From positions 1-64,000 of the forward strand of contig JABARE010000007.1 in assembly GCA_019187365.1 (NCBI GenBank): a DNA stretch of 64,000 nt, written 5' to 3'. This DNA comes from Saprospiraceae bacterium. Lineage in GTDB: Bacteria; Bacteroidota; Bacteroidia; Chitinophagales; Saprospiraceae. The position numbers and the translations under genes are program-made. The notes beneath the pieces were generated by a model. It did no database searches, had not been told where the DNA came from, and worked only from the letters and a program-made list of their open reading frames with translations. Positions 1-64,000 of this stretch are shown in pieces; the stretch's first letter is position 1; every line of letters starts with the position of its first letter.

Positions 1-350
1 TTTTTATGCTATGAAGTTGTTTTGGAAAAAGCTTTAAGTAAGAGCCTAGGTGATCATAGGTTTTGTTGGGGTGGTTGGTTAAACAATGTCGAAATGTACT
101 AAACAGCATGAAGTTTTTACCCCCCCCCCGGAGATTTAGCAAATAATTAACACTTGATAATTCTTTATCATTCTGATAGCATTCTAAACCGATCTATTTA
201 ACCGCGCAAATCAACCCATCAAATGGCTTCAGAGATGAGAATTGGAGTTTTTACCTTTTTCAATTGGGAAGTATTGATTGCCTTTTTTGTGGACTTCAAT
301 AGATTGAATCTTAGAAAGTGACCTTACTCAATTCCACCGACGTATCAAAT
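1..350. other. Gene-free DNA left of the first MITE copy
   Basis: No open frame here looks like a real gene on either strand. The only local oddity is a run of nine C residues at 121-129. The stretch is AT-rich compared with the coding DNA to its right. Confidence 0.5.
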
Positions 351-773
351 TAAAGGGCACCTCGAATAACCCGGTTTTGATGCCAGAATGAAAGGGGCTG
401 CCTCTCTTCACTCCCTGTTGATGCCAGAATGAAAAGGGATGCCTCTCTCTACTCCCTGTTGATGCCAGAATGAAGTTAGGGAAACAAGACGAGGCGCGGT
501 GAAGGAAGCTATGTGGAGCAATACCTGACTGAACCGCAACGAAGGATTGTGATGCTAAATTCATTGAGTGGGTGAGCCTGTGCGGGCTGGCTGGCGCAAG
601 AGGGAGTAGAGAGAGGCAGCCCAAAAGGGAAACAAGACGAGGCGCAGCGAAGGAAGCTATGTGGAACGATAACTGACTGAGCTGCAACGAAGGATTGTGA
701 AGCTAAATTCATTGAGTGGGTGAGCCTGTGCAGTCTGGCTGGCGCAATAGTGGGTTATTCGAGGTGTCCTAAA
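351..773. mobile_element. MITE-like element, copy A (with internal duplication)
   Basis: The element proper spans 355-769. It begins GGGCACCTCGAATAACCC and ends with the inverted complement of GGACACCTCGAATAACCC, an 18-bp terminal inverted repeat with one mismatch. It is flanked by TAAA on both sides (351-354 and 770-773), which fits a 4-bp target duplication. Inside, the word TTGATGCCAGAATGAA occurs three times (about 375-475), and a ~130-bp module containing AAGGAAGCTATGTGGA is present twice in tandem. There is no transposase, so it would depend on an enzyme supplied elsewhere. Copies B (12763-12947) and C (26287-26512) share ends and core. Confidence 0.8.
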
Positions 774-1140
774 TGATTAACCCCTCGCGATCTATTGTTT
801 GAGTTTAACAATAGCTCTCCGCTCAAGGATTTTAATGGACTCTACAAGTACGCCTGATTGCTGATTTCATGATATTCATGCATTGCTATTCAGGCATTCC
901 CTTAGAAGAACTAGGATTAATATGGAATGATATGCATGACTGCTTTATTTCCTTTGCAATCCGCTTCCTAGATAAGTTCAAGCAATATTTTTAGATCGGT
1001 GTCTGCACTTTAGGGAAAGCGCCATAATCAGATTACTTCATAGGGCCAAACCTTCCCTTTTCGATAACATTTGCATAATAACTCCATTCTTCACCTGAAG
1101 CACCGCTACCCCTGCACCACGCAAACTAACATACGTTATT
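774..1140. other. Gene-free DNA between MITE copy A and the first gene
   Basis: I see no convincing gene, RNA or repeat here. The frames that are open on the plus strand further right are shadows of the minus-strand gene that follows. Confidence 0.4.
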
Positions 1141-1157
1141 ATAACGAACGTACGTTA
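1141..1157. repeat. Copy of the dispersed AACGAACGT palindrome
   Basis: The sequence ATAACGAACGTACGTTAT has symmetric arms ATAACG/CGTTAT and lies directly against the stop codon of the minus-strand gene at 1158. A second related half-site (ACTAACATACGTTAT) overlaps to its left. It is one of about a dozen related sites in this window. Confidence 0.5.
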
Positions 1158-2318
1158 TTATTGAGGACGGATCGCCACCAACTGAACGGAGGACCTTCTT
1201 CCCCCGGTGAAAACGGAGAACTGGTATATCCCGGCGGGGAGACCCCCCAGACTCAAGCTGGTTTGAGAATGGGGTACCTCGCGCCCGGCGCCGCTAAGCC
1301 ATGTGCGGCCGGTGGTCAGGTCGCGGAGTTCCCAGCGCAGGGGACCCTGGAGTTTGCTGTGCGTCCAATCGATCAGCAGATGATCCCCGGCCGGGTTGGG
1401 AAAAGCCCGCACCGGGTGGTCACCGCGCTGGTCAGCGGCCCCGGTGAGCCCGTCCCAACCGGCAATGCGCGCCATCAGCACCCAAAAGGCCTTGGCAACG
1501 CGGATGCCTCCGGCTGAAATGCTTCCCAGGTGGCCTCCTTCGGTTTCCGTAGTGTATTGAGGACAGATGGCCGGGACAGACAGTCCGTCGTCGGGGTGTT
1601 GCTCGTCCAGGTAGTCCACTCCGTCGCGGTTGTCGTAGCAGGGTTTCCCGGCCGGGTCGTGCGACAGGATGTCGGCTACGTCGAACAACACGACCCCGTT
1701 GTTGCGGGCGTATTCCCGCATCTGAGCGTTGAACTTTTCCGATTCGGGCGTGCCGATTCCGCGGGCCAGCGAAGTTGTCCACCAAACGATCGTCTTCCCG
1801 GCATGGCGGGCGGCGAAATCCGCGTACACTTTTGCGTGGTTGCGACCGGGTTTACTGCCAAAAAAGCCATTTACCGTATCGGCAATGCGCGATCCCGGTG
1901 TCACCGCCAGATAGGAGAACTGGCATCCCGCCACGTCGAGCGTATCCATCATGGGCTCGGCAAAATCGGCAAAGCACTGCACGTCTTCCGAACAGTTGTT
2001 AGGCCAGAAAACATAAGTCCACCGGGAGCGGTCCCATACGCCGTTCCAGTAAACTTCGGAGGGGTCGACCGCATAAGCGGAATCGCGGTGCTGGTAGCGC
2101 TTGCAATAGCTGGGAGCGGTGCTCCACGGACTGGCCAGGCAGTCGAGTGAAGACGATATGTTGGCACCCACGGAGCGGTCCATAAACAGCATCCGGAGCT
2201 GTGCGGCGCGCTCCTTGTATTCCGTCGGGATGCGGTCGAAGTCAGCAACCGTGTTCCGATCGATCACCAGACCCTGCGCCGTCAGGCCAACACCACATAA
2301 CGCGAGTATGGTTGCCAT
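1158..2318 (-). CDS. Secreted T9SS cargo protein, possibly SGNH-hydrolase-like
   Basis: The frame is open back to 2576, but the start chosen is the ATG at 2318, because it opens directly with a hydrophobic stretch ending LTAQG that resembles a signal peptide; an ATG at 2456 is the alternative. The mature part (~285 residues) is rich in Trp, Tyr and Asp. Near its end it has a GGHLG segment followed by an AKAFW helix, reminiscent of the last His block of SGNH/GDSL esterases, but no clear GDS block was found, so the activity is a guess. The last ~85 residues form a typical T9SS sorting domain: FPNPAGDHLLI, then LPAGIYQFSV, then a short basic tail. The protein should therefore be exported across the outer membrane and attached or released. 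Confidence 0.75.
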   Translation of the reverse strand: MATILALCGVGLTAQGLVIDRNTVADFDRIPTEYKERAAQLRMLFMDRSVGANISSSLDCLASPWSTAPSYCKRYQHRDSAYAVDPSEVYWNGVWDRSRWTYVFWPNNCSEDVQCFADFAEPMMDTLDVAGCQFSYLAVTPGSRIADTVNGFFGSKPGRNHAKVYADFAARHAGKTIVWWTTSLARGIGTPESEKFNAQMREYARNNGVVLFDVADILSHDPAGKPCYDNRDGVDYLDEQHPDDGLSVPAICPQYTTETEGGHLGSISAGGIRVAKAFWVLMARIAGWDGLTGAADQRGDHPVRAFPNPAGDHLLIDWTHSKLQGPLRWELRDLTTGRTWLSGAGREVPHSQTSLSLGGLPAGIYQFSVFTGGRRSSVQLVAIRPQ

Positions 2319-2624
2319 CAGGCATGCCCTTATGCCCGGGATACCCGCTGCAAGGGAAACGAAGTGCGTCGAGGTGCGGTGTTCATCTGCATTGGGAGCA
2401 AACGAACAGAGGGCTTTTTCCTTCTCCGGAGAAATTTTCAGATCTGGACTGTGCATGGCGTTGAAACGTGTTTTAATTTCCGACCCGGCGTTTGCAAATA
2501 TAACGTTTCCGAAGTGCTTATTTTCCCGGAACAAAAGCCGGGCTGACCCTGGGAATGAACACACAGCAAATCGCACGTCGTGTTTGCGACCGGCTTATGC
2601 GCCGCCCACAGTCATTATCGCGGA

Positions 2625-3743
2625 TCACACCAGAGACTGGTACAGCGATTCGTATTGAGGCAGTATGCGGTCGAGGGAAAATGCATGTGCGCGATCCAGT
2701 GCGGCTCTCCGGAAGTCCGCCAGACGCCTGTCGTCGGAAAGCAACCAGCAGGCCTTTTCTGCCATTCCGGTGACGTCGCCAACGGGCAGGGTGTAACCGC
2801 ATTGTCCATCCAAGATGACCTCGCGCAGACCTCCGGCATCGGAAGCGATCACGGGAACCTCGCAAGCCATGGCCTCGAGCGCAACCAATCCAAAGCTTTC
2901 CTGTTCCGAGGGCAGCAAAAAGAGATCCGCCAGCGAGAGCAATTCTTCGACGGTATCCTGTTTTCCGAGAAATTTGACGGAAGAGCAGATGCCCCATTCT
3001 CGGCACAGGTTTTCCAGGCGGGGGCGCTCCGGCCCGTCGCCAACCAACAGCAATTTTACCGGAAACTGCTGCTGAACCCTTCTGAAAACGGAAAGTACGT
3101 CGTCAATGCGCTTGACCTTCCGGAAGTTTGAAACGTGGATCAGGATGCGCTCTCCGTCCTCGGCCATTTGCTTCCGCAACTCGGGATTTTCGCGTTTGTC
3201 AAATCGCCGGAAGTCGATGAAATTGGGAATGACGTGGATGTCCTTTTCCATGGCGAAAGTGGTCAGGGTTTGCTGACGCAAGGACGCGGAAACGGCCGTA
3301 ACCGCATCCGACTGATTGATGCTGAACTCGACCACGGGAAAGTAGGAGCGATCCGCACCGATGAGGGTAATGTCGGTACCGTGGAGGGTCGTCACAAAGG
3401 GCAAATGCACGCTCTTTGTGCGCAGGATCTCCCTGCTCAGATAACCAATGGTCGCATGGGGAAGGGCGTAATGTACGTGCAGGATGTCGAGTTTCTCAAA
3501 CAAGGCTACGTCGACAATTTTGCTGGCGAGCGCCGTATCCATTGGCGGAAATTCAAAGAGCGGGTATTCCATCGGGGCCACTTCGTGGTAAAAGACCCCT
3601 GGCAGGTAATGCGCAAGGCGGGCAGGCCGACGGTAATTGATGAAGTGCACGCGGTGCCCTTTCTCCGCCAGCGCCATTCCCAACTCGGTGGCGACCACGC
3701 CACTGCCTCCGTACGTCGGATAGCAAACGATGCCGATGTTCAT
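2625..3743 (-). CDS. bshA: N-acetyl-alpha-D-glucosaminyl L-malate synthase
   Basis: This is a family 4 glycosyltransferase of about 372 residues, the usual BshA length. The N-terminus MNIGIVCYPTYGGSGVVATE carries the BshA signature with the glycine-rich UDP-sugar loop. Other BshA-like blocks follow: VTTLHGTDITLIG, HVSNFRKVKRI, and the C-terminal EQESFGLVALEAMA with the E-x7-E pair of retaining GT4 enzymes. Family knowledge: BshA joins GlcNAc from UDP-GlcNAc to L-malate, the first step of bacillithiol (a low-molecular-weight thiol) synthesis. The start is the ATG at 3743; an upstream in-frame ATG at 3776 would add residues absent from the family. It is divergent from the MerR-type gene. No bshB or bshC is in the window. 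Confidence 0.93.
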   Translation of the reverse strand: MNIGIVCYPTYGGSGVVATELGMALAEKGHRVHFINYRRPARLAHYLPGVFYHEVAPMEYPLFEFPPMDTALASKIVDVALFEKLDILHVHYALPHATIGYLSREILRTKSVHLPFVTTLHGTDITLIGADRSYFPVVEFSINQSDAVTAVSASLRQQTLTTFAMEKDIHVIPNFIDFRRFDKRENPELRKQMAEDGERILIHVSNFRKVKRIDDVLSVFRRVQQQFPVKLLLVGDGPERPRLENLCREWGICSSVKFLGKQDTVEELLSLADLFLLPSEQESFGLVALEAMACEVPVIASDAGGLREVILDGQCGYTLPVGDVTGMAEKACWLLSDDRRLADFRRAALDRAHAFSLDRILPQYESLYQSLV

Positions 3744-3775
3744 GACTCGCTCCATGGCGCAAAATAAACAATCCA

Positions 3776-4729
3776 TTGCGCCGAATGTTATACCCTGCGG
3801 TTCTTTATCCGTACACTGTCTTGGCCATATATTCCATAGCGGACCTCGAAATGCTGACCGGCATCAAAGCCCATACCATCCGGATATGGGAAAAGCGCTA
3901 TGCCTTGATCACCCCCAAGCGCACCCACACGAACATCCGCTACTATACCGACGACGACCTCCGCAGACTCGCCAACATTGCCTTGCTCAACCAGCAGGGG
4001 GTTAAGATCTCGCTGCTCTCGGGCATGCCCGCCCAGGAGATTGAATCTCGCGTTGCCGACATCAATTCGGTAGAGGTCTTCAACCGCGATGCCCTGGATG
4101 CCCTGACCCTTTCCATCCTGCAGCTGAACGACAAGAATTTTACCCACCTTGTCAATACAAACATCAACCAACTGGGATTTGACCAGACGCTCGAGCAAAT
4201 TCTCATGCCTCTCCTCGACAAGCTCAACGCCATGTGGCTCACCGGGAGTTTTAAAAAAGTGCACGAGGAGTTTGTGAGTCGCATCATCAAAAAGAAGATC
4301 ATTCAGGAACTGCGCAAATTCGAAACCCAGGAAGTCGCCGGCGATGCAAGTTTTCTGCTCTTTCAGCCGCATGAAGAGAAGCAGGAACTGAACCAGCTTT
4401 TTGTTGAACTTTTTATTCGCAAAAATCATTTGAAGGTCATCGACCTGGGAGGAGATCTCCTGGTCAGCGACCTGCTCGATGCCATCCAGATCGCCAGGCC
4501 CAAATTTCTGTTTACCATCGCCCACGAAAAATCTTCAGTAGACTATATCTCTGACCTCGTCAGTGCACTGGGTGAACTCAACGACCCGCCCATTCTCCTG
4601 CTCACTGGATATTGTGCAAATCAATTTGCGGATCAGACGCGCTTTGTACGTGTTACAGAAGGCTTTGAAGACCTCGAAAAATTCATCCAGGCGGTTCGCG
4701 AAATGAACGGCGCTGCCGGAAAGGCCTGA
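3776..4729 (+). CDS. MerR-family regulator with a B12-binding-like C-terminal region
   Basis: The N-terminal ~75 residues are a MerR winged helix-turn-helix (SIADLEMLTGIKAHTIRIWE, then TPKRTHTNIRYYTDDDLRRL). The middle and C-terminal parts follow the layout of the LitR/CarH-type cobalamin sensors: a helical segment with HEEFVSRIIKKKIIQEL, then a Rossmann-like domain (LKVIDLGGDLLVSDLLDAI). The His that ligates cobalt in classical B12-binding domains (the DxHxxG position) appears to be Lys or Gln here (PHEEKQELN), so B12 or light sensing is doubtful. The true start could be the TTG at 3821, which gives the family-like MAIYSIADLEML. It is divergent from bshA; its target is unknown. Confidence 0.85.
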   Translation: MRRMLYPAVLYPYTVLAIYSIADLEMLTGIKAHTIRIWEKRYALITPKRTHTNIRYYTDDDLRRLANIALLNQQGVKISLLSGMPAQEIESRVADINSVEVFNRDALDALTLSILQLNDKNFTHLVNTNINQLGFDQTLEQILMPLLDKLNAMWLTGSFKKVHEEFVSRIIKKKIIQELRKFETQEVAGDASFLLFQPHEEKQELNQLFVELFIRKNHLKVIDLGGDLLVSDLLDAIQIARPKFLFTIAHEKSSVDYISDLVSALGELNDPPILLLTGYCANQFADQTRFVRVTEGFEDLEKFIQAVREMNGAAGKA

Positions 4730-4859
4730 GGGGCATAGCGACCTTTTCCATCGTACTCCACTCCCGTTTTTTTTAGGAATTTATACCCGCAAGCATTGAT
4801 GAGTTCATTGCAGGAACCGCTTCCATGGTGTAGGTATTTTTGATCAGCTACATCCCACC

Positions 4860-5822
4860 TCAGCAATACCTGCCTGTGGCCAGGTACTGTTGCACGTAAT
4901 CGCGCACCGCATCGCCAAATTCCCACATCGGTTTGCTGTAGCCCGTGTGGCGAAGTTTCTGCATATTGGCGCAGGTATAATTCTGGTAGGTTTTCAACAA
5001 GTCGCCGGGCATATCGATGAACTCGATGTCCGGAACGAGGCTGAGCGCTTCGAACACTGAATTCGCAAGTGCAATAAAAGTATGCGCCTGGCCCGTACCC
5101 AGATTGTAAATGCCGTTCGGACGGCTGTTGCTGAAAAAATCGAAGAGCACATCCACAACGTCAGGCACGTAAATGAAATCGCGCTGTTGCCCTCCATTGT
5201 GAATCAAAGGATCGTTGGAGCGGAACAATTTCATTTTACCCGTCTGCCGGATCTGGTGGAATGCATGGAAGATCACCGAAGCCATGCGCCCCTTGTGGTA
5301 CTCGTTGGGACCAAAGACGTTGAAAAATTTAAATCCGGCCCAACGGGGCGGTGCATCTGTCTGTTCGAGTACCCAGCAGTCCATGTTCTGTTTTGACCAC
5401 CCGTAGGCATTCAGCGGCTGCAATTGTGGAATGAGCGCGTGGTCGTCGCTATACCCCAGCTTTCCGTCGCCATAAGTTGCGGCACTGGAAGCGTAGATCA
5501 GGGGTATTCCGCCCCGGGTGCAAAGGCTCCAGATGATCTTTGAGTAGCCGTGATTCAATTCAACGAACACTTGTTCGTCCCGTTCCGTGGTATCGGTGCG
5601 GGCGCCAATGTGAAACACGCATCGCACGTCCTTCAGGTGAGATGCCAGCCAGTCTGGAAACAATTTGCGGTCGAGGTAAGTGCGATAGCCTTTGTTGGTC
5701 AGGTTGGGCGCTGCGCTTTTTTCCGGAGCGTCCACCAGGATGAGGTCCTCGTATCCGCTGCGGTTGAGTCGCTCCACCAGGCACGATCCGATAAAGCCCG
5801 CTGCCCCGGTTACGGCGATCAT
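4860..5822 (-). CDS. hldD: ADP-L-glycero-D-manno-heptose 6-epimerase
   Basis: This is an extended short-chain dehydrogenase of 320 residues. The NADP-binding loop is TGAAGFIGS at residues 5-13, and the catalytic YGWSK has Tyr140 and Lys144, the positions known for HldD. RTDTTERDEQVF, FKFFNVFGPNEYHKG and QQRDFIYVPDVV are further HldD-family blocks. Family knowledge: it epimerises ADP-D-glycero-manno-heptose to the L-glycero form for the LPS inner core. The start ATG at 5822 overlaps the gcvP stop as ATGA, which indicates translational coupling, although the two proteins have no obvious metabolic link. Confidence 0.93.
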   Translation of the reverse strand: MIAVTGAAGFIGSCLVERLNRSGYEDLILVDAPEKSAAPNLTNKGYRTYLDRKLFPDWLASHLKDVRCVFHIGARTDTTERDEQVFVELNHGYSKIIWSLCTRGGIPLIYASSAATYGDGKLGYSDDHALIPQLQPLNAYGWSKQNMDCWVLEQTDAPPRWAGFKFFNVFGPNEYHKGRMASVIFHAFHQIRQTGKMKLFRSNDPLIHNGGQQRDFIYVPDVVDVLFDFFSNSRPNGIYNLGTGQAHTFIALANSVFEALSLVPDIEFIDMPGDLLKTYQNYTCANMQKLRHTGYSKPMWEFGDAVRDYVQQYLATGRYC

Positions 5823-8683
5823 GCGTCCTGCAAATAGCTTTCCATTGGCGGGCAGGTGCAAACCAGATTGCGATCGCCATGTGCATTGTTGACCCTGCTT
5901 ACAGATGGCCAGAATTTAGTTCCCTGCCGCAGGTAAGGAAGCGGGAAGGCCGCCTTTTCCCTTCCGTAGGGCAGTTCGTAATGGTCAGAGCAGACCACGG
6001 CAGCCGTATGGGGGGCGTTGCAGAGTACGTTTTGGTCGTGGGGGTATTCACCTCGGGCAATTTCCTGGATCTCTTCGTAAATGCTCAGCAGGGCGTCGCA
6101 AAAACGGTCGAGTTCTGCGAGGTCTTCCGATTCTGTGGGCTCGATCATGATGGTCCCGGCAACGGGGAACGACAGGGTAGGTGCGTGAAATCCGTAATCC
6201 ATCAATCGCTTGGCCACGTCTTCTGCGCTGACGCCGGCATCTTTGAAGGGGCGCAGGTCGATGATGAGTTCGTGCGCCACGCGCCCAAGGGCTCCGGTGT
6301 ACAGTACCTTGTAATGGGAGGAAAGCCTGCTGGCGATGTAGTTTGCGTTGAGGATGGCGTATTCGGTCGCGCTGAGCAGTCCTTCGGGCCCGAGCATGCG
6401 GATGTATGCGTGGGAAATGATCAGTATGCTTGCGCTGCCAAAAGCAGCGCTCGAAACGGACGGAACGGGTTTGCCGTCACTTCCCTGGATATAGGGGTGC
6501 GAGGGCAAAAAGGGTTTCAGCTTTTCGTTGACGCAGATCGGACCAACACCCGGTCCACCTCCCCCGTGAGGTATGGCAAAGGTCTTGTGCAGGTTGAGGT
6601 GGCATACGTCGGCACCGATGATCGCAGGGCTGGTGACTCCCACCTGGGCATTCATGTTCGCTCCGTCCATGTAAACCATGCCTCCGTTCCGGTGGACGAT
6701 GTCGCAGATCTCGCGAATGGCCGTTTCGAAAACGCCGTGGGTCGACGGGTAAGTGACCATAAGGCAGGCAAGTTCGTCCCGATGGGCTTCTGCCTTTTCG
6801 CGCAGCGCATCGACGATGATGTTGCCGTGGTCGTCGCAAGGGGTCACCACGACTTCGTAACCGGCAACAACGGCGCTGGCTGGGTTGGTGCCATGTGCCG
6901 AAGAGGGGATCAGTGCAATTTTGCGCCGGTGGTCACCCCTGGCTTCGTGGTAGGCGCGAATGGTCAGCAGCCCGGCAAATTCACCCTGGGCTCCCGAATT
7001 GGGTTGCAGGGAACAGGCAGCAAATCCGGTAATGGTACACAGGTACTGCTCAAGTTCAGAAATGAGTTGCCGGTATCCGGCAGCCTGGTCCTGCGGTACA
7101 AAGGGATGCAAATTGGCAAATGCTGGCCAGCTCACCGGGATCATTTCCGTGGCAGCGTTGAGTTTCATGGTGCACGAGCCCAGGGAGATCATGGAATGTA
7201 CCAGCGACAGGTCTTTGTTTTCCAGCCGCTTGATGTAGCGCATCATCGCAGATTCGGTATGGTAGCTGTTGAAGATGGCATGGGTCATGAACTCCGAACT
7301 GCGAACCAGGGCAGAGGGAATGGACGGCTGAACCGGTTTTGAGAGGTGGAAGGGTTTCCCTTCTGAAAACACGGCGCAGATTTCCGACAAATCCTGGATG
7401 CCATGGGTTTCGTCGATGCTGATCCGTACGCAGGAATCTGCATACCAGAAGTTTATGCCCGCCGCTTCAGCACGGCTTCTCAGGGCCTTTAGGGCGCCGT
7501 CACCGAGTTTAACGGAAAGGGTGTCGAAGTAGGCCTGGTTTTCGAGTTTGAAACCCAGTCCGGTCAGCGCTTGTGCAAGGGATCCCGCCAGGCTGTGAAT
7601 CCTTTTGGCAATGGCCTTCAGGCCAATGGGGCCGTGGTAAACGCCGTACATGGAGGCCATAATGGCCAGCAATGCCTGAGCTGTGCAGATGTTGGAGGTG
7701 GCCTTCTCGCGACGAATGTGCTGCTCGCGTGTCTGCAGCGCCATGCGCAGGGCGTTATGTCCGTGGGCATCTATGGAGACGCCGATGATCCTGCCTGGGA
7801 TGCTGCGCTTATACTCTTCCCTGGTGGCAAAGAAGGCAGCGTGTGGCCCGCCGAATCCCATGGGAACGCCAAATCGCTGGCTGTTGCCAAAAGCAACGTC
7901 AGCCCCCAGCTCGCCGGGACTTTTCAGCAGACAAAGGGCCATGAGGTCCGTCGCCATGGCGACCAGGGCTCCTGACTGGTGCGTGCGATCGATGAAGCTT
8001 GCCAGCTCCCGGATGGAGCCGGTTTTGTCGGGATATTGCAAAAGGACTCCAAAACAGTTGGCGGGGAGTGGGTCGGTTTCCCAGTCACCCACGGCGATTT
8101 CGATGCCCGCGGGCCAGGCCCTTGAATGAAGAACGGCAAGGGTTTGGTCATAGACACCCCGGTCCACAAAAAAGACATTGGGCGAACTTTCCCGGGTTTT
8201 GCCGGCCTTTTGATGGTAAAACATCAGCATGGCTTCTGCCGCGGCCGTTCCCTCGTCGAGCAGCGAGGCGTTCGCTATCGGCAAGCCGGTCAGGTCGGCC
8301 ACCATGGTCTGAAAATTGAGCAGCGCCTCCAGGCGCCCCTGGGATATCTCGGCCTGGTAAGGCGTATATTGGGTATACCACCCGGGATTTTGAAAGACGT
8401 TTCGCAATATGGGAGAAGGCGTCACCGTGCCGAAGTAGCCCTGTCCGATGAAATTGCGAAAAAGCTCGTTTTTGGCAGCGTAGCCCTCGAGCATGCGCAG
8501 GTATTCATACTCGGGTAATGCAGGAGGAAGGTCGAGCGGACCATCCATGCGGATGTCGTCAGGAATGGTCTGGCCGATGAGCTCATCCAGGCTGCCGACT
8601 CCGGTGGCTTTGAGCAGGATGCTGCGATCGGGGCCGAGGGTGCCTATATGGCGGGATACAAACTGGTCGTGTCTTGGAAACAT
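5819..8683 (-). CDS. gcvP: Glycine dehydrogenase (decarboxylating), P-protein of the glycine cleavage system
   Basis: This is a full-length single-chain P-protein of about 954 residues. The PLP-binding lysine is Lys700 in NLHKTFAIPHGGGGPGVG, and the N-terminus FPRHDQFVSRHIG is typical. Other family blocks are LGSCTMKLN, PNSGAQGEFAGL and HGTNPASAVVAG. The P-protein decarboxylates glycine and passes the aminomethyl group to the lipoyl group of H-protein. The start is the ATG at 8683; a TTG six bases upstream is less likely. A TATTTTTG element (complement at 8706-8713) may be its -7 box. No glycine riboswitch was recognised in the short leader. gcvT and gcvH are not in this window. Confidence 0.95.
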   Translation of the reverse strand: MFPRHDQFVSRHIGTLGPDRSILLKATGVGSLDELIGQTIPDDIRMDGPLDLPPALPEYEYLRMLEGYAAKNELFRNFIGQGYFGTVTPSPILRNVFQNPGWYTQYTPYQAEISQGRLEALLNFQTMVADLTGLPIANASLLDEGTAAAEAMLMFYHQKAGKTRESSPNVFFVDRGVYDQTLAVLHSRAWPAGIEIAVGDWETDPLPANCFGVLLQYPDKTGSIRELASFIDRTHQSGALVAMATDLMALCLLKSPGELGADVAFGNSQRFGVPMGFGGPHAAFFATREEYKRSIPGRIIGVSIDAHGHNALRMALQTREQHIRREKATSNICTAQALLAIMASMYGVYHGPIGLKAIAKRIHSLAGSLAQALTGLGFKLENQAYFDTLSVKLGDGALKALRSRAEAAGINFWYADSCVRISIDETHGIQDLSEICAVFSEGKPFHLSKPVQPSIPSALVRSSEFMTHAIFNSYHTESAMMRYIKRLENKDLSLVHSMISLGSCTMKLNAATEMIPVSWPAFANLHPFVPQDQAAGYRQLISELEQYLCTITGFAACSLQPNSGAQGEFAGLLTIRAYHEARGDHRRKIALIPSSAHGTNPASAVVAGYEVVVTPCDDHGNIIVDALREKAEAHRDELACLMVTYPSTHGVFETAIREICDIVHRNGGMVYMDGANMNAQVGVTSPAIIGADVCHLNLHKTFAIPHGGGGPGVGPICVNEKLKPFLPSHPYIQGSDGKPVPSVSSAAFGSASILIISHAYIRMLGPEGLLSATEYAILNANYIASRLSSHYKVLYTGALGRVAHELIIDLRPFKDAGVSAEDVAKRLMDYGFHAPTLSFPVAGTIMIEPTESEDLAELDRFCDALLSIYEEIQEIARGEYPHDQNVLCNAPHTAAVVCSDHYELPYGREKAAFPLPYLRQGTKFWPSVSRVNNAHGDRNLVCTCPPMESYLQDA

Positions 8684-8829
8684 GGTCAAATTTTAAATCA
8701 GGCTGCAAAAATAGGGTTTCGCCCGGCAGAAAATGCAGTCGGCTGCCCAAAGTTGAAGGCCGGGAATCACTTTTCACAAAGAGGATTGCAGCCCTCCGGC
8801 CAGGGGCGTATGTTCCTCCGGGAGGCAAT

Positions 8830-8883
8830 CCCCCCCCCCCTTTGCGGCAGGCGTCCGCATTATACTTACGAACGTTTGTTTGT
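8830..8883. repeat. Eleven-C tract and a dispersed-palindrome copy between gcvP and nosY
   Basis: A run of eleven C residues lies at 8830-8840. The sequence TTACGAACGTTTGTTTGT at 8866-8883, just beyond the nosY stop codon, is a copy of the window-wide AACGAACGTT palindrome. No gene lies in the 8684-8891 gap. Confidence 0.5.
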
Positions 8884-8891
8884 TTCATGGA

Positions 8892-9668
8892 TCAGAGATC
8901 CTTGTTCCGGAAGATCCGCAGGGACAAGATCAGCGGAAGGAGCGTCCAAAGGAAGAGGATGCCACCCGTATAGAGCATTCCCCGGAAACTCCCGAAAAAC
9001 TCTTTGAAAAGAGCACCGGTATAGCCCATCAGCGCGCTGACGTCCATTCGAAGCATCATCGATACCCTGGTAAGGTCAATGGGATTGAGAGCGGTCAGCA
9101 ACAGGGTCAATCGCTCGAGGGGGTAATCGGAGAAGGTAAAAAGGATCATCAGTACGATGCCGTCGTAAACCAGCGCAAAGTAAAACCACAGCAACAGCAC
9201 GATGCCTATTCCGCGTGCCTTGTCGCGTGCGAGTACGGCAGCACAAAAGGCAATGGCAGTGCAGGCAAAGGTCAGCAGGGTACCGGTAAGCAAAAAGTTG
9301 AATGCCAGCATGTCCTGAAAATGCAACAGCACCGGGATGCCCAGGCCCAGAATAAAAGCCAGAACCAGGGACAGGGCACAGGCGAAGAATTCGCTGAGAA
9401 ATACCTGCCGCCTCCCAAGGGGCTGCGCCAGCAGCATCTCGATGAATTCGTAGGAATTGTAGTAGTGGATCGTCGAAAAGATCATGCTGATCAGCGGAAT
9501 GACGATCAGCTCGATGTTGAGCAGGCTCAACAGGGCTTTATCGGGGTTTTCTTCCAGGTTGAACAGCAACAGGGCGGCCAGCAACTGGAAGCCTGCATAC
9601 AATACGATGACCTTATTGCGGATGATGTCGGAAAATATGTACCGTGTCAGCGTCCACATGGCGGTCAT
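8892..9668 (-). CDS. nosY: NosY-type ABC transporter permease
   Basis: A membrane protein of 258 residues with about six hydrophobic segments (near residues 22-36, 52-68, 95-115, 125-150, 165-185 and 230-250) and little soluble sequence, as in NosY. It follows nosF with an ATGA overlap at 9665-9668, so the two are translationally coupled. Family knowledge: NosDFY form an inner-membrane/periplasmic machine that moves sulfur and/or copper for assembly of the CuZ cluster of nitrous oxide reductase. It is the last gene of the cluster. Confidence 0.88.
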   Translation of the reverse strand: MTAMWTLTRYIFSDIIRNKVIVLYAGFQLLAALLLFNLEENPDKALLSLLNIELIVIPLISMIFSTIHYYNSYEFIEMLLAQPLGRRQVFLSEFFACALSLVLAFILGLGIPVLLHFQDMLAFNFLLTGTLLTFACTAIAFCAAVLARDKARGIGIVLLLWFYFALVYDGIVLMILFTFSDYPLERLTLLLTALNPIDLTRVSMMLRMDVSALMGYTGALFKEFFGSFRGMLYTGGILFLWTLLPLILSLRIFRNKDL

Positions 9669-10378
9669 CTGTTACTTTGTTGCATAATGCTGGCGATGGC
9701 TTTTCCGAATTTCTGTTCTCCGGTGAAGCTGCGCAATTCCTCCATGCTGGCCTGGTAGTGAACGCGCCCATCCTGAAGATACAGAATGTGGGTAGTCAGG
9801 TCGTCGAGGTCGCTCAGGATGTGAGAGGTGATGACCACCAGCCGCTGATGTTCCCGTATTTTCCGGATCTTTTCCTTGAGGATTTCGGAAGACAGCGGAT
9901 CGAGTCCTGCCGTGGGTTCGTCGAGGATGTAGATCTTGGGATCAAATAAAAAGGCAACCGCAGCGCTGACTTTCTGGCGGGTACCTCCCGACAGGGTACG
10001 CATGGGCTGGTCGAAGATTCGCTCGAGGCGGTAATGGGCGATGAGTTCGTCGTCGGTTTGCCCACCCTGTTTTGCACGGAGTGACCGGAGCAGGTCGAAG
10101 AGTTGGCCAACTTTCATGTGGTCGGGATAGCGACCGATCTGAGGCATGTATCCGATGGCGGACCGGTATTGAAAATCCTCGCCAATGGCCCGGCCATTGA
10201 TGTGAATTTCTCCGCCATCCGGCCGCACCAGACCGAGAATGCATTTGATGAGGGTGGTCTTTCCGGAGCCGTTCGGCCCGATGAGTGAAACGACCTGGTT
10301 CTCATTCATGCTGAGGTCTACCTGCTGGAGGGCCCGGATGCGCTTGAAGCTCTTGGTGAGTGCACGCGTTTCGATCAT
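9665..10378 (-). CDS. nosF: NosF-type ABC transporter ATPase
   Basis: A 237-residue ABC ATPase. Walker A is GPNGSGKTTL near residue 34, the ABC signature is LSGGTRQKV, Walker B is IYILDEPTAGLD, and the switch His lies in VITSHI. Its start overlaps the nosD stop as ATGA and its stop overlaps the nosY start in the same way. The tight nosD-nosF-nosY block and the gene order support the NosF assignment rather than another drug or lipid exporter ATPase. Confidence 0.93.
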   Translation of the reverse strand: MIETRALTKSFKRIRALQQVDLSMNENQVVSLIGPNGSGKTTLIKCILGLVRPDGGEIHINGRAIGEDFQYRSAIGYMPQIGRYPDHMKVGQLFDLLRSLRAKQGGQTDDELIAHYRLERIFDQPMRTLSGGTRQKVSAAVAFLFDPKIYILDEPTAGLDPLSSEILKEKIRKIREHQRLVVITSHILSDLDDLTTHILYLQDGRVHYQASMEELRSFTGEQKFGKAIASIMQQSNR

Positions 10379-11619
10379 ACGCGCACGGGTTTCATCAGTG
10401 GCTGCTTGTCGATCAGCAATTCCGGTGTAATGCTCGGAATGGCCTTTTCCGCTTTGTCGAGAAAAGAGATGAGTATGCTGCGCAGCAGGATCAGGGTAAA
10501 GGGATTGCGCTCAACGACCATGGAGTACATGCTTACGGGACGGTAGGGCACGTCGCCCATGCCGTCGCGGGTGCGGTCGTAGCCGTCGTATTTGTCCCAG
10601 TAGTTGCGGTCAAATTCGTTGAGCACGAGGGTGCCGTTGGTGGCGATGTCGAAGGTGTTGCCAGAAAAATTGTTGAGGCTGATGCGGTTGTCGTTGCAGC
10701 TTGCCTGAACGCGCATGGCCCATCCGTTTTTGGAAAAGGAATTCCAGAGTATTTGCATGCGGCTGGATCCCTCCATGAAGATGCCGACGGTGTTGTGCAC
10801 AAAATAATTTTGCCCGATGTAGCTGTCCGTTATGTCTTTGAGCAACAATCCGTATGCTGCGTTCCCCCAGTTGTGCAAAAATTCATTTTGCTCCATGGTA
10901 ACCTTGCGCGAGTACATGACGGCCACACCGGCTCCATTTTCGATGAAGCGGTTGCCCTCGTAGCGATCGTCGTTGGAAAACATGAAATGCAAGCCATAGC
11001 GCAGATTGCCCCGGCTGGTATTGCATCGGATCCGGGAGTCTGAGACAAATTCAAAATAGATTCCGTCTCGATGTCCTGAAATGTCGTTCTCCTCGATGAG
11101 GGCGTTTTTGCATTTCCAAAGGTGGATTCCATTTCCTGTATTGTGTTCGCTGCGCGGAACCCCTTCGATGGTGTTGTTGCGAACGACGATGTCGCTGGCG
11201 TTTGCAAGATGGATGGCAAAATGACTGCGGGCGATCTGATTGTCTTCTATGTGTACGCCGGTAATGTCGATGCACTTAATGGCGGCAAGATCGTTCATCG
11301 CGGAAATTCCGCTGTTCTCAAACCGGAATCCCATAACGGTGATGTTCTTTCCGCTTAGGGTGAGGATGTCGCGGGCGTTTTCGCCGTCGAGCAGGGGACG
11401 GTCAATTCCAATTAAGGTAAGAGGCTTATCAATCAACAATTTTCCTTCGCGGTAGGTTCCCCCCATGACGATTACCGTGTCGCCGGCTGCGGCAAGTTGA
11501 AGGGCCCCTGCAATGGTAGCGTGGCCATGCGCACCACCCACGATGAGCTGGACTGCACTCAGCGGGAAGGACGTAGCCAGCAACGCCAGTATAAAAAGGC
11601 TCTTTGCAGCATTCTGCAC
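10375..11619 (-). CDS. nosD: NosD, periplasmic copper-binding beta-helix protein
   Basis: The protein has 414 residues with an N-terminal signal peptide (LFILALLATSFPLSA). The body is a right-handed parallel beta-helix with repeated short CASH-type rungs rich in N and I (for example IVVRNNTIEG, ALIEENDISG, SDSRIRCNTSRGN, FSKNGWAMRV). Family knowledge: NosD is the periplasmic partner of NosFY in maturing the CuZ centre of NosZ. It ends with an ATGA overlap onto nosF and begins three bases after the nosL stop, so nosL-nosD-nosF-nosY is one transcription unit. Confidence 0.93.
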   Translation of the reverse strand: MQNAAKSLFILALLATSFPLSAVQLIVGGAHGHATIAGALQLAAAGDTVIVMGGTYREGKLLIDKPLTLIGIDRPLLDGENARDILTLSGKNITVMGFRFENSGISAMNDLAAIKCIDITGVHIEDNQIARSHFAIHLANASDIVVRNNTIEGVPRSEHNTGNGIHLWKCKNALIEENDISGHRDGIYFEFVSDSRIRCNTSRGNLRYGLHFMFSNDDRYEGNRFIENGAGVAVMYSRKVTMEQNEFLHNWGNAAYGLLLKDITDSYIGQNYFVHNTVGIFMEGSSRMQILWNSFSKNGWAMRVQASCNDNRISLNNFSGNTFDIATNGTLVLNEFDRNYWDKYDGYDRTRDGMGDVPYRPVSMYSMVVERNPFTLILLRSILISFLDKAEKAIPSITPELLIDKQPLMKPVRV

Positions 11620-11622
11620 CGC

Positions 11623-12651
11623 TCAATCGATGTTTTGGTAAACGTAATCCCAGCCAACGATCTGACGACCATTTCCCTGTGCAGAGAAATCCTGTGCAAT
11701 GGCTTGCGTTGAGAATGCCGCCGTGTTGAAGTTCATCGGACTCCTGACATCCTGTCCAACGACAAAATGGGCTTTGCCAACGTCGATCAGGACATTCTGC
11801 TGGCTGAAATCGGCTACGAGAACGTGAGCCATTTTGCGGTTGTCAAATTCTCCCGACTTCATCATGCGCACCATACAGCCAACGTCGTCGAATTTATAGA
11901 CCTTGCCCTTTTCAGTGACGAGCTCAGCGCCAAAACGCAGGTCAACGATGCCCATTTTGCACATATGGCAAACATCTGTGCCGGGTATAAACGGTTCCGG
12001 CTTGGCCTTGCAGGATGCCGTAATCACAAAGAGGGCGGCGAGGGCGGCCAAAGGTGCGGCATTCGATTTGCGAGGACGGTGGCGGTTCCATTCGTAAATC
12101 CATACGAAGGCCATTACGGCAGCAGCGATCAAAACGATCCATCCTCCAACATCGGGTTGGGAATAGGCATCGAAATTGAGCAGCCTCTTGTGTCCGATGA
12201 GTGGTGGTTGGTACGACAATCCGGGGACTTTAATGGCGGCTGTTGGGTCGAGGTTGTGGCCATACTCGTAGGCCCACCGGTAAAAATCAAACATGCTGAA
12301 CACCCCACCAAAAGCGGTGAACACCAGATACCAGAACAGGATGGCGAGTCTGCCAAACCATGCTACCAGCAATCCCAGCAGAATGTAAAAACCAACGATG
12401 TAAACCAGAAAAGCAAATTCCGGAAACATGTCAACCGTAATTTCCTTCATGCCGATGTAGTGATTTAGTCCATTGATGATCTCCACATCACCAGTGATGG
12501 TGTACAACCAGATGTTCATCGTAAGGCCTTCCGGATATTGGGGTGCAAACAGGTCGATGCGCCAAACGGGAACAAAAAATGTTACGATCAGCAGCAGGGA
12601 GGCAAAAAATACAATCCAGCGGGAAGTTTGGCTCAATTTTGTTTTTCCCAT
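11623..12651 (-). CDS. nosL: NosL-type copper chaperone fused to an N-terminal membrane domain
   Basis: Residues 1-190 contain about four transmembrane segments (near 12-30, 79-98, 102-121 and 170-187). A second hydrophobic stretch ends in TASC (Cys214), which looks like a lipoprotein signal placed in the middle of the chain. Residues ~220-342 are NosL-like: VCHMCKMGIVD (Cys228, Met230, Cys231, Met233) and KFDDVGCM hold the Met/Cys copper-ligand pattern. Family knowledge: NosL hands Cu(I) to apo-NosZ. The N-terminal part may be a separate gene in other species, so this looks like a fusion. MITE copy B lies in the leader upstream. Confidence 0.88.
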   Translation of the reverse strand: MGKTKLSQTSRWIVFFASLLLIVTFFVPVWRIDLFAPQYPEGLTMNIWLYTITGDVEIINGLNHYIGMKEITVDMFPEFAFLVYIVGFYILLGLLVAWFGRLAILFWYLVFTAFGGVFSMFDFYRWAYEYGHNLDPTAAIKVPGLSYQPPLIGHKRLLNFDAYSQPDVGGWIVLIAAAVMAFVWIYEWNRHRPRKSNAAPLAALAALFVITASCKAKPEPFIPGTDVCHMCKMGIVDLRFGAELVTEKGKVYKFDDVGCMVRMMKSGEFDNRKMAHVLVADFSQQNVLIDVGKAHFVVGQDVRSPMNFNTAAFSTQAIAQDFSAQGNGRQIVGWDYVYQNID

Positions 12652-12758
12652 GAGAGGTGATTTTAGACAGCGGCCGGATGATGTAGGGAACCGAATCCAA
12701 ACCGGTCAGTTATTAAATGAAATCGGTGCAAAAATGTTTCGCAGAATCGGAATTTTTC

Positions 12759-12951
12759 TAATGGGCACTTCTAAAAACTCCATTTTGATGCCAGAATGAA
12801 TTTAGCAAAACAAGACGAGGCACGGTGAAGGAAGCTATGTGGAGCAATACCTGACTGAACCGCAACGAAGTATTGTGAAGCTAAATTCATTGAGCGCTTG
12901 AATCTGTGCGGGCTGGCTGGCGCAATAGGGGGTTTTTAGAAGTCACCTAAA
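12759..12951. mobile_element. MITE-like element, copy B, inside the nos cluster
   Basis: The element spans 12763-12947 (185 bp) and is the simplest member of the family. The left end is GGGCACTTCTAAAAACTCC and the right end reads inward as GGTGACTTCTAAAAACCCC. The flanking tetramers are TAAT and TAAA. The core holds TTGATGCCAGAATGAATTT and a single AAGGAAGCTATGTGGA module. It lies between the fasciclin gene and nosL and could change nosL transcription by promoter or terminator effects; no clear promoter was found within it. Confidence 0.8.
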
Positions 12952-13039
12952 ACAAAGGGGCGCAGTCCGGAAGGCCACGCCCCTCAAATCAAATCAAAAG
13001 TTCATGAACGCTCAGTATTGCATTTTGCTGAGGCGCCGA

Positions 13040-13612
13040 TCATTTTGCGGGTGGCAGCAAAACGGCATCGATCACGTAAATCAGTCCGTTTGAAGCGGGA
13101 ACCGCTGCAAGGACGTTTGCTGAGTTGTTGACCATCATCTTGCCGTCTTTTACCTGCAGGGTGATGTTGTCGCCATTGGCCATGCCCAGCGATTGCCCGT
13201 CGCGGATCATATTTTCTTTGTACACGGCAAGCGCCACGTGATACTCGAGAATATTGCGAAGCGCATCTTTCTGATCGGCCTTCATCAGATTGTCCACCGT
13301 ACCGGCGGGCAATTTGTCAAAAGCGGCATTGGTCGGAGCAAATACCGTAAAGGGTCCGGCGTTTGCAAGCGCGTGTACGTATTCAGCCTGCTGAAGGGCT
13401 TTTACCAGCGTGGAATGGTCTGCTGAACCTACAGCGACCTTGACGATGTCTTTTTGCGATTCATCGTCCTGGACGCCTGCTTGCCCGAGGTCGGTTGTGC
13501 CGGCTTCAGCTGCTTCCGGCGTTTCGGCATTTGCAACCTTATCGCCACCTCCGCAGGAAGCGAAGGTCAGCAAGGCGATCCATATCATGGAGAGCACAAT
13601 GCGATGTTTCAT
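13040..13612 (-). CDS. Fasciclin (FAS1) domain lipoprotein
   Basis: The protein has 190 residues with a lipobox ending TFASC (Cys20), then a ~35-residue acidic linker, then one FAS1 domain from about residue 55 to the end. FAS1 blocks are visible: FTVFAPTNAAFDKLP, ILEYHVA and NGLIYVIDAVLLP. It lies 37 bases downstream of nosZ on the same strand and is probably co-transcribed. FAS1 domains usually serve adhesion or small-molecule binding; a role in nitrous oxide reduction is suggested only by position. Confidence 0.88.
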   Translation of the reverse strand: MKHRIVLSMIWIALLTFASCGGGDKVANAETPEAAEAGTTDLGQAGVQDDESQKDIVKVAVGSADHSTLVKALQQAEYVHALANAGPFTVFAPTNAAFDKLPAGTVDNLMKADQKDALRNILEYHVALAVYKENMIRDGQSLGMANGDNITLQVKDGKMMVNNSANVLAAVPASNGLIYVIDAVLLPPAK

Positions 13613-13649
13613 ATACTTTTCGATTTTGTTATGAAGAAATTAAAAACCC

Positions 13650-15620
13650 TTATTGCTGATCGCCCGTACTGAAGATCAGCGGAACATTTGATCCGGACGG
13701 GCTCACCCGGACGTAGCCCTGCATCTCCTGGTGGAGGGCCGAACAAAAGTCGGTGCAATACATCGGAAAGACCCCAACGCGATCCGGCTTCCATAGCAGG
13801 GTTTGCGTTTCGCCGGGCATGATGAGCAATTCGGCATTGTTCGCTCCTTTTACGGCAAATCCATGGGGAACATCCCAGTCCTGCTCGAGGTTGGTCACGT
13901 GGAAATACACCTGATCTCCCACTTTGATGCCTTCGATGTTGTCAGGCACAATGTGAGAACGGATCGAAGTCATGTAAACGTGAACCTCGTTGCCCTTGCG
14001 CTCAACCTTTGCCTCCTTTTCGCCAAGTGCTGCGTAGGGATTCTTATTTTCTTCCAGCTTAAAGATCTTCGTCGAATTTTTCATGATCATTTCTGCCGGA
14101 ATGGCTTCCGCATAGTGAGGCTCGCCAATGGTGGGGAAGTCGAGAAGCAATTGCATTTTTTCCCCTTCAATAGAATACAGTTGAGCACTCTGACTCAGTT
14201 CAGGTCCGGTGGGCAGGTAGCGGTCTTTGGTGATCTTGTTGTATGCGATCACGTATTTGCCCCAGGGTTTTTTCGTCGGTCCTCCGGGAACGCATAGGTG
14301 CCCGATGGAATAATAGGTCGGAACGCGATCTACAACCTGCAGGTCGCTTACGCGCCATTTCACGATCTCGGAAGAAACGAAAAACGAAGTGTATGCAAAA
14401 CCCTTGTCGTCGAATTCGGTGTGAAGGGGTCCGAGTCCGGGTTTCTTCACTTCTCCATGGAGGACGGCATCGTAGTTTAGAACGGGAATGCCCTCGTAGT
14501 CACCTTCAAAATTCTTGGCAGCAATGGCCTCCTGGATCTTGGTAAAGGAGAATACGGGAATGAGGGCCGCAAGCTTGCCACTGCCAACGATGTATTCGCC
14601 ACTGGGGTCCGTATCGCAACCGTGGGGCGATTTCGGACAGGGCATGAAGTACACCATGTCGGGACAATCTTTCGGGTCGAGGACAAGGACCTCGGTTTCA
14701 ATTTTGGAAGTGGCCATATGCGTTACTTCATCATAGACGTTGTGGGCATACTTCACGTTCTTCTTCATGCCCTTCCCGGCTTTCACGTACTCTTCTGCCT
14801 TTTTCCAGTTGACGGCCATGATGAAGTCTTTGTCTTTCTGGCTTGCGTTGACTTCAAGCAGGGTGTTGGCCCTCTCCGAGTTGTAGCAGGAGAAAAAGAA
14901 CCAGCCGTGGGATTTGCCCTTGCCGGCTCTTGCAAGGTCGAAATTTACACCGGGCAGCAGGATCTGAAAAGCAATTTTCATTTCTCCCTCTGCCGGGTCA
15001 ACTGAAATGAAACTTACCGTGCCTCGGAAATTCTCCTTGTAGGATTTGATCGGAACGTCGACTTTGTCGCCCATTGGCACGCTGAAGCGCGTTCCGGCTA
15101 CCACGTATTCCGTGTTTTCGGTAATGAACGGCGAGGAGTGGTTTCCCCCGCTGTTGGGGATCTCGATGATCTCCGCTGTTCGAAACGTTTTCAGGTCGAT
15201 GCGGGCGATCCTGGGCGTGTTGTTGGCGTTTCCAAAAGCCCAACGACCATCGTGGATCCCTTCCGTAGTAGAAAGGGCCGGATGGTGCAGGTCGTCCCAT
15301 GGAACAAAACCATGTGAAGTGTTCAGCATGGGTTTTGTTTCTTCCGAATATCCCCAGCCTTTTTCCGGATCTACCGAAAATACGGGAATGACGCGGAACA
15401 AACGGCCGGAAGGCAATCCATAAACAGACATCTGTCCGCTAAAGCCTCCGGATACGAAGTTGTAGAATTCGTCGTACTTGCCCGGTGCAACATAAGCCTT
15501 CACGGCTGAATCGCCGGAGACTGCAGATTGCACACCTTTGGGTTTGCACGCCTGAATGGAGAATAAAAGACTCACCAGCATGGCTCCTCCCACCATGCCC
15601 CATGGCATTCTGAAAGACAT
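13650..15620 (-). CDS. nosZ: Nitrous oxide reductase, clade II type
   Basis: The protein has 656 residues. The signal ends in SIQAC (Cys25), so it is a Sec-type lipoprotein signal rather than the twin-arginine signal of clade I enzymes. The seven-bladed propeller carries CuZ histidines, for example DDLHHP and SGGNHSSP. The C-terminal cupredoxin domain holds the CuA site: His586 (DVPHGF) and CTDFCSALHQEM with Cys622, Cys626, His630 and Met633. All key residues appear intact, so an active N2O-to-N2 enzyme is expected in the periplasm. A c-type cytochrome gene precedes it and can serve as electron donor. Confidence 0.97.
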   Translation of the reverse strand: MSFRMPWGMVGGAMLVSLLFSIQACKPKGVQSAVSGDSAVKAYVAPGKYDEFYNFVSGGFSGQMSVYGLPSGRLFRVIPVFSVDPEKGWGYSEETKPMLNTSHGFVPWDDLHHPALSTTEGIHDGRWAFGNANNTPRIARIDLKTFRTAEIIEIPNSGGNHSSPFITENTEYVVAGTRFSVPMGDKVDVPIKSYKENFRGTVSFISVDPAEGEMKIAFQILLPGVNFDLARAGKGKSHGWFFFSCYNSERANTLLEVNASQKDKDFIMAVNWKKAEEYVKAGKGMKKNVKYAHNVYDEVTHMATSKIETEVLVLDPKDCPDMVYFMPCPKSPHGCDTDPSGEYIVGSGKLAALIPVFSFTKIQEAIAAKNFEGDYEGIPVLNYDAVLHGEVKKPGLGPLHTEFDDKGFAYTSFFVSSEIVKWRVSDLQVVDRVPTYYSIGHLCVPGGPTKKPWGKYVIAYNKITKDRYLPTGPELSQSAQLYSIEGEKMQLLLDFPTIGEPHYAEAIPAEMIMKNSTKIFKLEENKNPYAALGEKEAKVERKGNEVHVYMTSIRSHIVPDNIEGIKVGDQVYFHVTNLEQDWDVPHGFAVKGANNAELLIMPGETQTLLWKPDRVGVFPMYCTDFCSALHQEMQGYVRVSPSGSNVPLIFSTGDQQ

Positions 15621-15664
15621 AAAATTAAATTATGGTTAGAAATAGATCGTTTCCTCCGACAACA

Positions 15665-16135
15665 CTACATCTCGCCGTCGTTCTTGCGCATGAACTCCAG
15701 GATCTGTCTGGCTTCCTCCTTGCTGACATTCTGGTTGGGCATGCGAACCAAACACTGCTCGAGCAATTTTTGGGCTTCCGGGTCAGATTCAAGCATGGCT
15801 TCGACGTTGGTGATCATATTCATGATCCACGCGGGTTGGCGCTTCTTTGTAAGGCCTTTCCATCCTGGTCCAACCAACTTCTCCTCCGTCAGCTTGTGAC
15901 AGGCAAGGCACTTCAGGTTGTAAATGTTCTCTCCTCCCTTAACCCATTCTTCGTTTAGTGGACTCCCGAGGGTCATGTCTTCATCTTTGATCAGGGTTCC
16001 ATGGACTTCCGGTTGGCTTTTTTCGATTGCCTCGAAGTCAACCGGGGGTAAATCCTCCTTCACCCCCCCTTTGCACTGGACCAGCAAGATAGACGCCAGT
16101 CCCAATCCCAGCACTGCAATGATCTGATTTTTCAT
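15665..16135 (-). CDS. Lipoprotein c-type cytochrome of the nos cluster
   Basis: The protein has 156 residues with a lipobox ending LLVQC (Cys21) and one heme c site, CLACH (Cys76, Cys79, His80). A likely axial Met sits in CLVRMPNQNV. It is a class I monoheme cytochrome c. It is the first gene of the nos transcription unit, 44 bases upstream of nosZ, and follows a strong promoter candidate. It probably carries electrons from the respiratory chain to NosZ. Confidence 0.92.
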   Translation of the reverse strand: MKNQIIAVLGLGLASILLVQCKGGVKEDLPPVDFEAIEKSQPEVHGTLIKDEDMTLGSPLNEEWVKGGENIYNLKCLACHKLTEEKLVGPGWKGLTKKRQPAWIMNMITNVEAMLESDPEAQKLLEQCLVRMPNQNVSKEEARQILEFMRKNDGEM

Positions 16136-16160
16136 GTTGATTTGATTTTAAAAAATTTCC

Positions 16161-16192
16161 CAAAGATACTTGGGTAATTTTTACATTTCAAA
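16161..16192 (-). promoter_or_regulatory. Bacteroidota promoter for the nos cluster
   Basis: Read on the minus strand, TTTG (16192-16189) is followed after 20 bases by TATCTTTG (16168-16161), matching the Bacteroidota -33/-7 pattern TTTG-N19/20-TAnnTTTG. It ends 26 bases before the cytochrome ATG at 16135. No clear CRP/FNR palindrome was seen. Confidence 0.65.
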
Positions 16193-16465
16193 GGTCTTCC
16201 CGTCGACCGCCAGTCACCGTGACATCGGTCAACATCGCCTATGATTCCCGTCATAGCTGCCGCTGACCGGAATGCTAAGCAAATTGCTGATTTTTAGCCC
16301 GATGCAGTGTGCACGGGCAATTGCGCGCGCCATCTTCTTCGCAGGGCGAAATGCCAGACCGGAAACCCCTGCAATTCATTGGCAAAGCATTGGGTTTTGA
16401 TTAACACACGAGCGTTGAAATGAAAAAATCAGACGCCAGGGGCTGAAATTATTTGTGCTCCTACA
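16193..16465. other. Gene-free intergenic region between the nos promoter and the TPR gene
   Basis: This lies upstream of the nos promoter and downstream of the TPR-protein stop. I see no gene or recognisable RNA; any regulatory sites for nos expression would be here. Confidence 0.4.
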
Positions 16466-18619
16466 TTACTTCTCAAAACCATCCGCTCCCTGCGAGGCAT
16501 TCAGTTGTGTCAGGGCAAAAGCCCTTTTTTCTTTGGAGGGAAGGTAATTTGGATCCAAACGGAGTACCTCATCATAGGAGGCGACCGCCATTTTCCATTC
16601 GCCGCGCTGGGCGTACACCAGTCCCCTGTTGTGCCGGGCCATTACATTGGAAGGATCAAGTGCGACCGCTTTGGAATAGCTGTCGAGGGCCTCGTCCCAT
16701 CGCTTCAGAAATCCGAAAATGTTGCCGCGGTTGACCAGCAATTGCACGTTGCCGGGATCGACGGCCAGGGCTTCGTTGTAGCGTGCAATGGCTTGTTCCC
16801 ACTCTTTGCGTTTGTAGTGGACATTGCCCAGTTTGAACAAGGCCGTTGCGTTGCGCGGATTCAGCTTCAGCACTTCGTTGTAATCGGAAATGGCCTCGTC
16901 GGACTGGTCAAGTGCAGCGTGTGAGATTCCGCGGTTGAGGTAGGCTGCCAATTTGGAGGTGTCCCGGCGAAGGGATTCGTCAAAATCGCGGATGGCCTCT
17001 TCGTGCCGGTTGAGGGTTGCCAGCGTAACACCCCGATTTAAAAACACATTTGGGTATTCAGGTCTTTGCGCAATGAGCTTGGAAAAGACTTCGACGGCTT
17101 CCTCCCTGCGGCCCAGTTTTTCAAGGGCTATGGCCCTTTCAGAAAGAGCATCGGTGTATTCCGGGCTCAGCCTGAGGGCCCTGTTGTACATTTCCTCTGC
17201 TTTTTCCCATTTTCCAAGTTCCTTGTAGGCAAAGCCCAGATTGTACCACGGGCGAACGATGCCAGGGGCCTTGGCAACGTTATCGCTCCACAGACTCAGG
17301 TGGTCTTTCCACACCATATTGCGCTGGTAGGCCAGGAACGAAAAGGAAAAGATGATGCAGGCAAAAGCACCAAGGGTATAGACAGGGTATTTCTGACGGA
17401 ACAAGAGATAGGCTCCAGCGGTCACGGTATAAAAAAATCCTACCGAGGGGAGGTAGCTGCGGTGTTCGTATATGACATCGTAGATCGGAATGATGCCCGA
17501 CTCCACCGACGACGTCAGAAAAAACCACAGGATGCCAAACGACAGCAGCCGGTACCGTCTCCACCAAAATAAGGCAAAGCCCAACAAGGCCAGCAGAACC
17601 ATCAGGCTGAACAGCGTGCGGGGTTCCAGAAGGCCTTTTGCCACTGGAAAGTCGTAATCGAGCATCTGGTTGACCGGAATAAAAAGCAGCTGAAGGTATT
17701 TGAGCAATGCGCTGAATTGTGTGTACAGGTAGCTAAGAGGCGTCAGCATATAGGGGTGTTCGTAAGAGGGCGGAATGGTTTTAAAAATTCCGGAAGGGAC
17801 CACAGCTATCAGCAGCCAGATAAAAAGAGCGGTTCCTGCAAGAGCAAGGGGAATAACGGATTTGTTGTTCCAGGGTATTGTTGTTCCGGTGCGGAAAAAG
17901 GCAAGCTCGACCAACAGTATGGCCAGAGGTAAGGTAAAGGCATTTTCTTTGGTATGAAGGGCCAGGGCGGCAGCCAATGCAGCACCGCCATAGAACAGTG
18001 CACGGCGGTGTCGGGAACTGTTGGCCAGTCTTGCGGATGCATACAGCCCGAGGGAAAGCAAATAAAACATGGCCGCCATAGACGCCATGCGTTGGACCAG
18101 GTATGTTACGCTTTGCGTTGCCAGCGGATGGGCCACAAAGAAGAGCCCCGCCACCAGGGCAATCTCTTTGCGGAATGGAAAAAGAGCATGTTCTTTCATG
18201 CCCGGAGCATCGAACAGTTTCACACAGAGCCAGGCGACGAGCAGTGCGTTCAGGATGTGAATGGCGAGGTTGACGAGGTGAAATCCCCACGGTTCGAGCC
18301 CGTGAAGGTGTATGTTCAGCGCAAAGCTGTAAAAGGCAACCAGACGGGTGCGGCTGAATTGCCACCAGGCGCTGAAGTCGTCGAGTTCCGGGAAGCGCGT
18401 GTCTCCGGCAAAATTGAAGTAATCGTCGAAATGAAAACTGCATTCGAACGAATTCGAATAAATGGCTACACCAAGCAAGGCGATCAGCAACATTCCGCCG
18501 GGAAGCACATTCGGATGCTGAAGAAAACCGGGAGTGCTGCCGGGCACTTGTTTTGATGTCCCGGTATGAACGGGTGTTTGGCTGGCACGCGAGCGTTTCA
18601 TCTTGTAAAAATAAGGCAT
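16466..18619 (-). CDS. Multi-pass membrane protein with C-terminal TPR repeats (TMTC/PMT-like)
   Basis: The protein has 717 residues. The first ~430 hold about ten transmembrane segments. An early extracytoplasmic loop contains FHFDDYFNF, resembling the acidic pair of GT-C sugar transferases such as TMTC and PMT proteins. Residues ~445-705 are tandem TPR units of 34 residues (for example WYNLGFAYKELGKWEKAEEM, LFKLGNVHYKRKEWEQAI). A role in lipid-linked sugar transfer to proteins or glycans is inferred from the fold and the polysaccharide neighbours. The start could be the ATG at 18619 or 18601. It is divergent from the ABC exporter genes. Confidence 0.82.
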   Translation of the reverse strand: MPYFYKMKRSRASQTPVHTGTSKQVPGSTPGFLQHPNVLPGGMLLIALLGVAIYSNSFECSFHFDDYFNFAGDTRFPELDDFSAWWQFSRTRLVAFYSFALNIHLHGLEPWGFHLVNLAIHILNALLVAWLCVKLFDAPGMKEHALFPFRKEIALVAGLFFVAHPLATQSVTYLVQRMASMAAMFYLLSLGLYASARLANSSRHRRALFYGGAALAAALALHTKENAFTLPLAILLVELAFFRTGTTIPWNNKSVIPLALAGTALFIWLLIAVVPSGIFKTIPPSYEHPYMLTPLSYLYTQFSALLKYLQLLFIPVNQMLDYDFPVAKGLLEPRTLFSLMVLLALLGFALFWWRRYRLLSFGILWFFLTSSVESGIIPIYDVIYEHRSYLPSVGFFYTVTAGAYLLFRQKYPVYTLGAFACIIFSFSFLAYQRNMVWKDHLSLWSDNVAKAPGIVRPWYNLGFAYKELGKWEKAEEMYNRALRLSPEYTDALSERAIALEKLGRREEAVEVFSKLIAQRPEYPNVFLNRGVTLATLNRHEEAIRDFDESLRRDTSKLAAYLNRGISHAALDQSDEAISDYNEVLKLNPRNATALFKLGNVHYKRKEWEQAIARYNEALAVDPGNVQLLVNRGNIFGFLKRWDEALDSYSKAVALDPSNVMARHNRGLVYAQRGEWKMAVASYDEVLRLDPNYLPSKEKRAFALTQLNASQGADGFEK

Positions 18620-18713
18620 TGACGCAATATGATCAAGCTACGGATTGATCGCATCAGGTACATTTTGGTTACAGCAATTAACAGATATTGTGAGGCACGA
18701 GGCACAATTTACT

Positions 18714-18721
18714 TACTTTTG
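18714..18721 (+). promoter_or_regulatory. Candidate -7 element for the exporter and glycosyltransferase run
   Basis: TACTTTTG matches TAnnTTTG. A TTG lies 23 bases upstream, slightly long for the class. It precedes the TTG start at 18762 and argues that translation does not start at the ATG at 18645. Confidence 0.35.
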
Positions 18722-18761
18722 TGTAAGCCTCGCCTCCGACGCGTTTAACATACAGGCGGCA

Positions 18762-19604
18762 TTGAAGACTTCCATTTATACACCGGATCCCCTGTTGCGC
18801 CATCCCCGAAAAATGTTGCGCGACATGTTGGCCGACCTGCAGATGTCGCGGCAACTCGCCTTCCAGCTCGCACTTCGCGACATCCGTTCCCAGTATCGTC
18901 AAAGTCTGCTGGGCTTTTTCTGGATGATTGCCCTGCCTCTTGCCAATGCTCTGATCTGGATACTGCTCAAAAACACCGGAGTCATCTCACTTGCGGACGT
19001 TGAGATCCCATACGCCCTGTTCGCATTGAGCGGCACCCTGATGTGGTCAGTGTTCACTGATGCGACTCTGTCTCCTATAACACAAATGATGAACGCAAAG
19101 AGCATACTGGTGAAAATCAACTTTCCCGCAGAGGCCGTCATTCTGTCGGGGTTGTACCAAACGGGTTTCCAGGCGGCAATAAAAATTTTGATCCTATTTT
19201 GTGCCTGGCAGTCATATGGCATTCATTTTCATTGGGGATGGATTCTTTTTCCTCTTGTCGTCATGGCCCTGATCCTGGTTGGAACCGTGTTGGGTTTGCT
19301 GCTGACACCCGCAGGTATGCTGTATTCGGATATCCAAAAAGTGCTTCCATTGGCTCTCCAACTGCTGATGTTTGCTACTCCGGTGGTATTTGCGGTACCC
19401 GCTGAGGGTTTTGCTGCAAGGATTTTTGCATGGAATCCTATGACTCCGCTGTTTCTAACGGGTCGCCATTGTCTGAGTGGACAATCGGCTGGTCCACTAT
19501 GGGCTTCTGCTATGGTGTGTGCGATTGCAGTTTTGCTGCTTCTTATCGTTTGGGTCGCCTTCCGACTGGCCAAGCCCATCATTGTAGAACGAATCGGCGC
19601 ATAA
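18762..19604 (+). CDS. wzm: ABC-2 type polysaccharide exporter permease (Wzm type)
   Basis: This is a permease of the O-antigen/teichoic acid exporter family. The start chosen is the TTG at 18762, giving MKTSIYTPDPLLRHP, which matches where similarity to the family begins; ATGs at 18645 and 18813 are alternatives. RDIRSQYRQSLLGFFW is the typical cytoplasmic lead-in, followed by six hydrophobic segments. The gene is 7 bases upstream of the matching ATPase. The pair would carry an undecaprenyl-linked polysaccharide across the inner membrane. Confidence 0.88.
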   Translation: MKTSIYTPDPLLRHPRKMLRDMLADLQMSRQLAFQLALRDIRSQYRQSLLGFFWMIALPLANALIWILLKNTGVISLADVEIPYALFALSGTLMWSVFTDATLSPITQMMNAKSILVKINFPAEAVILSGLYQTGFQAAIKILILFCAWQSYGIHFHWGWILFPLVVMALILVGTVLGLLLTPAGMLYSDIQKVLPLALQLLMFATPVVFAVPAEGFAARIFAWNPMTPLFLTGRHCLSGQSAGPLWASAMVCAIAVLLLLIVWVAFRLAKPIIVERIGA

Positions 19605-19611
19605 GCACCCT

Positions 19612-20826
19612 ATGAATGAAATACTGATTTCCGCAAACAACGTTTCAAAAAAATTCTGTCGCGACCTGCGTACCAGTTTGCGCTACGGCATTCGCGATCT
19701 CCTCGTTAGCTACACCGGTATGGCCAATCGAGCTGGAGCAGTTCTTCGTGAAAGGGAATTCTGGGCCGTACAAGACGTGAGTTTTAAAGTCCGCCGCGGT
19801 GAATGCTTAGGGCTTATTGGCCACAACGGTTCCGGTAAAAGCACCCTACTCAAGATGCTCAACGGCATTCTCCGCCCGGACAAGGGGCGCATCGAAATGC
19901 GCGGTCGCGTAGGAGCTCTTATTGAGTTGGGTGCAGGATTCAATCCAGTTCTCACAGGAAGGGAAAACATCTTCAACAACGGGGCTCTTCTTGGCATGAG
20001 CCGGAGTGATGTGCGAAGCAAGATAGAAGAAATTGTCGAATTTTCCGAGCTCGATGAATTCATCGACTCCCCGGTTTCTTTTTACAGCTCAGGTATGCGA
20101 ATGCGACTGGGTTTCTCCATTGCCGTTCACTCCGATCCGGACATCCTGCTGCTCGACGAAGTCCTTGCTGTAGGTGATCTCGGATTTGCCCTTAAGTGTT
20201 ACAACAAAATGGACGAGTTGCAGCAGAAAACGGCTATGGTTTTTGTATCCCACAGCATGCCGAAAATTGCGCGAATGGCGACCGGAATTGTTGTCATGAA
20301 GGAGGGGCGCTCGATCAATCCGTCGTTCGACGTTTCTGAAGGCATTAGCCAATATTATGATGCACAAAATTTTACACCCGGGCAGCGCTACGAATCGGGT
20401 GTAGCCGAACTGATAGGGATCGCTCTTCGTTCGGGAGAACGCAGTTCACAGGCAGGAAAAATTTTTGCACTCAGCGAAGAAGAAACACTGAAAATTGATC
20501 TAACGATTAAGCTTCACCGTCCTGTGCAAAATCCAAAACTCTGGTTGGTCTTCCTCGATCGCGAACAACGTGGATTTGCAGAGGTTGGAAATTTTGATAA
20601 ATTTCATTCCGGGCCTCTATCCCAGGGGCTTTTCAGCTGCTCAATAGAGCTTGAAAGACTGTCCCTGAACCCTGGATTGTACTCTATTACCCTTGGCCTG
20701 CATGAAGAAGCCGTATCCGGACGCCACCAATTGTTGAGAATCCAGTCAGCTGTTTATTTTAAAATGAATGGGGATAAGCAAGGGTGGGTACCCATTCAGT
20801 TACCTACCCGCTGGCAGTTCCCATGA
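19612..20826 (+). CDS. wzt: ABC polysaccharide exporter ATPase with C-terminal substrate-binding domain (Wzt type)
   Basis: The protein has 404 residues. Residues 1-245 are the ABC ATPase: Walker A GHNGSGKSTLLKML, Walker B DILLLDEVLAVGD and the family block RVGALIELGAGFNPVLTGRE. Residues ~260-400 are a Wzt_C-like beta domain, which in characterised systems recognises the terminal modification of the glycan and sets export specificity. It is coupled to the permease gene upstream and followed by the glycosyltransferase array, which suits an ABC-dependent O-antigen pathway. Confidence 0.92.
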   Translation: MNEILISANNVSKKFCRDLRTSLRYGIRDLLVSYTGMANRAGAVLREREFWAVQDVSFKVRRGECLGLIGHNGSGKSTLLKMLNGILRPDKGRIEMRGRVGALIELGAGFNPVLTGRENIFNNGALLGMSRSDVRSKIEEIVEFSELDEFIDSPVSFYSSGMRMRLGFSIAVHSDPDILLLDEVLAVGDLGFALKCYNKMDELQQKTAMVFVSHSMPKIARMATGIVVMKEGRSINPSFDVSEGISQYYDAQNFTPGQRYESGVAELIGIALRSGERSSQAGKIFALSEEETLKIDLTIKLHRPVQNPKLWLVFLDREQRGFAEVGNFDKFHSGPLSQGLFSCSIELERLSLNPGLYSITLGLHEEAVSGRHQLLRIQSAVYFKMNGDKQGWVPIQLPTRWQFP

Positions 20827-20977
20827 TAGAGACAGCCCTTTTTCGAAACATACAATTCCGAATCAGCACACGCTCCTCCAGCATCGGAACGGGGAGTTAT
20901 TGCATACGAAGGAATTCGAAGCACAAACCGTGGCAAACTGCATTTTTAGTGACAGGTATGAATGAACGTTCGTTAAT

Positions 20978-21994
20978 ATGAATGTTTCAGTGGTCATACC
21001 GGTTTTCAATGCCAGCCCCTTTATCGAACGGGCTGTAAATTCGGCAATAGCCCATCCGGAAGTTAATCAAATTATCCTCGTGGAAGATGGCTCTACGGAC
21101 AACTCTTTGGAAATATGCCAGCGACTTACCGCTCTGCATCCGTGTGTTGAACTGCATCGACATCCCGGTGGAGCCAATTGCGGGGCTGGAGCTTCGCGCA
21201 ACATTGGTATTGACCACGTGCTGCAGGAGTATACTTGCTTCCTCGATGCTGACGACAGGTTCACTTCTATCCGCTTTTTGAATGAGCGGGCTGTGTTTGC
21301 GCAACATCCCGATGCCGATGGCGTGTATGGTGCCACTGGAACGGTTTATCACGACGCCATCGGGGCAGCAGCATGGGAAAAGTCAGGCTTAGACGAAAAC
21401 ACACTGACAACCGTGCGAAAACCTGTTCCTCCGGAAGCCCTCTTTGAATACCTCATTGACTATAGGCCTTCCATACACTCCCCGGGTCACATTCACCTCG
21501 GTGCACTCACGGTAAAAACACAAGCGTTAAGGAAGTTCAATCTTCGTTTTGCCGAGCACCTTGTGCTACATCAGGATACGGCTTTTATATGGCAGTGCGC
21601 ATACTACCTTCGGCTGTATCCAGGAAAAATTGATTGTGCGGTTGCTCAATATATTTTACACCAGCAAAGCAGATTTGTTAATCACACAGATCTTTCAGCG
21701 TCGCGAACGATATTTTTCAGTTATCTCGTAAGATGGGCAAAGCAGGACGGCCTTGCAAAGAAATACCTTTTGCACTTCAAAAGGCTTTACTGCCGGGCAC
21801 ATAAAGCAAATTGCTCATCATGGCAACGTTTGCGCCTAACTTTGGGATTGCTTAAAATCAACCCGGGCTCCTTTCAGTTTTTCTTATACGGCTGGGTAGT
21901 TGATAATATACCTTGGCTGGTTCGGCTAAAGGCAAGCTGTGATAAAAGATTCGGATTTGCTCCCAGAAATTCAGCTCATGACAAAATAAATTAA
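20978..21994 (+). CDS. Family 2 glycosyltransferase, tandem paralogue 1
   Basis: The protein has 338 residues. The GT-A fold begins at residue 1 with VSVVIPVFNASPFIERAV, then ILVEDGSTDNS, then the metal-binding FLDADDRF near residue 87. C-terminal to that is a ~200-residue region shared only with the next three genes (VYGATGTVYHDA, LHQDTAFIWQCAYYLRLYPG). A copy of the dispersed AACGTTCGTT palindrome lies immediately before its ATG (20962-20976). The sugar and acceptor cannot be told from sequence. Confidence 0.9.
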   Translation: MNVSVVIPVFNASPFIERAVNSAIAHPEVNQIILVEDGSTDNSLEICQRLTALHPCVELHRHPGGANCGAGASRNIGIDHVLQEYTCFLDADDRFTSIRFLNERAVFAQHPDADGVYGATGTVYHDAIGAAAWEKSGLDENTLTTVRKPVPPEALFEYLIDYRPSIHSPGHIHLGALTVKTQALRKFNLRFAEHLVLHQDTAFIWQCAYYLRLYPGKIDCAVAQYILHQQSRFVNHTDLSASRTIFFSYLVRWAKQDGLAKKYLLHFKRLYCRAHKANCSSWQRLRLTLGLLKINPGSFQFFLYGWVVDNIPWLVRLKASCDKRFGFAPRNSAHDKIN

Positions 21995-22030
21995 AAATAC
22001 ATCTATCACCTTTATAATTGACAATAGCTT

Positions 22031-22966
22031 GTGAATGTTTCGGTCATCATACCGGTTTACAATGCGGAAAGTTTCGTAGAAGCGGCTGTGAAGTCTGCTT
22101 TGCAGCATCCCGAAGTGAAGCAGATCATCCTCGTGGAAGATGGCTCAACCGACAATTCTCTTAAGGTTTGTCAACGGATTGGCCGCGCATATCCTCGAGT
22201 TGAACTACACCGTCATCCCGAGGGCGCCAATTGTGGAGCAGGGGCGTCTCGCAATGAGGGGTTGGCACATGTAACCCAGGAATTTACCAGCTTCCTGGAT
22301 GCTGATGACACGTTCACCTCAACCCGCTTTAAGAAGGAATGTAACATTTTTGCTCATTTTCCCGAAGCAGATGGGGTTTACGGAGCCACGGGAGTCATTT
22401 ACCACGACGAAGTAGGTGCCAAGGCATGGGAAACCCTTGGCCACACATCGGAATCGATCACTTCGATCCGCAAATACATCGCCCCCGGTCAACTCTTTGA
22501 ATACCTCGTCGGCTATCCGGGAACGGAGGCCTGGAGCGGACATTTTTGCCTTGATGCACTTACCATAAGGTCGGCTTCTCTGATCCGCAAGGGCATCCAG
22601 TTTGATGCTGCTCTGCGATTGCATCAGGATTCTGCATTTATTCATAAATGCGCTTTGCTGTTGCGTCTGTATCCCGGAGAAACGGATGCTCCGGTAGCTC
22701 TGCGCGGCGTACACCTCAACAATCGGTTTATTCACCATTCAGACCTTTCAAACTCGAGGCGTATACAATGCGAGCACTTCCTCGAGTGGTGCAGGAGAAC
22801 CGGGATTCAGACTAAATACCGGCTTCACTTTCAAATAAAAATATGCCAGATAAAATCATCAAATTGTTCTTTTATATACCGATTGTGGTTATCCATTCGC
22901 TTGGCCCTTGCAGATCCAACGAAAACAGCTCAGATATTCACATCATGGTTCTACGAAACATTCTGA
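22031..22966 (+). CDS. Family 2 glycosyltransferase, tandem paralogue 2
   Basis: The protein has 311 residues and starts with GTG at 22031. The N-terminal half is nearly the same as its upstream neighbour (ILVEDGSTDNS, GANCGAGASRNEG, FLDADDTF), and the C-terminal half follows the same plan (YGATGVIYHDEVGAKAWE, LHQDSAFIHKCALLLRLYPG). It is separated from paralogue 1 by 36 AT-rich bases. The close similarity points to recent tandem duplication followed by divergence in the acceptor-binding half. Confidence 0.9.
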   Translation: MNVSVIIPVYNAESFVEAAVKSALQHPEVKQIILVEDGSTDNSLKVCQRIGRAYPRVELHRHPEGANCGAGASRNEGLAHVTQEFTSFLDADDTFTSTRFKKECNIFAHFPEADGVYGATGVIYHDEVGAKAWETLGHTSESITSIRKYIAPGQLFEYLVGYPGTEAWSGHFCLDALTIRSASLIRKGIQFDAALRLHQDSAFIHKCALLLRLYPGETDAPVALRGVHLNNRFIHHSDLSNSRRIQCEHFLEWCRRTGIQTKYRLHFQIKICQIKSSNCSFIYRLWLSIRLALADPTKTAQIFTSWFYETF

Positions 22967-23099
22967 TGGAGCGTTTCGCCCTGCCGTTACTTGCCCTGGG
23001 ATCGCTTTAAATTTGCGGGGTCTGTTAGCTTAATAGAAGGGAAATGATATTATGTGAACCCAGGAAAATGGTCTATATTTAACTCTTTCGCTCTTATTC

Positions 23100-24107
23100 A
23101 TGGATGTATCCGTTGTGATTCCGGTTTACAATGCCGCTTCCTTTATCAGCGAGGCGGTGAAGTCTGCCTTAGCGCAGTCTGAGGTAAAGCAAATCATTCT
23201 TGTCGAAGATGGATCTTCAGACAATTCACTTGAAGTTTGCAGAGCGTTGTCTGCTGAGTCGTCTATAGTCGAGTTGTACAGACACCCACATGGTACAAAT
23301 TGTGGAGAGGGGGCATCGAGAAATCTGGGCATAGAAAAAGCCAGACACACCTACATCACCTTTCTCGATGCCGATGATTTCATGCTTCCAGGCCGTTTTG
23401 AGGCGGAACGTGCGGTTTTTGAACGGTATCCGGATGCCGACGGGGTTTACAGTTCGGTCGTCAACTTCTTTCACGACAGCACCGGAGAGGATGCATGGTT
23501 TAAAAGGGGATTCAAAGGTGCATCGCTTACGGGATTGAGCGAACCCGCAGACCCTGAATCCCTTTTCAACATTCTGACGGGTTATCAACCTGATCAAACT
23601 TTAAAGGGACACCTCATCCCCGATTGCCTTACAATAAAGAGAGAATCCCTTAAATCGTCAAGAATCAGCTTTCCGGAAGAGCTCCGTTTGCATACCGACA
23701 CGCTCTTTATCTACCAGTGTGCCTATTATTTAAAACTTTATGCCGGAGCGCTTGACCGGGGCATCGTAATGAGACGCATTCATAGTAATAACGCCTTCAT
23801 TCACGAAAGCGATATTCAAAGTACAAGGTCATTGTTTTATCTTGCTACCATCCGGTGGGCGGTGAAAAAAAAGCTGCCACGACGTTACATTTTTCATTTC
23901 AGGAGACGTTACTGCTCTTTAAGGCCAGAGAACTGCCAAATGTTTGTGCGAGTATTATTGCACCTTCGGAGTTACTGTGCAGATCCTCAATACCGGAGAG
24001 CTACTAAAGCAAGTGCGCGTAACCGGACCATCCTGAAGAAAGGTGTTTTTTCCTTCCCCATTTTTGACGAAGCTTTTGCCCTGCTAAATCTCCGTTTTAA
24101 AAAGTGA
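23100..24107 (+). CDS. Family 2 glycosyltransferase, tandem paralogue 3
   Basis: The protein has 335 residues with ATG at 23100. It has the same N-terminal plan (VSVVIPVYNAASFISEAVKS, ILVEDGSSDNS, NCGEGASRNLG, FLDADDFM), but its C-terminal half is the most diverged of the four (GVYSSVVNFFHDSTGEDAW, LHTDTLFIYQCAYYLKLYAG). The 133-base gap before it holds no gene. It overlaps paralogue 4 by a GTGA. Confidence 0.9.
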   Translation: MDVSVVIPVYNAASFISEAVKSALAQSEVKQIILVEDGSSDNSLEVCRALSAESSIVELYRHPHGTNCGEGASRNLGIEKARHTYITFLDADDFMLPGRFEAERAVFERYPDADGVYSSVVNFFHDSTGEDAWFKRGFKGASLTGLSEPADPESLFNILTGYQPDQTLKGHLIPDCLTIKRESLKSSRISFPEELRLHTDTLFIYQCAYYLKLYAGALDRGIVMRRIHSNNAFIHESDIQSTRSLFYLATIRWAVKKKLPRRYIFHFRRRYCSLRPENCQMFVRVLLHLRSYCADPQYRRATKASARNRTILKKGVFSFPIFDEAFALLNLRFKK

Positions 24108-25036
24108 ACGTAAGCGTTATTATACCGGTTTACAATGCAGGTGAGTTCATCGAGTTTGCCGTACAGTCGGCGCTTCAACATGCGGAGGTGAAGCAGATCA
24201 TCCTGGTCGAAGATGGCTCACCGGACCATTCTCTCGAAGTTTGCAGGCATCTTGCCCAACAATATCCAATGGTTGAACTTCACCGCCACCCCGAAGGGGC
24301 AAACCGTGGGGCGGGGGCCAGCAGAAATGAGGGATTGCGTTGGGTTCTCTGCGAATATGTTTGTTTCCTGGATGCCGATGACTACTTTACCGCCCTGCGC
24401 TTCCAAAAAGAAAGGGAAATCTTTGCCCGGCACGACGATGCTAACGGCATTTACGGCGCAACCGGCGTGTGGATCGAGGATGCCAAAGGAGGAGCCGCCT
24501 GGACACAAAGGGGTTTCGGCACAACTCAATTGGATACCGTAAACAAGGAAATAGATCCCTTGGCGCTTTTTGACTTTCTCACCGGGGTTCGCAACTGCGG
24601 CAATTACTCCGGTTACTTTACAATCGATGCCGTGACCTTTAGAAGCCGGCCGCTGATCGACAGTGGAATAAGATTCAACGAACATCTGCCCCTTCATGAA
24701 GACACTGACTTCTTTTTTAGATTAAGCCATTCGATGAAACTATATACCGGAGAATATGAGAGGGCCGTTGCGGTTCGCAGAGTGCACCGCGGCAACCGAT
24801 ACCTCTTTGACCGTGAACGCTGCCTGACGCACCGCAAGCTCTATGCCGAATTGTGCAAATGGGCCATCGCTGCTCGACTCCCTCTGCGCTACCGCTTAAC
24901 GTTTACCTGGTACCGTTTTGCGGCACGGTTTGAAAATTTCCCGCAGGTAAAGCGCATCCTGCTCATTCTGCACGCTCTGCTTTTCGATCCTTGCTTCACA
25001 AAAAGAGCAATTGGCCGCATGTATAATAGACAATAG
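24104..25036 (+). CDS. Family 2 glycosyltransferase, tandem paralogue 4
   Basis: The protein has 310 residues and starts with GTG at 24104, overlapping the stop of paralogue 3. Motifs are VSVIIPVYNAGEFIEFAVQS, ILVEDGSPDHS, GANRGAGASRNEG, FLDADDYF and LHEDTDFFFRLSHSMKLYTG. It shares all four conserved blocks with the three upstream genes. Cytoplasmic, probably membrane-associated, and likely to act in assembling the glycan exported by Wzm/Wzt. Confidence 0.9.
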   Translation: MNVSVIIPVYNAGEFIEFAVQSALQHAEVKQIILVEDGSPDHSLEVCRHLAQQYPMVELHRHPEGANRGAGASRNEGLRWVLCEYVCFLDADDYFTALRFQKEREIFARHDDANGIYGATGVWIEDAKGGAAWTQRGFGTTQLDTVNKEIDPLALFDFLTGVRNCGNYSGYFTIDAVTFRSRPLIDSGIRFNEHLPLHEDTDFFFRLSHSMKLYTGEYERAVAVRRVHRGNRYLFDRERCLTHRKLYAELCKWAIAARLPLRYRLTFTWYRFAARFENFPQVKRILLILHALLFDPCFTKRAIGRMYNRQ

Positions 25037-25118
25037 AGCCTTTCGAGTACGATAAGGGGATTGTCTGCGTCTTGAGCAGATACCGGCAATGCAACCAGCT
25101 TTTCATTATCTTTGAAAC

Positions 25119-26210
25119 ATGGCGTCCGATACAATGCCCAATCGCGGAACCGTAGAACTTAGCATCATCCTTCCATTCTACAATTCAGCCCGCTGGCTTC
25201 CTTCGTGCCTTAAGCAGCTGTGCAAACAAAGGCTCAGTTCACTGGAAATTCTAGCCATCGATGACGGATCTACAGACGATTCCGCCAAAATCGCAGAGGA
25301 TTTTGCAAAAAAAGATCCCCGCATAAGACTGCTTGGAATTGAACATGCCGGGCCGGGGATAGCGCGAAACATCGGCCTTGAAAACGCCCGTGGCAAATAC
25401 ATCGGATTTGTCGACAGCGACGACCTAGCAGAGGTCTCCATGTTTGAGACGATGGTTGCCACAGCAAGTTCCGCAAACGCCGACGCCGTAGTTTGCGATT
25501 ATTTCCTCCTGCGTCCAATGCCCTTTGGAAAAGTCTATACACAACGTGCAAACAGCACACATTTGGTGGGTCAAAATGGCCACATCGCATACCCCGCCGA
25601 AAGCAGGTTCAACCCGTTTACCCTGAATCCTGCACCCTGGAATAAGATCTTCCACAGAGATCTCCTGGAGCGCATCGGTTTTCGGTTTAGCGAAGAACGG
25701 CATTACGAAGACGTGCCCTTTGTTTATACATGCCTGATGCGGGCCCGCAGGGTTTGTCTGATCGATCAGCCACTTTACCACCACCGCTACCGTTGGCCAG
25801 GTTCGGTTTCCGCTGCAAAAGTCGAGCGTCGCTTCGACATCTTTGCCGTGCTTGCCCAGCTGGAGAACACCGTTCGCAGTACTCCGGAAATAAGCCATCA
25901 ACTCGATAATTTCCTTGCGTTTCGCACAAACACTTTGCTCTATCACCTCAGCCTGGTGCATTCATCCATGCGCGATGCCTTCTGGCAGCGCATACAGAAA
26001 ACGCTTCATGGTGGCTTTGACCGCCAGCAATCTGCTAATCTTTCCTGTCCCCAAACGCTTGTGTTGCGAATCAGAATGATCAATGCCATTGGTCAAACCC
26101 TTCTTTTTCTTGCGGGAAAACGCGCCGCCGCATTGATGCGCGCACACCGGGCACTGTTGTCATGGTTCACAGCGCCGTCACAAACTGATGTTTCGAAGAA
26201 GAGCGGATGA
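25119..26210 (+). CDS. Family 2 glycosyltransferase, separate subfamily
   Basis: The protein has 363 residues. The GT-A start is ELSIILPFYNSARWLPSCL, followed by LAIDDGSTDDSAKIAEDFA and FVDSDD (the DxD-type metal site, near residue 107). PWNKIFHRDLL and HYEDVPFVYTCL are typical of EpsH/WcaA-like sugar transferases. It is not a close relative of the four upstream paralogues. It ends the plus-strand glycosyltransferase run, about 70 bases before MITE copy C. Confidence 0.9.
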   Translation: MASDTMPNRGTVELSIILPFYNSARWLPSCLKQLCKQRLSSLEILAIDDGSTDDSAKIAEDFAKKDPRIRLLGIEHAGPGIARNIGLENARGKYIGFVDSDDLAEVSMFETMVATASSANADAVVCDYFLLRPMPFGKVYTQRANSTHLVGQNGHIAYPAESRFNPFTLNPAPWNKIFHRDLLERIGFRFSEERHYEDVPFVYTCLMRARRVCLIDQPLYHHRYRWPGSVSAAKVERRFDIFAVLAQLENTVRSTPEISHQLDNFLAFRTNTLLYHLSLVHSSMRDAFWQRIQKTLHGGFDRQQSANLSCPQTLVLRIRMINAIGQTLLFLAGKRAAALMRAHRALLSWFTAPSQTDVSKKSG

Positions 26211-26282
26211 TTTTATCTCCTATCTCCTTTCATTGAGAATGCAGCCAGAGAGCTTGCCGCGTCGCAGTGAATGCAATTGACC

Positions 26283-26516
26283 TTTAGGGCACCTCTAATA
26301 ACCCACTATTGCGCCAGCCAGCCCGCACAGGCTAATGCGCGAAATGAATTTAGCTTCACAATACTTCGTTGCGGTTCAGTCAGGTATTGCTCCACATAGC
26401 TTCCTTCACCGCGCCTCGTCTTGTTTCCCTAAATTCATTCTGGCATCAACAGGGAGTGAAGAGAGGCAGCCCTTTTCATTCTGGCATCAAAACTGAGTTA
26501 TTCGAGGAACCCTTAA
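26283..26516. mobile_element. MITE-like element, copy C (inverted orientation)
   Basis: The element spans 26287-26512 and lies in the opposite orientation to copies A and B. The left end is GGGCACCTCTAATAACCCA and the right end reads inward as GGGTTCCTCGAATAACTCA. The flanks are TTTA and TTAA. It contains one full core module and an extra GATGCCAGAATGAA word separated by GGGAGTGAAGAGAGGCAGCC, the same internal spacer found in copy A. Confidence 0.8.
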
Positions 26517-26805
26517 TTTTGCCATCCTGAGCAACGTCACTGTCGCCTTGAAAGCCCTGCGCAAGTTTATTCCCACCACCCTGAACGGTTTGTTTCCTCT
26601 GTTCCATTCCGTCCATAGGTTCCTGGACCCTCAATCTGAAAAGAGCAATGCACGGTATGAGGGCCACTTCTTTAACCGGATGCTATTCAGGGATTATAAC
26701 ATCATCGAAACCGAAGATGATGACGGTATCAACATGCGGCTCGTTTGCAACGAAAGGGATTCCGTGTACCGTGAGATCACCTGGCTGCTCAAGTCACTTG
26801 GTTAA
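26517..26805 (+). pseudogene. 3' remnant of an unidentified gene cut by MITE copy C
   Basis: An open frame with coding character emerges directly from the right end of the MITE (FAILSNVTVALKALRKFIPT) and ends with TAA at 26803. An in-frame ATG at 26548 would give only 85 residues. No family was recognised. No matching 5' half is visible on the other side of the element, so the upstream part may have been lost. The remaining bases to 26939 hold nothing clear. Confidence 0.45.
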
Positions 26806-26939
26806 ACTAAGGTCGACAGCTTCGGTGTCAAACCGGGTGCGTTTTCGGGAAGAATGTCCACACCACCGAAAATTATGAAATGCTTGTCATCGCCGGAAAG
26901 AGATCCGGCAAGGGCATGACCGGTCATAACGGAACATTT

Positions 26940-28022
26940 CTATTCTGTTTCGCGGCTCAGCACCCGGCGCAGAAAAGGCAAAAAGACCTCTTCTGCCAGT
27001 CGGCCATAATCATACCTCATGGCCTTTTCCCGGATGGCGTTGCGGTCGAACGCATCAAAACCTTGAACCATGCGGTAGAGTCCTTCGCAAACGCTGGTTT
27101 CGTCGTCACCGATGAGGACCCCGCAGTTGGGATCGACGATCTGCCGGTTGCTCTGCGTTGCCGTAGCCAGCACGGGCATACCGTGCATGAGGTATTCAAA
27201 GGTCTTGGTCGGCGGTTGCGCGTCGTATTTCGGAAGCACCGGTACATAAGAAAGGCCGGCATTGCACCGTTGAAAAACGGCTTCCAGGGCACCCCCGCGC
27301 AATTCTCCGATAAATTCCACCTGGCCATGCAGATCCGGTTCGCCGATGGCGTGGCGCAGCGCCGCTTCATCGTCTCCTGAGCCGTAACCGACTATGGTAA
27401 CATGCACCTTCCTGTTCCCGTCGGATCCAAGGAAATATTGCCGGAGTCCCCTCAGAAAAACGTCGAGCTTTCTTCCCGTCAGGATGCCGACGTACAACAG
27501 TTTAATGTCGTCTCCCGGAAGATATGGCGACAGATCTGCCCGGGCAGATCCAACCGGAATAATTACGAACGTTCGTTTGTATCCGATCCTCTGCGCGAGT
27601 TCGCCCGAAACGAAACTCACGTTCCGGAACGGTGAGAGCTCGGCGAGCATCATGGCGTTGAGCAGGCGGTTGATCCATTCGCGTCGCTCGACGAATCCCG
27701 TGCGGACATCCGCGATCATAGGCACCCGCGGAAAAGCCAACTTCAACGTGCTGCACAACGGTGTGTAGCAAACGAAAACCACGTCGTACCGGTTGCGGCG
27801 CAATTCTGCGATGCATGCGCCAAAAAAGCACAGGTTGCGCAAAAGGGCGTTGCCCGACTTTACCGGATGAAGAACGCGCACCTTTCCGGCAGGCCTTTCC
27901 GGCTTGCGCTCGTCACAACCGATGTAGCTCACTTCGAAATGGGCCGTGAGTTCATTGCAGTAATGGTATGCATCCGTATGATAACCATACTGGCTGACGT
28001 CGACCCACAAGAGTTTATTCAA
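26940..28022 (-). CDS. Family 4 glycosyltransferase
   Basis: A GT-B fold protein of about 360 residues. The start chosen is the TTG at 28022, giving MNKLLWVDVSQYGYHTDAYH; it overlaps the end of the upstream gene by eight bases and avoids an overlap of about 100 bases that the longer frame would need. The C-terminal nucleotide-sugar region includes LLYVGILTGRKLD, EFIGELRGGALEAV and PTKTFEYLMHGMPVLAT. It contains a dispersed-palindrome copy at 27563-27582 in its coding sequence. The specificity is unknown. Confidence 0.85.
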   Translation of the reverse strand: MNKLLWVDVSQYGYHTDAYHYCNELTAHFEVSYIGCDERKPERPAGKVRVLHPVKSGNALLRNLCFFGACIAELRRNRYDVVFVCYTPLCSTLKLAFPRVPMIADVRTGFVERREWINRLLNAMMLAELSPFRNVSFVSGELAQRIGYKRTFVIIPVGSARADLSPYLPGDDIKLLYVGILTGRKLDVFLRGLRQYFLGSDGNRKVHVTIVGYGSGDDEAALRHAIGEPDLHGQVEFIGELRGGALEAVFQRCNAGLSYVPVLPKYDAQPPTKTFEYLMHGMPVLATATQSNRQIVDPNCGVLIGDDETSVCEGLYRMVQGFDAFDRNAIREKAMRYDYGRLAEEVFLPFLRRVLSRETE

Positions 28023-29184
28023 TGCAGAGGGTTTCTGTTCCGGATTCAATGCCGTCCAGCATCCGGACGGTGCTCTCCCAGGTGTATCCCTGAAGGACGT
28101 GCCGGTGAAGGGCATCGGCCATGTTGCGGCGAAGCCCGGGATCGCGCAACAAGGTTTGGAAAGCCTCTTTCAGCGCTTCGGGGTCAGGCAATGGCAAATG
28201 GATGCCGTGTCCGCCACCGGCGAGGAGTTCGCGCGTCCCGCCCTGGCCTGTGGCGACGACGGCGCAGTGGTGGAGTCCTGCCTCCAGTAAGACCGTGGGC
28301 AGCCCCTCGGGATGTATGGATGGTAAAACGACGACGTCGATGGAAGCGAGCAGGGCCATCATGGACGGATGGTCCAATGCGCCCAGCCAGTGAATGTTAT
28401 TGTCGCAGGAAGCTTCTACCCTTTGTCGCAAGGGCCCGTCGCCCGCAAGAAACAGGTGCGCTTCCGCGTGTTCCTGTACAAGCATAGCAAAGGCTTCCAG
28501 CATGGGCAATATCCCTTTTTGCCCGATAAACCTTCCGGCGTAACAATAACACACCGCCGACGGGGGCAGGCCGAATTCGGTGCGAAGGTCCCGGGGAATC
28601 ACTTTTGCGTCGTCGCAACAGACGCTGTTTGGAAGTACGCCCGAGGGGCTTATACCAAAATGCTTCAGCCATTGAGCACTGGCCATCGACACTCCATAAA
28701 ATAGTGGCCGGTATCTCCAGCGCAGCATGCGGGTGAACAGGTGTTCGTATATCCTGCCGGCTGCATCGGCAAGTGCATTTTGCACGGTGAGGTGTTGGGA
28801 TCCGTGTTCGACGACGATGGCGCGGAGCCCCCATTTTTTTGCGAGGTGGAGCGCGTAAAGGCTGTGAAAATAAAAGCGCGCATTGACCACGAAAAAGCCA
28901 ACGTCGAGTGCTTTCATTTGGTCCTGAAGCTCGTGAGCCCTTTTATGGTGGACCAGCGGGATGGGGTAGCGTTGACGGAACGCCCTGGCAACGGGAATCC
29001 GGAAAAGGTGAATGCCATCCGCGATTGCATAACCTGCCTCACCATCCGTTGCCGAGGTGAGCACAGCAACCCTTCTTCCGCTTTTGACAAGTTGCCTTGC
29101 CATGCTTTCGGCATATCTTTCCACGCCTCCGATGTGTGGAGTAAAAAAGGGAGTGCAGATGCAGATGCATTTATTCCGGACCAT
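28015..29184 (-). CDS. Family 4 glycosyltransferase
   Basis: The protein has about 389 residues from the ATG at 29184 (MVRNKCICICTPFFTPHIGG, with the GG loop of GT4 enzymes). It overlaps the upstream gene by 14 bases, which supports this start over the longer frame to 29301. The C-terminal half has YAGRFIGQKGI, FLAGDGPLR and PSIHPEGLPTVLLEAGLHHC with the E-x7-E pair (E at EGLPTVLLE). It is part of a three-gene overlapping minus-strand operon of glycosyltransferases. Confidence 0.9.
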   Translation of the reverse strand: MVRNKCICICTPFFTPHIGGVERYAESMARQLVKSGRRVAVLTSATDGEAGYAIADGIHLFRIPVARAFRQRYPIPLVHHKRAHELQDQMKALDVGFFVVNARFYFHSLYALHLAKKWGLRAIVVEHGSQHLTVQNALADAAGRIYEHLFTRMLRWRYRPLFYGVSMASAQWLKHFGISPSGVLPNSVCCDDAKVIPRDLRTEFGLPPSAVCYCYAGRFIGQKGILPMLEAFAMLVQEHAEAHLFLAGDGPLRQRVEASCDNNIHWLGALDHPSMMALLASIDVVVLPSIHPEGLPTVLLEAGLHHCAVVATGQGGTRELLAGGGHGIHLPLPDPEALKEAFQTLLRDPGLRRNMADALHRHVLQGYTWESTVRMLDGIESGTETLCIE

Positions 29185-30043
29185 TGCGGGGCAGGTGCTT
29201 GCGTATGCTCGAAAGCTGTTCGGCAATGAGTCCCAGTAAAAAAAACACGATGCCGGCAAAAATCCCGAGAAGGCTACCCGTGGTGACGCCCCGGCCAGCA
29301 AACAAAATCGGCAGCCCTACGCACAGGCCGATCGCCGTGCACATTAAAGCAAGCGGCAGAAAAATCCTGGCGGGATTGAAGAGGATCACGATGTTGAGGA
29401 TCTCCATGACCGTCTGAAAAGCTGTCTGCATGCCTATGGTGCTCGATCCTTTTTCCCGGGCCATCACGGAAATGGGGTGCTCGAGAACGAGGTGGCGGTT
29501 GCTGATGAAGACCAGGGTGATGATGTCGCTAAACGACATGGTATTGGGGGCAAGGTGGAGGTATTGCTGCAACAGTGCCGTCCGGTAAACTTTCATTCCC
29601 GAATTGAGGTCATGCACCGGTACCTTCATCATCATCCGGGCCACCGCCCGGATCAGAAATTTGCCAATTCCCCGCAAACGGCTTGCCGGTGGAAGCCCCT
29701 TGCGGGATCCCACTACGAGGTCGGCATCGCGCTCGCGCAACAGGGAGAAAAGTCGTTCAATGTCTTCCAGTCGGTGTTGACCGTCTGCGTCCATGGTGGC
29801 GCAGTATTCCGTATCGCAATGCCGTGCGGCCGTTTTCAGCGCCGCGCCGTAACCCCGGTTGAGTTTGTGCCGAAAAAAGTGAAATCCCGGCTCGCCGGAA
29901 AGCGCTTCACAGAGAACGCGGGTGTCGTCTTTCGATCCGTCGTCGACAAGCAGGAGCCTCCACCCCCTGGCTCGGCAAAACGCCAGCGCATCGGGAAGTA
30001 AGGCCGTCAGGTTTTCTCCCTCGTTGTAAGCGGGCATGAGCAC
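29171..30043 (-). CDS. Family 2 glycosyltransferase, dolichol-phosphate-mannose-synthase-like, membrane-anchored
   Basis: The protein has 290 residues and starts with GTG at 30043. The N-terminal GT-A domain shows LMPAYNEGENL, LLVDDGSKDDT and TMDADGQH (the metal site), then HDLNSGMKVYR, as in the polyprenyl-phosphate sugar transferase group. Two C-terminal transmembrane helices lie at about residues 220-245 and 252-275. It probably loads a sugar onto a polyprenyl phosphate carrier. First gene of the minus-strand glycosyltransferase operon. Confidence 0.9.
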   Translation of the reverse strand: MLMPAYNEGENLTALLPDALAFCRARGWRLLLVDDGSKDDTRVLCEALSGEPGFHFFRHKLNRGYGAALKTAARHCDTEYCATMDADGQHRLEDIERLFSLLRERDADLVVGSRKGLPPASRLRGIGKFLIRAVARMMMKVPVHDLNSGMKVYRTALLQQYLHLAPNTMSFSDIITLVFISNRHLVLEHPISVMAREKGSSTIGMQTAFQTVMEILNIVILFNPARIFLPLALMCTAIGLCVGLPILFAGRGVTTGSLLGIFAGIVFFLLGLIAEQLSSIRKHLPRNGPE

Positions 30044-30179
30044 TGTGAGCTGCCCATCTCCTTTCGTCTGGTTGAGTATAGCTGTTTTGATGCAGCGAAA
30101 ATACTTCTTTTTGGCTGCGCCCGTAGCGCTTTGCGCAGGGAGCTCATCCTTGCCGTGAACGGTTCAGGCCCTGTATGAA

Positions 30180-30596
30180 TCAGTTGTTCCTGGCTCCCTG
30201 GCGAATCCAGAGCAGGATGCGTTCGACGTCGTGAGGAGGAAGGGGCCCCGATGGGGGCATCTGGATGGGATTTCCGCTCAGGTATTGGTAGAGCAGGCTG
30301 CCCTCCGGATTGGCGGGAAGCACATAAGGTGCCCGGAATCCCGTTTGCAACAATTGTTCGTATGAGCAACAGGGCAGCAGGTTCAACTTCTGGTTGGCGG
30401 CACCATGGCAGGGCGTGCAATAGGCATTGAATACCGGCTGGATGTCGTTTGCATAACTGAGGGAATCTGCCGGAGTGCCGGGATCCTTCACCAGCGGTCC
30501 TTCGTCGCTTTCACAACCGGAAAATAACCCAGCCATAAAATATGCAGCGGCAATGTAGCCTGAAGAAATGCGCAAAATTCGTAGAAATTCGACCAT
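30180..30596 (-). CDS. Small lipoprotein with a CXXCH heme site
   Basis: The protein has 138 residues with a lipobox ending LFSGC (Cys28) and one CTPCH site (Cys60, Cys63, His64), followed by MPPSGPLPPHD, which could supply the axial Met, and a C-terminal ILLWIRQGA helix. This pattern occurs in planctomycete-type cytochrome c domains. It is a paralogue of the next gene upstream, sharing QLL-x-G-x-x-APYV and LWIRQGA blocks. Last gene of a four-gene operon. Confidence 0.85.
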   Translation of the reverse strand: MVEFLRILRISSGYIAAAYFMAGLFSGCESDEGPLVKDPGTPADSLSYANDIQPVFNAYCTPCHGAANQKLNLLPCCSYEQLLQTGFRAPYVLPANPEGSLLYQYLSGNPIQMPPSGPLPPHDVERILLWIRQGARNN

Positions 30597-30602
30597 GGCG
30601 GA

Positions 30603-31070
30603 TCAATTGTTAAGGGCTCCCTGTCGAATCCAGAGTAGCACCGAGTCAATTTTTTCGGAAGGCCAGGCGGGCCCACCCTGAGGCATCAGCAATTCTTCCC
30701 CCCGGAGGTGCCGGATGAGCAAACTGCTTTCGGGGTTCGCCGGATCTACATACGGTGCATGGTATCCGTCGGTGAGCAACTGGTTGTAGGACACCGGTGG
30801 GCGCAGGTCGAGTTTGGGATGGGAGGGGTTGTGGCATCCCTGTACGCAGCCCTTCGCCAGCATGGGCTTGATAAAATTATTGTACGAAAGGGTGTCGCCG
30901 GCAGGCGGATCCACCACCGTATCGCAGGAGTGACCGTGGTCTCCGTGCCCTTCCAGGATCAGCGGTCCCTGGTCTTTTTCGCAGGAGGTCAACCCTGTGA
31001 TAAGGAGCGCAGCTGCCCCACAGGCTGCCAACGGTGAAACCGTTAAACGAACGATTGTTAGTTTTTTCAT
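30603..31070 (-). CDS. Small lipoprotein with an unusual CXXXCH heme-like site
   Basis: The protein has 155 residues with a lipobox ending LTSC (Cys30). After a His-rich stretch (GHGDHGHS) the heme-like site reads GCVQGCH (Cys75, Cys79, His80), with three residues between the cysteines instead of two. The rest resembles the downstream paralogue (APYVDPANPESSLL, LLWIRQGALNN). CX3CH sites are rare but can bind heme; alternatively, heme may be lost here. The start overlaps the upstream gene stop as ATGA. Confidence 0.82.
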   Translation of the reverse strand: MKKLTIVRLTVSPLAACGAAALLITGLTSCEKDQGPLILEGHGDHGHSCDTVVDPPAGDTLSYNNFIKPMLAKGCVQGCHNPSHPKLDLRPPVSYNQLLTDGYHAPYVDPANPESSLLIRHLRGEELLMPQGGPAWPSEKIDSVLLWIRQGALNN

Positions 31071-31981
31071 TTTCTCCAGTACGTTCTTTGCATGTTAAAT
31101 CCAAGCAGAAAGTGTCCATCCAGCAGATCCGCCGAACGGGTGGTGTAGATCTGGCTTTCGAGTATCCGCGATGCGTTGCTCAGGAACAACTGGAATACGT
31201 GTCCGGCGGTTCCAAATTCCACCCCCACGGAAAAAGGGTCTATGAAATTTGCCGGCCGGTTGTTGAAGACCCGCGCATATTCGAAGATCAGAGCGCTGCT
31301 GAATCCCAGTTTGTAACGACCGCCTGCCGACAACGCCATGGTGAGGTTGTCATGGCCTGCAGGGACGAGGTTTTGGTATACGAAAACCGGCGTGAGCTGC
31401 AGGGACCAGCGCTCCGACAATTTCGACGAAACGATGAGCTGTGTATTGTATGCCAGTCGGTGCGCAAATTTGTACCGGAAGGGTGTGACGGAATCGCCGA
31501 AGTAGGCATTGGGCGGAACGGTGGGAAAGTCTTCTGTTCGCAAGGCAACATTGGCGTAGGCTGCCAGCGACACCGGCATTTTCCAGTCGTTGGTTTGTTG
31601 CGCAAACAGGTATTTTCCTTCGAGGTCGAGGGTTTTGGAGACGTTGGTCCTGCCCAATTCCAGATAGAGCCGGTCTGAGAAACTCCAGCCCAGGGCAAGG
31701 CGGATGGCAGATGGCAGGTCGAGTCCGAGAAATTGCTCTGCCAGAGAGGAATCCAGCCCAACCGTGCCGAAGCGATGCTGGATTTCAAAATACCAGGAAC
31801 GCGCCGGCTGGATTTTCGTAGTCTGAGCGTTGATGAGCTGCGTACCGGTAAACACAAATTCGACCGGTGAAGACCCCGTTTCCTGCGATGGGCTCACAGG
31901 TTCATCCTCCTGCGCAAACAGGCTGGGGATCAAACAGCCCAGACAAAACCATACAAGCAAACACTTGTTAGTATGATGCAT
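31067..31981 (-). CDS. Outer-membrane beta-barrel protein, DUF5777-like
   Basis: The protein has 304 residues with a signal peptide ending LFAQ. Alternating-hydrophobicity strands fill the rest, with family-like blocks FTGTQLINAQTTK, FEIQHRFG and GVEFGTAGHVFQLFLSN. DUF5777 barrels are commonly encoded beside multi-cytochrome operons in Bacteroidota; the role is not established. Here it is embedded among three cytochrome-type genes, suggesting an outer-membrane partner of periplasmic electron carriers. Confidence 0.82.
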   Translation of the reverse strand: MHHTNKCLLVWFCLGCLIPSLFAQEDEPVSPSQETGSSPVEFVFTGTQLINAQTTKIQPARSWYFEIQHRFGTVGLDSSLAEQFLGLDLPSAIRLALGWSFSDRLYLELGRTNVSKTLDLEGKYLFAQQTNDWKMPVSLAAYANVALRTEDFPTVPPNAYFGDSVTPFRYKFAHRLAYNTQLIVSSKLSERWSLQLTPVFVYQNLVPAGHDNLTMALSAGGRYKLGFSSALIFEYARVFNNRPANFIDPFSVGVEFGTAGHVFQLFLSNASRILESQIYTTRSADLLDGHFLLGFNMQRTYWRK

Positions 31982-31986
31982 GGCTG

Positions 31987-32382
31987 CTATTTTTTAAAGG
32001 TGCGTATGTAGTGTACGAGGTTCCATCGCTGATCCGTCGTCAGGGAATGCTTGTAGGGCGCCATGGTACCTCGCCCTTCGGTGATCTTCCAGTAGAGCGC
32101 GCCATCCGTTTGCTTCTGCACGGAGGCTGCTGCAAAATTGGCGGGTTTGGGATTCAGCGCCTGTGCTGCCGGACCATTGCCCGTACCGTCGGCGCCATGA
32201 CAGGTCTGACAGATGGAGGAAAAGACTTTTTTAGCATCCTTCATTCCTGCATCGCTTTTCTTCACCGGATTGGCCACTTTGCTGGCAGAAGCCGGAGCTA
32301 CCCAGGGCTCTTTGCCTCCCTGGAACGACATAAAACCGGCGGCAATCGCTGCCGCCACCGGGACCATTAGACTATATTTCAT
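31987..32382 (-). CDS. Class I cytochrome c, periplasmic
   Basis: The protein has 131 residues with an N-terminal hydrophobic signal and one heme site, CQTCH (Cys58, Cys61, His62), in the typical CHGADGTGNGPAA context. A distal Met is likely in GTMAPYKHSL, and the C-terminus is WNLVHYIRTF. It is the first gene of the operon, four bases upstream of the DUF5777 gene. It is likely a soluble electron carrier. Confidence 0.92.
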   Translation of the reverse strand: MKYSLMVPVAAAIAAGFMSFQGGKEPWVAPASASKVANPVKKSDAGMKDAKKVFSSICQTCHGADGTGNGPAAQALNPKPANFAAASVQKQTDGALYWKITEGRGTMAPYKHSLTTDQRWNLVHYIRTFKK

Positions 32383-32935
32383 TAATTGTCAATTGTTTAT
32401 AATACAAATTGGGTCAACGCCCCCGCCCCTCCTCCGGTTGAAAGCCATCCGGCCGTGAAGTAAGTAAACGCTCACTCGCAAAGATAATACATTAGAGATA
32501 TCAACGTCCTTTTTCTTCGTTTCGTTCCTGGAATGCCTTTGCAACTTTCTGAACGTTGGGCTTTGGCTTGCTGGCATCTGGCGGTCGTTCCTGTCTATTT
32601 TGGGAGTCGTTTTCTCCGGATGGAGCAAAAAACGACGGAGCATTTTCCATCCAGCAAAAAAAAATCGGGAGTCCGGGAAACACATGGCAAAAAAAAAATG
32701 CATTGCGCTGCGCACATCAACCTACTGAACATTTGCAAAAACTTGCATGCGAAAATTTATAAAAAAACATTTGGCGGTCTCGCTGCAATGCGTCTACATT
32801 TACCACTGGAAAAACGAAGTAAACAGCAGATCGCTGTATCTTTTCCGGGCCTGTCATTTAACACCCTGCTCAGAATTCGCCCCATTTAATCTCCTGCTCA
32901 GGCTCGCGGCTTTTATCTGATCATACCACAGTATT
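32383..32935. other. Gene-free intergenic region between divergent genes
   Basis: This 553-bp stretch separates the cytochrome operon from the large secreted protein gene. It contains A-rich runs (32656-32700) and no frame with coding character. Promoters for both flanking genes should be here; I could not fix either with confidence. Confidence 0.4.
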
Positions 32936-35900
32936 ATGCGAAAAACGATTACCCCCCTATCGTTGGGCATGCTCGTTTGCCTGACCCTGCTCACGTCTGT
33001 TCATGACGCCATTGCGCAACCGGCTAAGTCGCAAGACCCGACCTTGCCACCGTCTGCGAGCAACTGCGTGCAGCCTCCCGTCATTCATTGTCCACCACCA
33101 TTTAATGCGTGTCCCGGCACTTCTCTTGACCCGGACGTAACGGGATGGGCAAAAGTGCAGGCGGCACAGCCCGAATGCCCCAAGCCGAATCTCAGTTACA
33201 GCGAGCGCACCCTCCAGCAGGGCACTTGCGCCAACAGCCAGCTGTTGCAGCGCATCTGGACAGCTTCAGATCCTGCCGATCCAAGCCTTCGCTCCTTTTG
33301 CATACAATACGTCAGTTCACTGGACACCCTTGCCCCGCATTTCTCCCATTGCCCCCGGGATACCGTCATCCTCAGCAACGAACACTGCGTAGGCGTGTTC
33401 CGCTGGGAAATGCCTTGTTTGTCGGATGGCTGTGGCAATTTTGAATTGCTTTCCAGCCATCCCAACGGCGGCGAGTTCGCCATTGGCCATCACCTCATCC
33501 TGCTCACGGCAACCGACGAATGCGGCAATACCGCCAACTGCCAGTTCAAACTCGAAGTGCTTGAAAACTGCTGTCAGCATCCTCCCCGGCTCTCCTGCCC
33601 ACCGGATTATGCCGGCTGCCCCTCGCAATCATCCGATCCGTCCGAAACCGGATTTGCCGTTGCCACAAAATCCTCTCCCACCTGCAATGATCCCATCGTT
33701 TCGTTCCAGGATTCAATCTTACATACTAACATTTGTTCGTTTGTTATACTTCGCACGTGGAAGGCAACGGATCCCGACAACCCCGAACTTCACACTTCGT
33801 GCGTGCAGCACATCGCGCTCGAAGACCATACTCCGCCCACCATCACCTATTGTCCTCCCTCGGTCACCGTATCGTCTGACGAGCATTGCGAAGCAGTCAT
33901 AAACTGGAACGATCCGGTCGCTACTGATGGCTGTGGCACCGCACAGGTGACGACTTCCCTGCCAAAGGATTTCAAATTCCAGCTAGGCGTAACGGGCGTC
34001 GTGGTGATCGCCACCGACGCTTGCGGAAATACGTCCAAATGCGAATTCGTCATCACGGTCACCGAAAACTGCTGCAAGCAGGTCCCCACCATTCAGTGTC
34101 CGTCCGACTACAACACCTGCCCCGGGGCATCGATGGATCCCGCTTTTGCCGGAAGGCCTACCATTCAGCCTGGCGGCATCCATTGTCCTCCACCCCTGGT
34201 AGGATTCAGAGACCTCGTGCGCGATTCCTCTGCCTGTTTCCGCAACATGACACGTATCTGGACGGCGACCGATCCGGTGAACCCGGCATTGACTTCACAT
34301 TGTTCGCAAACATTGCGCGCAGAGGATCACCAGCCTCCGGTCATAAGCAATTGCCCCCCGAACGTCACCGTGCAATCTGACGAACATTGCGAAGCAGTCA
34401 TAAACTGGAACGACCCGGTGGCCAGCGACGGTTGCGGTGATGTTCAGGTCACCACATCGCTTCCGAAAGATTTTAAATTTCAACTTGGCGTTACGGGTGT
34501 GGTGGTGATCGCCACCGACGCCTGTGGAAACACATCCAAATGCGAATTCGTCATCACGGTCACCGAGAATTGCTGCAGGGAGAACCCTGAAATTCTCTGC
34601 CCGGCAGACTACACGGATTGTCCGGGGGGATCCCTGGATCCGTCCGTCACGGGTAGACCCCAGGTAATCCTTGCTTCGCCCAGTTGCCCGGACGCGGTGC
34701 TGGAGTATAAAGACGACACCCTCGTTTTGGAGCCCTGTCGTTTGCAGATCGCGCGCGCGTGGACTACCTACATTCCGGGCAAAGAGCACTTGCGCGCGTC
34801 CTGTGTGCAGCAGTTGCGTTACCAGGACGATGACGAGCCCTATTTCACATTTTGTCCTCCGGACCAGCACGCTCCCTCCGACCCGGACTGTCAGGCAAGC
34901 GTTTCCTGGCGTGCACCCGTCGCCAAAGATGCTTGTGGCGGAGTGACCCTTCAAAGCAGCCACGTTTCGGGTTCGCGCTTTCCGATAGGATCAACGTCCG
35001 TTCAGGTCGTGGCCACGGATGCCTGTGGCAACACCTCGTCGTGCTCTTTTCAGGTAAGCGTTGCAAACAACTGTTGCCAGGATCCTCCTTCCCTGGTTTG
35101 TCCGGCAGACTTCACGGGATGTCCGGGGACGTCGACTGACCCATCCGCCACGGGCACTGCAACCGCACTTCCCGGTGGGGCGCACTGTGGACAACCCCTG
35201 CTGAGTTACCGCGACAGCATTTTGGTGCAAGGCCCTTGCAACACGGAATGGATCCGCATTTGGGAAGCCAGGGATCCCGTTTTCCCGGAACTCGCAGCGC
35301 GGTGTGAGCAGCGCATACGCCTGGCAGACCGCCAGCCTCCGGTCATTACCTATTGCCCGCCTTCACGCATCATTGCTTCCGGTCCCAACTGCGAAATCGT
35401 CGTGGGATGGGATGATCCCCAGGCGAGCGATGCCTGTGGAAATGTACAGATCAGCACTTCGTTGCCCAAAGACTTTTCCTTTAAACTTGGGATTACCGGT
35501 GTGGTGGTCATTGCAACCGATGCCTGTGGCAATACATCCAAATGCGAATTTGTCATCGACGTAATCGAAAACTGCTGCAACGACGCACCGGTCATCACTT
35601 GTCCTCCCCATTATCAGGATTGCCCGGGAGCAGACATCGACCCTGCAATTACCGGCACCGCTACGGCAAAGCCGTATCACAAGGCCTGCAGTCCGGCGAC
35701 GATCACCTATACGGACATACTCAACTTTACACACGTTTGCAACCTGTCTGTGGACCGCATCTGGAAGGCGACCAATCCCAAAAACAATGTTACTTCCCAA
35801 TGCATCCAAAACATCCGCCTGATCGACACGACGGCACCGGAATTTCTGAGTTGCCCCGGCGATATCACCGTAGATCCCGGATACGATTGCCGCGTACCCG

Positions 35901-37984
35901 TTTACTGGCCTGTTCCGGAAGCCCGCGACCATTGTGGTGCGACTGCGCTGCTGTCGTCGCACGCCCCTGGCAGCATATTTGAAACGGGCGACACAAGGGT
36001 AGTTTATACCGCCAGCGACGCCTGCGGCAATACTAACGAATGTTCGTTCGTAGTGCGCGTAAGCGATAAATGCTGCAACGCAGCTCCGGTGCTGAGCTGT
36101 CCGCCAGCTTTCAGGGCATGTCCGGGTTCGGACATTTCGCCGGCAAGTGCCGGGTTGCCGACGGCAACGGCTGGCAAAACCGAGTGCGACGATCCTGTAT
36201 TGCGTTATGCCGACCGCGTGGTGACAACGGGGCCCTGCGCCGGTGCGTACCACATAGAGCGCACCTGGACGGCACAGGATCCGCTGCGGCCTGAGCTGCA
36301 GACGTCCTGTGTTCAGGAAATTGAACTAAAAGACGATCAACCGCCCGTGCTAAGTGGAATGCCTGAAGACCAGGTGATCGATGCGCGCGGTGCGTGCGAA
36401 GTGAGCGTTTCCTGGCCACTGCCCGATGCAACCGACAACTGTGGCCTCCGCACCCTCGATCCCAACCATCCGCCGTCCAGTTCCTTTGGAGCTGGCGTGC
36501 GCTGGGTCGTTTACACAGCAACGGATTATTGTGGGAATGTAACCCGCGACAGCTTCCGCATTGAAGTCACAGGAACGGAAATCGCCATTGACTGTCCTCG
36601 CGACACGGTCATCCCGCGACAAAATCCATTTATCAACGGCGCATTTTTCGACTGGGAAGAACCCGTGGCGAACCATTGTGACCCATGCATAGACAGCATT
36701 CCGGGATTTATTTACATGGGCAAGTTGAACGGCAAGCGCTATTTCTGTTCGCTGGGTCCTGCAAACTGGACTGCGGCCCGCATACGTTGCGAACAACTTG
36801 GCGGGAAGCTGGCCGTTGTCGAAACAGCCGAAGAAAACCGTTTCCTGTCCACGCTGCTCAACGGACAGACCGCATGGATCGGAGCCAGCGACGAAAAGAT
36901 CGAAGGTCACTTTGAATGGATCGACGGTCAACCGGTCGTCTTTAGCAACTGGCTTCCGGGCCAACCCAACAACTCGGGAGGCGACGAAGACCACGTGGAG
37001 CTGCTGCCCGATGGTGGATGGAACGACCGCAACGGCGCCACCCAGCGCGAATTCATCTGTGAGATCCCGTGTTACGAGCTCCTTCAGATTGCCGGGGTAA
37101 CCAAGGGAGAGATGTTGCCCTGCGGGGAAAACGTGATCCGGTACGTCGCCCGCAAGAATGGTGAGTCCGATACCTGTCAGTTTACGGTAACCGTCGATTG
37201 CAATGCGCAGACGACCTACTGTCAAACGGCTGCAATCAACAGTGAATACATGCACATCCAGCGCGTGCGCTTTGCCGGCATAGACCAGACTTCAGGCAAT
37301 GATGGCGGCTACCGTTACTTTTCGGATCCCTGCGGCAGTATAGAAGCCTCGCAGACTTATTCGATATGTCTGCAACCCGGCTATGCAAGCATTCCATACC
37401 TGGTGTACTGGAAGGTTTGGATCGATTACAACGCAGACGGATTTTTTGATCCCCTCACAGAAGAGGTCGTCTATGGTTATGGCAACGCGGAGATGTGTGC
37501 GCAGATCACCATGCCGGCCTACCTGCCTAAGGCGATAACCCGCATGCGCATCATACAGTCGTTTACGGGTTATCCTCCCAATCCCTGCGCGGCCCCGCTG
37601 TTCGGAGAAGTAGAAGATTACTGCCTTCTGTCGAATGGCGGTCCGGGATTTGGTGCAAACGATCCCGTTGGGCAATTCCGCAAGACCGGGGAGGCGATTC
37701 CCCTGCATGCCGCAGACGCACAGCAAACCGATCCGTTGGGATCCAGTTTTGAGGTTTTGGTATTTCCCAATCCTGCAGATGCCGTCGTGCACTTTCGTGC
37801 GGCGCAGTCATTCGAACTCGAGCTGTTCGATGCCCAGGGCAAGCTCACTTTTAAAACAGATCCCGGCGACCCCCTGAGCGAACACCGGTTGAACGTCGCC
37901 TCCTGGAAGCCCGGAATGTACACCGGACTTGCAAGAACTCCCGACGGCCAGACCCGCATTTGCCGCATCCTCGTCAATCCTTAG
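32936..37984 (+). CDS. Giant secreted HYR-repeat protein with C-type lectin, GEVED and T9SS domains
   Basis: The protein has 1682 residues with an N-terminal signal peptide (ending DAIAQ). Residues ~45-1210 are seven Cys-rich repeats of about 167 residues. Each has a CPxxxxxCPG head, a WTAxDP motif and a HYR unit (xxVTVxSDEHCEA, DACGNTSKCEFV). Residues ~1258-1380 form a C-type lectin-like domain with YFCSLGPANWTAAR, a QPN sugar-site-like tripeptide and WND. Residues ~1483-1565 are a GEVED domain (WIDYNADGFFD, FGEVEDYC). The last ~80 residues are a T9SS sorting domain (VFPNPADAVVHF). It is probably a surface adhesin or matrix protein. A terminator follows. Confidence 0.9.
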   Translation: MRKTITPLSLGMLVCLTLLTSVHDAIAQPAKSQDPTLPPSASNCVQPPVIHCPPPFNACPGTSLDPDVTGWAKVQAAQPECPKPNLSYSERTLQQGTCANSQLLQRIWTASDPADPSLRSFCIQYVSSLDTLAPHFSHCPRDTVILSNEHCVGVFRWEMPCLSDGCGNFELLSSHPNGGEFAIGHHLILLTATDECGNTANCQFKLEVLENCCQHPPRLSCPPDYAGCPSQSSDPSETGFAVATKSSPTCNDPIVSFQDSILHTNICSFVILRTWKATDPDNPELHTSCVQHIALEDHTPPTITYCPPSVTVSSDEHCEAVINWNDPVATDGCGTAQVTTSLPKDFKFQLGVTGVVVIATDACGNTSKCEFVITVTENCCKQVPTIQCPSDYNTCPGASMDPAFAGRPTIQPGGIHCPPPLVGFRDLVRDSSACFRNMTRIWTATDPVNPALTSHCSQTLRAEDHQPPVISNCPPNVTVQSDEHCEAVINWNDPVASDGCGDVQVTTSLPKDFKFQLGVTGVVVIATDACGNTSKCEFVITVTENCCRENPEILCPADYTDCPGGSLDPSVTGRPQVILASPSCPDAVLEYKDDTLVLEPCRLQIARAWTTYIPGKEHLRASCVQQLRYQDDDEPYFTFCPPDQHAPSDPDCQASVSWRAPVAKDACGGVTLQSSHVSGSRFPIGSTSVQVVATDACGNTSSCSFQVSVANNCCQDPPSLVCPADFTGCPGTSTDPSATGTATALPGGAHCGQPLLSYRDSILVQGPCNTEWIRIWEARDPVFPELAARCEQRIRLADRQPPVITYCPPSRIIASGPNCEIVVGWDDPQASDACGNVQISTSLPKDFSFKLGITGVVVIATDACGNTSKCEFVIDVIENCCNDAPVITCPPHYQDCPGADIDPAITGTATAKPYHKACSPATITYTDILNFTHVCNLSVDRIWKATNPKNNVTSQCIQNIRLIDTTAPEFLSCPGDITVDPGYDCRVPVYWPVPEARDHCGATALLSSHAPGSIFETGDTRVVYTASDACGNTNECSFVVRVSDKCCNAAPVLSCPPAFRACPGSDISPASAGLPTATAGKTECDDPVLRYADRVVTTGPCAGAYHIERTWTAQDPLRPELQTSCVQEIELKDDQPPVLSGMPEDQVIDARGACEVSVSWPLPDATDNCGLRTLDPNHPPSSSFGAGVRWVVYTATDYCGNVTRDSFRIEVTGTEIAIDCPRDTVIPRQNPFINGAFFDWEEPVANHCDPCIDSIPGFIYMGKLNGKRYFCSLGPANWTAARIRCEQLGGKLAVVETAEENRFLSTLLNGQTAWIGASDEKIEGHFEWIDGQPVVFSNWLPGQPNNSGGDEDHVELLPDGGWNDRNGATQREFICEIPCYELLQIAGVTKGEMLPCGENVIRYVARKNGESDTCQFTVTVDCNAQTTYCQTAAINSEYMHIQRVRFAGIDQTSGNDGGYRYFSDPCGSIEASQTYSICLQPGYASIPYLVYWKVWIDYNADGFFDPLTEEVVYGYGNAEMCAQITMPAYLPKAITRMRIIQSFTGYPPNPCAAPLFGEVEDYCLLSNGGPGFGANDPVGQFRKTGEAIPLHAADAQQTDPLGSSFEVLVFPNPADAVVHFRAAQSFELELFDAQGKLTFKTDPGDPLSEHRLNVASWKPGMYTGLARTPDGQTRICRILVNP
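33060..36570 (+). repeat. Seven ~500-bp in-frame repeats encoding HYR modules
   Basis: Units begin near 33073, 33577, 34081, 34582, 35083, 35584 and 36082. Units 2, 3 and 5 are the most alike at DNA level, for example around 33960-34060, 34460-34570 and 35460-35560 (shared GTGGTGATCGCCACCGACGC-like segments). This suggests recent duplication or gene conversion. Confidence 0.75.
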
Positions 37985-38014
37985 TTTTTCCTATACTGAA
38001 AAGGTATGAAGCCT

Positions 38015-38048
38015 GGGCCGGTTGCTGAACGTAGCACCGGCCCTTTTT
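38015..38048 (+). terminator. Rho-independent terminator
   Basis: The stem GGGCCGGT...GCT pairs with AGC.ACCGGCCC around a short GAACGT-type loop and is followed by a TTTTT run, about 30 bases after the stop of the HYR-repeat gene. Confidence 0.85.
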
Positions 38049-38354
38049 CATTCATTCCATTCTGTTATGCCGAGTGACCAGCTGATGCCTTTTTCAGTTG
38101 CCGTTCAATCCAAATGTACTGATCAGAATGGAAAGTCGCAACGGTGTGATGGTCCGCATCAACGAGGTAGAAAGCACAAAGTGTGAAATCATTCCCTCTC
38201 CTAGGATTTACTCTTTTCGTGTGAGCCAGCCCATAACAACAAAACGTTCCAATCTTACACCCTCCGTGGAAACCGAAATTGCTGGAATCCGATTTGTACA
38301 TCCATGGTGCATTTAGATAATAAATCTACCTATAATTTAGCACAAGGCCCGTCT
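38049..38354. other. Intergenic DNA without a recognised gene
   Basis: Short open frames exist on both strands (minus 38065-38301, plus 38098-38316), but neither was recognised as a family member. The minus-strand frame has somewhat protein-like wording (FTLCAFYLVDADHHTVATFH) and could be a decayed gene fragment. Confidence 0.3.
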
Positions 38355-38683
38355 TTATAAATTCGGCAAGGAAAATCCAAGTCTGATTTGGGGGCCGACG
38401 ATATACAATGAGTTGGTTCGCGATGTAAGCTTGGCCGCATTTGTATTAAAATACGTTTTATTCACGGCTAAAGCCATCTCTCCGCCGGCAATCAAAACCT
38501 CAACATAAGGGCAAAGGCCGTGTACCCTGGTTTTATTTCACCGCATCCATGCTGCAGTGGAAAGGAAGTCGAATTCTGTAGATGGTCCTGGAAAACCGTC
38601 GCGTCGATGGGATTCTTTCTGTCTTCGAAAGCACCAAACCTCAAAATGAGCCCGTTGTTGTATTCGCTTCGTTGCCTTTGAAA
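38355..38683 (-). pseudogene. Frameshifted C-terminal fragment of an outer-membrane beta-barrel protein
   Basis: Read on the minus strand, the first frame gives NNGLILRFGAFEDRKNPID and continues to PGYTAFALMLRF before a TGA. The shifted frame continues without a break as EVLIAGGEMALAVNKTYF and ends IVGPQIRLGFSLPNL with a stop at 38355. Alternating strands and the terminal aromatic/hydrophobic strand are typical of small Bacteroidota barrels. There is no start codon or signal peptide: the 5' part is gone, and a stop lies just upstream. Confidence 0.6.
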
Positions 38684-38689
38684 ATAATA

Positions 38690-39241
38690 TCATTTCATCA
38701 TTTCCCATTCCCGTTTTAGCATTGCGTATTGAAACTCACTTCCCCATTTTCCTTTAAAATAAATATTTTCAATAAAATGTCCTTCTTGTCTAAATCCTGT
38801 ACTTTTTAATAAGTTAATTGCAGCAATGTTTTCAGCATCGACAAATTCCACTACACGGTGGATTCCCCTCCTTTCAAATAAGAAGGACAAAATTCCAAGT
38901 AATGCTTCTTTTGCGAACCCCATTCTTTGTTCAAGGTGTGAAATGGTTATTCCGATTTCGGCAATCCTTGTGTCGTGCTGGTCGAATTTTAGCGCGCAAT
39001 CGCCAATAAGTTGCCCCCTTTCAATATTTTCAATTCCATATTGCACCCATTCGCCCGCTTTACAAAATTGCATGGTCGAATTGGCTTTAATAAATTCTTC
39101 AGCTTGTTCAATTGTCATAACATCAAACCCCTGATATTTTACCACTTCTGGATTTGAACGGTAATTGTGAAAGTCAGACAAGTCTGATAATTCGAGATCC
39201 CGAATTGCAAGACGTTTCGTATGTATATTAAGCCTTTCCAA
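38690..39241 (-). CDS. GNAT-family N-acetyltransferase (RimJ/RimL type)
   Basis: The protein has 183 residues. It follows the Acetyltransf_3 plan: TKRLAIRDLELSDL at the N-terminus, IENIERGQLIGDCAL, then the acetyl-CoA loop region HLEQRMGFAKEALLGILSFL (Q/R-x-x-G-x-A) and ENIAAINLLKSTGFRQEG. The substrate (protein N-terminus, antibiotic or small amine) cannot be told. Its DNA is more AT-rich than the regions to its left, in line with the decayed genes on both sides being recent arrivals. Confidence 0.9.
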   Translation of the reverse strand: MERLNIHTKRLAIRDLELSDLSDFHNYRSNPEVVKYQGFDVMTIEQAEEFIKANSTMQFCKAGEWVQYGIENIERGQLIGDCALKFDQHDTRIAEIGITISHLEQRMGFAKEALLGILSFLFERRGIHRVVEFVDAENIAAINLLKSTGFRQEGHFIENIYFKGKWGSEFQYAMLKREWEMMK

Positions 39242-39292
39242 TACAATTAATTTTGGTCATATGGTATTTGGCGGTTTGTTTTTTAAAAGGAC

Positions 39293-39481
39293 CTATAGTG
39301 TGCCGGTATTGCCGCTTCTTATCCGGTAAAAATTCTCAGGACCTCGTAATTTAATATACCCCTTGGGTCCAGGGTTACTTTGCAAAGTATTAATGGATTT
39401 AATAATTTTTTTTATTTCCGATTTCTGGAGTTTAATTAATTCTCTTTCAGCTGATCTGGCAACAATTAATTTAAAAGTCAT
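39293..39481 (-). pseudogene. Truncated ParE/RelE-type toxin
   Basis: The frame gives 62 residues that match the first two thirds of a ParE/RelE toxin (LIVARSAERELIKLQKSEIK, then LRGPENFYRIRSG). The reading then ends at GNTGTL. In an intact toxin YRIR-x-G-x-YR is followed by two more strands; a +2 shift restores QYR but not the rest. Its ATG overlaps the stop of the antitoxin remnant upstream. Confidence 0.6.
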
Positions 39482-39663
39482 ATTAGTTTCTTCTTTCTAA
39501 GATCAGTTTTAACTTTTGACCAATCTTTTGATGGTTCACTTTTTCTTTTAATTGCGGTCGTGTAGTCATAAAAGTCTTCCCACAACTTCTTGTTTTTCTT
39601 CAAGTCTATTTTAACTGAAACTTATTCATTGCTCTCATACATTAAATGAGATACTCCTTTCAT
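39478..39663 (-). pseudogene. Antitoxin remnant with an in-frame stop
   Basis: From the ATG at 39663 the frame reads MKGVSHLMYESNE, then TAA at 39624-39622, then continues VSVKIDLKKNKKLWEDFYDY and on to KTDLRKKKLI before TGA. Apart from the stop, this matches the small antitoxins that read ...VDEQG-x-K-x-x-VIIDL-x-x-Y-x-x-WEDFYD and sit directly upstream of RelE/ParE toxins. With the truncated toxin, it marks a dead toxin-antitoxin module. Confidence 0.6.
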
Positions 39664-40067
39664 GATTGATAATCTCATTTACAAAAGTAACAAATTAAAA
39701 CTGATTGTTTTCACCATTCTGTATGAACGCGCTCACACCTTAATTTTAGTCGCAACGATGCAACATCAATCTTTCCCCTTTTTAATGCTTTTAAACAATC
39801 TCCTTATGGCAAACATATAATTGAGATCAAAATATGGGATAGTAATTTATTCCGAAGCAACCTTATCCCTCCCCATACCCCTCCAGGGTAAAGTCGTCGA
39901 AGTGGTATATTTCGCGGTTGGCGGGCATGGGCGATGTATGGTGTAAAAATACCGCAGATTGGAAAAATGGAAGGGGGAAAACGGAAGGGGGTGCGAGGGG
40001 TGCCGGGAAAATGGAAATGTCCTATTTTTGAAAGAAAGGCTGGAGTCCCGCTCCATCATCGCCCGGT
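39664..40067. other. Gene-free AT-rich intergenic region
   Basis: No gene, RNA or clear repeat is seen. Frames open on the minus strand near 39847-40155 overlap the following gene and look like chance. Composition changes from AT-rich to GC-rich at about 39850. Confidence 0.4.
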
Positions 40068-41237
40068 ATGTCGATTCGAATGCACACCCGTATGCGCTGT
40101 TCCCCGCTCCAGCCGGGGCAAGTGGCGGCACGCCTCTTCGTGGCCTTTGCTGCATGGCCCTGCCTGCTGCTGATCCTGCTCAGTGCCACAGAGGGCAAGT
40201 ACCAGACCCGGCGCATTTATTCCATAGGCGCACACAGCGGGTTTATCATCGCACACAGCCGGGAAGTACAAAACACCCGGGGGGCGCGACCCTACGGAGT
40301 GGAGGGCAGCGTGGGAATTGACGACCACTCCGACCGGACGTATGCGCTTTGCCGCTGCGCCACCGAACGCGGTGCCAACGCACAATACATCGACTTCGAC
40401 AACCGCGTGCTCGGAAAGGCCGCTGCCCTCAGCTTCTACTTCGAACCGCGCTTTGCCCTCTCTCCCTCCTCCCAGCTCGGGGTGAGGGCCATGTGCGGAG
40501 GCATCTACCTGAGCAATCCCTTCCACCCCCAGCACAACCCTTCCAACCAGTCGTATAGCACGCACTTCAGCTTCTTCCTCGGACTGGGCACGGGATTCCG
40601 CTACCGCATCTCCCCAAAACTCCATGCCGGAATGACCGCCCTGTTCCTGCACACCAGCAACGGCGGACTGAAAGAACCCAACAAGGGTGTAAACTGGCCC
40701 GTGCTGCAGCTCCAACTGCAATTCGACCCCTCCGGCGCAAGTCCCCGGCGCGGGCCACCTGCCGGCATGCCACAGGAGAAGCTTCAGGGCGTCTCCGCAT
40801 TTGCCTTCTACAGCAGCAAGCTGGTGGCGCATGGCGACAAGCGGCGTTACCCCGTGTATGGCATCGCCGCCAATGCATTTACCCAGCTTTCCTCCGTCAG
40901 CGGGTTGCTGGCAGGATTGGAACTCTACCTGGACCTGTCGGTAAAAGAAAAGCTTGCGAGGCAGGGCCTGTCCACAGACCACCAACCGGGCGCCGGCATC
41001 GCCGTTGGTCACGTGTTTTTCCTTGGGCGCATGCAGTTTTCACAACAACTCGGCGTGTACGCCCTCAAAGCCAACCCCTCCTTCGACCGCCTCTACCAAC
41101 GCTGGACGTTGACCTACCGCCACCACCACTGGCTGGTTGGCATCTCCCTCAAAGCGCACCGCCACGTTGCCGACTTTGCCGACCTGCGGCTGGGCACCCG
41201 GTGGCAAAGACAAAAGGGCCCCCGGGAAACTCCATGA
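40068..41237 (+). CDS. Lipid A deacylase / acyloxyacyl hydrolase, PagL-like
   Basis: The protein has 389 residues with a hydrophobic N-terminal segment (LFVAFAAWPCLLLILLSA) and then an outer-membrane barrel. The PagL signature is present: FLHTSNGGLKEPNKGVNW, with His195, Ser197 and Asn198 at the positions of the PagL His-Ser pair and the trailing NxGxN. Family knowledge: PagL removes the 3-O acyl chain of lipid A in the outer membrane. The chain is about twice the length of pseudomonad PagL, as is common in Bacteroidota members. The start may be the ATG at 40068 or 40080. Confidence 0.8.
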   Translation: MSIRMHTRMRCSPLQPGQVAARLFVAFAAWPCLLLILLSATEGKYQTRRIYSIGAHSGFIIAHSREVQNTRGARPYGVEGSVGIDDHSDRTYALCRCATERGANAQYIDFDNRVLGKAAALSFYFEPRFALSPSSQLGVRAMCGGIYLSNPFHPQHNPSNQSYSTHFSFFLGLGTGFRYRISPKLHAGMTALFLHTSNGGLKEPNKGVNWPVLQLQLQFDPSGASPRRGPPAGMPQEKLQGVSAFAFYSSKLVAHGDKRRYPVYGIAANAFTQLSSVSGLLAGLELYLDLSVKEKLARQGLSTDHQPGAGIAVGHVFFLGRMQFSQQLGVYALKANPSFDRLYQRWTLTYRHHHWLVGISLKAHRHVADFADLRLGTRWQRQKGPRETP

Positions 41238-41264
41238 GGCCCTTTCCCCAACTCCTGAATGCGC

Positions 41265-41286
41265 ATACTAACGAACGTTTGTTCAT
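41265..41286. repeat. Dispersed palindrome, well-conserved copy
   Basis: ATACTAACGAACGTTTGTTCAT lies between two convergent genes. It is the clearest extragenic instance of the palindrome family described in the findings. Confidence 0.55.
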
Positions 41287-41428
41287 GGTTGTTTGACCTC
41301 CCCTGGAAGAGTGCCTGTGTCCTGTTCCGGCTGCCCGCAACCGGTCCTTGCAGCTCCAAAGCGAATTCCGGGCCGGAATACAGCCCCCCTTCGCAGAGGG
41401 TTGCAGACCTTTCACCCTGCTCCCCGGC

Positions 41429-43435
41429 CTAAAAATGCATGCGCTGTGATTCGCGCGGACGGACGACGGGCGGCTTGGGATAAAACGAGATGTCGATCGT
41501 GCGGATCTCTCCTGCAGGACTGATCTCCAGCAATACAGACTGGTACGGGTCGAAGCGAACGAACGTTTGTTTGGTTGTGCCGTTGGCGTGAACGGCAAAC
41601 TCCATAGTCCTGCCTTCTGTCGCGAAAGACTGCCCCGAATACACCGGGTACTGCAAATGGTGCGACGGCCATTGCGCCAAAAACAGGTATTTCGTTCCGT
41701 CTTTCGTTGTGCGGCACCAATATTCCGGCAAACGGTCGCCGGAGATCAGCGCGGGGTGGCCGATGAGTTTTGCAAAATCGGAAGACACGTTGTTCAGTGC
41801 GGTCAATTTGCCGAGCGTCGATGCGTATTTTGCCGACTTGTTTTTGCCGGGTTGCACGGGATTGCGCTTTAGGCATACCCTGAGGCCCTTCTTCGCGAGC
41901 TGCAGCACCCGCTTCAACGCGCGGACATCCATGTACTCCACGTCGACGTACAGCAACGAGAAAGAGGCGTCACCAACCACCAGCCTTCCTTTGTCAAGTT
42001 TCGCCTCTTCGAGAAAATGGCGGTTGATCCATAGTGGGTGATAACCCGCCACTTCTTCGGGCGTGTAGACGTATCGCATTTCGTATTCCCCCCAAACCCA
42101 AACACGCTGGCGCTCCGGCGGATACGGCCCCTTCATGACCGCGTCTTCGTAGGGAATGTAAACGGCGACGTCGGTGTAGGTCCTTCCCCTTTGCAGGTAA
42201 GAGGAAACCTTCTCCACGTAGGTGTTGAGTTTGGGCAGTTCTTCTGTCAGGCTCCCTCCGGGACCGATGTAGCAGGTGGCAAAAAAGTCGATGGTGTCCG
42301 AGCCTTTGGGGTTGAACGGCATGCCGATGTACACGTGGTGGTTTACCCCGTTGGCGAACAGGGCATCGGCAACCATTTTCAGGTCGGCCGTCTGCTCCTT
42401 TCGCAAATACGTGTTCGGAAATCCGTACATGCAGGTAAAGGATTCGCTGGACGTGAGCGGTTTGGAGGAAAGGCATGCGGCGGAGCTGACGATCCTGGCG
42501 TAATTCGGATTGTTGAGCATGGCCTCGGTTTCGGGTATATCCGGAAGCGCATACGTCGTCATGATGTCGGCAGGCGCTCCCAAACATTGAACCCTTGACC
42601 AGGCACCCATTTCTTTGCACTTTTCGACATAGGGTTTGTAAAAACCCGTGGTGACATAATCGTCCAGGTGCAACATATAATCGTAACGCACGTCGGGAAA
42701 AGAATCGAGGCCCCTCTCCATATAGGGAATGATGTCGTAGGCAAATTGCCTTTTGAAGGTTTTATCAAATCCGGGAGTCCACAATTTGTTCGTTTGGTTG
42801 AGTTTTATTTCCCACGAATCGGTAAACAACACCGTTTTAGGTCCTTTGAGCACCTGCTTCAAGGCTGCTTCGTAGGGTTTTGCAAACAGGGCAAAAGCTT
42901 TTGCGTCCATGTGGTTGATGACGCGCATGTTTTCGGGCCAGGCCCAGGAGAAGGTGAGCAGCTGGCTAAACGAGCTGTCCCCGTAAATTTGGGTGCCGCA
43001 GGACTTTGGAATGTTGAGTTCCGCAACCGGCCATGCACTGCCAAAGGTGAAGTCGCAAGCCATGCCGATGGAATCCGCATAGCGCTTGGTGTAGGCCACG
43101 ATACCGGTCCAGTCGGCGCTGAGCCATTTCTGCGCGCTGGTATCGACCGGATAATGGCGATTGAAGTCTCTGGCATACCAAAATTGGTAACGGTGCAGCG
43201 GATAAAGCCATGCGATCTCCGCCCCTCCAAAATGATTGTCCTTTAGCCAGTCGAGCTGATGCCGTACATCCGCTTCGCGGATCCGGGTGGCAAACCAAAA
43301 CCAGCGCACCATGGGCTTTGCCGACCGGTAAAAGGGATTGGGCGGAACATCCCGGTGTATCGCGGGGTCCGGCGGCTGCGCCAATAGGCCCTGCACCAAA
43401 AACGTGAAATAAATAAAGATTCGCAGGATACTCAT
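41429..43435 (-). CDS. Secreted large glycosidase-like protein (GH106-like)
   Basis: The protein has about 668 residues from the ATG at 43435, which starts a clear signal peptide (MSILRIFIYFTFLVQGLLAQ); the longer frame to 43543 would bury it. The N-terminal region (VRWFWFATRIREADVRHQLD, FGGAEIAWLYP) and the later KTVLFTDSWE resemble the TIM-barrel part of GH106-type alpha-L-rhamnosidases and relatives. The protein is shorter than typical GH106 enzymes and lacks recognised extra beta domains. The substrate is unproven. The pentapeptide-repeat gene is divergent. Confidence 0.7.
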   Translation of the reverse strand: MSILRIFIYFTFLVQGLLAQPPDPAIHRDVPPNPFYRSAKPMVRWFWFATRIREADVRHQLDWLKDNHFGGAEIAWLYPLHRYQFWYARDFNRHYPVDTSAQKWLSADWTGIVAYTKRYADSIGMACDFTFGSAWPVAELNIPKSCGTQIYGDSSFSQLLTFSWAWPENMRVINHMDAKAFALFAKPYEAALKQVLKGPKTVLFTDSWEIKLNQTNKLWTPGFDKTFKRQFAYDIIPYMERGLDSFPDVRYDYMLHLDDYVTTGFYKPYVEKCKEMGAWSRVQCLGAPADIMTTYALPDIPETEAMLNNPNYARIVSSAACLSSKPLTSSESFTCMYGFPNTYLRKEQTADLKMVADALFANGVNHHVYIGMPFNPKGSDTIDFFATCYIGPGGSLTEELPKLNTYVEKVSSYLQRGRTYTDVAVYIPYEDAVMKGPYPPERQRVWVWGEYEMRYVYTPEEVAGYHPLWINRHFLEEAKLDKGRLVVGDASFSLLYVDVEYMDVRALKRVLQLAKKGLRVCLKRNPVQPGKNKSAKYASTLGKLTALNNVSSDFAKLIGHPALISGDRLPEYWCRTTKDGTKYLFLAQWPSHHLQYPVYSGQSFATEGRTMEFAVHANGTTKQTFVRFDPYQSVLLEISPAGEIRTIDISFYPKPPVVRPRESQRMHF

Positions 43436-43586
43436 CCTGCAAGTATAATGGATTGCCCATGGCTGAACAATATGCGCATTTGATTTTTCACCGGGCGATG
43501 GTTCGGCCTTTTCGTTTTCAATGTACTTTTGCTTAAACCGCACCGCCTTTCAATCATTCCGTGCCGGACAGGCCTTTCTGTTTTCA

Positions 43587-44831
43587 ATGAAGCATCGGTC
43601 CCTCTACCTTCTGCTCGTTTTCCTGAGCGTACTTGCCGGGTGGTTTATGGGCTACGTCAACATCCCCTACGTCGAGGCGGGTAAGGGGTTTCTGTCTGGA
43701 TTTGCCGCATGCGCTTTGGCAATTTGCTGGATCCACTTGTTGCGCCGGCTGTGGAACAGGTGGTCTGCCGGTGTAAAATCCACGCCGGTTGCCCCGGCAG
43801 TACATCCACTGTCGACGCAGGGTCTGCGTATGTTTTCGATTTTGTCTTTTGCGCTGTTGGCCCTGGCGGCTACAGGATGGTATTCCAGCCGCACGTTGCG
43901 GGCCGGGTTGAGGGCGGCGCAGCTGGAAGTTGAGGCGTTGAGGCATGACGCCAGCGTCGACGAACAAAAAAACAAACTGGGCGTGCTGGTGGAGTTGATC
44001 CGCGTACTGGATTCTGCCAGGGTGCAACGGGCCGGTAGCCACGATGCTACAGACCTGGAAAACCGCATCGTTGCGATGTGTGCCTCTTTCTCCGTTCAGC
44101 GCGAATGGGATCCGGAAAGCCGGTCTTACCAGGCGCTCAGTGCAACCCGGGGCATGTTGTTGCTCGCATTGGTCAACACGGCGATGGATTCCGGGTCTCT
44201 GCGCAACATCCTCCGTCGCGTGAGCTTTTCCTGTGCCGATTTGCGCAACGCCGACCTGCGCGGAAAGGATCTGCGCGGGATTGATCTGAGCCATGCGAAC
44301 CTGGAATGCGCCCAACTGGAAAGCGCACGACTCGACCATGCGGGATTGCGCGGCGCCCGTCTGGTCGGAGCCAATTTAGAGCGCGCATCGCTGATGGGCA
44401 CCAACCTGATCTCGGCCCAACTGAGCTGGGCGAAGATCGGCGGGGCCAACCTGCATTCCGCCAGACTCGACAGCGCCGACCTGTCGAACTCCAGCTTTCA
44501 TAAGGCATCGCTCCACTATGCGACCCTCATTCAAACGAGATTGCACAATGCCCTGCTGGCGGGTGCGGACCTGCGCAACTGTTTTCTGTGGGGTACGCAA
44601 TTCTCAAATGCCAATCTGTCCGGGGCCAACCTAATGGGCGTTACCATCAGCGGGGTGCAGCTGGCAGATGTGAACATGCAGGATGCCGTCGTACCGGAAA
44701 ACTGGGCGGCTCTGCTGCGCGAAGAACCCAACGGCGGGATCGACGATCATTTTAAAAAATACGAGATACTCCAGGACACGCTGAGCATCCGGGATTCCCT
44801 GATTTTCAGGCTTGCGCCGCGATTGCAATGA
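43587..44831 (+). CDS. Membrane-anchored pentapeptide-repeat protein
   Basis: From the ATG at 43587 (MKHRSLYLLLVFLSVLAGWF) the protein has about 414 residues. Three hydrophobic segments at the N-terminus (about 5-22, 30-48 and 85-105) are followed by a helical linker, then from residue ~215 to 375 tandem A(D/N)LxX pentapeptides (for example ADLRNADLRGKDLRGIDLSH, ANLMGVTISGVQLADVNMQD) that should form a right-handed quadrilateral beta-helix. The function of this architecture is not known. Confidence 0.85.
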   Translation: MKHRSLYLLLVFLSVLAGWFMGYVNIPYVEAGKGFLSGFAACALAICWIHLLRRLWNRWSAGVKSTPVAPAVHPLSTQGLRMFSILSFALLALAATGWYSSRTLRAGLRAAQLEVEALRHDASVDEQKNKLGVLVELIRVLDSARVQRAGSHDATDLENRIVAMCASFSVQREWDPESRSYQALSATRGMLLLALVNTAMDSGSLRNILRRVSFSCADLRNADLRGKDLRGIDLSHANLECAQLESARLDHAGLRGARLVGANLERASLMGTNLISAQLSWAKIGGANLHSARLDSADLSNSSFHKASLHYATLIQTRLHNALLAGADLRNCFLWGTQFSNANLSGANLMGVTISGVQLADVNMQDAVVPENWAALLREEPNGGIDDHFKKYEILQDTLSIRDSLIFRLAPRLQ

Positions 44832-44884
44832 GCACGTGCCCGTTTGCTTCCGTGAAATTCCCAAGTTTATTTTTTTTAATGCGC

Positions 44885-45865
44885 TCAGAGACTGGCCAAC
44901 AGTGCATTGAGCTTTCTGGAAAATTTCACCACCACTTCGTCGCTGGGGCGGTAGGGATCCAGGCCGATCTGCAGAGCGTGCATGTAATAGCGCTGAAGGT
45001 CGTTTAGGTATGCCGCGAGCATGGCCGGAGTGCACACAGAACTTTTTTTCAAACCGTACCGGTCTTTCAGTTCAAGGCCCAGCATCTGTCCGATTTCGTT
45101 GTTGATGATGTCAACGTAATTGTCCAGAGGATTGTTGATCGTATCTGCGAGTTGGCGCCCGGTAAACCGGCCGGTGGTGAGTTCCGGCATGTAGAGCCGC
45201 TCGTGCAGGTCTCCTACCAGGTCTGCCAGGTCTTCAGAAAAGAAGGAGGTGATGATCGCCTGTGCCGTAACGTGGTTAAAGGTGTTGATAAAGCCCTTTT
45301 CCGAGCTGTCGCGCGCCGTGAGGAATGCCAGCGAGGGCGTATTGATGTGGCGAAAGCTCGTTTCTGCCAGGTCGTAAAACGCCACGTCTTTTGATCCGAA
45401 GATGTCTGCCCGTCTGCGGCTCAGCAGCGATACCACCTCAAGTTGCTTTCGCTTTCGCACGGCATAAGGATTGTTGAAAACAAACAGGGCTTTCGAAAGC
45501 CAATCCGTATCCTGCACCCTGGTCAGGTCGCCCTGGTTGGTGCCCGATGCCAGGCGGCGTACGATGGTCTTTCCCCGGTCTTCGTAGCGCAGGGTTACTG
45601 CAGATGACCTATGAAAAAGACTGTCCTGTGCTGCAGGGTCCACTTCGTAGTGTATCGAAACCCTGTCTTTGAAGTGGTCGAGATCCCTGAACCTCGTTGT
45701 GATCAGCGCCCTGAGCCGGGCACGATCCGCGGACCCATCCTGTGCGGCATGCTGCTCCGGCGACATAAAGTCCGCGCTACCGGAGGGTGTACACGAGGCG
45801 ATGGCGGCCAAGACCACTGCGAGTTTAAGGTTGCGTGATGAACGGCTGTGTTTCCTGACGGGCAT
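44885..45865 (-). CDS. Lipoprotein of unknown function
   Basis: The protein has 326 residues with a lipobox ending AAIASC (Cys25). The rest is soluble and mixed alpha-helical with no recognised domain. Notable stretches are DLAETSFRHINTPSLAFLTA, FNHVTAQAIITSFFSEDLAD and LADTINNPLDNYVDIINNEI. The last suggests a conserved Asn/Asp-rich helix, as in DUF-type periplasmic proteins. It is convergent with the pentapeptide-repeat gene. I do not recognise the family. Confidence 0.75.
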   Translation of the reverse strand: MPVRKHSRSSRNLKLAVVLAAIASCTPSGSADFMSPEQHAAQDGSADRARLRALITTRFRDLDHFKDRVSIHYEVDPAAQDSLFHRSSAVTLRYEDRGKTIVRRLASGTNQGDLTRVQDTDWLSKALFVFNNPYAVRKRKQLEVVSLLSRRRADIFGSKDVAFYDLAETSFRHINTPSLAFLTARDSSEKGFINTFNHVTAQAIITSFFSEDLADLVGDLHERLYMPELTTGRFTGRQLADTINNPLDNYVDIINNEIGQMLGLELKDRYGLKKSSVCTPAMLAAYLNDLQRYYMHALQIGLDPYRPSDEVVVKFSRKLNALLASL

Positions 45866-46490
45866 TTAGGAACGGGCTGTTGCAAATATATTCAAAATGC
45901 CCCTGGGGAATCGAAATGGTAACGCACGTTGATGCGTCTGAAGGCCTCAACGAAAACCGATCCAAAAGATGGCGAACCTGTGCAGCGATTTTTGAAATAA
46001 AATTCCCTGTTGCGGGAATCCGATCCCCCGGATTATGCGTTTACAATCAGATGACCGTTTGTCTCCGGACGCCTGAAGCCATTCCCTTGTGCCAAAACAC
46101 CTGTTCCACCAAACCCTTTGCACTTCCACCGTACGAAAATGGACGATTTCAGCTAATTTTACCTGATATTCCAGGCCGGTATGCCCTTTGTCGCACTTAT
46201 TTTTCACCAGGTCTTTAAAAAGTTTGAAAACCAGCATTCTATAGCCGGTATGCCCCCAAGCCTTGAAATGCCTAGGTGTATTAAATGCTCCCGCTTCCTT
46301 TATAAATTTACTCTGCGCACAGGACCTGCCCACCCATCGAAAAGCAGCAAAAAGCCTAAACCCTCACCCATGCCAATACCCCTCAGACAAGACCCTTTCC
46401 TTCTGCCAACGATCCCCTCTGAGTCTCTTCAGCAAAACTCCAGTAAGATCAACAATGGCTACTCAGTAGCGCATATCACCCCTAAATCGG
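45866..46490. other. Gene-free region before the defence island
   Basis: Short frames on both strands (for example minus 45947-46333 and plus 46181-46507) have no recognisable content and probably do not code. Composition shifts from GC-rich to AT-rich across this stretch. Confidence 0.4.
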
Positions 46491-46494
46491 GTGC

Positions 46495-46519
46495 ATACCC
46501 GCTATAGAGTAGCGGGTAT
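46495..46519. repeat. Perfect hairpin at the left edge of the island
   Basis: ATACCCGCT and AGCGGGTAT form a 9-bp perfect stem around the loop ATAGAGT. It lies just outside the left inverted flank of the restriction-modification cassette. Confidence 0.55.
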
Positions 46520-46525
46520 ATGCGA

Positions 46526-46647
46526 GTTGGCAACAAGTGTAAAAAGACAGACGAGCAGGCAGATACGATATTGACAAAATTAAAATAAGAAAGGATTTAG
46601 CTTTTTGATAGGACAGTGCAAATTTGAGGGAATTTATTTTGTTTTTT
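46526..46647 (+). repeat. Left inverted flank of the R-M cassette
   Basis: It starts with GTTGGCAAC (46526-46534) and ends with AATTTATTTTGTTTTTT (46631-46647). Both words recur in inverted orientation and the same order, at similar spacing, at 54752-54760 and 54646-54662, to the right of hsdR. The DNA between them is only weakly similar. Confidence 0.6.
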
Positions 46648-46690
46648 TCTCCCACCCGCAAAAAGAGAAAGAAACCTCGCCCACATTGCA

Positions 46691-46746
46691 GCACATTTGC
46701 AAGCCCCCACGAGCCAACGCTCAGACCAAAGGCTTGCAAAAGAGCT
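46691..46746 (+). repeat. 56-bp direct repeat, left copy
   Basis: The unit begins GCACATTTGCAAGCCC and ends GGCTTGCAAAAGAGCT. It is repeated at 54538-54593 in the same orientation with two mismatches. The two copies bracket the hsd operon. Confidence 0.8.
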
Positions 46747-46815
46747 GCAATTTTGCTTACGCACCCGTGCAAATTTGTTACTTTTGAGTTTTTGAAAAAA
46801 GTATTGGAAAATATT

Positions 46816-48348
46816 ATGACAGATAATTTTGAATTAGAAAAAACGCTTTGGGCAGCAGCCGATAAACTCCGCAATAACATGGATGCGGCGGAATATAAGC
46901 ACGTAGTTTTAGGATTGATTTTCCTAAAATATATCTCTGATGCCTTTGATGAATTGTATAAAAAGTTAGACAGCGAAAAAGCTGAAACAGGAGCAGACCC
47001 TGAAGACAAAGACGAATATACAGCCGAAAGAGTTTTTTACGTTCCACCTCAAGCACGTTGGAACTGGTTACAAGGCAGAGCAAAACTTCCAACAATTGGA
47101 AAAGACATTGACGATGCAATGGACGCTATTGAAAAAGACAATGCTTCGCTAAAAGGAGTTTTACCCAAAGACTATGCACGACCAGCATTAGACAAACAAC
47201 GACTTGGAGAACTAATTGATTTAATTGGCTCAATTACGTTGAGCAAAAACGGGAACGGAAAAGGCAAAGATGTTTTAGGTTTTGTTTTTGAATACTTCTT
47301 GGGACAATTTGCTGATGCCGAAGGCAAAAAAGGTGGACAGTTCTATACTCCTGCAAGTATTGTAAAACTTTTGGTTGCTGTGCTTGCACCTGAACCTGAA
47401 AAAAGAGTTTATGACGGCTGTTGTGGTAGTGGTGGAATGTTTGTGCAAAGCGAAAAGTTTATCGAATTGCACGAACACCGAAAAGGAAAGATTTCAATTT
47501 ACGGACAGGAAAGCAACCCGACTACTCATAAATTAGCCCGAATGAATTTGGCTATTCGTGGGATTGATGCCAAAATTGAACTGGGCGACACATTAATGAA
47601 CGATAAATTCCCTGAATTGAAAGTTGATTATATTCTTGCAAATCCACCTTTTAATGTAAGCGACTACAACATAAACAAAGCTGAAACACACAAATGGAAA
47701 TACGGTATTCCACCGACTGGAAATGCAAACTACGCTTGGTTGCAGCACTTTGTAAGCAAGCTTGCACCATATGGAACAGCAGGAATTGTTTTAGCAAATG
47801 GTAGTATGAGTTCAGAAATTGCAACCGAGGGAGAAATCAGAAAAGCTATGATTGAAGCGGATTTAATTGATTGCATGGTTGCTCTTCCTTCACAATTATT
47901 TTACAATACGCAAATTCCAGCCTGTTTGTGGTTCTTAGCCAGAAACAAAACCGAAACAACTAAATTCAGAAACCGCACAAATGAAGTCCTGTTTATTGAT
48001 GCCCGAGAATTGGGAACAATGATAAGCAGAAAACAAAGGGAGTTAACCGACGATGATATTGAACATGTTTCGGAAATTTTTCACAAATGGAGAAGTAAAG
48101 AATACGAGACTGAATACAATGATGTAGCAGGTTTATGCAAATCAGCAAGTATTCAGGACATTCGCAAAAACAATTACATTTTAACGCCTGGGCGATATAT
48201 TGATTTTAAAGAGGTTGAAGAAGATGGAGAGTCATTTAACGAGAAAATGCAAATGTTAACAGCCAAACTTTCCGAACAAATGCAGAAAGCAAATGATTTG
48301 GACGAAACTATAAAGCAAAATTTAGCAAAAATCGGTTATGAGCTATAA
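46816..48348 (+). CDS. hsdM: Type I restriction-modification DNA methyltransferase subunit
   Basis: The protein has 510 residues from the ATG at 46816 ([20 protein letters not shown]); the frame extending upstream runs through the direct repeat and is not coding. The AdoMet site is [12 protein letters not shown] near residue 200, and the N6-adenine catalytic motif is NPPF near residue 276. The N-terminal helical HsdM_N region and C-terminal helices for HsdS contact are present. A TACTTTTG -7 element at 46779-46786 may drive the operon. Its 3' end overlaps the PIN gene by 11 bases. Confidence 0.96.
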
Positions 48349-48586
48349 ACTTAAAACATTAATCGTTTTTGATACCAATTCTCTGCGAAGCACACAGGAC
48401 GGAGAAGTGGCATATAGTTTCTTTGCTTTTGGTCGTCCATTTCAGGTAATTGAAGAATTTATTTTAGAGAAAAACCTAAACGAAGATATTCATATTGCAA
48501 TCCCAACTTGGGCAATTGAAGAACTTAAAGACCAAAAACAAAGGCAGTACCAAAACGATATTGTTGAATTTCAAAAATTATCCTAA
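48338..48586 (+). CDS. PIN-domain protein, N-terminal part before an in-frame stop
   Basis: This part has 82 residues beginning [15 protein letters not shown], which carries the first PIN catalytic Asp (Asp12 in FDTN). It stops at TAA (48584-48586). The frame then continues past the stop with RLSGMPHIPQITLP and stays open to 49345. Since 48338 and 48599 are in the same frame, the break is a single nonsense codon and not a frameshift. PIN domains are metal-dependent RNases or nucleases of the VapC fold. The insertion between hsdM and hsdS is unusual. Confidence 0.65.
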
Positions 48587-48598
48587 CGACTTTCTGGA

Positions 48599-49345
48599 AT
48601 GCCTCATATTCCTCAAATTACTTTACCACAAGAGGAATTTGATTGCACTACTTACATACAGGAAAAAGCAATAGAATACATTGCCACAAAAGAAATCAAA
48701 CTTTTAGAAATCAAAGAAGAACTTGCAAATACAGTTTTACAAAGTATGATGAAAAGGGTAATGAAAGACCAAAACAAAAAACATCCTTTTGCACATTCTG
48801 GAAAATACAAAGATGCTGGTTTTAAAGACAATATTGTTTGGGAAAGCTTAATGCATTTTGATAGCGTTGCCGACTTTGACAAGGTTATTTTCATTACAAA
48901 AGATACAGATTATACAAACTGTCAATTTGAATTTAAAGAAAAATGGAATAAACACATTGCAATAATCTCTGATGAAAACAACGCTTTGGTTGAAATCAAA
49001 AAGGATTATGAACTTTATATAGCGGAACGGGAAATTTACGACTTTGCTCAAACCGAATACTTTAAAGATTATTTAGCTGATTTGCTCAAGAAAAAATCTG
49101 AAATTCTGATTGAAGAAAACAGTTTTAAAATTGAGAATTTCAAATTGCTTGATACATGCAAGGATATAACACGTATTCCGCCAAACGAGCATATGATTGA
49201 AAGCCTTTATGTAGCTTCCGAAATAGTAATTTACTTTAAGGACAAAGGCAAAAAATCAGAGCAAATTGTAACTGCAACTACTTCATTTGCAGACGAGGAA
49301 AGCAAAGAGATAATTGAAACATTTTACGACTTTGAATTGGTATGA
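48599..49345 (+). CDS. PIN-domain protein, C-terminal part after the in-frame stop
   Basis: This part has 248 residues from an ATG that lies five codons after the stop of the previous part. KVIFITKDTDYTN carries the later PIN acidic residues (KDTDY). The rest is helical with charged repeats (SFADEESKEIIETFYDFEL). It may be made by reinitiation, by readthrough, or not at all if the gene is dead. Its stop overlaps the hsdS start as ATGA, so ribosomes reaching this stop would couple to hsdS. Confidence 0.65.
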   Translation: MPHIPQITLPQEEFDCTTYIQEKAIEYIATKEIKLLEIKEELANTVLQSMMKRVMKDQNKKHPFAHSGKYKDAGFKDNIVWESLMHFDSVADFDKVIFITKDTDYTNCQFEFKEKWNKHIAIISDENNALVEIKKDYELYIAEREIYDFAQTEYFKDYLADLLKKKSEILIEENSFKIENFKLLDTCKDITRIPPNEHMIESLYVASEIVIYFKDKGKKSEQIVTATTSFADEESKEIIETFYDFELV

Positions 49346-50562
49346 GTGAATTAAAAAAATATAAACTTGGCGAATTAGGTACGTTTTTCGGTGGTGTAAC
49401 TTCTATTAAAAAAGAAGATTACGGACACGGAACACCTTTTTTGCCTTACAAAAATGTTTACAAAAACTCAAAGGTTAACATTAACGAACTTGAATTAATG
49501 AATGTTCGTCCGTTGGACTTAGACAGGCGTTCGGCAAAATATGGTGATATTTTCTTTACAGCATCTTCCGAAACACCCGACGAAGTTGCAATGTCTTCGG
49601 TTTTGTTGGATGAAGTTGAAAACCTTACATTCAACGGTTTTTGTAAAAGATTTAGGCTTAATGATTTTAACACGCTATTACCTGAATATGCAAGGTATTT
49701 ATTCCGTGACATTTCTTTCAGAAACGAAGTTTACCAAAAAGCAACTGGCGACATCCGCTTTAATATCAGTCAGGAGAGTTTAGCAGATATTGAAATTGAA
49801 ATCCCAGATATAGTTAATCAAAAAGAAATTGCAGGTATTTTGCTTTCGATTGATGATAAAATTGAAATCAATCTTGAAATGAATGAAAGCCTTGAAACTA
49901 TGGCAAGAGCCATTTTTAAAGAATGGTTTATTGATTTCAACTTCCCAGAATTTAATGGTAATCTAGTAAATGGTTTACCTGAAGGTTGGAATAAAATTAA
50001 AATAAAGGATATTTGCCAAGTAAATACTGGTACTCTAAATTCAAAAGATAAATTTGACAAAATTCATTATATTGAAATCTCTGAAGTTGAAAAAGGAATA
50101 ATAAATAATATTAAAACATATAATCGAGGTGAAGAACCTAGTAGGGCAAGAAGAAAGCTTAAACACGGTGATTGTGTTCTTTCAACGGTTAGACCTAATA
50201 GAGGTTCATATTTCATTTCTTTATTTCCTCCAGAGAATTTAATAGCATCAACAGGTTTTGCAGTATTTTCTCCAACAAAAGTTCCGTTTTCGTTTATTTA
50301 TTTATTTCTTACAAATCCTGAACAATTAGAATTTTATGGCAAAATGGCTGATGGCGCTGCATACCCTGCAATTAATCCATCAGTTATTATGGAAATGGAT
50401 TTTCTTTTACCGCCAGCAAATGTTCTTGAATTATTCCACAATATTGCGGGTAATTCATTAATTAAGTGTTACAATAATTTGGAAGAAAATAAAATTTTAG
50501 CACAAACAAGAGACACTTTATTACCAAAGTTAATGAGTAGTAAAATTAGAATTGAGCAATAA
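49342..50562 (+). CDS. hsdS: Type I restriction-modification specificity subunit
   Basis: The protein has 406 residues with two target recognition domains (about residues 1-150 and 210-350), each followed by a conserved helical spacer: KEIAGILLSIDDKIEINLEM with ETMARAIFKEWFIDF, and NNLEENKILAQTRDTLLPKL. The first TRD opens with YKLGELGTFFGG and the second with WNKIKIKDICQVNTG, the usual Methylase_S starts. It sets the bipartite DNA target for both methylation and cleavage. Its stop overlaps the next gene start (TAATG). Confidence 0.95.
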   Translation: MSELKKYKLGELGTFFGGVTSIKKEDYGHGTPFLPYKNVYKNSKVNINELELMNVRPLDLDRRSAKYGDIFFTASSETPDEVAMSSVLLDEVENLTFNGFCKRFRLNDFNTLLPEYARYLFRDISFRNEVYQKATGDIRFNISQESLADIEIEIPDIVNQKEIAGILLSIDDKIEINLEMNESLETMARAIFKEWFIDFNFPEFNGNLVNGLPEGWNKIKIKDICQVNTGTLNSKDKFDKIHYIEISEVEKGIINNIKTYNRGEEPSRARRKLKHGDCVLSTVRPNRGSYFISLFPPENLIASTGFAVFSPTKVPFSFIYLFLTNPEQLEFYGKMADGAAYPAINPSVIMEMDFLLPPANVLELFHNIAGNSLIKCYNNLEENKILAQTRDTLLPKLMSSKIRIEQ

Positions 50563-51359
50563 TGGAATATGTAATTTCGCCAAAATATTTAATGAAGCTC
50601 ATTTCTGATATAGAAACGGCTCTTTGGAATCAGTTTCAAACCAGCAAATATCGGAATGTTCGCTTTTATATTGAGAAGTGGCATAAACATAATGATGGTT
50701 ATAATTTCAATGATTATTGGGAAAACTTTACTATTTACGAGGACAACAATAAAAATATTGATTTAACGAAAACATTAAATAATATTGATGGTGAGACCCT
50801 TCTAAAAATCGCAATAGATTTAGGTGTTGACACACCTGATTTTATTCCTTCTATCCCTACGTTTCGCAATGAAATAAAAGCAGAATATCCTTCCGCAAGT
50901 TCAACCTTTGAGAGTGCTTTTAAGAAAATAGAATCAGAACCAAATATTGCTATTGGATTGGCTAATTCTGCTTTAGAAAGTATTGTCAAGGAAATTTTAA
51001 AGGATGATAGGATAAATAGTAAAATAAAGAATAACAAAACCTTGTATGATTTAACGAGTGAAATACTGAAAGTTTTTCAATATTTCCCTAATTCTGATAT
51101 GCCAGATGAAATTAAAACAATAGGCAGTTCTTTACTTGCAATAAGTCAGGGTATAGAGAAATTACGAAGCGATAAAACGGATTTTCACGGTAAAACAAAA
51201 GACGATTATAAAATTGAAGACTCAATTTACACATACTTTGTTGTAAATTGTGTTACAACCATTGGTTTGTTTATGAATTCATACTACAAGACAAAATTTC
51301 CAAAACCAGTTGTCGAAAGTGAAGCACCGACAATTGAGGAAGATATTTTGCCTTTTTAA
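50562..51359 (+). CDS. Abortive infection protein with an Abi_C domain
   Basis: The protein has 265 residues. The C-terminal half follows the Abi_C plan: NIAIGLANSALESIVKEIL, KTLYDLTSEILKVF, then IGSSLLAISQGIEKLRSDKT with the trailing DFHGKTKDDY. The N-terminal half is unlike known families. It lies between hsdS and hsdR, with one-base overlap upstream and 11 bases downstream, so it should be expressed with the R-M system. Family knowledge links Abi_C proteins to phage exclusion; the mechanism is not known. Confidence 0.8.
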   Translation: MEYVISPKYLMKLISDIETALWNQFQTSKYRNVRFYIEKWHKHNDGYNFNDYWENFTIYEDNNKNIDLTKTLNNIDGETLLKIAIDLGVDTPDFIPSIPTFRNEIKAEYPSASSTFESAFKKIESEPNIAIGLANSALESIVKEILKDDRINSKIKNNKTLYDLTSEILKVFQYFPNSDMPDEIKTIGSSLLAISQGIEKLRSDKTDFHGKTKDDYKIEDSIYTYFVVNCVTTIGLFMNSYYKTKFPKPVVESEAPTIEEDILPF

Positions 51360-51370
51360 TTGGATAGCAA

Positions 51371-54300
51371 ATGAGAAACAGCATCACTGAAAACGAAATA
51401 GAAGAAATTGCCCTTTCCTACTTGGAAAGTTTAGGGTATAGTTATTTGTTAGGTACTGATATTTCGCCTGATGGAGAACACCCTGAACGCCAATATAACG
51501 AAGTGGTTTTGGCTACCCGTTTGCGTGATGCTATTGATAAATTAAACCCAACAATTACACAGGATGCCAAAGAAGATGCTTTAAAAAAAGTATTACGAAC
51601 CGACAGTCCTAACCTGTTAATCAATAATGAATCGTTTCACAGATATTTAACTGATGGTGTTGATGTAGAAGTAAGAACGGAAAGCGGAATCCGTGGTGAG
51701 AAAGTTTATATTGTTGATTTTGAAACTCCAGAAAACAATGAGTTTTTGGCAATCAACCAGTTTACAATTATTGAAAGTAATCAAAACAAACGCCCCGATA
51801 TTATTTTATTTGTTAACGGTTTGCCTTTGGTTGTTGTTGAACTTAAAAATGCTGTTGATGAAAATGCCACAATAAAATCGGCTTATAACCAATTACAAAC
51901 CTACAAACAAGCCACTCCTTCGCTTTTTACCTATAACGAATTATTGATTGTGAGCGATGGTTGGGATGCACTTTGCGGAACAGTTACAAGCGATTTTGGT
52001 AGGTTTATGTGTTGGAAAACCAAAGACGGAAAAACAACTGCCGACCATTTGCAACCACAAATGGAAGTAATGTTTTTGGGAATGTTAAACAAAAACACAC
52101 TTCTCGACCTTATACGACAATTTATAGTTTTTGAAAAAAGCGATAGTAAAACATTAAAAAAAGTTGCCGCCTACCATCAATATTATGCGGTAAACAAAGC
52201 TGTTGAAAGCACAATCTTAGCCAGTTCAAAAAATGGCGATGGTCGTGGCGGAGTTATTTGGCATACACAAGGTAGTGGTAAAAGTTTGAGTATGGTTTTC
52301 TTTTCGGGCAAACTCATCATTGAGCCGAAAATGGAAAATCCTACTTTGGTAATATTAACCGACCGCAACGACTTGGACGAGCAATTACACGATACATTTT
52401 GCAATTGTCAACAATTACTCAGACAAGAACCACAAAAAGCTGAAAACCGAAGGGATTTAAGACAATTGCTGAAGGTCGCATCGGGCGGAATTGTATTTAC
52501 AACAATTCAGAAATTTATGCCAATGCCTGATGATATTGTGCAAAATGGTGACGTAGCAAATGAACCAAGTGTTGAATACATTGGTGCAGATATTCAGGCA
52601 TTAAGCGAACGAAAAAATATTGTGGTTGTGGCAGACGAAGCACACCGCAGTCAATACGATTTTATTGATGGTTTTGCAAAACATCTTCGTGATGCTTTAC
52701 CAAATGCAACTTTTATTGGTTTTACTGGCACACCGATTGAAAGCGGAGACCGAAATACACAGGCAGTTTTCGGCAACTATGTTGATATATACGATATTCA
52801 ACAAGCAGTAAACGATAAAGCTACTGTTCCAATCTTTTATGAAAGCCGTTTGGCCAAAGTCCATTTTGAAGAAGATGAAAAGGTAAGCTTAGATGAACAG
52901 TTCGAAGAACTAACCGAGGGTGAAGAATTAAGCAATCGTCAACAAATGCGGGCGAAATGGACACGATTGGAAGCCATTGTTGGAAATCCAAACCGTATTC
53001 AGAAAATAGCCGAAGATTTAGTTTATCACTTTGAACAACGCAATGCAGTTTTAGACGGCAAAGCAATGATAGTTTGTATGAGCCGTAGGATTTGTGTTGA
53101 CTTATACGATGCAATAACCAAAATACGTCCTTTATGGCATTCCAAAGATGACGATAAAGGAACTATTAAAGTGATAATGACAGGTAGCAGTAGCGATGTT
53201 CTGAATATGCAACCGCATATCCGTAACAAACAAAGACGAAAAGCTATTGGCGACAGACTTAAAAATCCAGTTGACTCATTAAAATTGGTAATTGTCCGTG
53301 ATATGTGGCTCACTGGTTTTGACGCTCCTTGTTTACATACCTTGTATGTTGACAAACCAATGCGTGGTCATAATTTAATGCAAGCCATTGCAAGGGTTAA
53401 CCGCGTATTTACCGAAGGTAAAGAAGGTGGTTTGGTAGTTGACTATTTAGGCATTGCACAAGAATTAAAATCTGCATTAGCCGATTACACTGCAAGCGGT
53501 GGCGAAGGAAAACCAACACTTGACCAGGAATTAGCCGTTGCAAAAATGTTGGAATTGCACGAGGCAATTGATTATCAATTAAGACATTTCGATTGGCGTA
53601 AATTCTTCAATCTTTCACCAGTTGAGAAATTGAAATTTATTCCAGTAATAGTTGATTACATTTTCAGTCAGGAGAATGGAGAGCAAAGTTTTGTTGAGAA
53701 TACAAAAAACTTATTGAAAGCATTCGCAATTTCAGTACCTCACGAAAAAGCAATGGCAATCCGTGATGATGTTGCTTTGTTTCAAGCTATAAAAACAAGA
53801 CTTGTAAAAATATCGGACAAAAATGAAGGTGGCAAGACAAACGAAGAAATGGAAACGGCTATCAAGCAAATCATTTCCGAAGCCATTACTGCCGAAAATG
53901 TGATTGATATTTTTGATGCAGCAGGATTGAAAAAACCAAATATCGAGATTTTAGACGAGAAGTTTTTGCAAGAACTCAAAGACTTGCCACAAAAGAATTT
54001 AGCTGTTGAGTTACTTAAAAAATTGCTCAAAGATGAAATCAAAAAACGAACTAAAATAAACTTGGTTGAAAGCAAGAAATTTTCGGAAATGCTTGAAGAT
54101 GCAATCAAACGCTATCATAACGGAATGATTGATACGGTTGAATTTCTTGAAAAAGTATTAATTCCGTTTGCCGAGCAAATGAAAGAAGCAGATAAGCGAG
54201 GCGAAAATTTAGGATTAGATTATAGAGAATATGCCTTTTATACTGCATTAGAGGTTAATAATAGTGCTGTTTCAATATTAGGTGACGATATTTTAAAACA

Positions 54301-54514
54301 TATAGCACAAGAACTTTTAAAAACTGTTCGTAGTGGAACAACAATAGATTGGACAATAAAAGAAAGTGTTCAAGCGAATTTGCGTAGAAACATCAGAAGG
54401 ATTCTAAGGAAGTTTGGTTATCCACCAGATTTACAGGAAAAAGCGGTTGAAACAGTTATTACTCAGGCAAAAATGTTAGCAGAGGATTTGGTAAATGGAA
54501 ATGACAATGAATAA
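51371..54514 (+). CDS. hsdR: Type I restriction endonuclease / translocase subunit
   Basis: The protein has 1047 residues. The N-terminal nuclease domain has RPDIILFVNGLPLVVVELK (the D..E-x-K core, about residues 141-160). The superfamily 2 helicase motor shows WHTQGSGKSLSM (Walker A, near 297), VVADEAHRSQ (DEAH-type Walker B, near 420) and FIGFTGTPIE, and in the second lobe MWLTGFDAPCLHTLYVDKP and ARVNRVF. The C-terminal helical region contacts the methylase core. It appears intact. It is the last gene of the operon. Confidence 0.96.
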   Translation: MRNSITENEIEEIALSYLESLGYSYLLGTDISPDGEHPERQYNEVVLATRLRDAIDKLNPTITQDAKEDALKKVLRTDSPNLLINNESFHRYLTDGVDVEVRTESGIRGEKVYIVDFETPENNEFLAINQFTIIESNQNKRPDIILFVNGLPLVVVELKNAVDENATIKSAYNQLQTYKQATPSLFTYNELLIVSDGWDALCGTVTSDFGRFMCWKTKDGKTTADHLQPQMEVMFLGMLNKNTLLDLIRQFIVFEKSDSKTLKKVAAYHQYYAVNKAVESTILASSKNGDGRGGVIWHTQGSGKSLSMVFFSGKLIIEPKMENPTLVILTDRNDLDEQLHDTFCNCQQLLRQEPQKAENRRDLRQLLKVASGGIVFTTIQKFMPMPDDIVQNGDVANEPSVEYIGADIQALSERKNIVVVADEAHRSQYDFIDGFAKHLRDALPNATFIGFTGTPIESGDRNTQAVFGNYVDIYDIQQAVNDKATVPIFYESRLAKVHFEEDEKVSLDEQFEELTEGEELSNRQQMRAKWTRLEAIVGNPNRIQKIAEDLVYHFEQRNAVLDGKAMIVCMSRRICVDLYDAITKIRPLWHSKDDDKGTIKVIMTGSSSDVLNMQPHIRNKQRRKAIGDRLKNPVDSLKLVIVRDMWLTGFDAPCLHTLYVDKPMRGHNLMQAIARVNRVFTEGKEGGLVVDYLGIAQELKSALADYTASGGEGKPTLDQELAVAKMLELHEAIDYQLRHFDWRKFFNLSPVEKLKFIPVIVDYIFSQENGEQSFVENTKNLLKAFAISVPHEKAMAIRDDVALFQAIKTRLVKISDKNEGGKTNEEMETAIKQIISEAITAENVIDIFDAAGLKKPNIEILDEKFLQELKDLPQKNLAVELLKKLLKDEIKKRTKINLVESKKFSEMLEDAIKRYHNGMIDTVEFLEKVLIPFAEQMKEADKRGENLGLDYREYAFYTALEVNNSAVSILGDDILKHIAQELLKTVRSGTTIDWTIKESVQANLRRNIRRILRKFGYPPDLQEKAVETVITQAKMLAEDLVNGNDNE

Positions 54515-54537
54515 AAATTGCCAACGCTCAGTCGTAA

Positions 54538-54593
54538 GCACATTTGCAAGCCCACACGAGCCAACGCTCAGACCAAAGGCTCGCAAAAGAGCT
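54538..54593 (+). repeat. 56-bp direct repeat, right copy
   Basis: This is the same unit as at 46691-46746 in the same orientation, beginning 23 bases after the hsdR stop. Recombination between the copies would delete the whole hsd operon. Confidence 0.8.
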
Positions 54594-54645
54594 TACGCCT
54601 TTCCAGGCCAAGTAGCCCAAAGGGCTTTAGGGTTTGCCGACCCAC

Positions 54646-54760
54646 AAAAAACAAAATAAATTTGTGCTTCGTGGATAGGTTGGTGCGGATTGATAATGAC
54701 AAGAAAATAAAGCTAAATGATTGACAAACAGACAGAAGGAAATGAACACCAGTTGCCAAC
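54646..54760 (-). repeat. Right inverted flank of the R-M cassette
   Basis: AAAAAACAAAATAAATT (54646-54662) and GTTGCCAAC (54752-54760) are the inverted counterparts of the words at 46631-46647 and 46526-46534. Confidence 0.6.
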
Positions 54761-54883
54761 ACGCGGTATAGTTAATTGCCGGTGCAGTGGGTATTCGAGC
54801 GACACAGCTCGTATCAAAAGTAGTTGTAACTTGATAGGAAAGTGCTTCGAAATCGGCAACTAACCATACCGCAAACCGTTGGC
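54755..54883. repeat. Imperfect long inverted repeat, cassette-boundary candidate
   Basis: GCCAACACGCGGTATAGTTA (54755 on, running to TTGCC at 54780) pairs with the complement of the block at 54855-54883 that starts GGCAACTAACCATACC and ends CCGTTGGC. The arms are about 26-29 bp with a 74-base loop. The layout recalls integron attC sites, but the core boxes (GCCAAC/GTTGGC) do not fit the RYYYAAC/GTTRRRY rule. Confidence 0.5.
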
Positions 54884-55084
54884 GATAATGCCTCCGGCAC
54901 GCAGAATCGTCCGCTTTGCGGACTTTACTTCTGCTATTTTCTCCAACGGCCTGGCAGTACGCCTAATTCGTTTTTCGTGCCTGCGGCACTATCCGCCAAT
55001 AGGCGGATAAAACGAATTGTGGCTAAAGGCTCCCGTTGCAAGGATGCAAGCATCTTGCAACTCGCCTTATCCGCCAGGCCGTTA
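54877..55084 (+). repeat. 208-bp hairpin-rich direct repeat, left of fic
   Basis: This is repeated at 56472-56679 with about five mismatches. It contains nested stems: CGGCCTGGC/GCCAGGCCG (54947-54955 and 55073-55081) enclosing AATTCGTTTT/AAAACGAATT (54965-54974 and 55009-55018). Small perfect hairpins are also present: GTCCGCTTTGCGGAC (54909-54923), GTGCCTGCGGCAC (54977-54989) and TATCCGCC-AATA-GGCGGATA (54990-55009). No open frame of note. Confidence 0.8.
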
Positions 55085-55145
55085 GTAACAAAGCGTGACG
55101 AACTCTCGGCAATACAATTTGACACCTAAAAAGAATGACTCTTTT

Positions 55146-55240
55146 CGTATCATAATCAAATCTAAACGTATCAAAACGTATCATTTCGCCCTTGCGGTTT
55201 CAAATCATATTCGTATATTTGCGTATCAAATCGTATCAAA
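55146..55240 (+). promoter_or_regulatory. CGTATCAAA iterons upstream of fic
   Basis: CGTATCAW-type boxes start at 55146, 55167, 55177, 55222 and 55232, with a partial one (CGTATATT) at 55212. Spacings of 10 bases (one helical turn) occur twice, and the last box abuts the ATG. The boxes cover the promoter, which suggests an operator for an autoregulator. Confidence 0.6.
55192..55221 (+). promoter_or_regulatory. Bacteroidota promoter of fic
   Basis: TTG (55192-55194), 19 bases, then TATATTTG (55214-55221) matches the -33/-7 consensus closely and ends 19 bases before the ATG, giving a very short leader. Confidence 0.65.
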
Positions 55241-56281
55241 ATGGACAATGAGGTATATAATTTTAAACTGAATATTGATTGGAAGCTGATTCACTTAATT
55301 AGTGAAATAGACCGCTTTGATGCAAGTTGGACAGCTATTGAACGAAAAGAAGGACAAAGTCTTAAAGAGTTAAAAAGTATTGCTACAGTGCGAAGCGTAG
55401 GGGCTTCAAACCGAATTGAAGGCAACAAAATGAGCGATGAGGAGGTTGACGTGTTACTTCAAAAAATTGACATAACAAAACTTACCGACAGAGATTCGCA
55501 GGAAGTGGTCGGTTATTTTGAAGTATTGGATTTGATTTCGGAATCTTACGAAAACATCAATCTTACCGAAAGTCACATCAAAAGTTTACACAATAGTTTG
55601 ATGAAATATAGTGCCAAAGACCAATGGCACAAAGGCAATTATAAGGCACATAGCAACGCAGTTGAAGCCTCATTTCCTGACGGCACACGACGAATCATTT
55701 TTCAAACAACCGAAGCGGGATTTGCAACCGAAGATGCCATAAGAGAGCTGCTCAATTGGTTTAATTCAGAAACGGTAGTACATCCCTTAATCAAAATAGC
55801 TTCCTTTGTCTATGATTTTTTAAGCGTTCATCCTTTTCAAGACGGAAATGGAAGGTTAAGTCGTTTAATTTCAACGCTATTATTACTCAAAAACGGATAT
55901 AAATGGATACAATACGTGAGTTTTGAACACGAAATTGAAAACCGGAAAAGCGAATATTATCAGATTCTTAGAAGCTGTCAAGCACAACGCCCTAACGAAG
56001 ATGTAACTGTTTGGATGCAGTTCTTTTTGAGTTGCTTGTCAAATATTCAATCCCAACTTATGACGAAATTGAATAAAAGCGGTTTAGAAACACAGCTTTT
56101 GCCCAAGGAAAAATCAATCTTTACGATTATTCAAAACCGCCCCAACATTCAGTCGGGAGAAATTTCCGAAAAATTGGCCATACCATTACCCACCGTAAAA
56201 CGTATCCTGTCGGAGTTAATCAATAAAGGATTGATTGTAAAACAAGGTAGCGGACGAAATGTGAGTTACACGATAAAATAG
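55241..56281 (+). CDS. Fic-domain protein (probable AMP transferase) with winged-helix tail
   Basis: The protein has 346 residues. The Fic core motif HPFQDGNGRLSRL (about residue 197) has all catalytic residues (His, Asp, Gly-Asn-Gly-Arg). N-terminal to it, TVRSVGASNRIEGNKMS (about residues 48-64) fits the (S/T)xxxE(G/N) inhibitory helix, so this is a self-inhibited class II Fic protein. The C-terminal ~70 residues (SGEISEKLAIPLPTVKRILS) look like a winged helix-turn-helix, which could bind the iterons in front of the gene. Fic enzymes usually transfer AMP to target proteins. It lies alone between the two 208-bp repeats. Confidence 0.93.
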   Translation: MDNEVYNFKLNIDWKLIHLISEIDRFDASWTAIERKEGQSLKELKSIATVRSVGASNRIEGNKMSDEEVDVLLQKIDITKLTDRDSQEVVGYFEVLDLISESYENINLTESHIKSLHNSLMKYSAKDQWHKGNYKAHSNAVEASFPDGTRRIIFQTTEAGFATEDAIRELLNWFNSETVVHPLIKIASFVYDFLSVHPFQDGNGRLSRLISTLLLLKNGYKWIQYVSFEHEIENRKSEYYQILRSCQAQRPNEDVTVWMQFFLSCLSNIQSQLMTKLNKSGLETQLLPKEKSIFTIIQNRPNIQSGEISEKLAIPLPTVKRILSELINKGLIVKQGSGRNVSYTIK

Positions 56282-56471
56282 ATAAAGATAAAAGTTAACA
56301 ATACCATTGTATAAAAAGAATAGAAATCGCCCAGCTACTAACAGCACCTACAAGAAATTGGCGGTTCAGTGCTCCGCAGACAGTTTTGTGGTTAACCAAA
56401 GTTTGGTTCTCCGCATCAATCCCGCAGTATTGCGGGATGGTGAAAATCGCCAAATTCTTGTGGCTGCAAAA

Positions 56472-56679
56472 CGTTGGCGAAAATGCCTCCGGCACGCAGA
56501 ATCGTCCGCTTTGCGGACTTTACTTCTGCTATTTTCGCCAACTGCCTGGCAGTACGCCTAATTCGTTTTTCGTGCCTGCGGCACTATCCGCCAACAGGCG
56601 GATAAAACGAATTGTGGCTAAAGGCTCCCGTTGCAAGGATGCAAGCATCTTGCAACTCGCCTTATCCGCCAGGCCGTTA
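56472..56679 (+). repeat. 208-bp hairpin-rich direct repeat, right of fic
   Basis: This is a near-identical partner of 54877-55084 in the same orientation. One base change weakens the outer stem (ACTGCC for ACGGCC), and the loop of one hairpin differs (AACA for AATA). It ends 10 bases before the stop of the convergent esterase-like gene. The bases between fic and this copy (56282-56471) hold no gene. Confidence 0.8.
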
Positions 56680-56688
56680 TTTCTCAAA

Positions 56689-57867
56689 TCAATTAAAAAC
56701 AATTTTAAGATTACTTTGTAACCTTACATTTTGAATTTTAACAATAAATAATCCGGAGCCTAACATTTTTCTATCCAGAATGAAGTTGCTCTCCGTCTTT
56801 GCTTTTGCCTGGTAGATTGTTTGTCCGCAACCATTCAAAACGGTAAGATTATATGGAAGATTTAAATCCCCATCATCCATTTGGAAATAAATTCTTTCAT
56901 TTGCGGGATTGGGATATGCAGATACAGATAATGTTTTACCCGTAGGTTCTTCCGTTTCAACTATAGAAGATTGCTTAAAAAACTCCCAAAACAATTTGGC
57001 AGCTTCCAGAGGGTAGTTATTTCCATTTGGATACTGATGGCCCATATTTTTTACTAAAGTAAAAATATATGGACTGGTGCTGGATCCTCCTGTTTGGGAT
57101 TCCTTCCAGTGATACGTTTGTGTTATTTGGCTTTCACTATGATCGAAGGTATGGGTTAAACCCTGGCAGCCAAGTATCCGATTCAGATAAACTTTTAAAT
57201 ATTCAAGTATCGAGTCACCATAAAAAGGCAATTCGGTAAACGGTGGTACAATAAACATATTGTCAGAGGTGCCTAACATAAACCAAAAGGGGATGCGTCG
57301 TACAGGATTCGTGACGGAATCCGACTTGACCAATATGCCCCCGCAGCCAGCCGCAGCAGAAAACACATCACCGGCATCCATTGCCATTTTATGGACCATT
57401 GCCGAACCATTGGAAAATCCCGTTATGTACATTTTCGAACTGTTTACAGGAAAAGTATCTCTGACTCTTCTAATCAATTCCTTTAAAAACTTAACATCGT
57501 CGACATAGTTTTGAGGAGGTCCAGAGCAAGGTTGATCCGTTACATGTCCATTGACCCATCTGGCAATGACTTTTTCGACACTGTCTTCCGTTACACACCA
57601 TTTTAGAGAAGAAGGATACAAAGTAATAAAATTTTCACTTTCACCAAGTTCCTTCCAACCGAAGATATTGTAAGGTTCATCACTATCGTGGGCTGAGCTA
57701 TGCAATACCATTACAACAGGATATCCTCCTGGAGGCGGTGCCTTTCTGGGTATCTGGATAATAGACTCCCGCAATCTTCCTTCAAATAAAAATTTGACAT
57801 CTATCCGCTGTCCGATAATGCTATTTACAAAAAATAGCAAAAAAAAGAGTTGAAGATAATTTTTCAT
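56689..57867 (-). CDS. Secreted PHB-depolymerase/feruloyl-esterase-like protein with T9SS tail
   Basis: The protein has about 392 residues from the ATG at 57867 (MKNYLQLFFLLFFVNSIIGQ, a signal peptide). An alpha/beta-hydrolase of the esterase/PHB depolymerase type is shown by VVMVLHSSAHDSDEPYN, MYITGFSNGSAMVHKMA (GxSxG nucleophile Ser) and LVKNMGHQYPNG (catalytic His). The C-terminal ~80 residues are a T9SS sorting domain (SAYPNPANERIYF). The substrate may be a polyester or feruloylated polysaccharide; the nearby GH28-like gene makes plant polysaccharide plausible. Confidence 0.85.
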   Translation of the reverse strand: MKNYLQLFFLLFFVNSIIGQRIDVKFLFEGRLRESIIQIPRKAPPPGGYPVVMVLHSSAHDSDEPYNIFGWKELGESENFITLYPSSLKWCVTEDSVEKVIARWVNGHVTDQPCSGPPQNYVDDVKFLKELIRRVRDTFPVNSSKMYITGFSNGSAMVHKMAMDAGDVFSAAAGCGGILVKSDSVTNPVRRIPFWFMLGTSDNMFIVPPFTELPFYGDSILEYLKVYLNRILGCQGLTHTFDHSESQITQTYHWKESQTGGSSTSPYIFTLVKNMGHQYPNGNNYPLEAAKLFWEFFKQSSIVETEEPTGKTLSVSAYPNPANERIYFQMDDGDLNLPYNLTVLNGCGQTIYQAKAKTESNFILDRKMLGSGLFIVKIQNVRLQSNLKIVFN

Positions 57868-58033
57868 AAACACTATTTTTAGATAATTAATAATCTGGTG
57901 CAGTTTAACGCCCCTTGGCTAATTACCCAAATTTAAGGTAGAATTTATACACTACCAAATAATTTAGCCGAAAGGCCCTGATTTTATTCCTGAATTTACT
58001 CTGAAGAAGCTAAATTATCCTTATATTTGAGTG

Positions 58034-58381
58034 ATGGCTTACAGTGAGTATTTAGCTGACCGGGTACGTCACCGTCTTTCCAAACATCCTGTCAAAGAAA
58101 AAAAGATGATGGGAGGTCTAATCTTTATGGTGAATGAAAAAATGTGCATTGGGGTTGACACCGATCGAAAAAGTGGTCACGACAGAATCATGGTTAGGGT
58201 TGGCAAAAGTGCATACGATAATCTGCTCCATAAAAAGGGTTGCCGGGAAATGGATTTTACCGGCAAACCCATGAAAGGTTTTTTGTTTGTTTATCCTGAT
58301 GGCTTTGACAAAGAAACAGACCTGGATTTTTGGATAAACAAAGCTCTTGAATTTAACAGGGACATCAATACATCAAAGTAA
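58034..58381 (+). CDS. TfoX N-terminal domain protein
   Basis: The protein has 115 residues from the ATG at 58034. The whole chain is a TfoX_N domain: EYLADRVRHRLSKHPVKEKK, MMGGLIFMVNEKMCIGVD, then YDNLLHKKGCREMDFTGKPM. Such stand-alone proteins are common in Bacteroidota. TfoX regulates competence in gamma-proteobacteria, but that role should not be carried over to a lone N-domain. Confidence 0.88.
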   Translation: MAYSEYLADRVRHRLSKHPVKEKKMMGGLIFMVNEKMCIGVDTDRKSGHDRIMVRVGKSAYDNLLHKKGCREMDFTGKPMKGFLFVYPDGFDKETDLDFWINKALEFNRDINTSK

Positions 58382-58571
58382 GAAGCCCCTGTCCTTAATG
58401 CAATCCCTTTAACTGGAGAGTTGGGCACCGCAATCCGTAAGGATAAGATGCAAGATGAATTACCCGACAGCTTGCTCCGGAATAAGCCCATCGCCGTCTA
58501 GCCTCCCTGCACCTTGTGATCTGCTCTGTTCCCCGGGTCTTTTGCTTATGTTTGTTGGCTAAAACAGCTCT

Positions 58572-60077
58572 ATGCGACCACTCATATTTGCCTTGTCCTT
58601 TATCCTCTCGATGTGCAGTCAGGCGTTTTCCGCTGAGTATAACATCATGAGCTATGGCGCCGTGGGCGACGGGGTGACGTTGAACACAAGGTCCATACAG
58701 AAAGCCATTGACGAGGCCCATGCGCAGGGTGGTGGCATGGTGCGCATACCAGCCGGTCGTTTTGTAACCGGAACCCTCCTAATGAAGAGCGGCGTAGAGC
58801 TCCACCTCGAAAAGCGCGCTGTCCTGCTTGGAAGCATCGTTGCCGCCGATTACCCCACGCTCAGCAGATGGAAGGCCCTCATCGGGGCAGACGGCGCAAG
58901 AGGCATTGCCATTACCGGCAAAGGCACCATCGACGGCAGGGGAGCACAGCTTGCATTGCACGTAGACAGCCTTTTTTATGCAGGGCAGATCGACAGTCAC
59001 AACTACTACTTTGCCGAAAGAAGGCCCTGGGCAGAACTCCGGCCCCAGATCATTGAGTTCAACCTGTGCAGCGACATCGTTGTGCGCGATGTGACAATAA
59101 AAAATGCAGCCTGCTGGGTTCAGACTTATCAAAAATGCAACAAACTCGTCATCGATAACATACGCGTTGACAGCGACGCCTACTGGAACAACGACGGAAT
59201 CGACATTCTCGATTGCACCAATGTGAGGATCACCAACTGCGACATCAACAGTTCCGACGACGGAATTTGCATTAAATCAGAGGATTTCAGCCTCAAACAC
59301 ATCAACGACAACATCTACATTGCCGATTGCCGCATCCGATCCAGCGCCAGCGCGGTCAAATTTGGCACTTCACTGGTCAGTGGTACGCGAAATGTGGTCA
59401 TTCGCAACATCGAAGTCTACGACACCTACCGCTCTGCCATCGCCATCGAAGCGACCCAGGGCGGTTTTATTGAAAACGTTCTGGTGGAGAACATCCGGGC
59501 AAAAAATACGGGCAATGCCATTTTCCTTCGCATTGGCAGGATCCGGGGAGCAGAGAAGGCGGGGCCGCTGAAAAATGTCACCATTCGCAATGTAAAAGTT
59601 GAGGTTCCCTATGATATTCCCGATAAGGATTACATCATTCGGGGGCCCGCATTGCCTGGCTTTCACAACACCTTTCCTTCTTCCATAACCGGAAATCCAG
59701 GTGTTTTTGTCGAAAACGTGACCATTGAAAACGTAGAGATCATCTATCCCGGCAGGGGAAATAAAGCCTATGCCAACCTGCCCTTATACCGCATCAAAGA
59801 CGTTCCTGAACTGGAAACGGAGTATCCCGAATTTTCCATGTTTGGCGAATTGCCGGCATGGGGTTTTTACGTCCGGCACGTGAAAGGCCTGAACTTTAAA
59901 AACATAGCTCTGAAAATCAAAAATCCGGATTACCGCCCGGCCATGGTCTTCGACGACGTGCACGATCTGACCATTGAGTTCTTGAAGGTACGAGGTGACA
60001 ACAAGGAAGAGCCCCTGTTTTTCCAGAACTGTAGCGGCGTTCAGGTCAGCGGTCTCCAGCTTTTCCTCAAAAATTAA
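58572..60077 (+). CDS. GH28-like (polygalacturonase fold) secreted protein
   Basis: The protein has 501 residues with a signal peptide ending QAFSA. The right-handed beta-helix begins with YGAVGDGVTLNTRSIQKAID and GGMVRIPAGRFVTGTLLM, the classic Pectate_lyase_3/GH28 start. The catalytic Asp blocks are present: NNDGIDILD and NSSDDGICIKS. The usual GHG is replaced by GTSLVSG and no RIK block is seen, so the substrate or mechanism may differ from standard polygalacturonases. It is followed at 33 bases by a broken sugar transporter gene. Confidence 0.85.
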   Translation: MRPLIFALSFILSMCSQAFSAEYNIMSYGAVGDGVTLNTRSIQKAIDEAHAQGGGMVRIPAGRFVTGTLLMKSGVELHLEKRAVLLGSIVAADYPTLSRWKALIGADGARGIAITGKGTIDGRGAQLALHVDSLFYAGQIDSHNYYFAERRPWAELRPQIIEFNLCSDIVVRDVTIKNAACWVQTYQKCNKLVIDNIRVDSDAYWNNDGIDILDCTNVRITNCDINSSDDGICIKSEDFSLKHINDNIYIADCRIRSSASAVKFGTSLVSGTRNVVIRNIEVYDTYRSAIAIEATQGGFIENVLVENIRAKNTGNAIFLRIGRIRGAEKAGPLKNVTIRNVKVEVPYDIPDKDYIIRGPALPGFHNTFPSSITGNPGVFVENVTIENVEIIYPGRGNKAYANLPLYRIKDVPELETEYPEFSMFGELPAWGFYVRHVKGLNFKNIALKIKNPDYRPAMVFDDVHDLTIEFLKVRGDNKEEPLFFQNCSGVQVSGLQLFLKN

Positions 60078-60109
60078 ACTCGTGTTTACCAAAAGCTTCT
60101 CGTAAGACC

Positions 60110-60376
60110 ATGTTCCAAAAAGAAGAAAGCCATTTGCTGCATTTCAGCGCCCTGACGGCATCTCTTTCGGGACTGCTGTTCGGTTTTGATACCGTCGTCA
60201 TCTCCGGTGCGGAACAAACGATCCAAAACCTTTGGCAACTGAGCAGCCTACAGCACGGACTTGCCATCAGCATGGCGCTTTGGGGTATCGCGTCAAGATC
60301 TCATAATTTCCGGAGTGCGCAGGCTTACCTCTCTTCAACATTGGGAACTCTGCTCTTCAAAAATACTACGCTTTAA
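60110..60376 (+). pseudogene. N-terminal stump of a sugar-porter MFS transporter
   Basis: The first ~62 residues match the start of a sugar porter family transporter (FSALTASLSGLLFGFDTVVI, SGAEQTIQNLW, then GLAISMALWG). The match ends abruptly and is followed by unrelated residues to a stop. A full transporter has about 450 residues. It looks like a deletion scar of a GH28-sugar uptake unit. Confidence 0.65.
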
Positions 60377-60428
60377 TCTCTAACCGATTGTGCTTCAACT
60401 TACACATGAATTTTCATGCATTTTCAAC

Positions 60429-62204
60429 CTATAGTTTAACGATCCATCTTGAACTGATTACCTTCCCGTCTTCCGTCACCTGTGCAACATAAACGCCGGC
60501 AGCCAAATTCTTCAAATTCATATAATGACTTCCCTGATAAAGGGGTTTACTATCAATAGACCTACCCCATAAATCGTAAAGTTTTAAAATCATTTTTTGC
60601 GGATTATAATCCATTACATTTATGATCACATAATCTTCACATGGATTGGGCCAGATTTGAATTTCCGGTATTTCATGTTCATCTTCCGTGTTTACCATTA
60701 CGCCTATTCTAACAGTACGACATAATGTATCTTCACCATTTCGATTTTTCACAATCAAACAAACTTCATAGATGCCCTTTTCAGAAAATTGATGTGTCGG
60801 ATTTTTGGCATCACTGGTATTGGCATTACTTTTGGTGTCGCCAAAATTCCAATTCCACTCTTCAACTTCATATGCGCTTAAATCCGTAAATTCAAACTTT
60901 AAATAATCTGAGGTATCCTGGTCATATCTCCAATGACACCAAGGGATATTGTCAATTCCCAAACTATCGCATATACTTCCATCGATTGGACCAAGACGGT
61001 ATTTAGGAAAAGCAGACATGCAAGTCTTGATCGTTGGAATTGATACATTATGTTGGCGAAAATCGCAATTTCTATATGAATTATTAGGTTTATTAATTGT
61101 AGTAAATTCCTTTGAATAGGTGAGGTCGTTGCCTACATAAATCCTTCCATCAGGCCCCAGTTGCAGTTGATGAAAAAGGTTCGAAGAGAATTTACCAGGT
61201 GAATACTCTGTTAAATAGCCATCGTAATTCGCAACCAACTGTTTATCCTTCAATTCGTTATTTTCTATTCCAAATTGAAATAATGAATTTCCAGAAGCAA
61301 CATAAAGGAACTTATTATTGGGAGAGAATTCAACTCCGACCCCGTATGGTTGTAAAGTGTCAACGTACCTATATTGGTGATTATAAAGCTGGCCATTACA
61401 TCTATCAAATTGAAAAAAATCAATATAATTTCCTTTGCCGTCTAAATGATTAAATGCCATGTTAGATCCAATAATATAATATTCCCCATTTGGTGAAAAG
61501 CTAGAAAATCCAGCATCAGCAGCCCGATATAAGTCATTAACTTTTTGCAAAAAGATCGTGTCAATCCCGGTTGGTGTTAAGAGTATATTATAAAAGTGAT
61601 TAATTCTGTCTACAGGTGCTATAATCCACCAATCTCTGCCATTTGCGTGTTTACAAGCATTAATTTTACCGGCATCAAGTGTATCTGCTATTACTTGTGT
61701 TTTACCTGATATCACTTCTACTCTTTTGCCGCTTTTAATCTTTATTATACTCCTGGATAATTCAATTACAGCAATGACACCTTCTCCACCAACCCACTTA
61801 ATATTCGTTGTAAACAAATAAAATTGATCTGATTTATTTGGGATTGGAATTATTAAATGTCCTTGAGGAATGGGTTCACAATTATCCTTAATAGTTTCCC
61901 AATTTATCAATCTTTCTCCTGTGGCATCCTCAGCATGATAACCATTAAAAGCAAATAAAAAATTACCATTGGTATCAGCTATACAGGAAGCACTTCTATA
62001 AAATTCAATAATATTAATTGAGTCTAAATATATAAACGGATTGCCGCTTTCCGATTTAAACGATATTTTAGTGGAACCCGAACCGGAATCTCTTTTAAAT
62101 TTTAAATAATCGTAATTTACGATCCATTCAAAGTCTTGTTTTTGTGTATATCCAACGATAGTAAAACTGGAAATGAATAATATTAGTGAAATGATTTTAA
62201 TCAT
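60429..62204 (-). CDS. Secreted beta-propeller-like protein with PKD and T9SS domains
   Basis: The protein has 591 residues with a signal peptide (SLILFISSFTIVGY). Residues ~25-390 contain repeating strand-loop units (FSPNGEYYIIGSNMAF, GVEFSPNNKFLYVASGN, LGPDGRIYVGNDL) that look like a beta-propeller. Residues ~420-495 form a PKD domain (WNWNFGDTKSNANTSDAKNP, THQFSEKGIYEVCLIV). The last ~75 residues are a T9SS sorting domain (IQIWPNPCEDYVIINV, LAAGVYVAQV). A surface or extracellular function is likely; the ligand is unknown. It is AT-rich relative to the polysaccharide genes. Confidence 0.85.
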   Translation of the reverse strand: MIKIISLILFISSFTIVGYTQKQDFEWIVNYDYLKFKRDSGSGSTKISFKSESGNPFIYLDSINIIEFYRSASCIADTNGNFLFAFNGYHAEDATGERLINWETIKDNCEPIPQGHLIIPIPNKSDQFYLFTTNIKWVGGEGVIAVIELSRSIIKIKSGKRVEVISGKTQVIADTLDAGKINACKHANGRDWWIIAPVDRINHFYNILLTPTGIDTIFLQKVNDLYRAADAGFSSFSPNGEYYIIGSNMAFNHLDGKGNYIDFFQFDRCNGQLYNHQYRYVDTLQPYGVGVEFSPNNKFLYVASGNSLFQFGIENNELKDKQLVANYDGYLTEYSPGKFSSNLFHQLQLGPDGRIYVGNDLTYSKEFTTINKPNNSYRNCDFRQHNVSIPTIKTCMSAFPKYRLGPIDGSICDSLGIDNIPWCHWRYDQDTSDYLKFEFTDLSAYEVEEWNWNFGDTKSNANTSDAKNPTHQFSEKGIYEVCLIVKNRNGEDTLCRTVRIGVMVNTEDEHEIPEIQIWPNPCEDYVIINVMDYNPQKMILKLYDLWGRSIDSKPLYQGSHYMNLKNLAAGVYVAQVTEDGKVISSRWIVKL

Positions 62205-62246
62205 AAGTCATTACTTTTCTACCTATTATCCTGGTCAATATTAGTA

Positions 62247-64000
62247 TTAATTGATTTTAACAATTTTCCCTGTCGAAACCAGGAGTCCTTTGCTTCTTAA
62301 TGTAAATATATACATTCCTTCAGAAATTTCGCTTATATTTATTCTAATATTAGGTTCTTGTATTTTATTAATTTTGAGTTCTTTAACTATTTTTCCAGAT
62401 GACGCTTCAATTAATGAAAATTGATCTACTAAATTTTGTTTTGAATTCAATTGTAAAATTAGTTCATCACGTAGTGGAACCGGATAATAGTTTAACTTAG
62501 AATTCATTGCATCATTTGAATTAGAAATAATTATTGGAGCTATTGGCACACAGATTGAGTCATCATTAATGTCCAATGGTCCATATAAATTATACAAACT
62601 TCTAGCCATATATACTGCTTTGCCACCATCAAGAGGGCATTGATTAGCTATATAAAAAAGTGAATCTTTTTGACCACTGGATAAAGTATCAATCCCGATT
62701 AAAATTGTCCCTAAGTATATTCTATTCACTGATAGCAAATTTGAATATAATATATCATTTGCAGTAATCCCATTATTTATCATTTGTGCCAAAGCAATTA
62801 GTGGTATTCTATTTGAACTTAGCTGATTAATGGAGGAAACAATGTTCACATTTTGTTCTTCAAGAATTGTTGAATTAGCTATCATAAGATTTTCTAAAGC
62901 GATGCTATCTTCATTTGAGGATGCAAGAGTATAAAGACTATCAAGTGTCTTTAAAACAGCTACATAATGTCTAATTGTATCATTTGATTGATTAAGCAAT
63001 TCAATATATCCACTAACGCAGGACATAGCTTTATATTTTAGACTATCCACTTTATATAAAGAATACAAATCTGTATTTAAATTGGCAAGGTAGAAAGAAT
63101 CTGTTGGGCTTCCAGTTATTCGCAATTCCGGGTGTTCATGAAGTTTTGAAAATAGTCTTCTTTGGCCTTCAAAATTCAAACAATAGCCATGATCTTCAAA
63201 AAGCAATTGCCCTCGGGCAATAATTGTATCAGATCCCGTTAATAAATCGTCATCATTCAATATTGGATTTCCAAAGTTCAGCACCGGGCAGCCTTCATCT
63301 TGTTCACAATCATTTACTAGACTTTCTGTTAATATAAACCAATGGCTTTGATTGTACGAACAGCTTTGGACTGGAAATATTGTTGGGGGCCAATATGGAA
63401 TATTACAAGTATTTGAAAAAACTCTTGATGCCCTCGTCAATATAGATCCAGCACCGTTTTCATTATAAGCATGGTAACTTCCAGCGATTGGATATAAAGA
63501 ATTGCTCCATTGATCACCAGGCGGTGTACTTAATCCTGAAGTAAAATCTGGTTGAAGACCAAAATAACTGCCCGATTGAATAAAAAGTGCCCTATAGTGG
63601 TTATTCAATAGATTTTGTCTCCAAATCGATTTATCACAATCACCAGAAAATACAAAACCATAAGCCGTAAAATCGACATCATTACAGCAATAAAGATTTA
63701 ATGGTGAAAGACTTGCACTAAATCCCGAAGCGATTAAGTTAGATTGGACTTGACCATCTACTGTATTGGAATAAAAAGCACTATTGTTGACATTTTGTAA
63801 ATCAAAACCTGAGTTACCGTACAATTCAAATCCATTGTAGTGAACTTCATTAATCTGTGCTGCAATATTATCACTGTTTCTGATGAAAATCCCCTTATAA
63901 GACGATTTTTGAGTAATTATATTATGAACTAATTGCGATGGTATTAAAGCCTGAAGACTGCGAACATTATCCAAAAATATTGCAGCCGCCTCAGCTTGAG
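62247..64000 (-). CDS. Partial gene for a secreted T9SS cargo protein with beta-helix-like repeats
   Basis: The frame is open to the edge of the window, so the 5' end is missing; a TTG at 63974 is not convincing as a start. The visible N-terminal part has N- and G-rich rungs (NGFELYGNSGFDLQNVNNSA, FYSNTVDGQVQSNL), as in parallel beta-helix proteins. A Ser/Leu-rich helical part follows. The end is a T9SS sorting domain (NYYPVPLRDELILQL, SEISEGMYIFTLRSKG). It is on the same strand as, and 42 bases upstream of, the PKD protein gene. Confidence 0.8.
   Translation of the reverse strand, partial: QAEAAAIFLDNVRSLQALIPSQLVHNIITQKSSYKGIFIRNSDNIAAQINEVHYNGFELYGNSGFDLQNVNNSAFYSNTVDGQVQSNLIASGFSASLSPLNLYCCNDVDFTAYGFVFSGDCDKSIWRQNLLNNHYRALFIQSGSYFGLQPDFTSGLSTPPGDQWSNSLYPIAGSYHAYNENGAGSILTRASRVFSNTCNIPYWPPTIFPVQSCSYNQSHWFILTESLVNDCEQDEGCPVLNFGNPILNDDDLLTGSDTIIARGQLLFEDHGYCLNFEGQRRLFSKLHEHPELRITGSPTDSFYLANLNTDLYSLYKVDSLKYKAMSCVSGYIELLNQSNDTIRHYVAVLKTLDSLYTLASSNEDSIALENLMIANSTILEEQNVNIVSSINQLSSNRIPLIALAQMINNGITANDILYSNLLSVNRIYLGTILIGIDTLSSGQKDSLFYIANQCPLDGGKAVYMARSLYNLYGPLDINDDSICVPIAPIIISNSNDAMNSKLNYYPVPLRDELILQLNSKQNLVDQFSLIEASSGKIVKELKINKIQEPNIRINISEISEGMYIFTLRSKGLLVSTGKIVKIN

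Follow-up and report, generated by a model that had tools for sequence, protein, structure and literature searches.

In the Saprospiraceae bacterium genome (GCA_019187365.1), a single fic gene lies between two nearly identical, hairpin-rich repeats, next to a type I restriction-modification (R-M) operon. This raises the question of whether the repeats delimit an excisable module, or whether they belong to a larger gene-capture system. The window analysed here is a stretch of 64,000 nucleotides, positions 1 to 64,000 of contig JABARE010000007.1. The original prediction, made from the sequence alone, was that two 208-bp repeats differing at about five positions and folding into nested stems, with fic alone between them, formed a gene cassette or excisable module adjacent to a second cassette, the R-M operon. 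It further suggested that the repeat was a single-strand recombination substrate or a structured RNA.

I first verified the repeats themselves. The observation held: two direct repeats of 214 nt are present, 98% identical and 1595 nt apart start to start, and when aligned at their functional ends they are 203-bp units with four differences. Only one long ORF lies between them, encoding a Fic/DOC protein. Genome-wide the repeat occurs exactly twice, and among the 149 other genomes searched it was found only in one congener (hereafter G005; relatives are numbered likewise), which has two more copies beside other genes, including one encoding an FRG-domain protein. Searches of plasmid and phage collections returned no match to the repeat or to the fic region. 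Two further, different imperfect hairpins running from AAC to GTT, not noticed in the original prediction, are found directly upstream of the two copies, and a scan for AAC...GTT hairpins in 16 kb returned only these two at the chosen threshold. In G005 the repeat again follows such hairpins, with other stem sequences, and both boundaries of all four repeat copies fall at GTT. The features of the array are listed in Table 1.

Table 1. Coordinates of the array and associated elements; C3, C8, C11 and C26 are other contigs of the same genome, and ^ marks the recombination point.
Feature	Location	Positions	Strand	Sequence elements	Supporting observations
Hairpin-bearing sequence after which the array starts (attI-like or remnant attC; identity uncertain)	Window	46460-46525	+	CGCATATCACCC...GGGTATATGCGA^GTT	Related copies directly precede two arrays in G005 contig C19
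Cassette 1: type I R-M operon (HsdM, PIN-domain fragments, HsdS, Abi_C/AbiJ-like, HsdR)	Window	46526-54877	+	5' end GTTGGCAA pairs with R'' TTGCCAAC	
57-bp sequence near both ends of cassette 1	Window	46690-46746 and 54537-54593		Contains AGCACATTTGCAAGCC...GCCAACGCTCAGACCAAAGGC	96% identical
PIN-domain gene in two reading frames, may be broken	Window	48338-48586 and 48599-49345			
attC of cassette 1	Window	54751-54884	+	R'' AGTTGCCAAC; imperfect 120-nt stem; C^GTT at 54877/54878	Fold of hairpin 54758-54880, z = -2.9; covariance model 58.6 bits, E 7e-11 (not in training set)
Direct repeats, 214 nt	Window	54871-55084 and 56466-56679			
Gene-less cassette, copy 1 (203 bp)	Window	54878-55080	+	R' GTTGGCGATAAT; R'' ATTTTCTCCAAC (54936-54947); stem GGCCTGGC...GCCAGGCC^GTT	Folds as single-stranded DNA at -58.6 kcal/mol, z = -8.2 against shuffles; differs from copy 2 at 54886, 54942, 54948 and 55000
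fic cassette	Window	55081-56472	+	5' end GTTAGTA complementary to R'' TACTAAC	
Repeated CGTATCA-type motifs just upstream of fic, possibly operator sites of the fic winged helix	Window	55143-55238		41-nt direct repeat	
fic gene (346 aa; Fic/DOC domain plus winged HTH, SoFic-like)	Window	55241-56281	+		
attC of the fic cassette	Window	56334-56481	+	AACAGCACCTACAAGAA...TTCTTGTGGCTGCAAAAC^GTT	Fold of hairpin 56340-56475, z = -4.7; covariance model 95.2 bits, E 5e-20 (not in training set); left arm exact or near-exact in 32 of 149 relatives
Gene-less cassette, copy 2 (203 bp)	Window	56473-56675	+	R' GTTGGCGAAAAT perfectly complementary to R'' ATTTTCGCCAAC (12 bp)	
Right boundary of the array	Window	56676-56682	+	GTTATTT	
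Esterase-like ORF, next gene	Window	56689-57873	-		
Tyrosine recombinase, 605 aa	C8	117157-118971			
151-bp gene-less element in attI	C8	119001-119152			
Apparent integrase/attI platforms	C11, C26, C3, C8	C11:698-1222, C26:698-1219, C3:92901, C8:117157			Some truncated after about 175 aa; each with the 151-bp element in attI

I next asked if the pieces between GTT points are organized as integron cassettes. In that case the first bases of a cassette (R') must be complementary to the bases before AAC in its own hairpin (R''), since these form the R box of the circular form. All four consecutive pieces of the window (R-M operon, repeat, fic, repeat) show this complementarity over their first 7-12 bases, with two mismatches in copy 1 of the repeat, and for the two gene-bearing cassettes the paired boxes are 1.3 and 8.2 kb apart. 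A corresponding pair, GTTATAGGCT / AGCCTATAAC, is found in G005. Over 156 hairpin sites in 35 sequences, the 7 bases after GTT match the complement of the next R'' at 5 or more positions in 64 of 94 consecutive pairs, against about 10% of non-consecutive pairs; each array was counted on both strands, such that roughly half of the pairs are independent. Contiguous chains include four cassettes after the integrase in G050, two each in G073 and G087, several in the single-contig genome G134, and about eight in G132. A looser cassette detector (k = 9, one mismatch, arm score 8) gave many chance hits on both real and reversed sequence (241 on the control), and I therefore relied only on the contiguous chains and the consecutive-pair test. 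In all 27 of the 27 cassettes possessing an ORF, the largest ORF lies on the attC strand.

The attC-like hairpins were then compared to each other. Twenty-eight sites have exactly 121 nt from AAC to GTT. The proposed structure, with 24 pairs, is 87.3% paired, against at most 39.5% when one arm is slid; 120 cells show changes on both sides (35 in shuffles, at most 27 in slid controls), and the covariation is 0.496 against 0.121. Position pair 24/112 is unpaired in 27 of 28 sites, and the spacer next to the R box is asymmetric, with one base on the left and five on the right. A covariance model built from these (termed R1) finds 19 sites in this genome, including the two window hairpins, and sites in 103 of 198 genomes of the phylum. 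A search with an exact left-arm pattern gave at least 116 stretches, nearly all from Bacteroidota of several orders and including hits in Runella zeae and Pedobacter glucosidilyticus, and a looser version gave about 75 sites in 32 of 149 relatives, with none for the reversed pattern. The exact arm is also found in MAG contigs labelled Limnohabitans and Deltaproteobacteria, which could reflect transfer or a binning error, and in nine IMG/VR viral contigs, suggesting that phages may carry such cassettes. The R boxes do not keep the integron consensus, as only 8 of 66 sites fit RYYYAAC and 4 of 66 fit GTTRRRY; only AAC/GTT is kept.

No integrase is found among the ORFs listed between 48 and 62 kb of the window, which with two attCs within about 4 kb has the composition of a CALIN (a cluster of attCs without integrase). 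However, the genome encodes a tyrosine recombinase on contig C8. Relatives of this protein at 36–43% identity in G050, G073, G087 and G060 (47% in G043) are followed within about 25–60 bp by attI-like ends (GGATATAAGGRA^GTT or similar; GGATATAAGGGA^GTT, GGATATGGAA^GTT, ATAAACAA^GTT), and then by cassettes with perfect or near-perfect R'/R'' complementarity. In G134, several consecutive cassettes lie downstream of a related recombinase. Many short-read contigs of relatives end shortly after the gene, as would be expected if repeated arrays follow. The G060 integrase is interrupted near its 3' end by an insertion, so that this platform may be degraded. I initially considered the hairpin beside the C8 integrase (locus L013, positions 9028–9149) to be attI itself, but this was rejected, as it corresponds to a dispersed 151-bp element inserted into attI. 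This genome seems to hold at least four such integrase/attI platforms.

The catalytic residues R, H, R, H and Y are conserved in these integrases. Nonetheless, all 20 that were compared lack an insertion of roughly 41 residues between the catalytic motifs that all 20 canonical IntI of the same phylum possess, and the same gap is seen against the IntI4 structure 2A3V. This insertion is the IntI additional domain (I2 helix region), described as defining and needed for activity (PMC9668308, PMC7790495, PMC2426708; Messier and Roy 2001, as cited there). In a phylogenetic tree the two sets group together apart from the Xer-type proteins of this genome (96/85) and IntI is monophyletic (100/100), but the order among the Bacteroidota proteins is not resolved, and the tree does not settle whether they are sister to, or paraphyletic with respect to, IntI. 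The predicted structure (pLDDT 78, pTM 0.43) shows three N-terminal beta-beta-alpha-type repeats before the recombinase fold; five of 20 members match Pfam HARP (best E 8e-9), and a W-x-W motif recurs in most. XerA (5hxy, 4a8e) and IntI4 are the best structural matches. As in XerA/XerC-type recombinases the additional domain is absent, but the Bacteroidota proteins have the SPLDxL C-terminal tail shared with IntI, and sit at cassette arrays. TnpF-type recombinases on Acinetobacter plasmids are 48% identical to this integrase over about 220 aa, and in at least one listed record a related protein lies beside an IS91-family transposase.

A second gene-less element of about 151 bp (GATGTGGCGCC...GGCGATCC) was identified, with 37 matches in this genome, about 30 of them full length at 99–100%, five in G005 and none in the other seven genomes of the genus. 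In 27 of 27 copies inspected it is followed by GTT and preceded by an attC end (23) or by attI (4), always in the same orientation. In circular form it has R'' CCACATC, stem GGATCGCCGG/CCGGCGATCC and R' GATGTGG, with a GAT/ATC core. The 203-bp unit has the same plan with a GTT/AAC core, and lies after four different attCs in one orientation. Both read best as minimal cassettes that hold only a recombination site, and their near-identical copies suggest recent movement in this lineage. Gene-less cassettes also occur in Vibrio superintegrons, and elements of the IS1111-attC group likewise insert at the attC recombination point without a cargo gene; the units described here have no transposase, are 151–203 bp long, and possess their own R'/R'' and stem.

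Taken together, I propose with high confidence that the stretch from the R-M operon to the second repeat is an array of four integron-type cassettes without an adjacent integrase. The interpretation in the original prediction is partly supported. It correctly identified fic as a gene cassette next to a second one, and the repeat as resembling a single-strand recombination substrate, but the two repeats do not delimit one module: fic ends in its own attC, and each repeat is a further, gene-less cassette inserted at the C^GTT point of an attC-like hairpin. The condition set beforehand for rejecting it, a repeat found only twice anywhere and without structural conservation, does not hold, given the copies in G005 and the covariation and wide distribution of the attC hairpins. 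In this model each cassette is a circularisable unit bounded by GTT, whose attC folds into a hairpin, and whose R' pairs with R'' in the circle; a tyrosine recombinase of the Bacteroidota type, encoded on contig C8, probably cuts the folded attC at C/G^TT and joins cassettes to attI or to other attCs, while the 203-bp unit could spread to attC points as a satellite. The sequence analysis establishes the cassette anatomy, the R'/R'' complementarity, the covariation, the position of the integrase next to attI and arrays in relatives, and the orientation and target specificity of the gene-less units. In contrast, recombination itself, catalysis, the choice of strand (predicted stability slightly favours the bottom strand, in 19 of 28 sites, which is no proof) and the notion that the C8 enzyme moves the cassettes of the window are inferred; that the domain-less integrase recombines the folded attCs is likely. 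Some features fit less well. The attI next to the C8 integrase is interrupted by the 151-bp element, the hairpin of the 203-bp unit is atypical, with no asymmetric spacer and dominant internal stems, a multi-gene first cassette of 8.35 kb is unusually large, and the enzyme is linked to the array only by the shared attC type in relatives (G060, G108, G134). A comparison based on the flanking esterase gave no clear orthologous empty site, its homologues in congeners being only 32–51% identical.

The cassettes could alternatively have been captured by an ordinary IntI acting in trans or since lost, making the window an ordinary CALIN. Canonical IntI does exist in the phylum, in 84 of 296 genomes over the curated cut-off, and the logic of the array is the same. 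This is nonetheless unlikely: no canonical IntI is found in this genome, where the TIGR02249 profile matches only below cut-off; it also matches in all 14 control genomes, such that this match is no evidence by itself. G087 and G134, whose arrays lie next to the other recombinase, have none either. Furthermore, R1 matches 0 of 20 canonical IntI loci but many loci with the other recombinase, and hairpins beside the canonical IntI genes often end in GTTAGGC-type boxes. R1-type attCs also occur in genomes of other classes that have canonical IntI.

It is less likely still that the hairpins are a miniature transposable element (MITE, REP/RAYT type or IS-attC type) inserted after genes, despite the nearly identical dispersed copies without genes, as the gene-less units show a single orientation and a fixed attC/attI^GTT target, the R'/R'' complementarity is specific to each cassette rather than a fixed terminal repeat, and the attC stems vary in sequence with compensation, each gene having its own. 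A structured RNA (terminator or regulatory RNA), with no part for recombination, would agree with the strong predicted fold, and transcripts of arrays would contain the hairpins; however, no Rfam family matches near its gathering score, and the conserved features are at the recombination point and in complementarity to bases several kb upstream, which an RNA role does not explain. This is the least likely of the three.

The array is therefore of integron type by its anatomy, with tandem cassettes of mostly one gene on one strand, imperfect-palindrome attCs and attI next to a tyrosine recombinase, but it is not a member of the canonical integron family, since the integrase lacks the additional domain and the R boxes do not fit the consensus, both defining features. 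The integrase is also often about 600 aa long, attI lies 3' of its gene with cassettes in the same direction, and the attCs are mostly 121 nt with a conserved interior. I found no description of such a system in the open-access literature searched, subscription papers and preprints not being covered. A more speculative reading, which I consider possible but tentative, is that Bacteroidota possess a separate integron lineage capturing genes through folded single-stranded attC hairpins without the I2 helix held to be the innovation that made this possible. Recognition of the hairpin would then have passed to the HARP-like N-terminal repeats (HARP domains in SMARCAL1-type helicases bind branched DNA), gene-less satellite cassettes would parasitise the system, and the lineage may resemble the pre-I2 ancestor of IntI.

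Integron surveys rely on the IntI additional domain and on canonical attC models, and report almost none in Bacteroidetes (one complete integron, in Salinibacter; PMC9024848). The attC type described here matches about half of the phylum genomes sampled, and may have been missed by such searches. It has been stated that a direct proof linking I2 to single-strand recombination is not available, because deleting I2 abolishes IntI1 activity (PMC7790495); a natural relative without I2, attached to folded attC-like sites, provides the missing comparison. Fic proteins and restriction systems recur in these arrays: in addition to the window genes, G005 has an FRG-domain protein with the same attC type, and a Mrr-like type IV nuclease and a SoFic-type protein in the same region. 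This cargo (type I R-M, Fic, FRG, Mrr, AbiJ-like) points to a shared pool of defence genes, and the gene-less units would be satellites of an integron, with about 30 full copies of one type in this genome.
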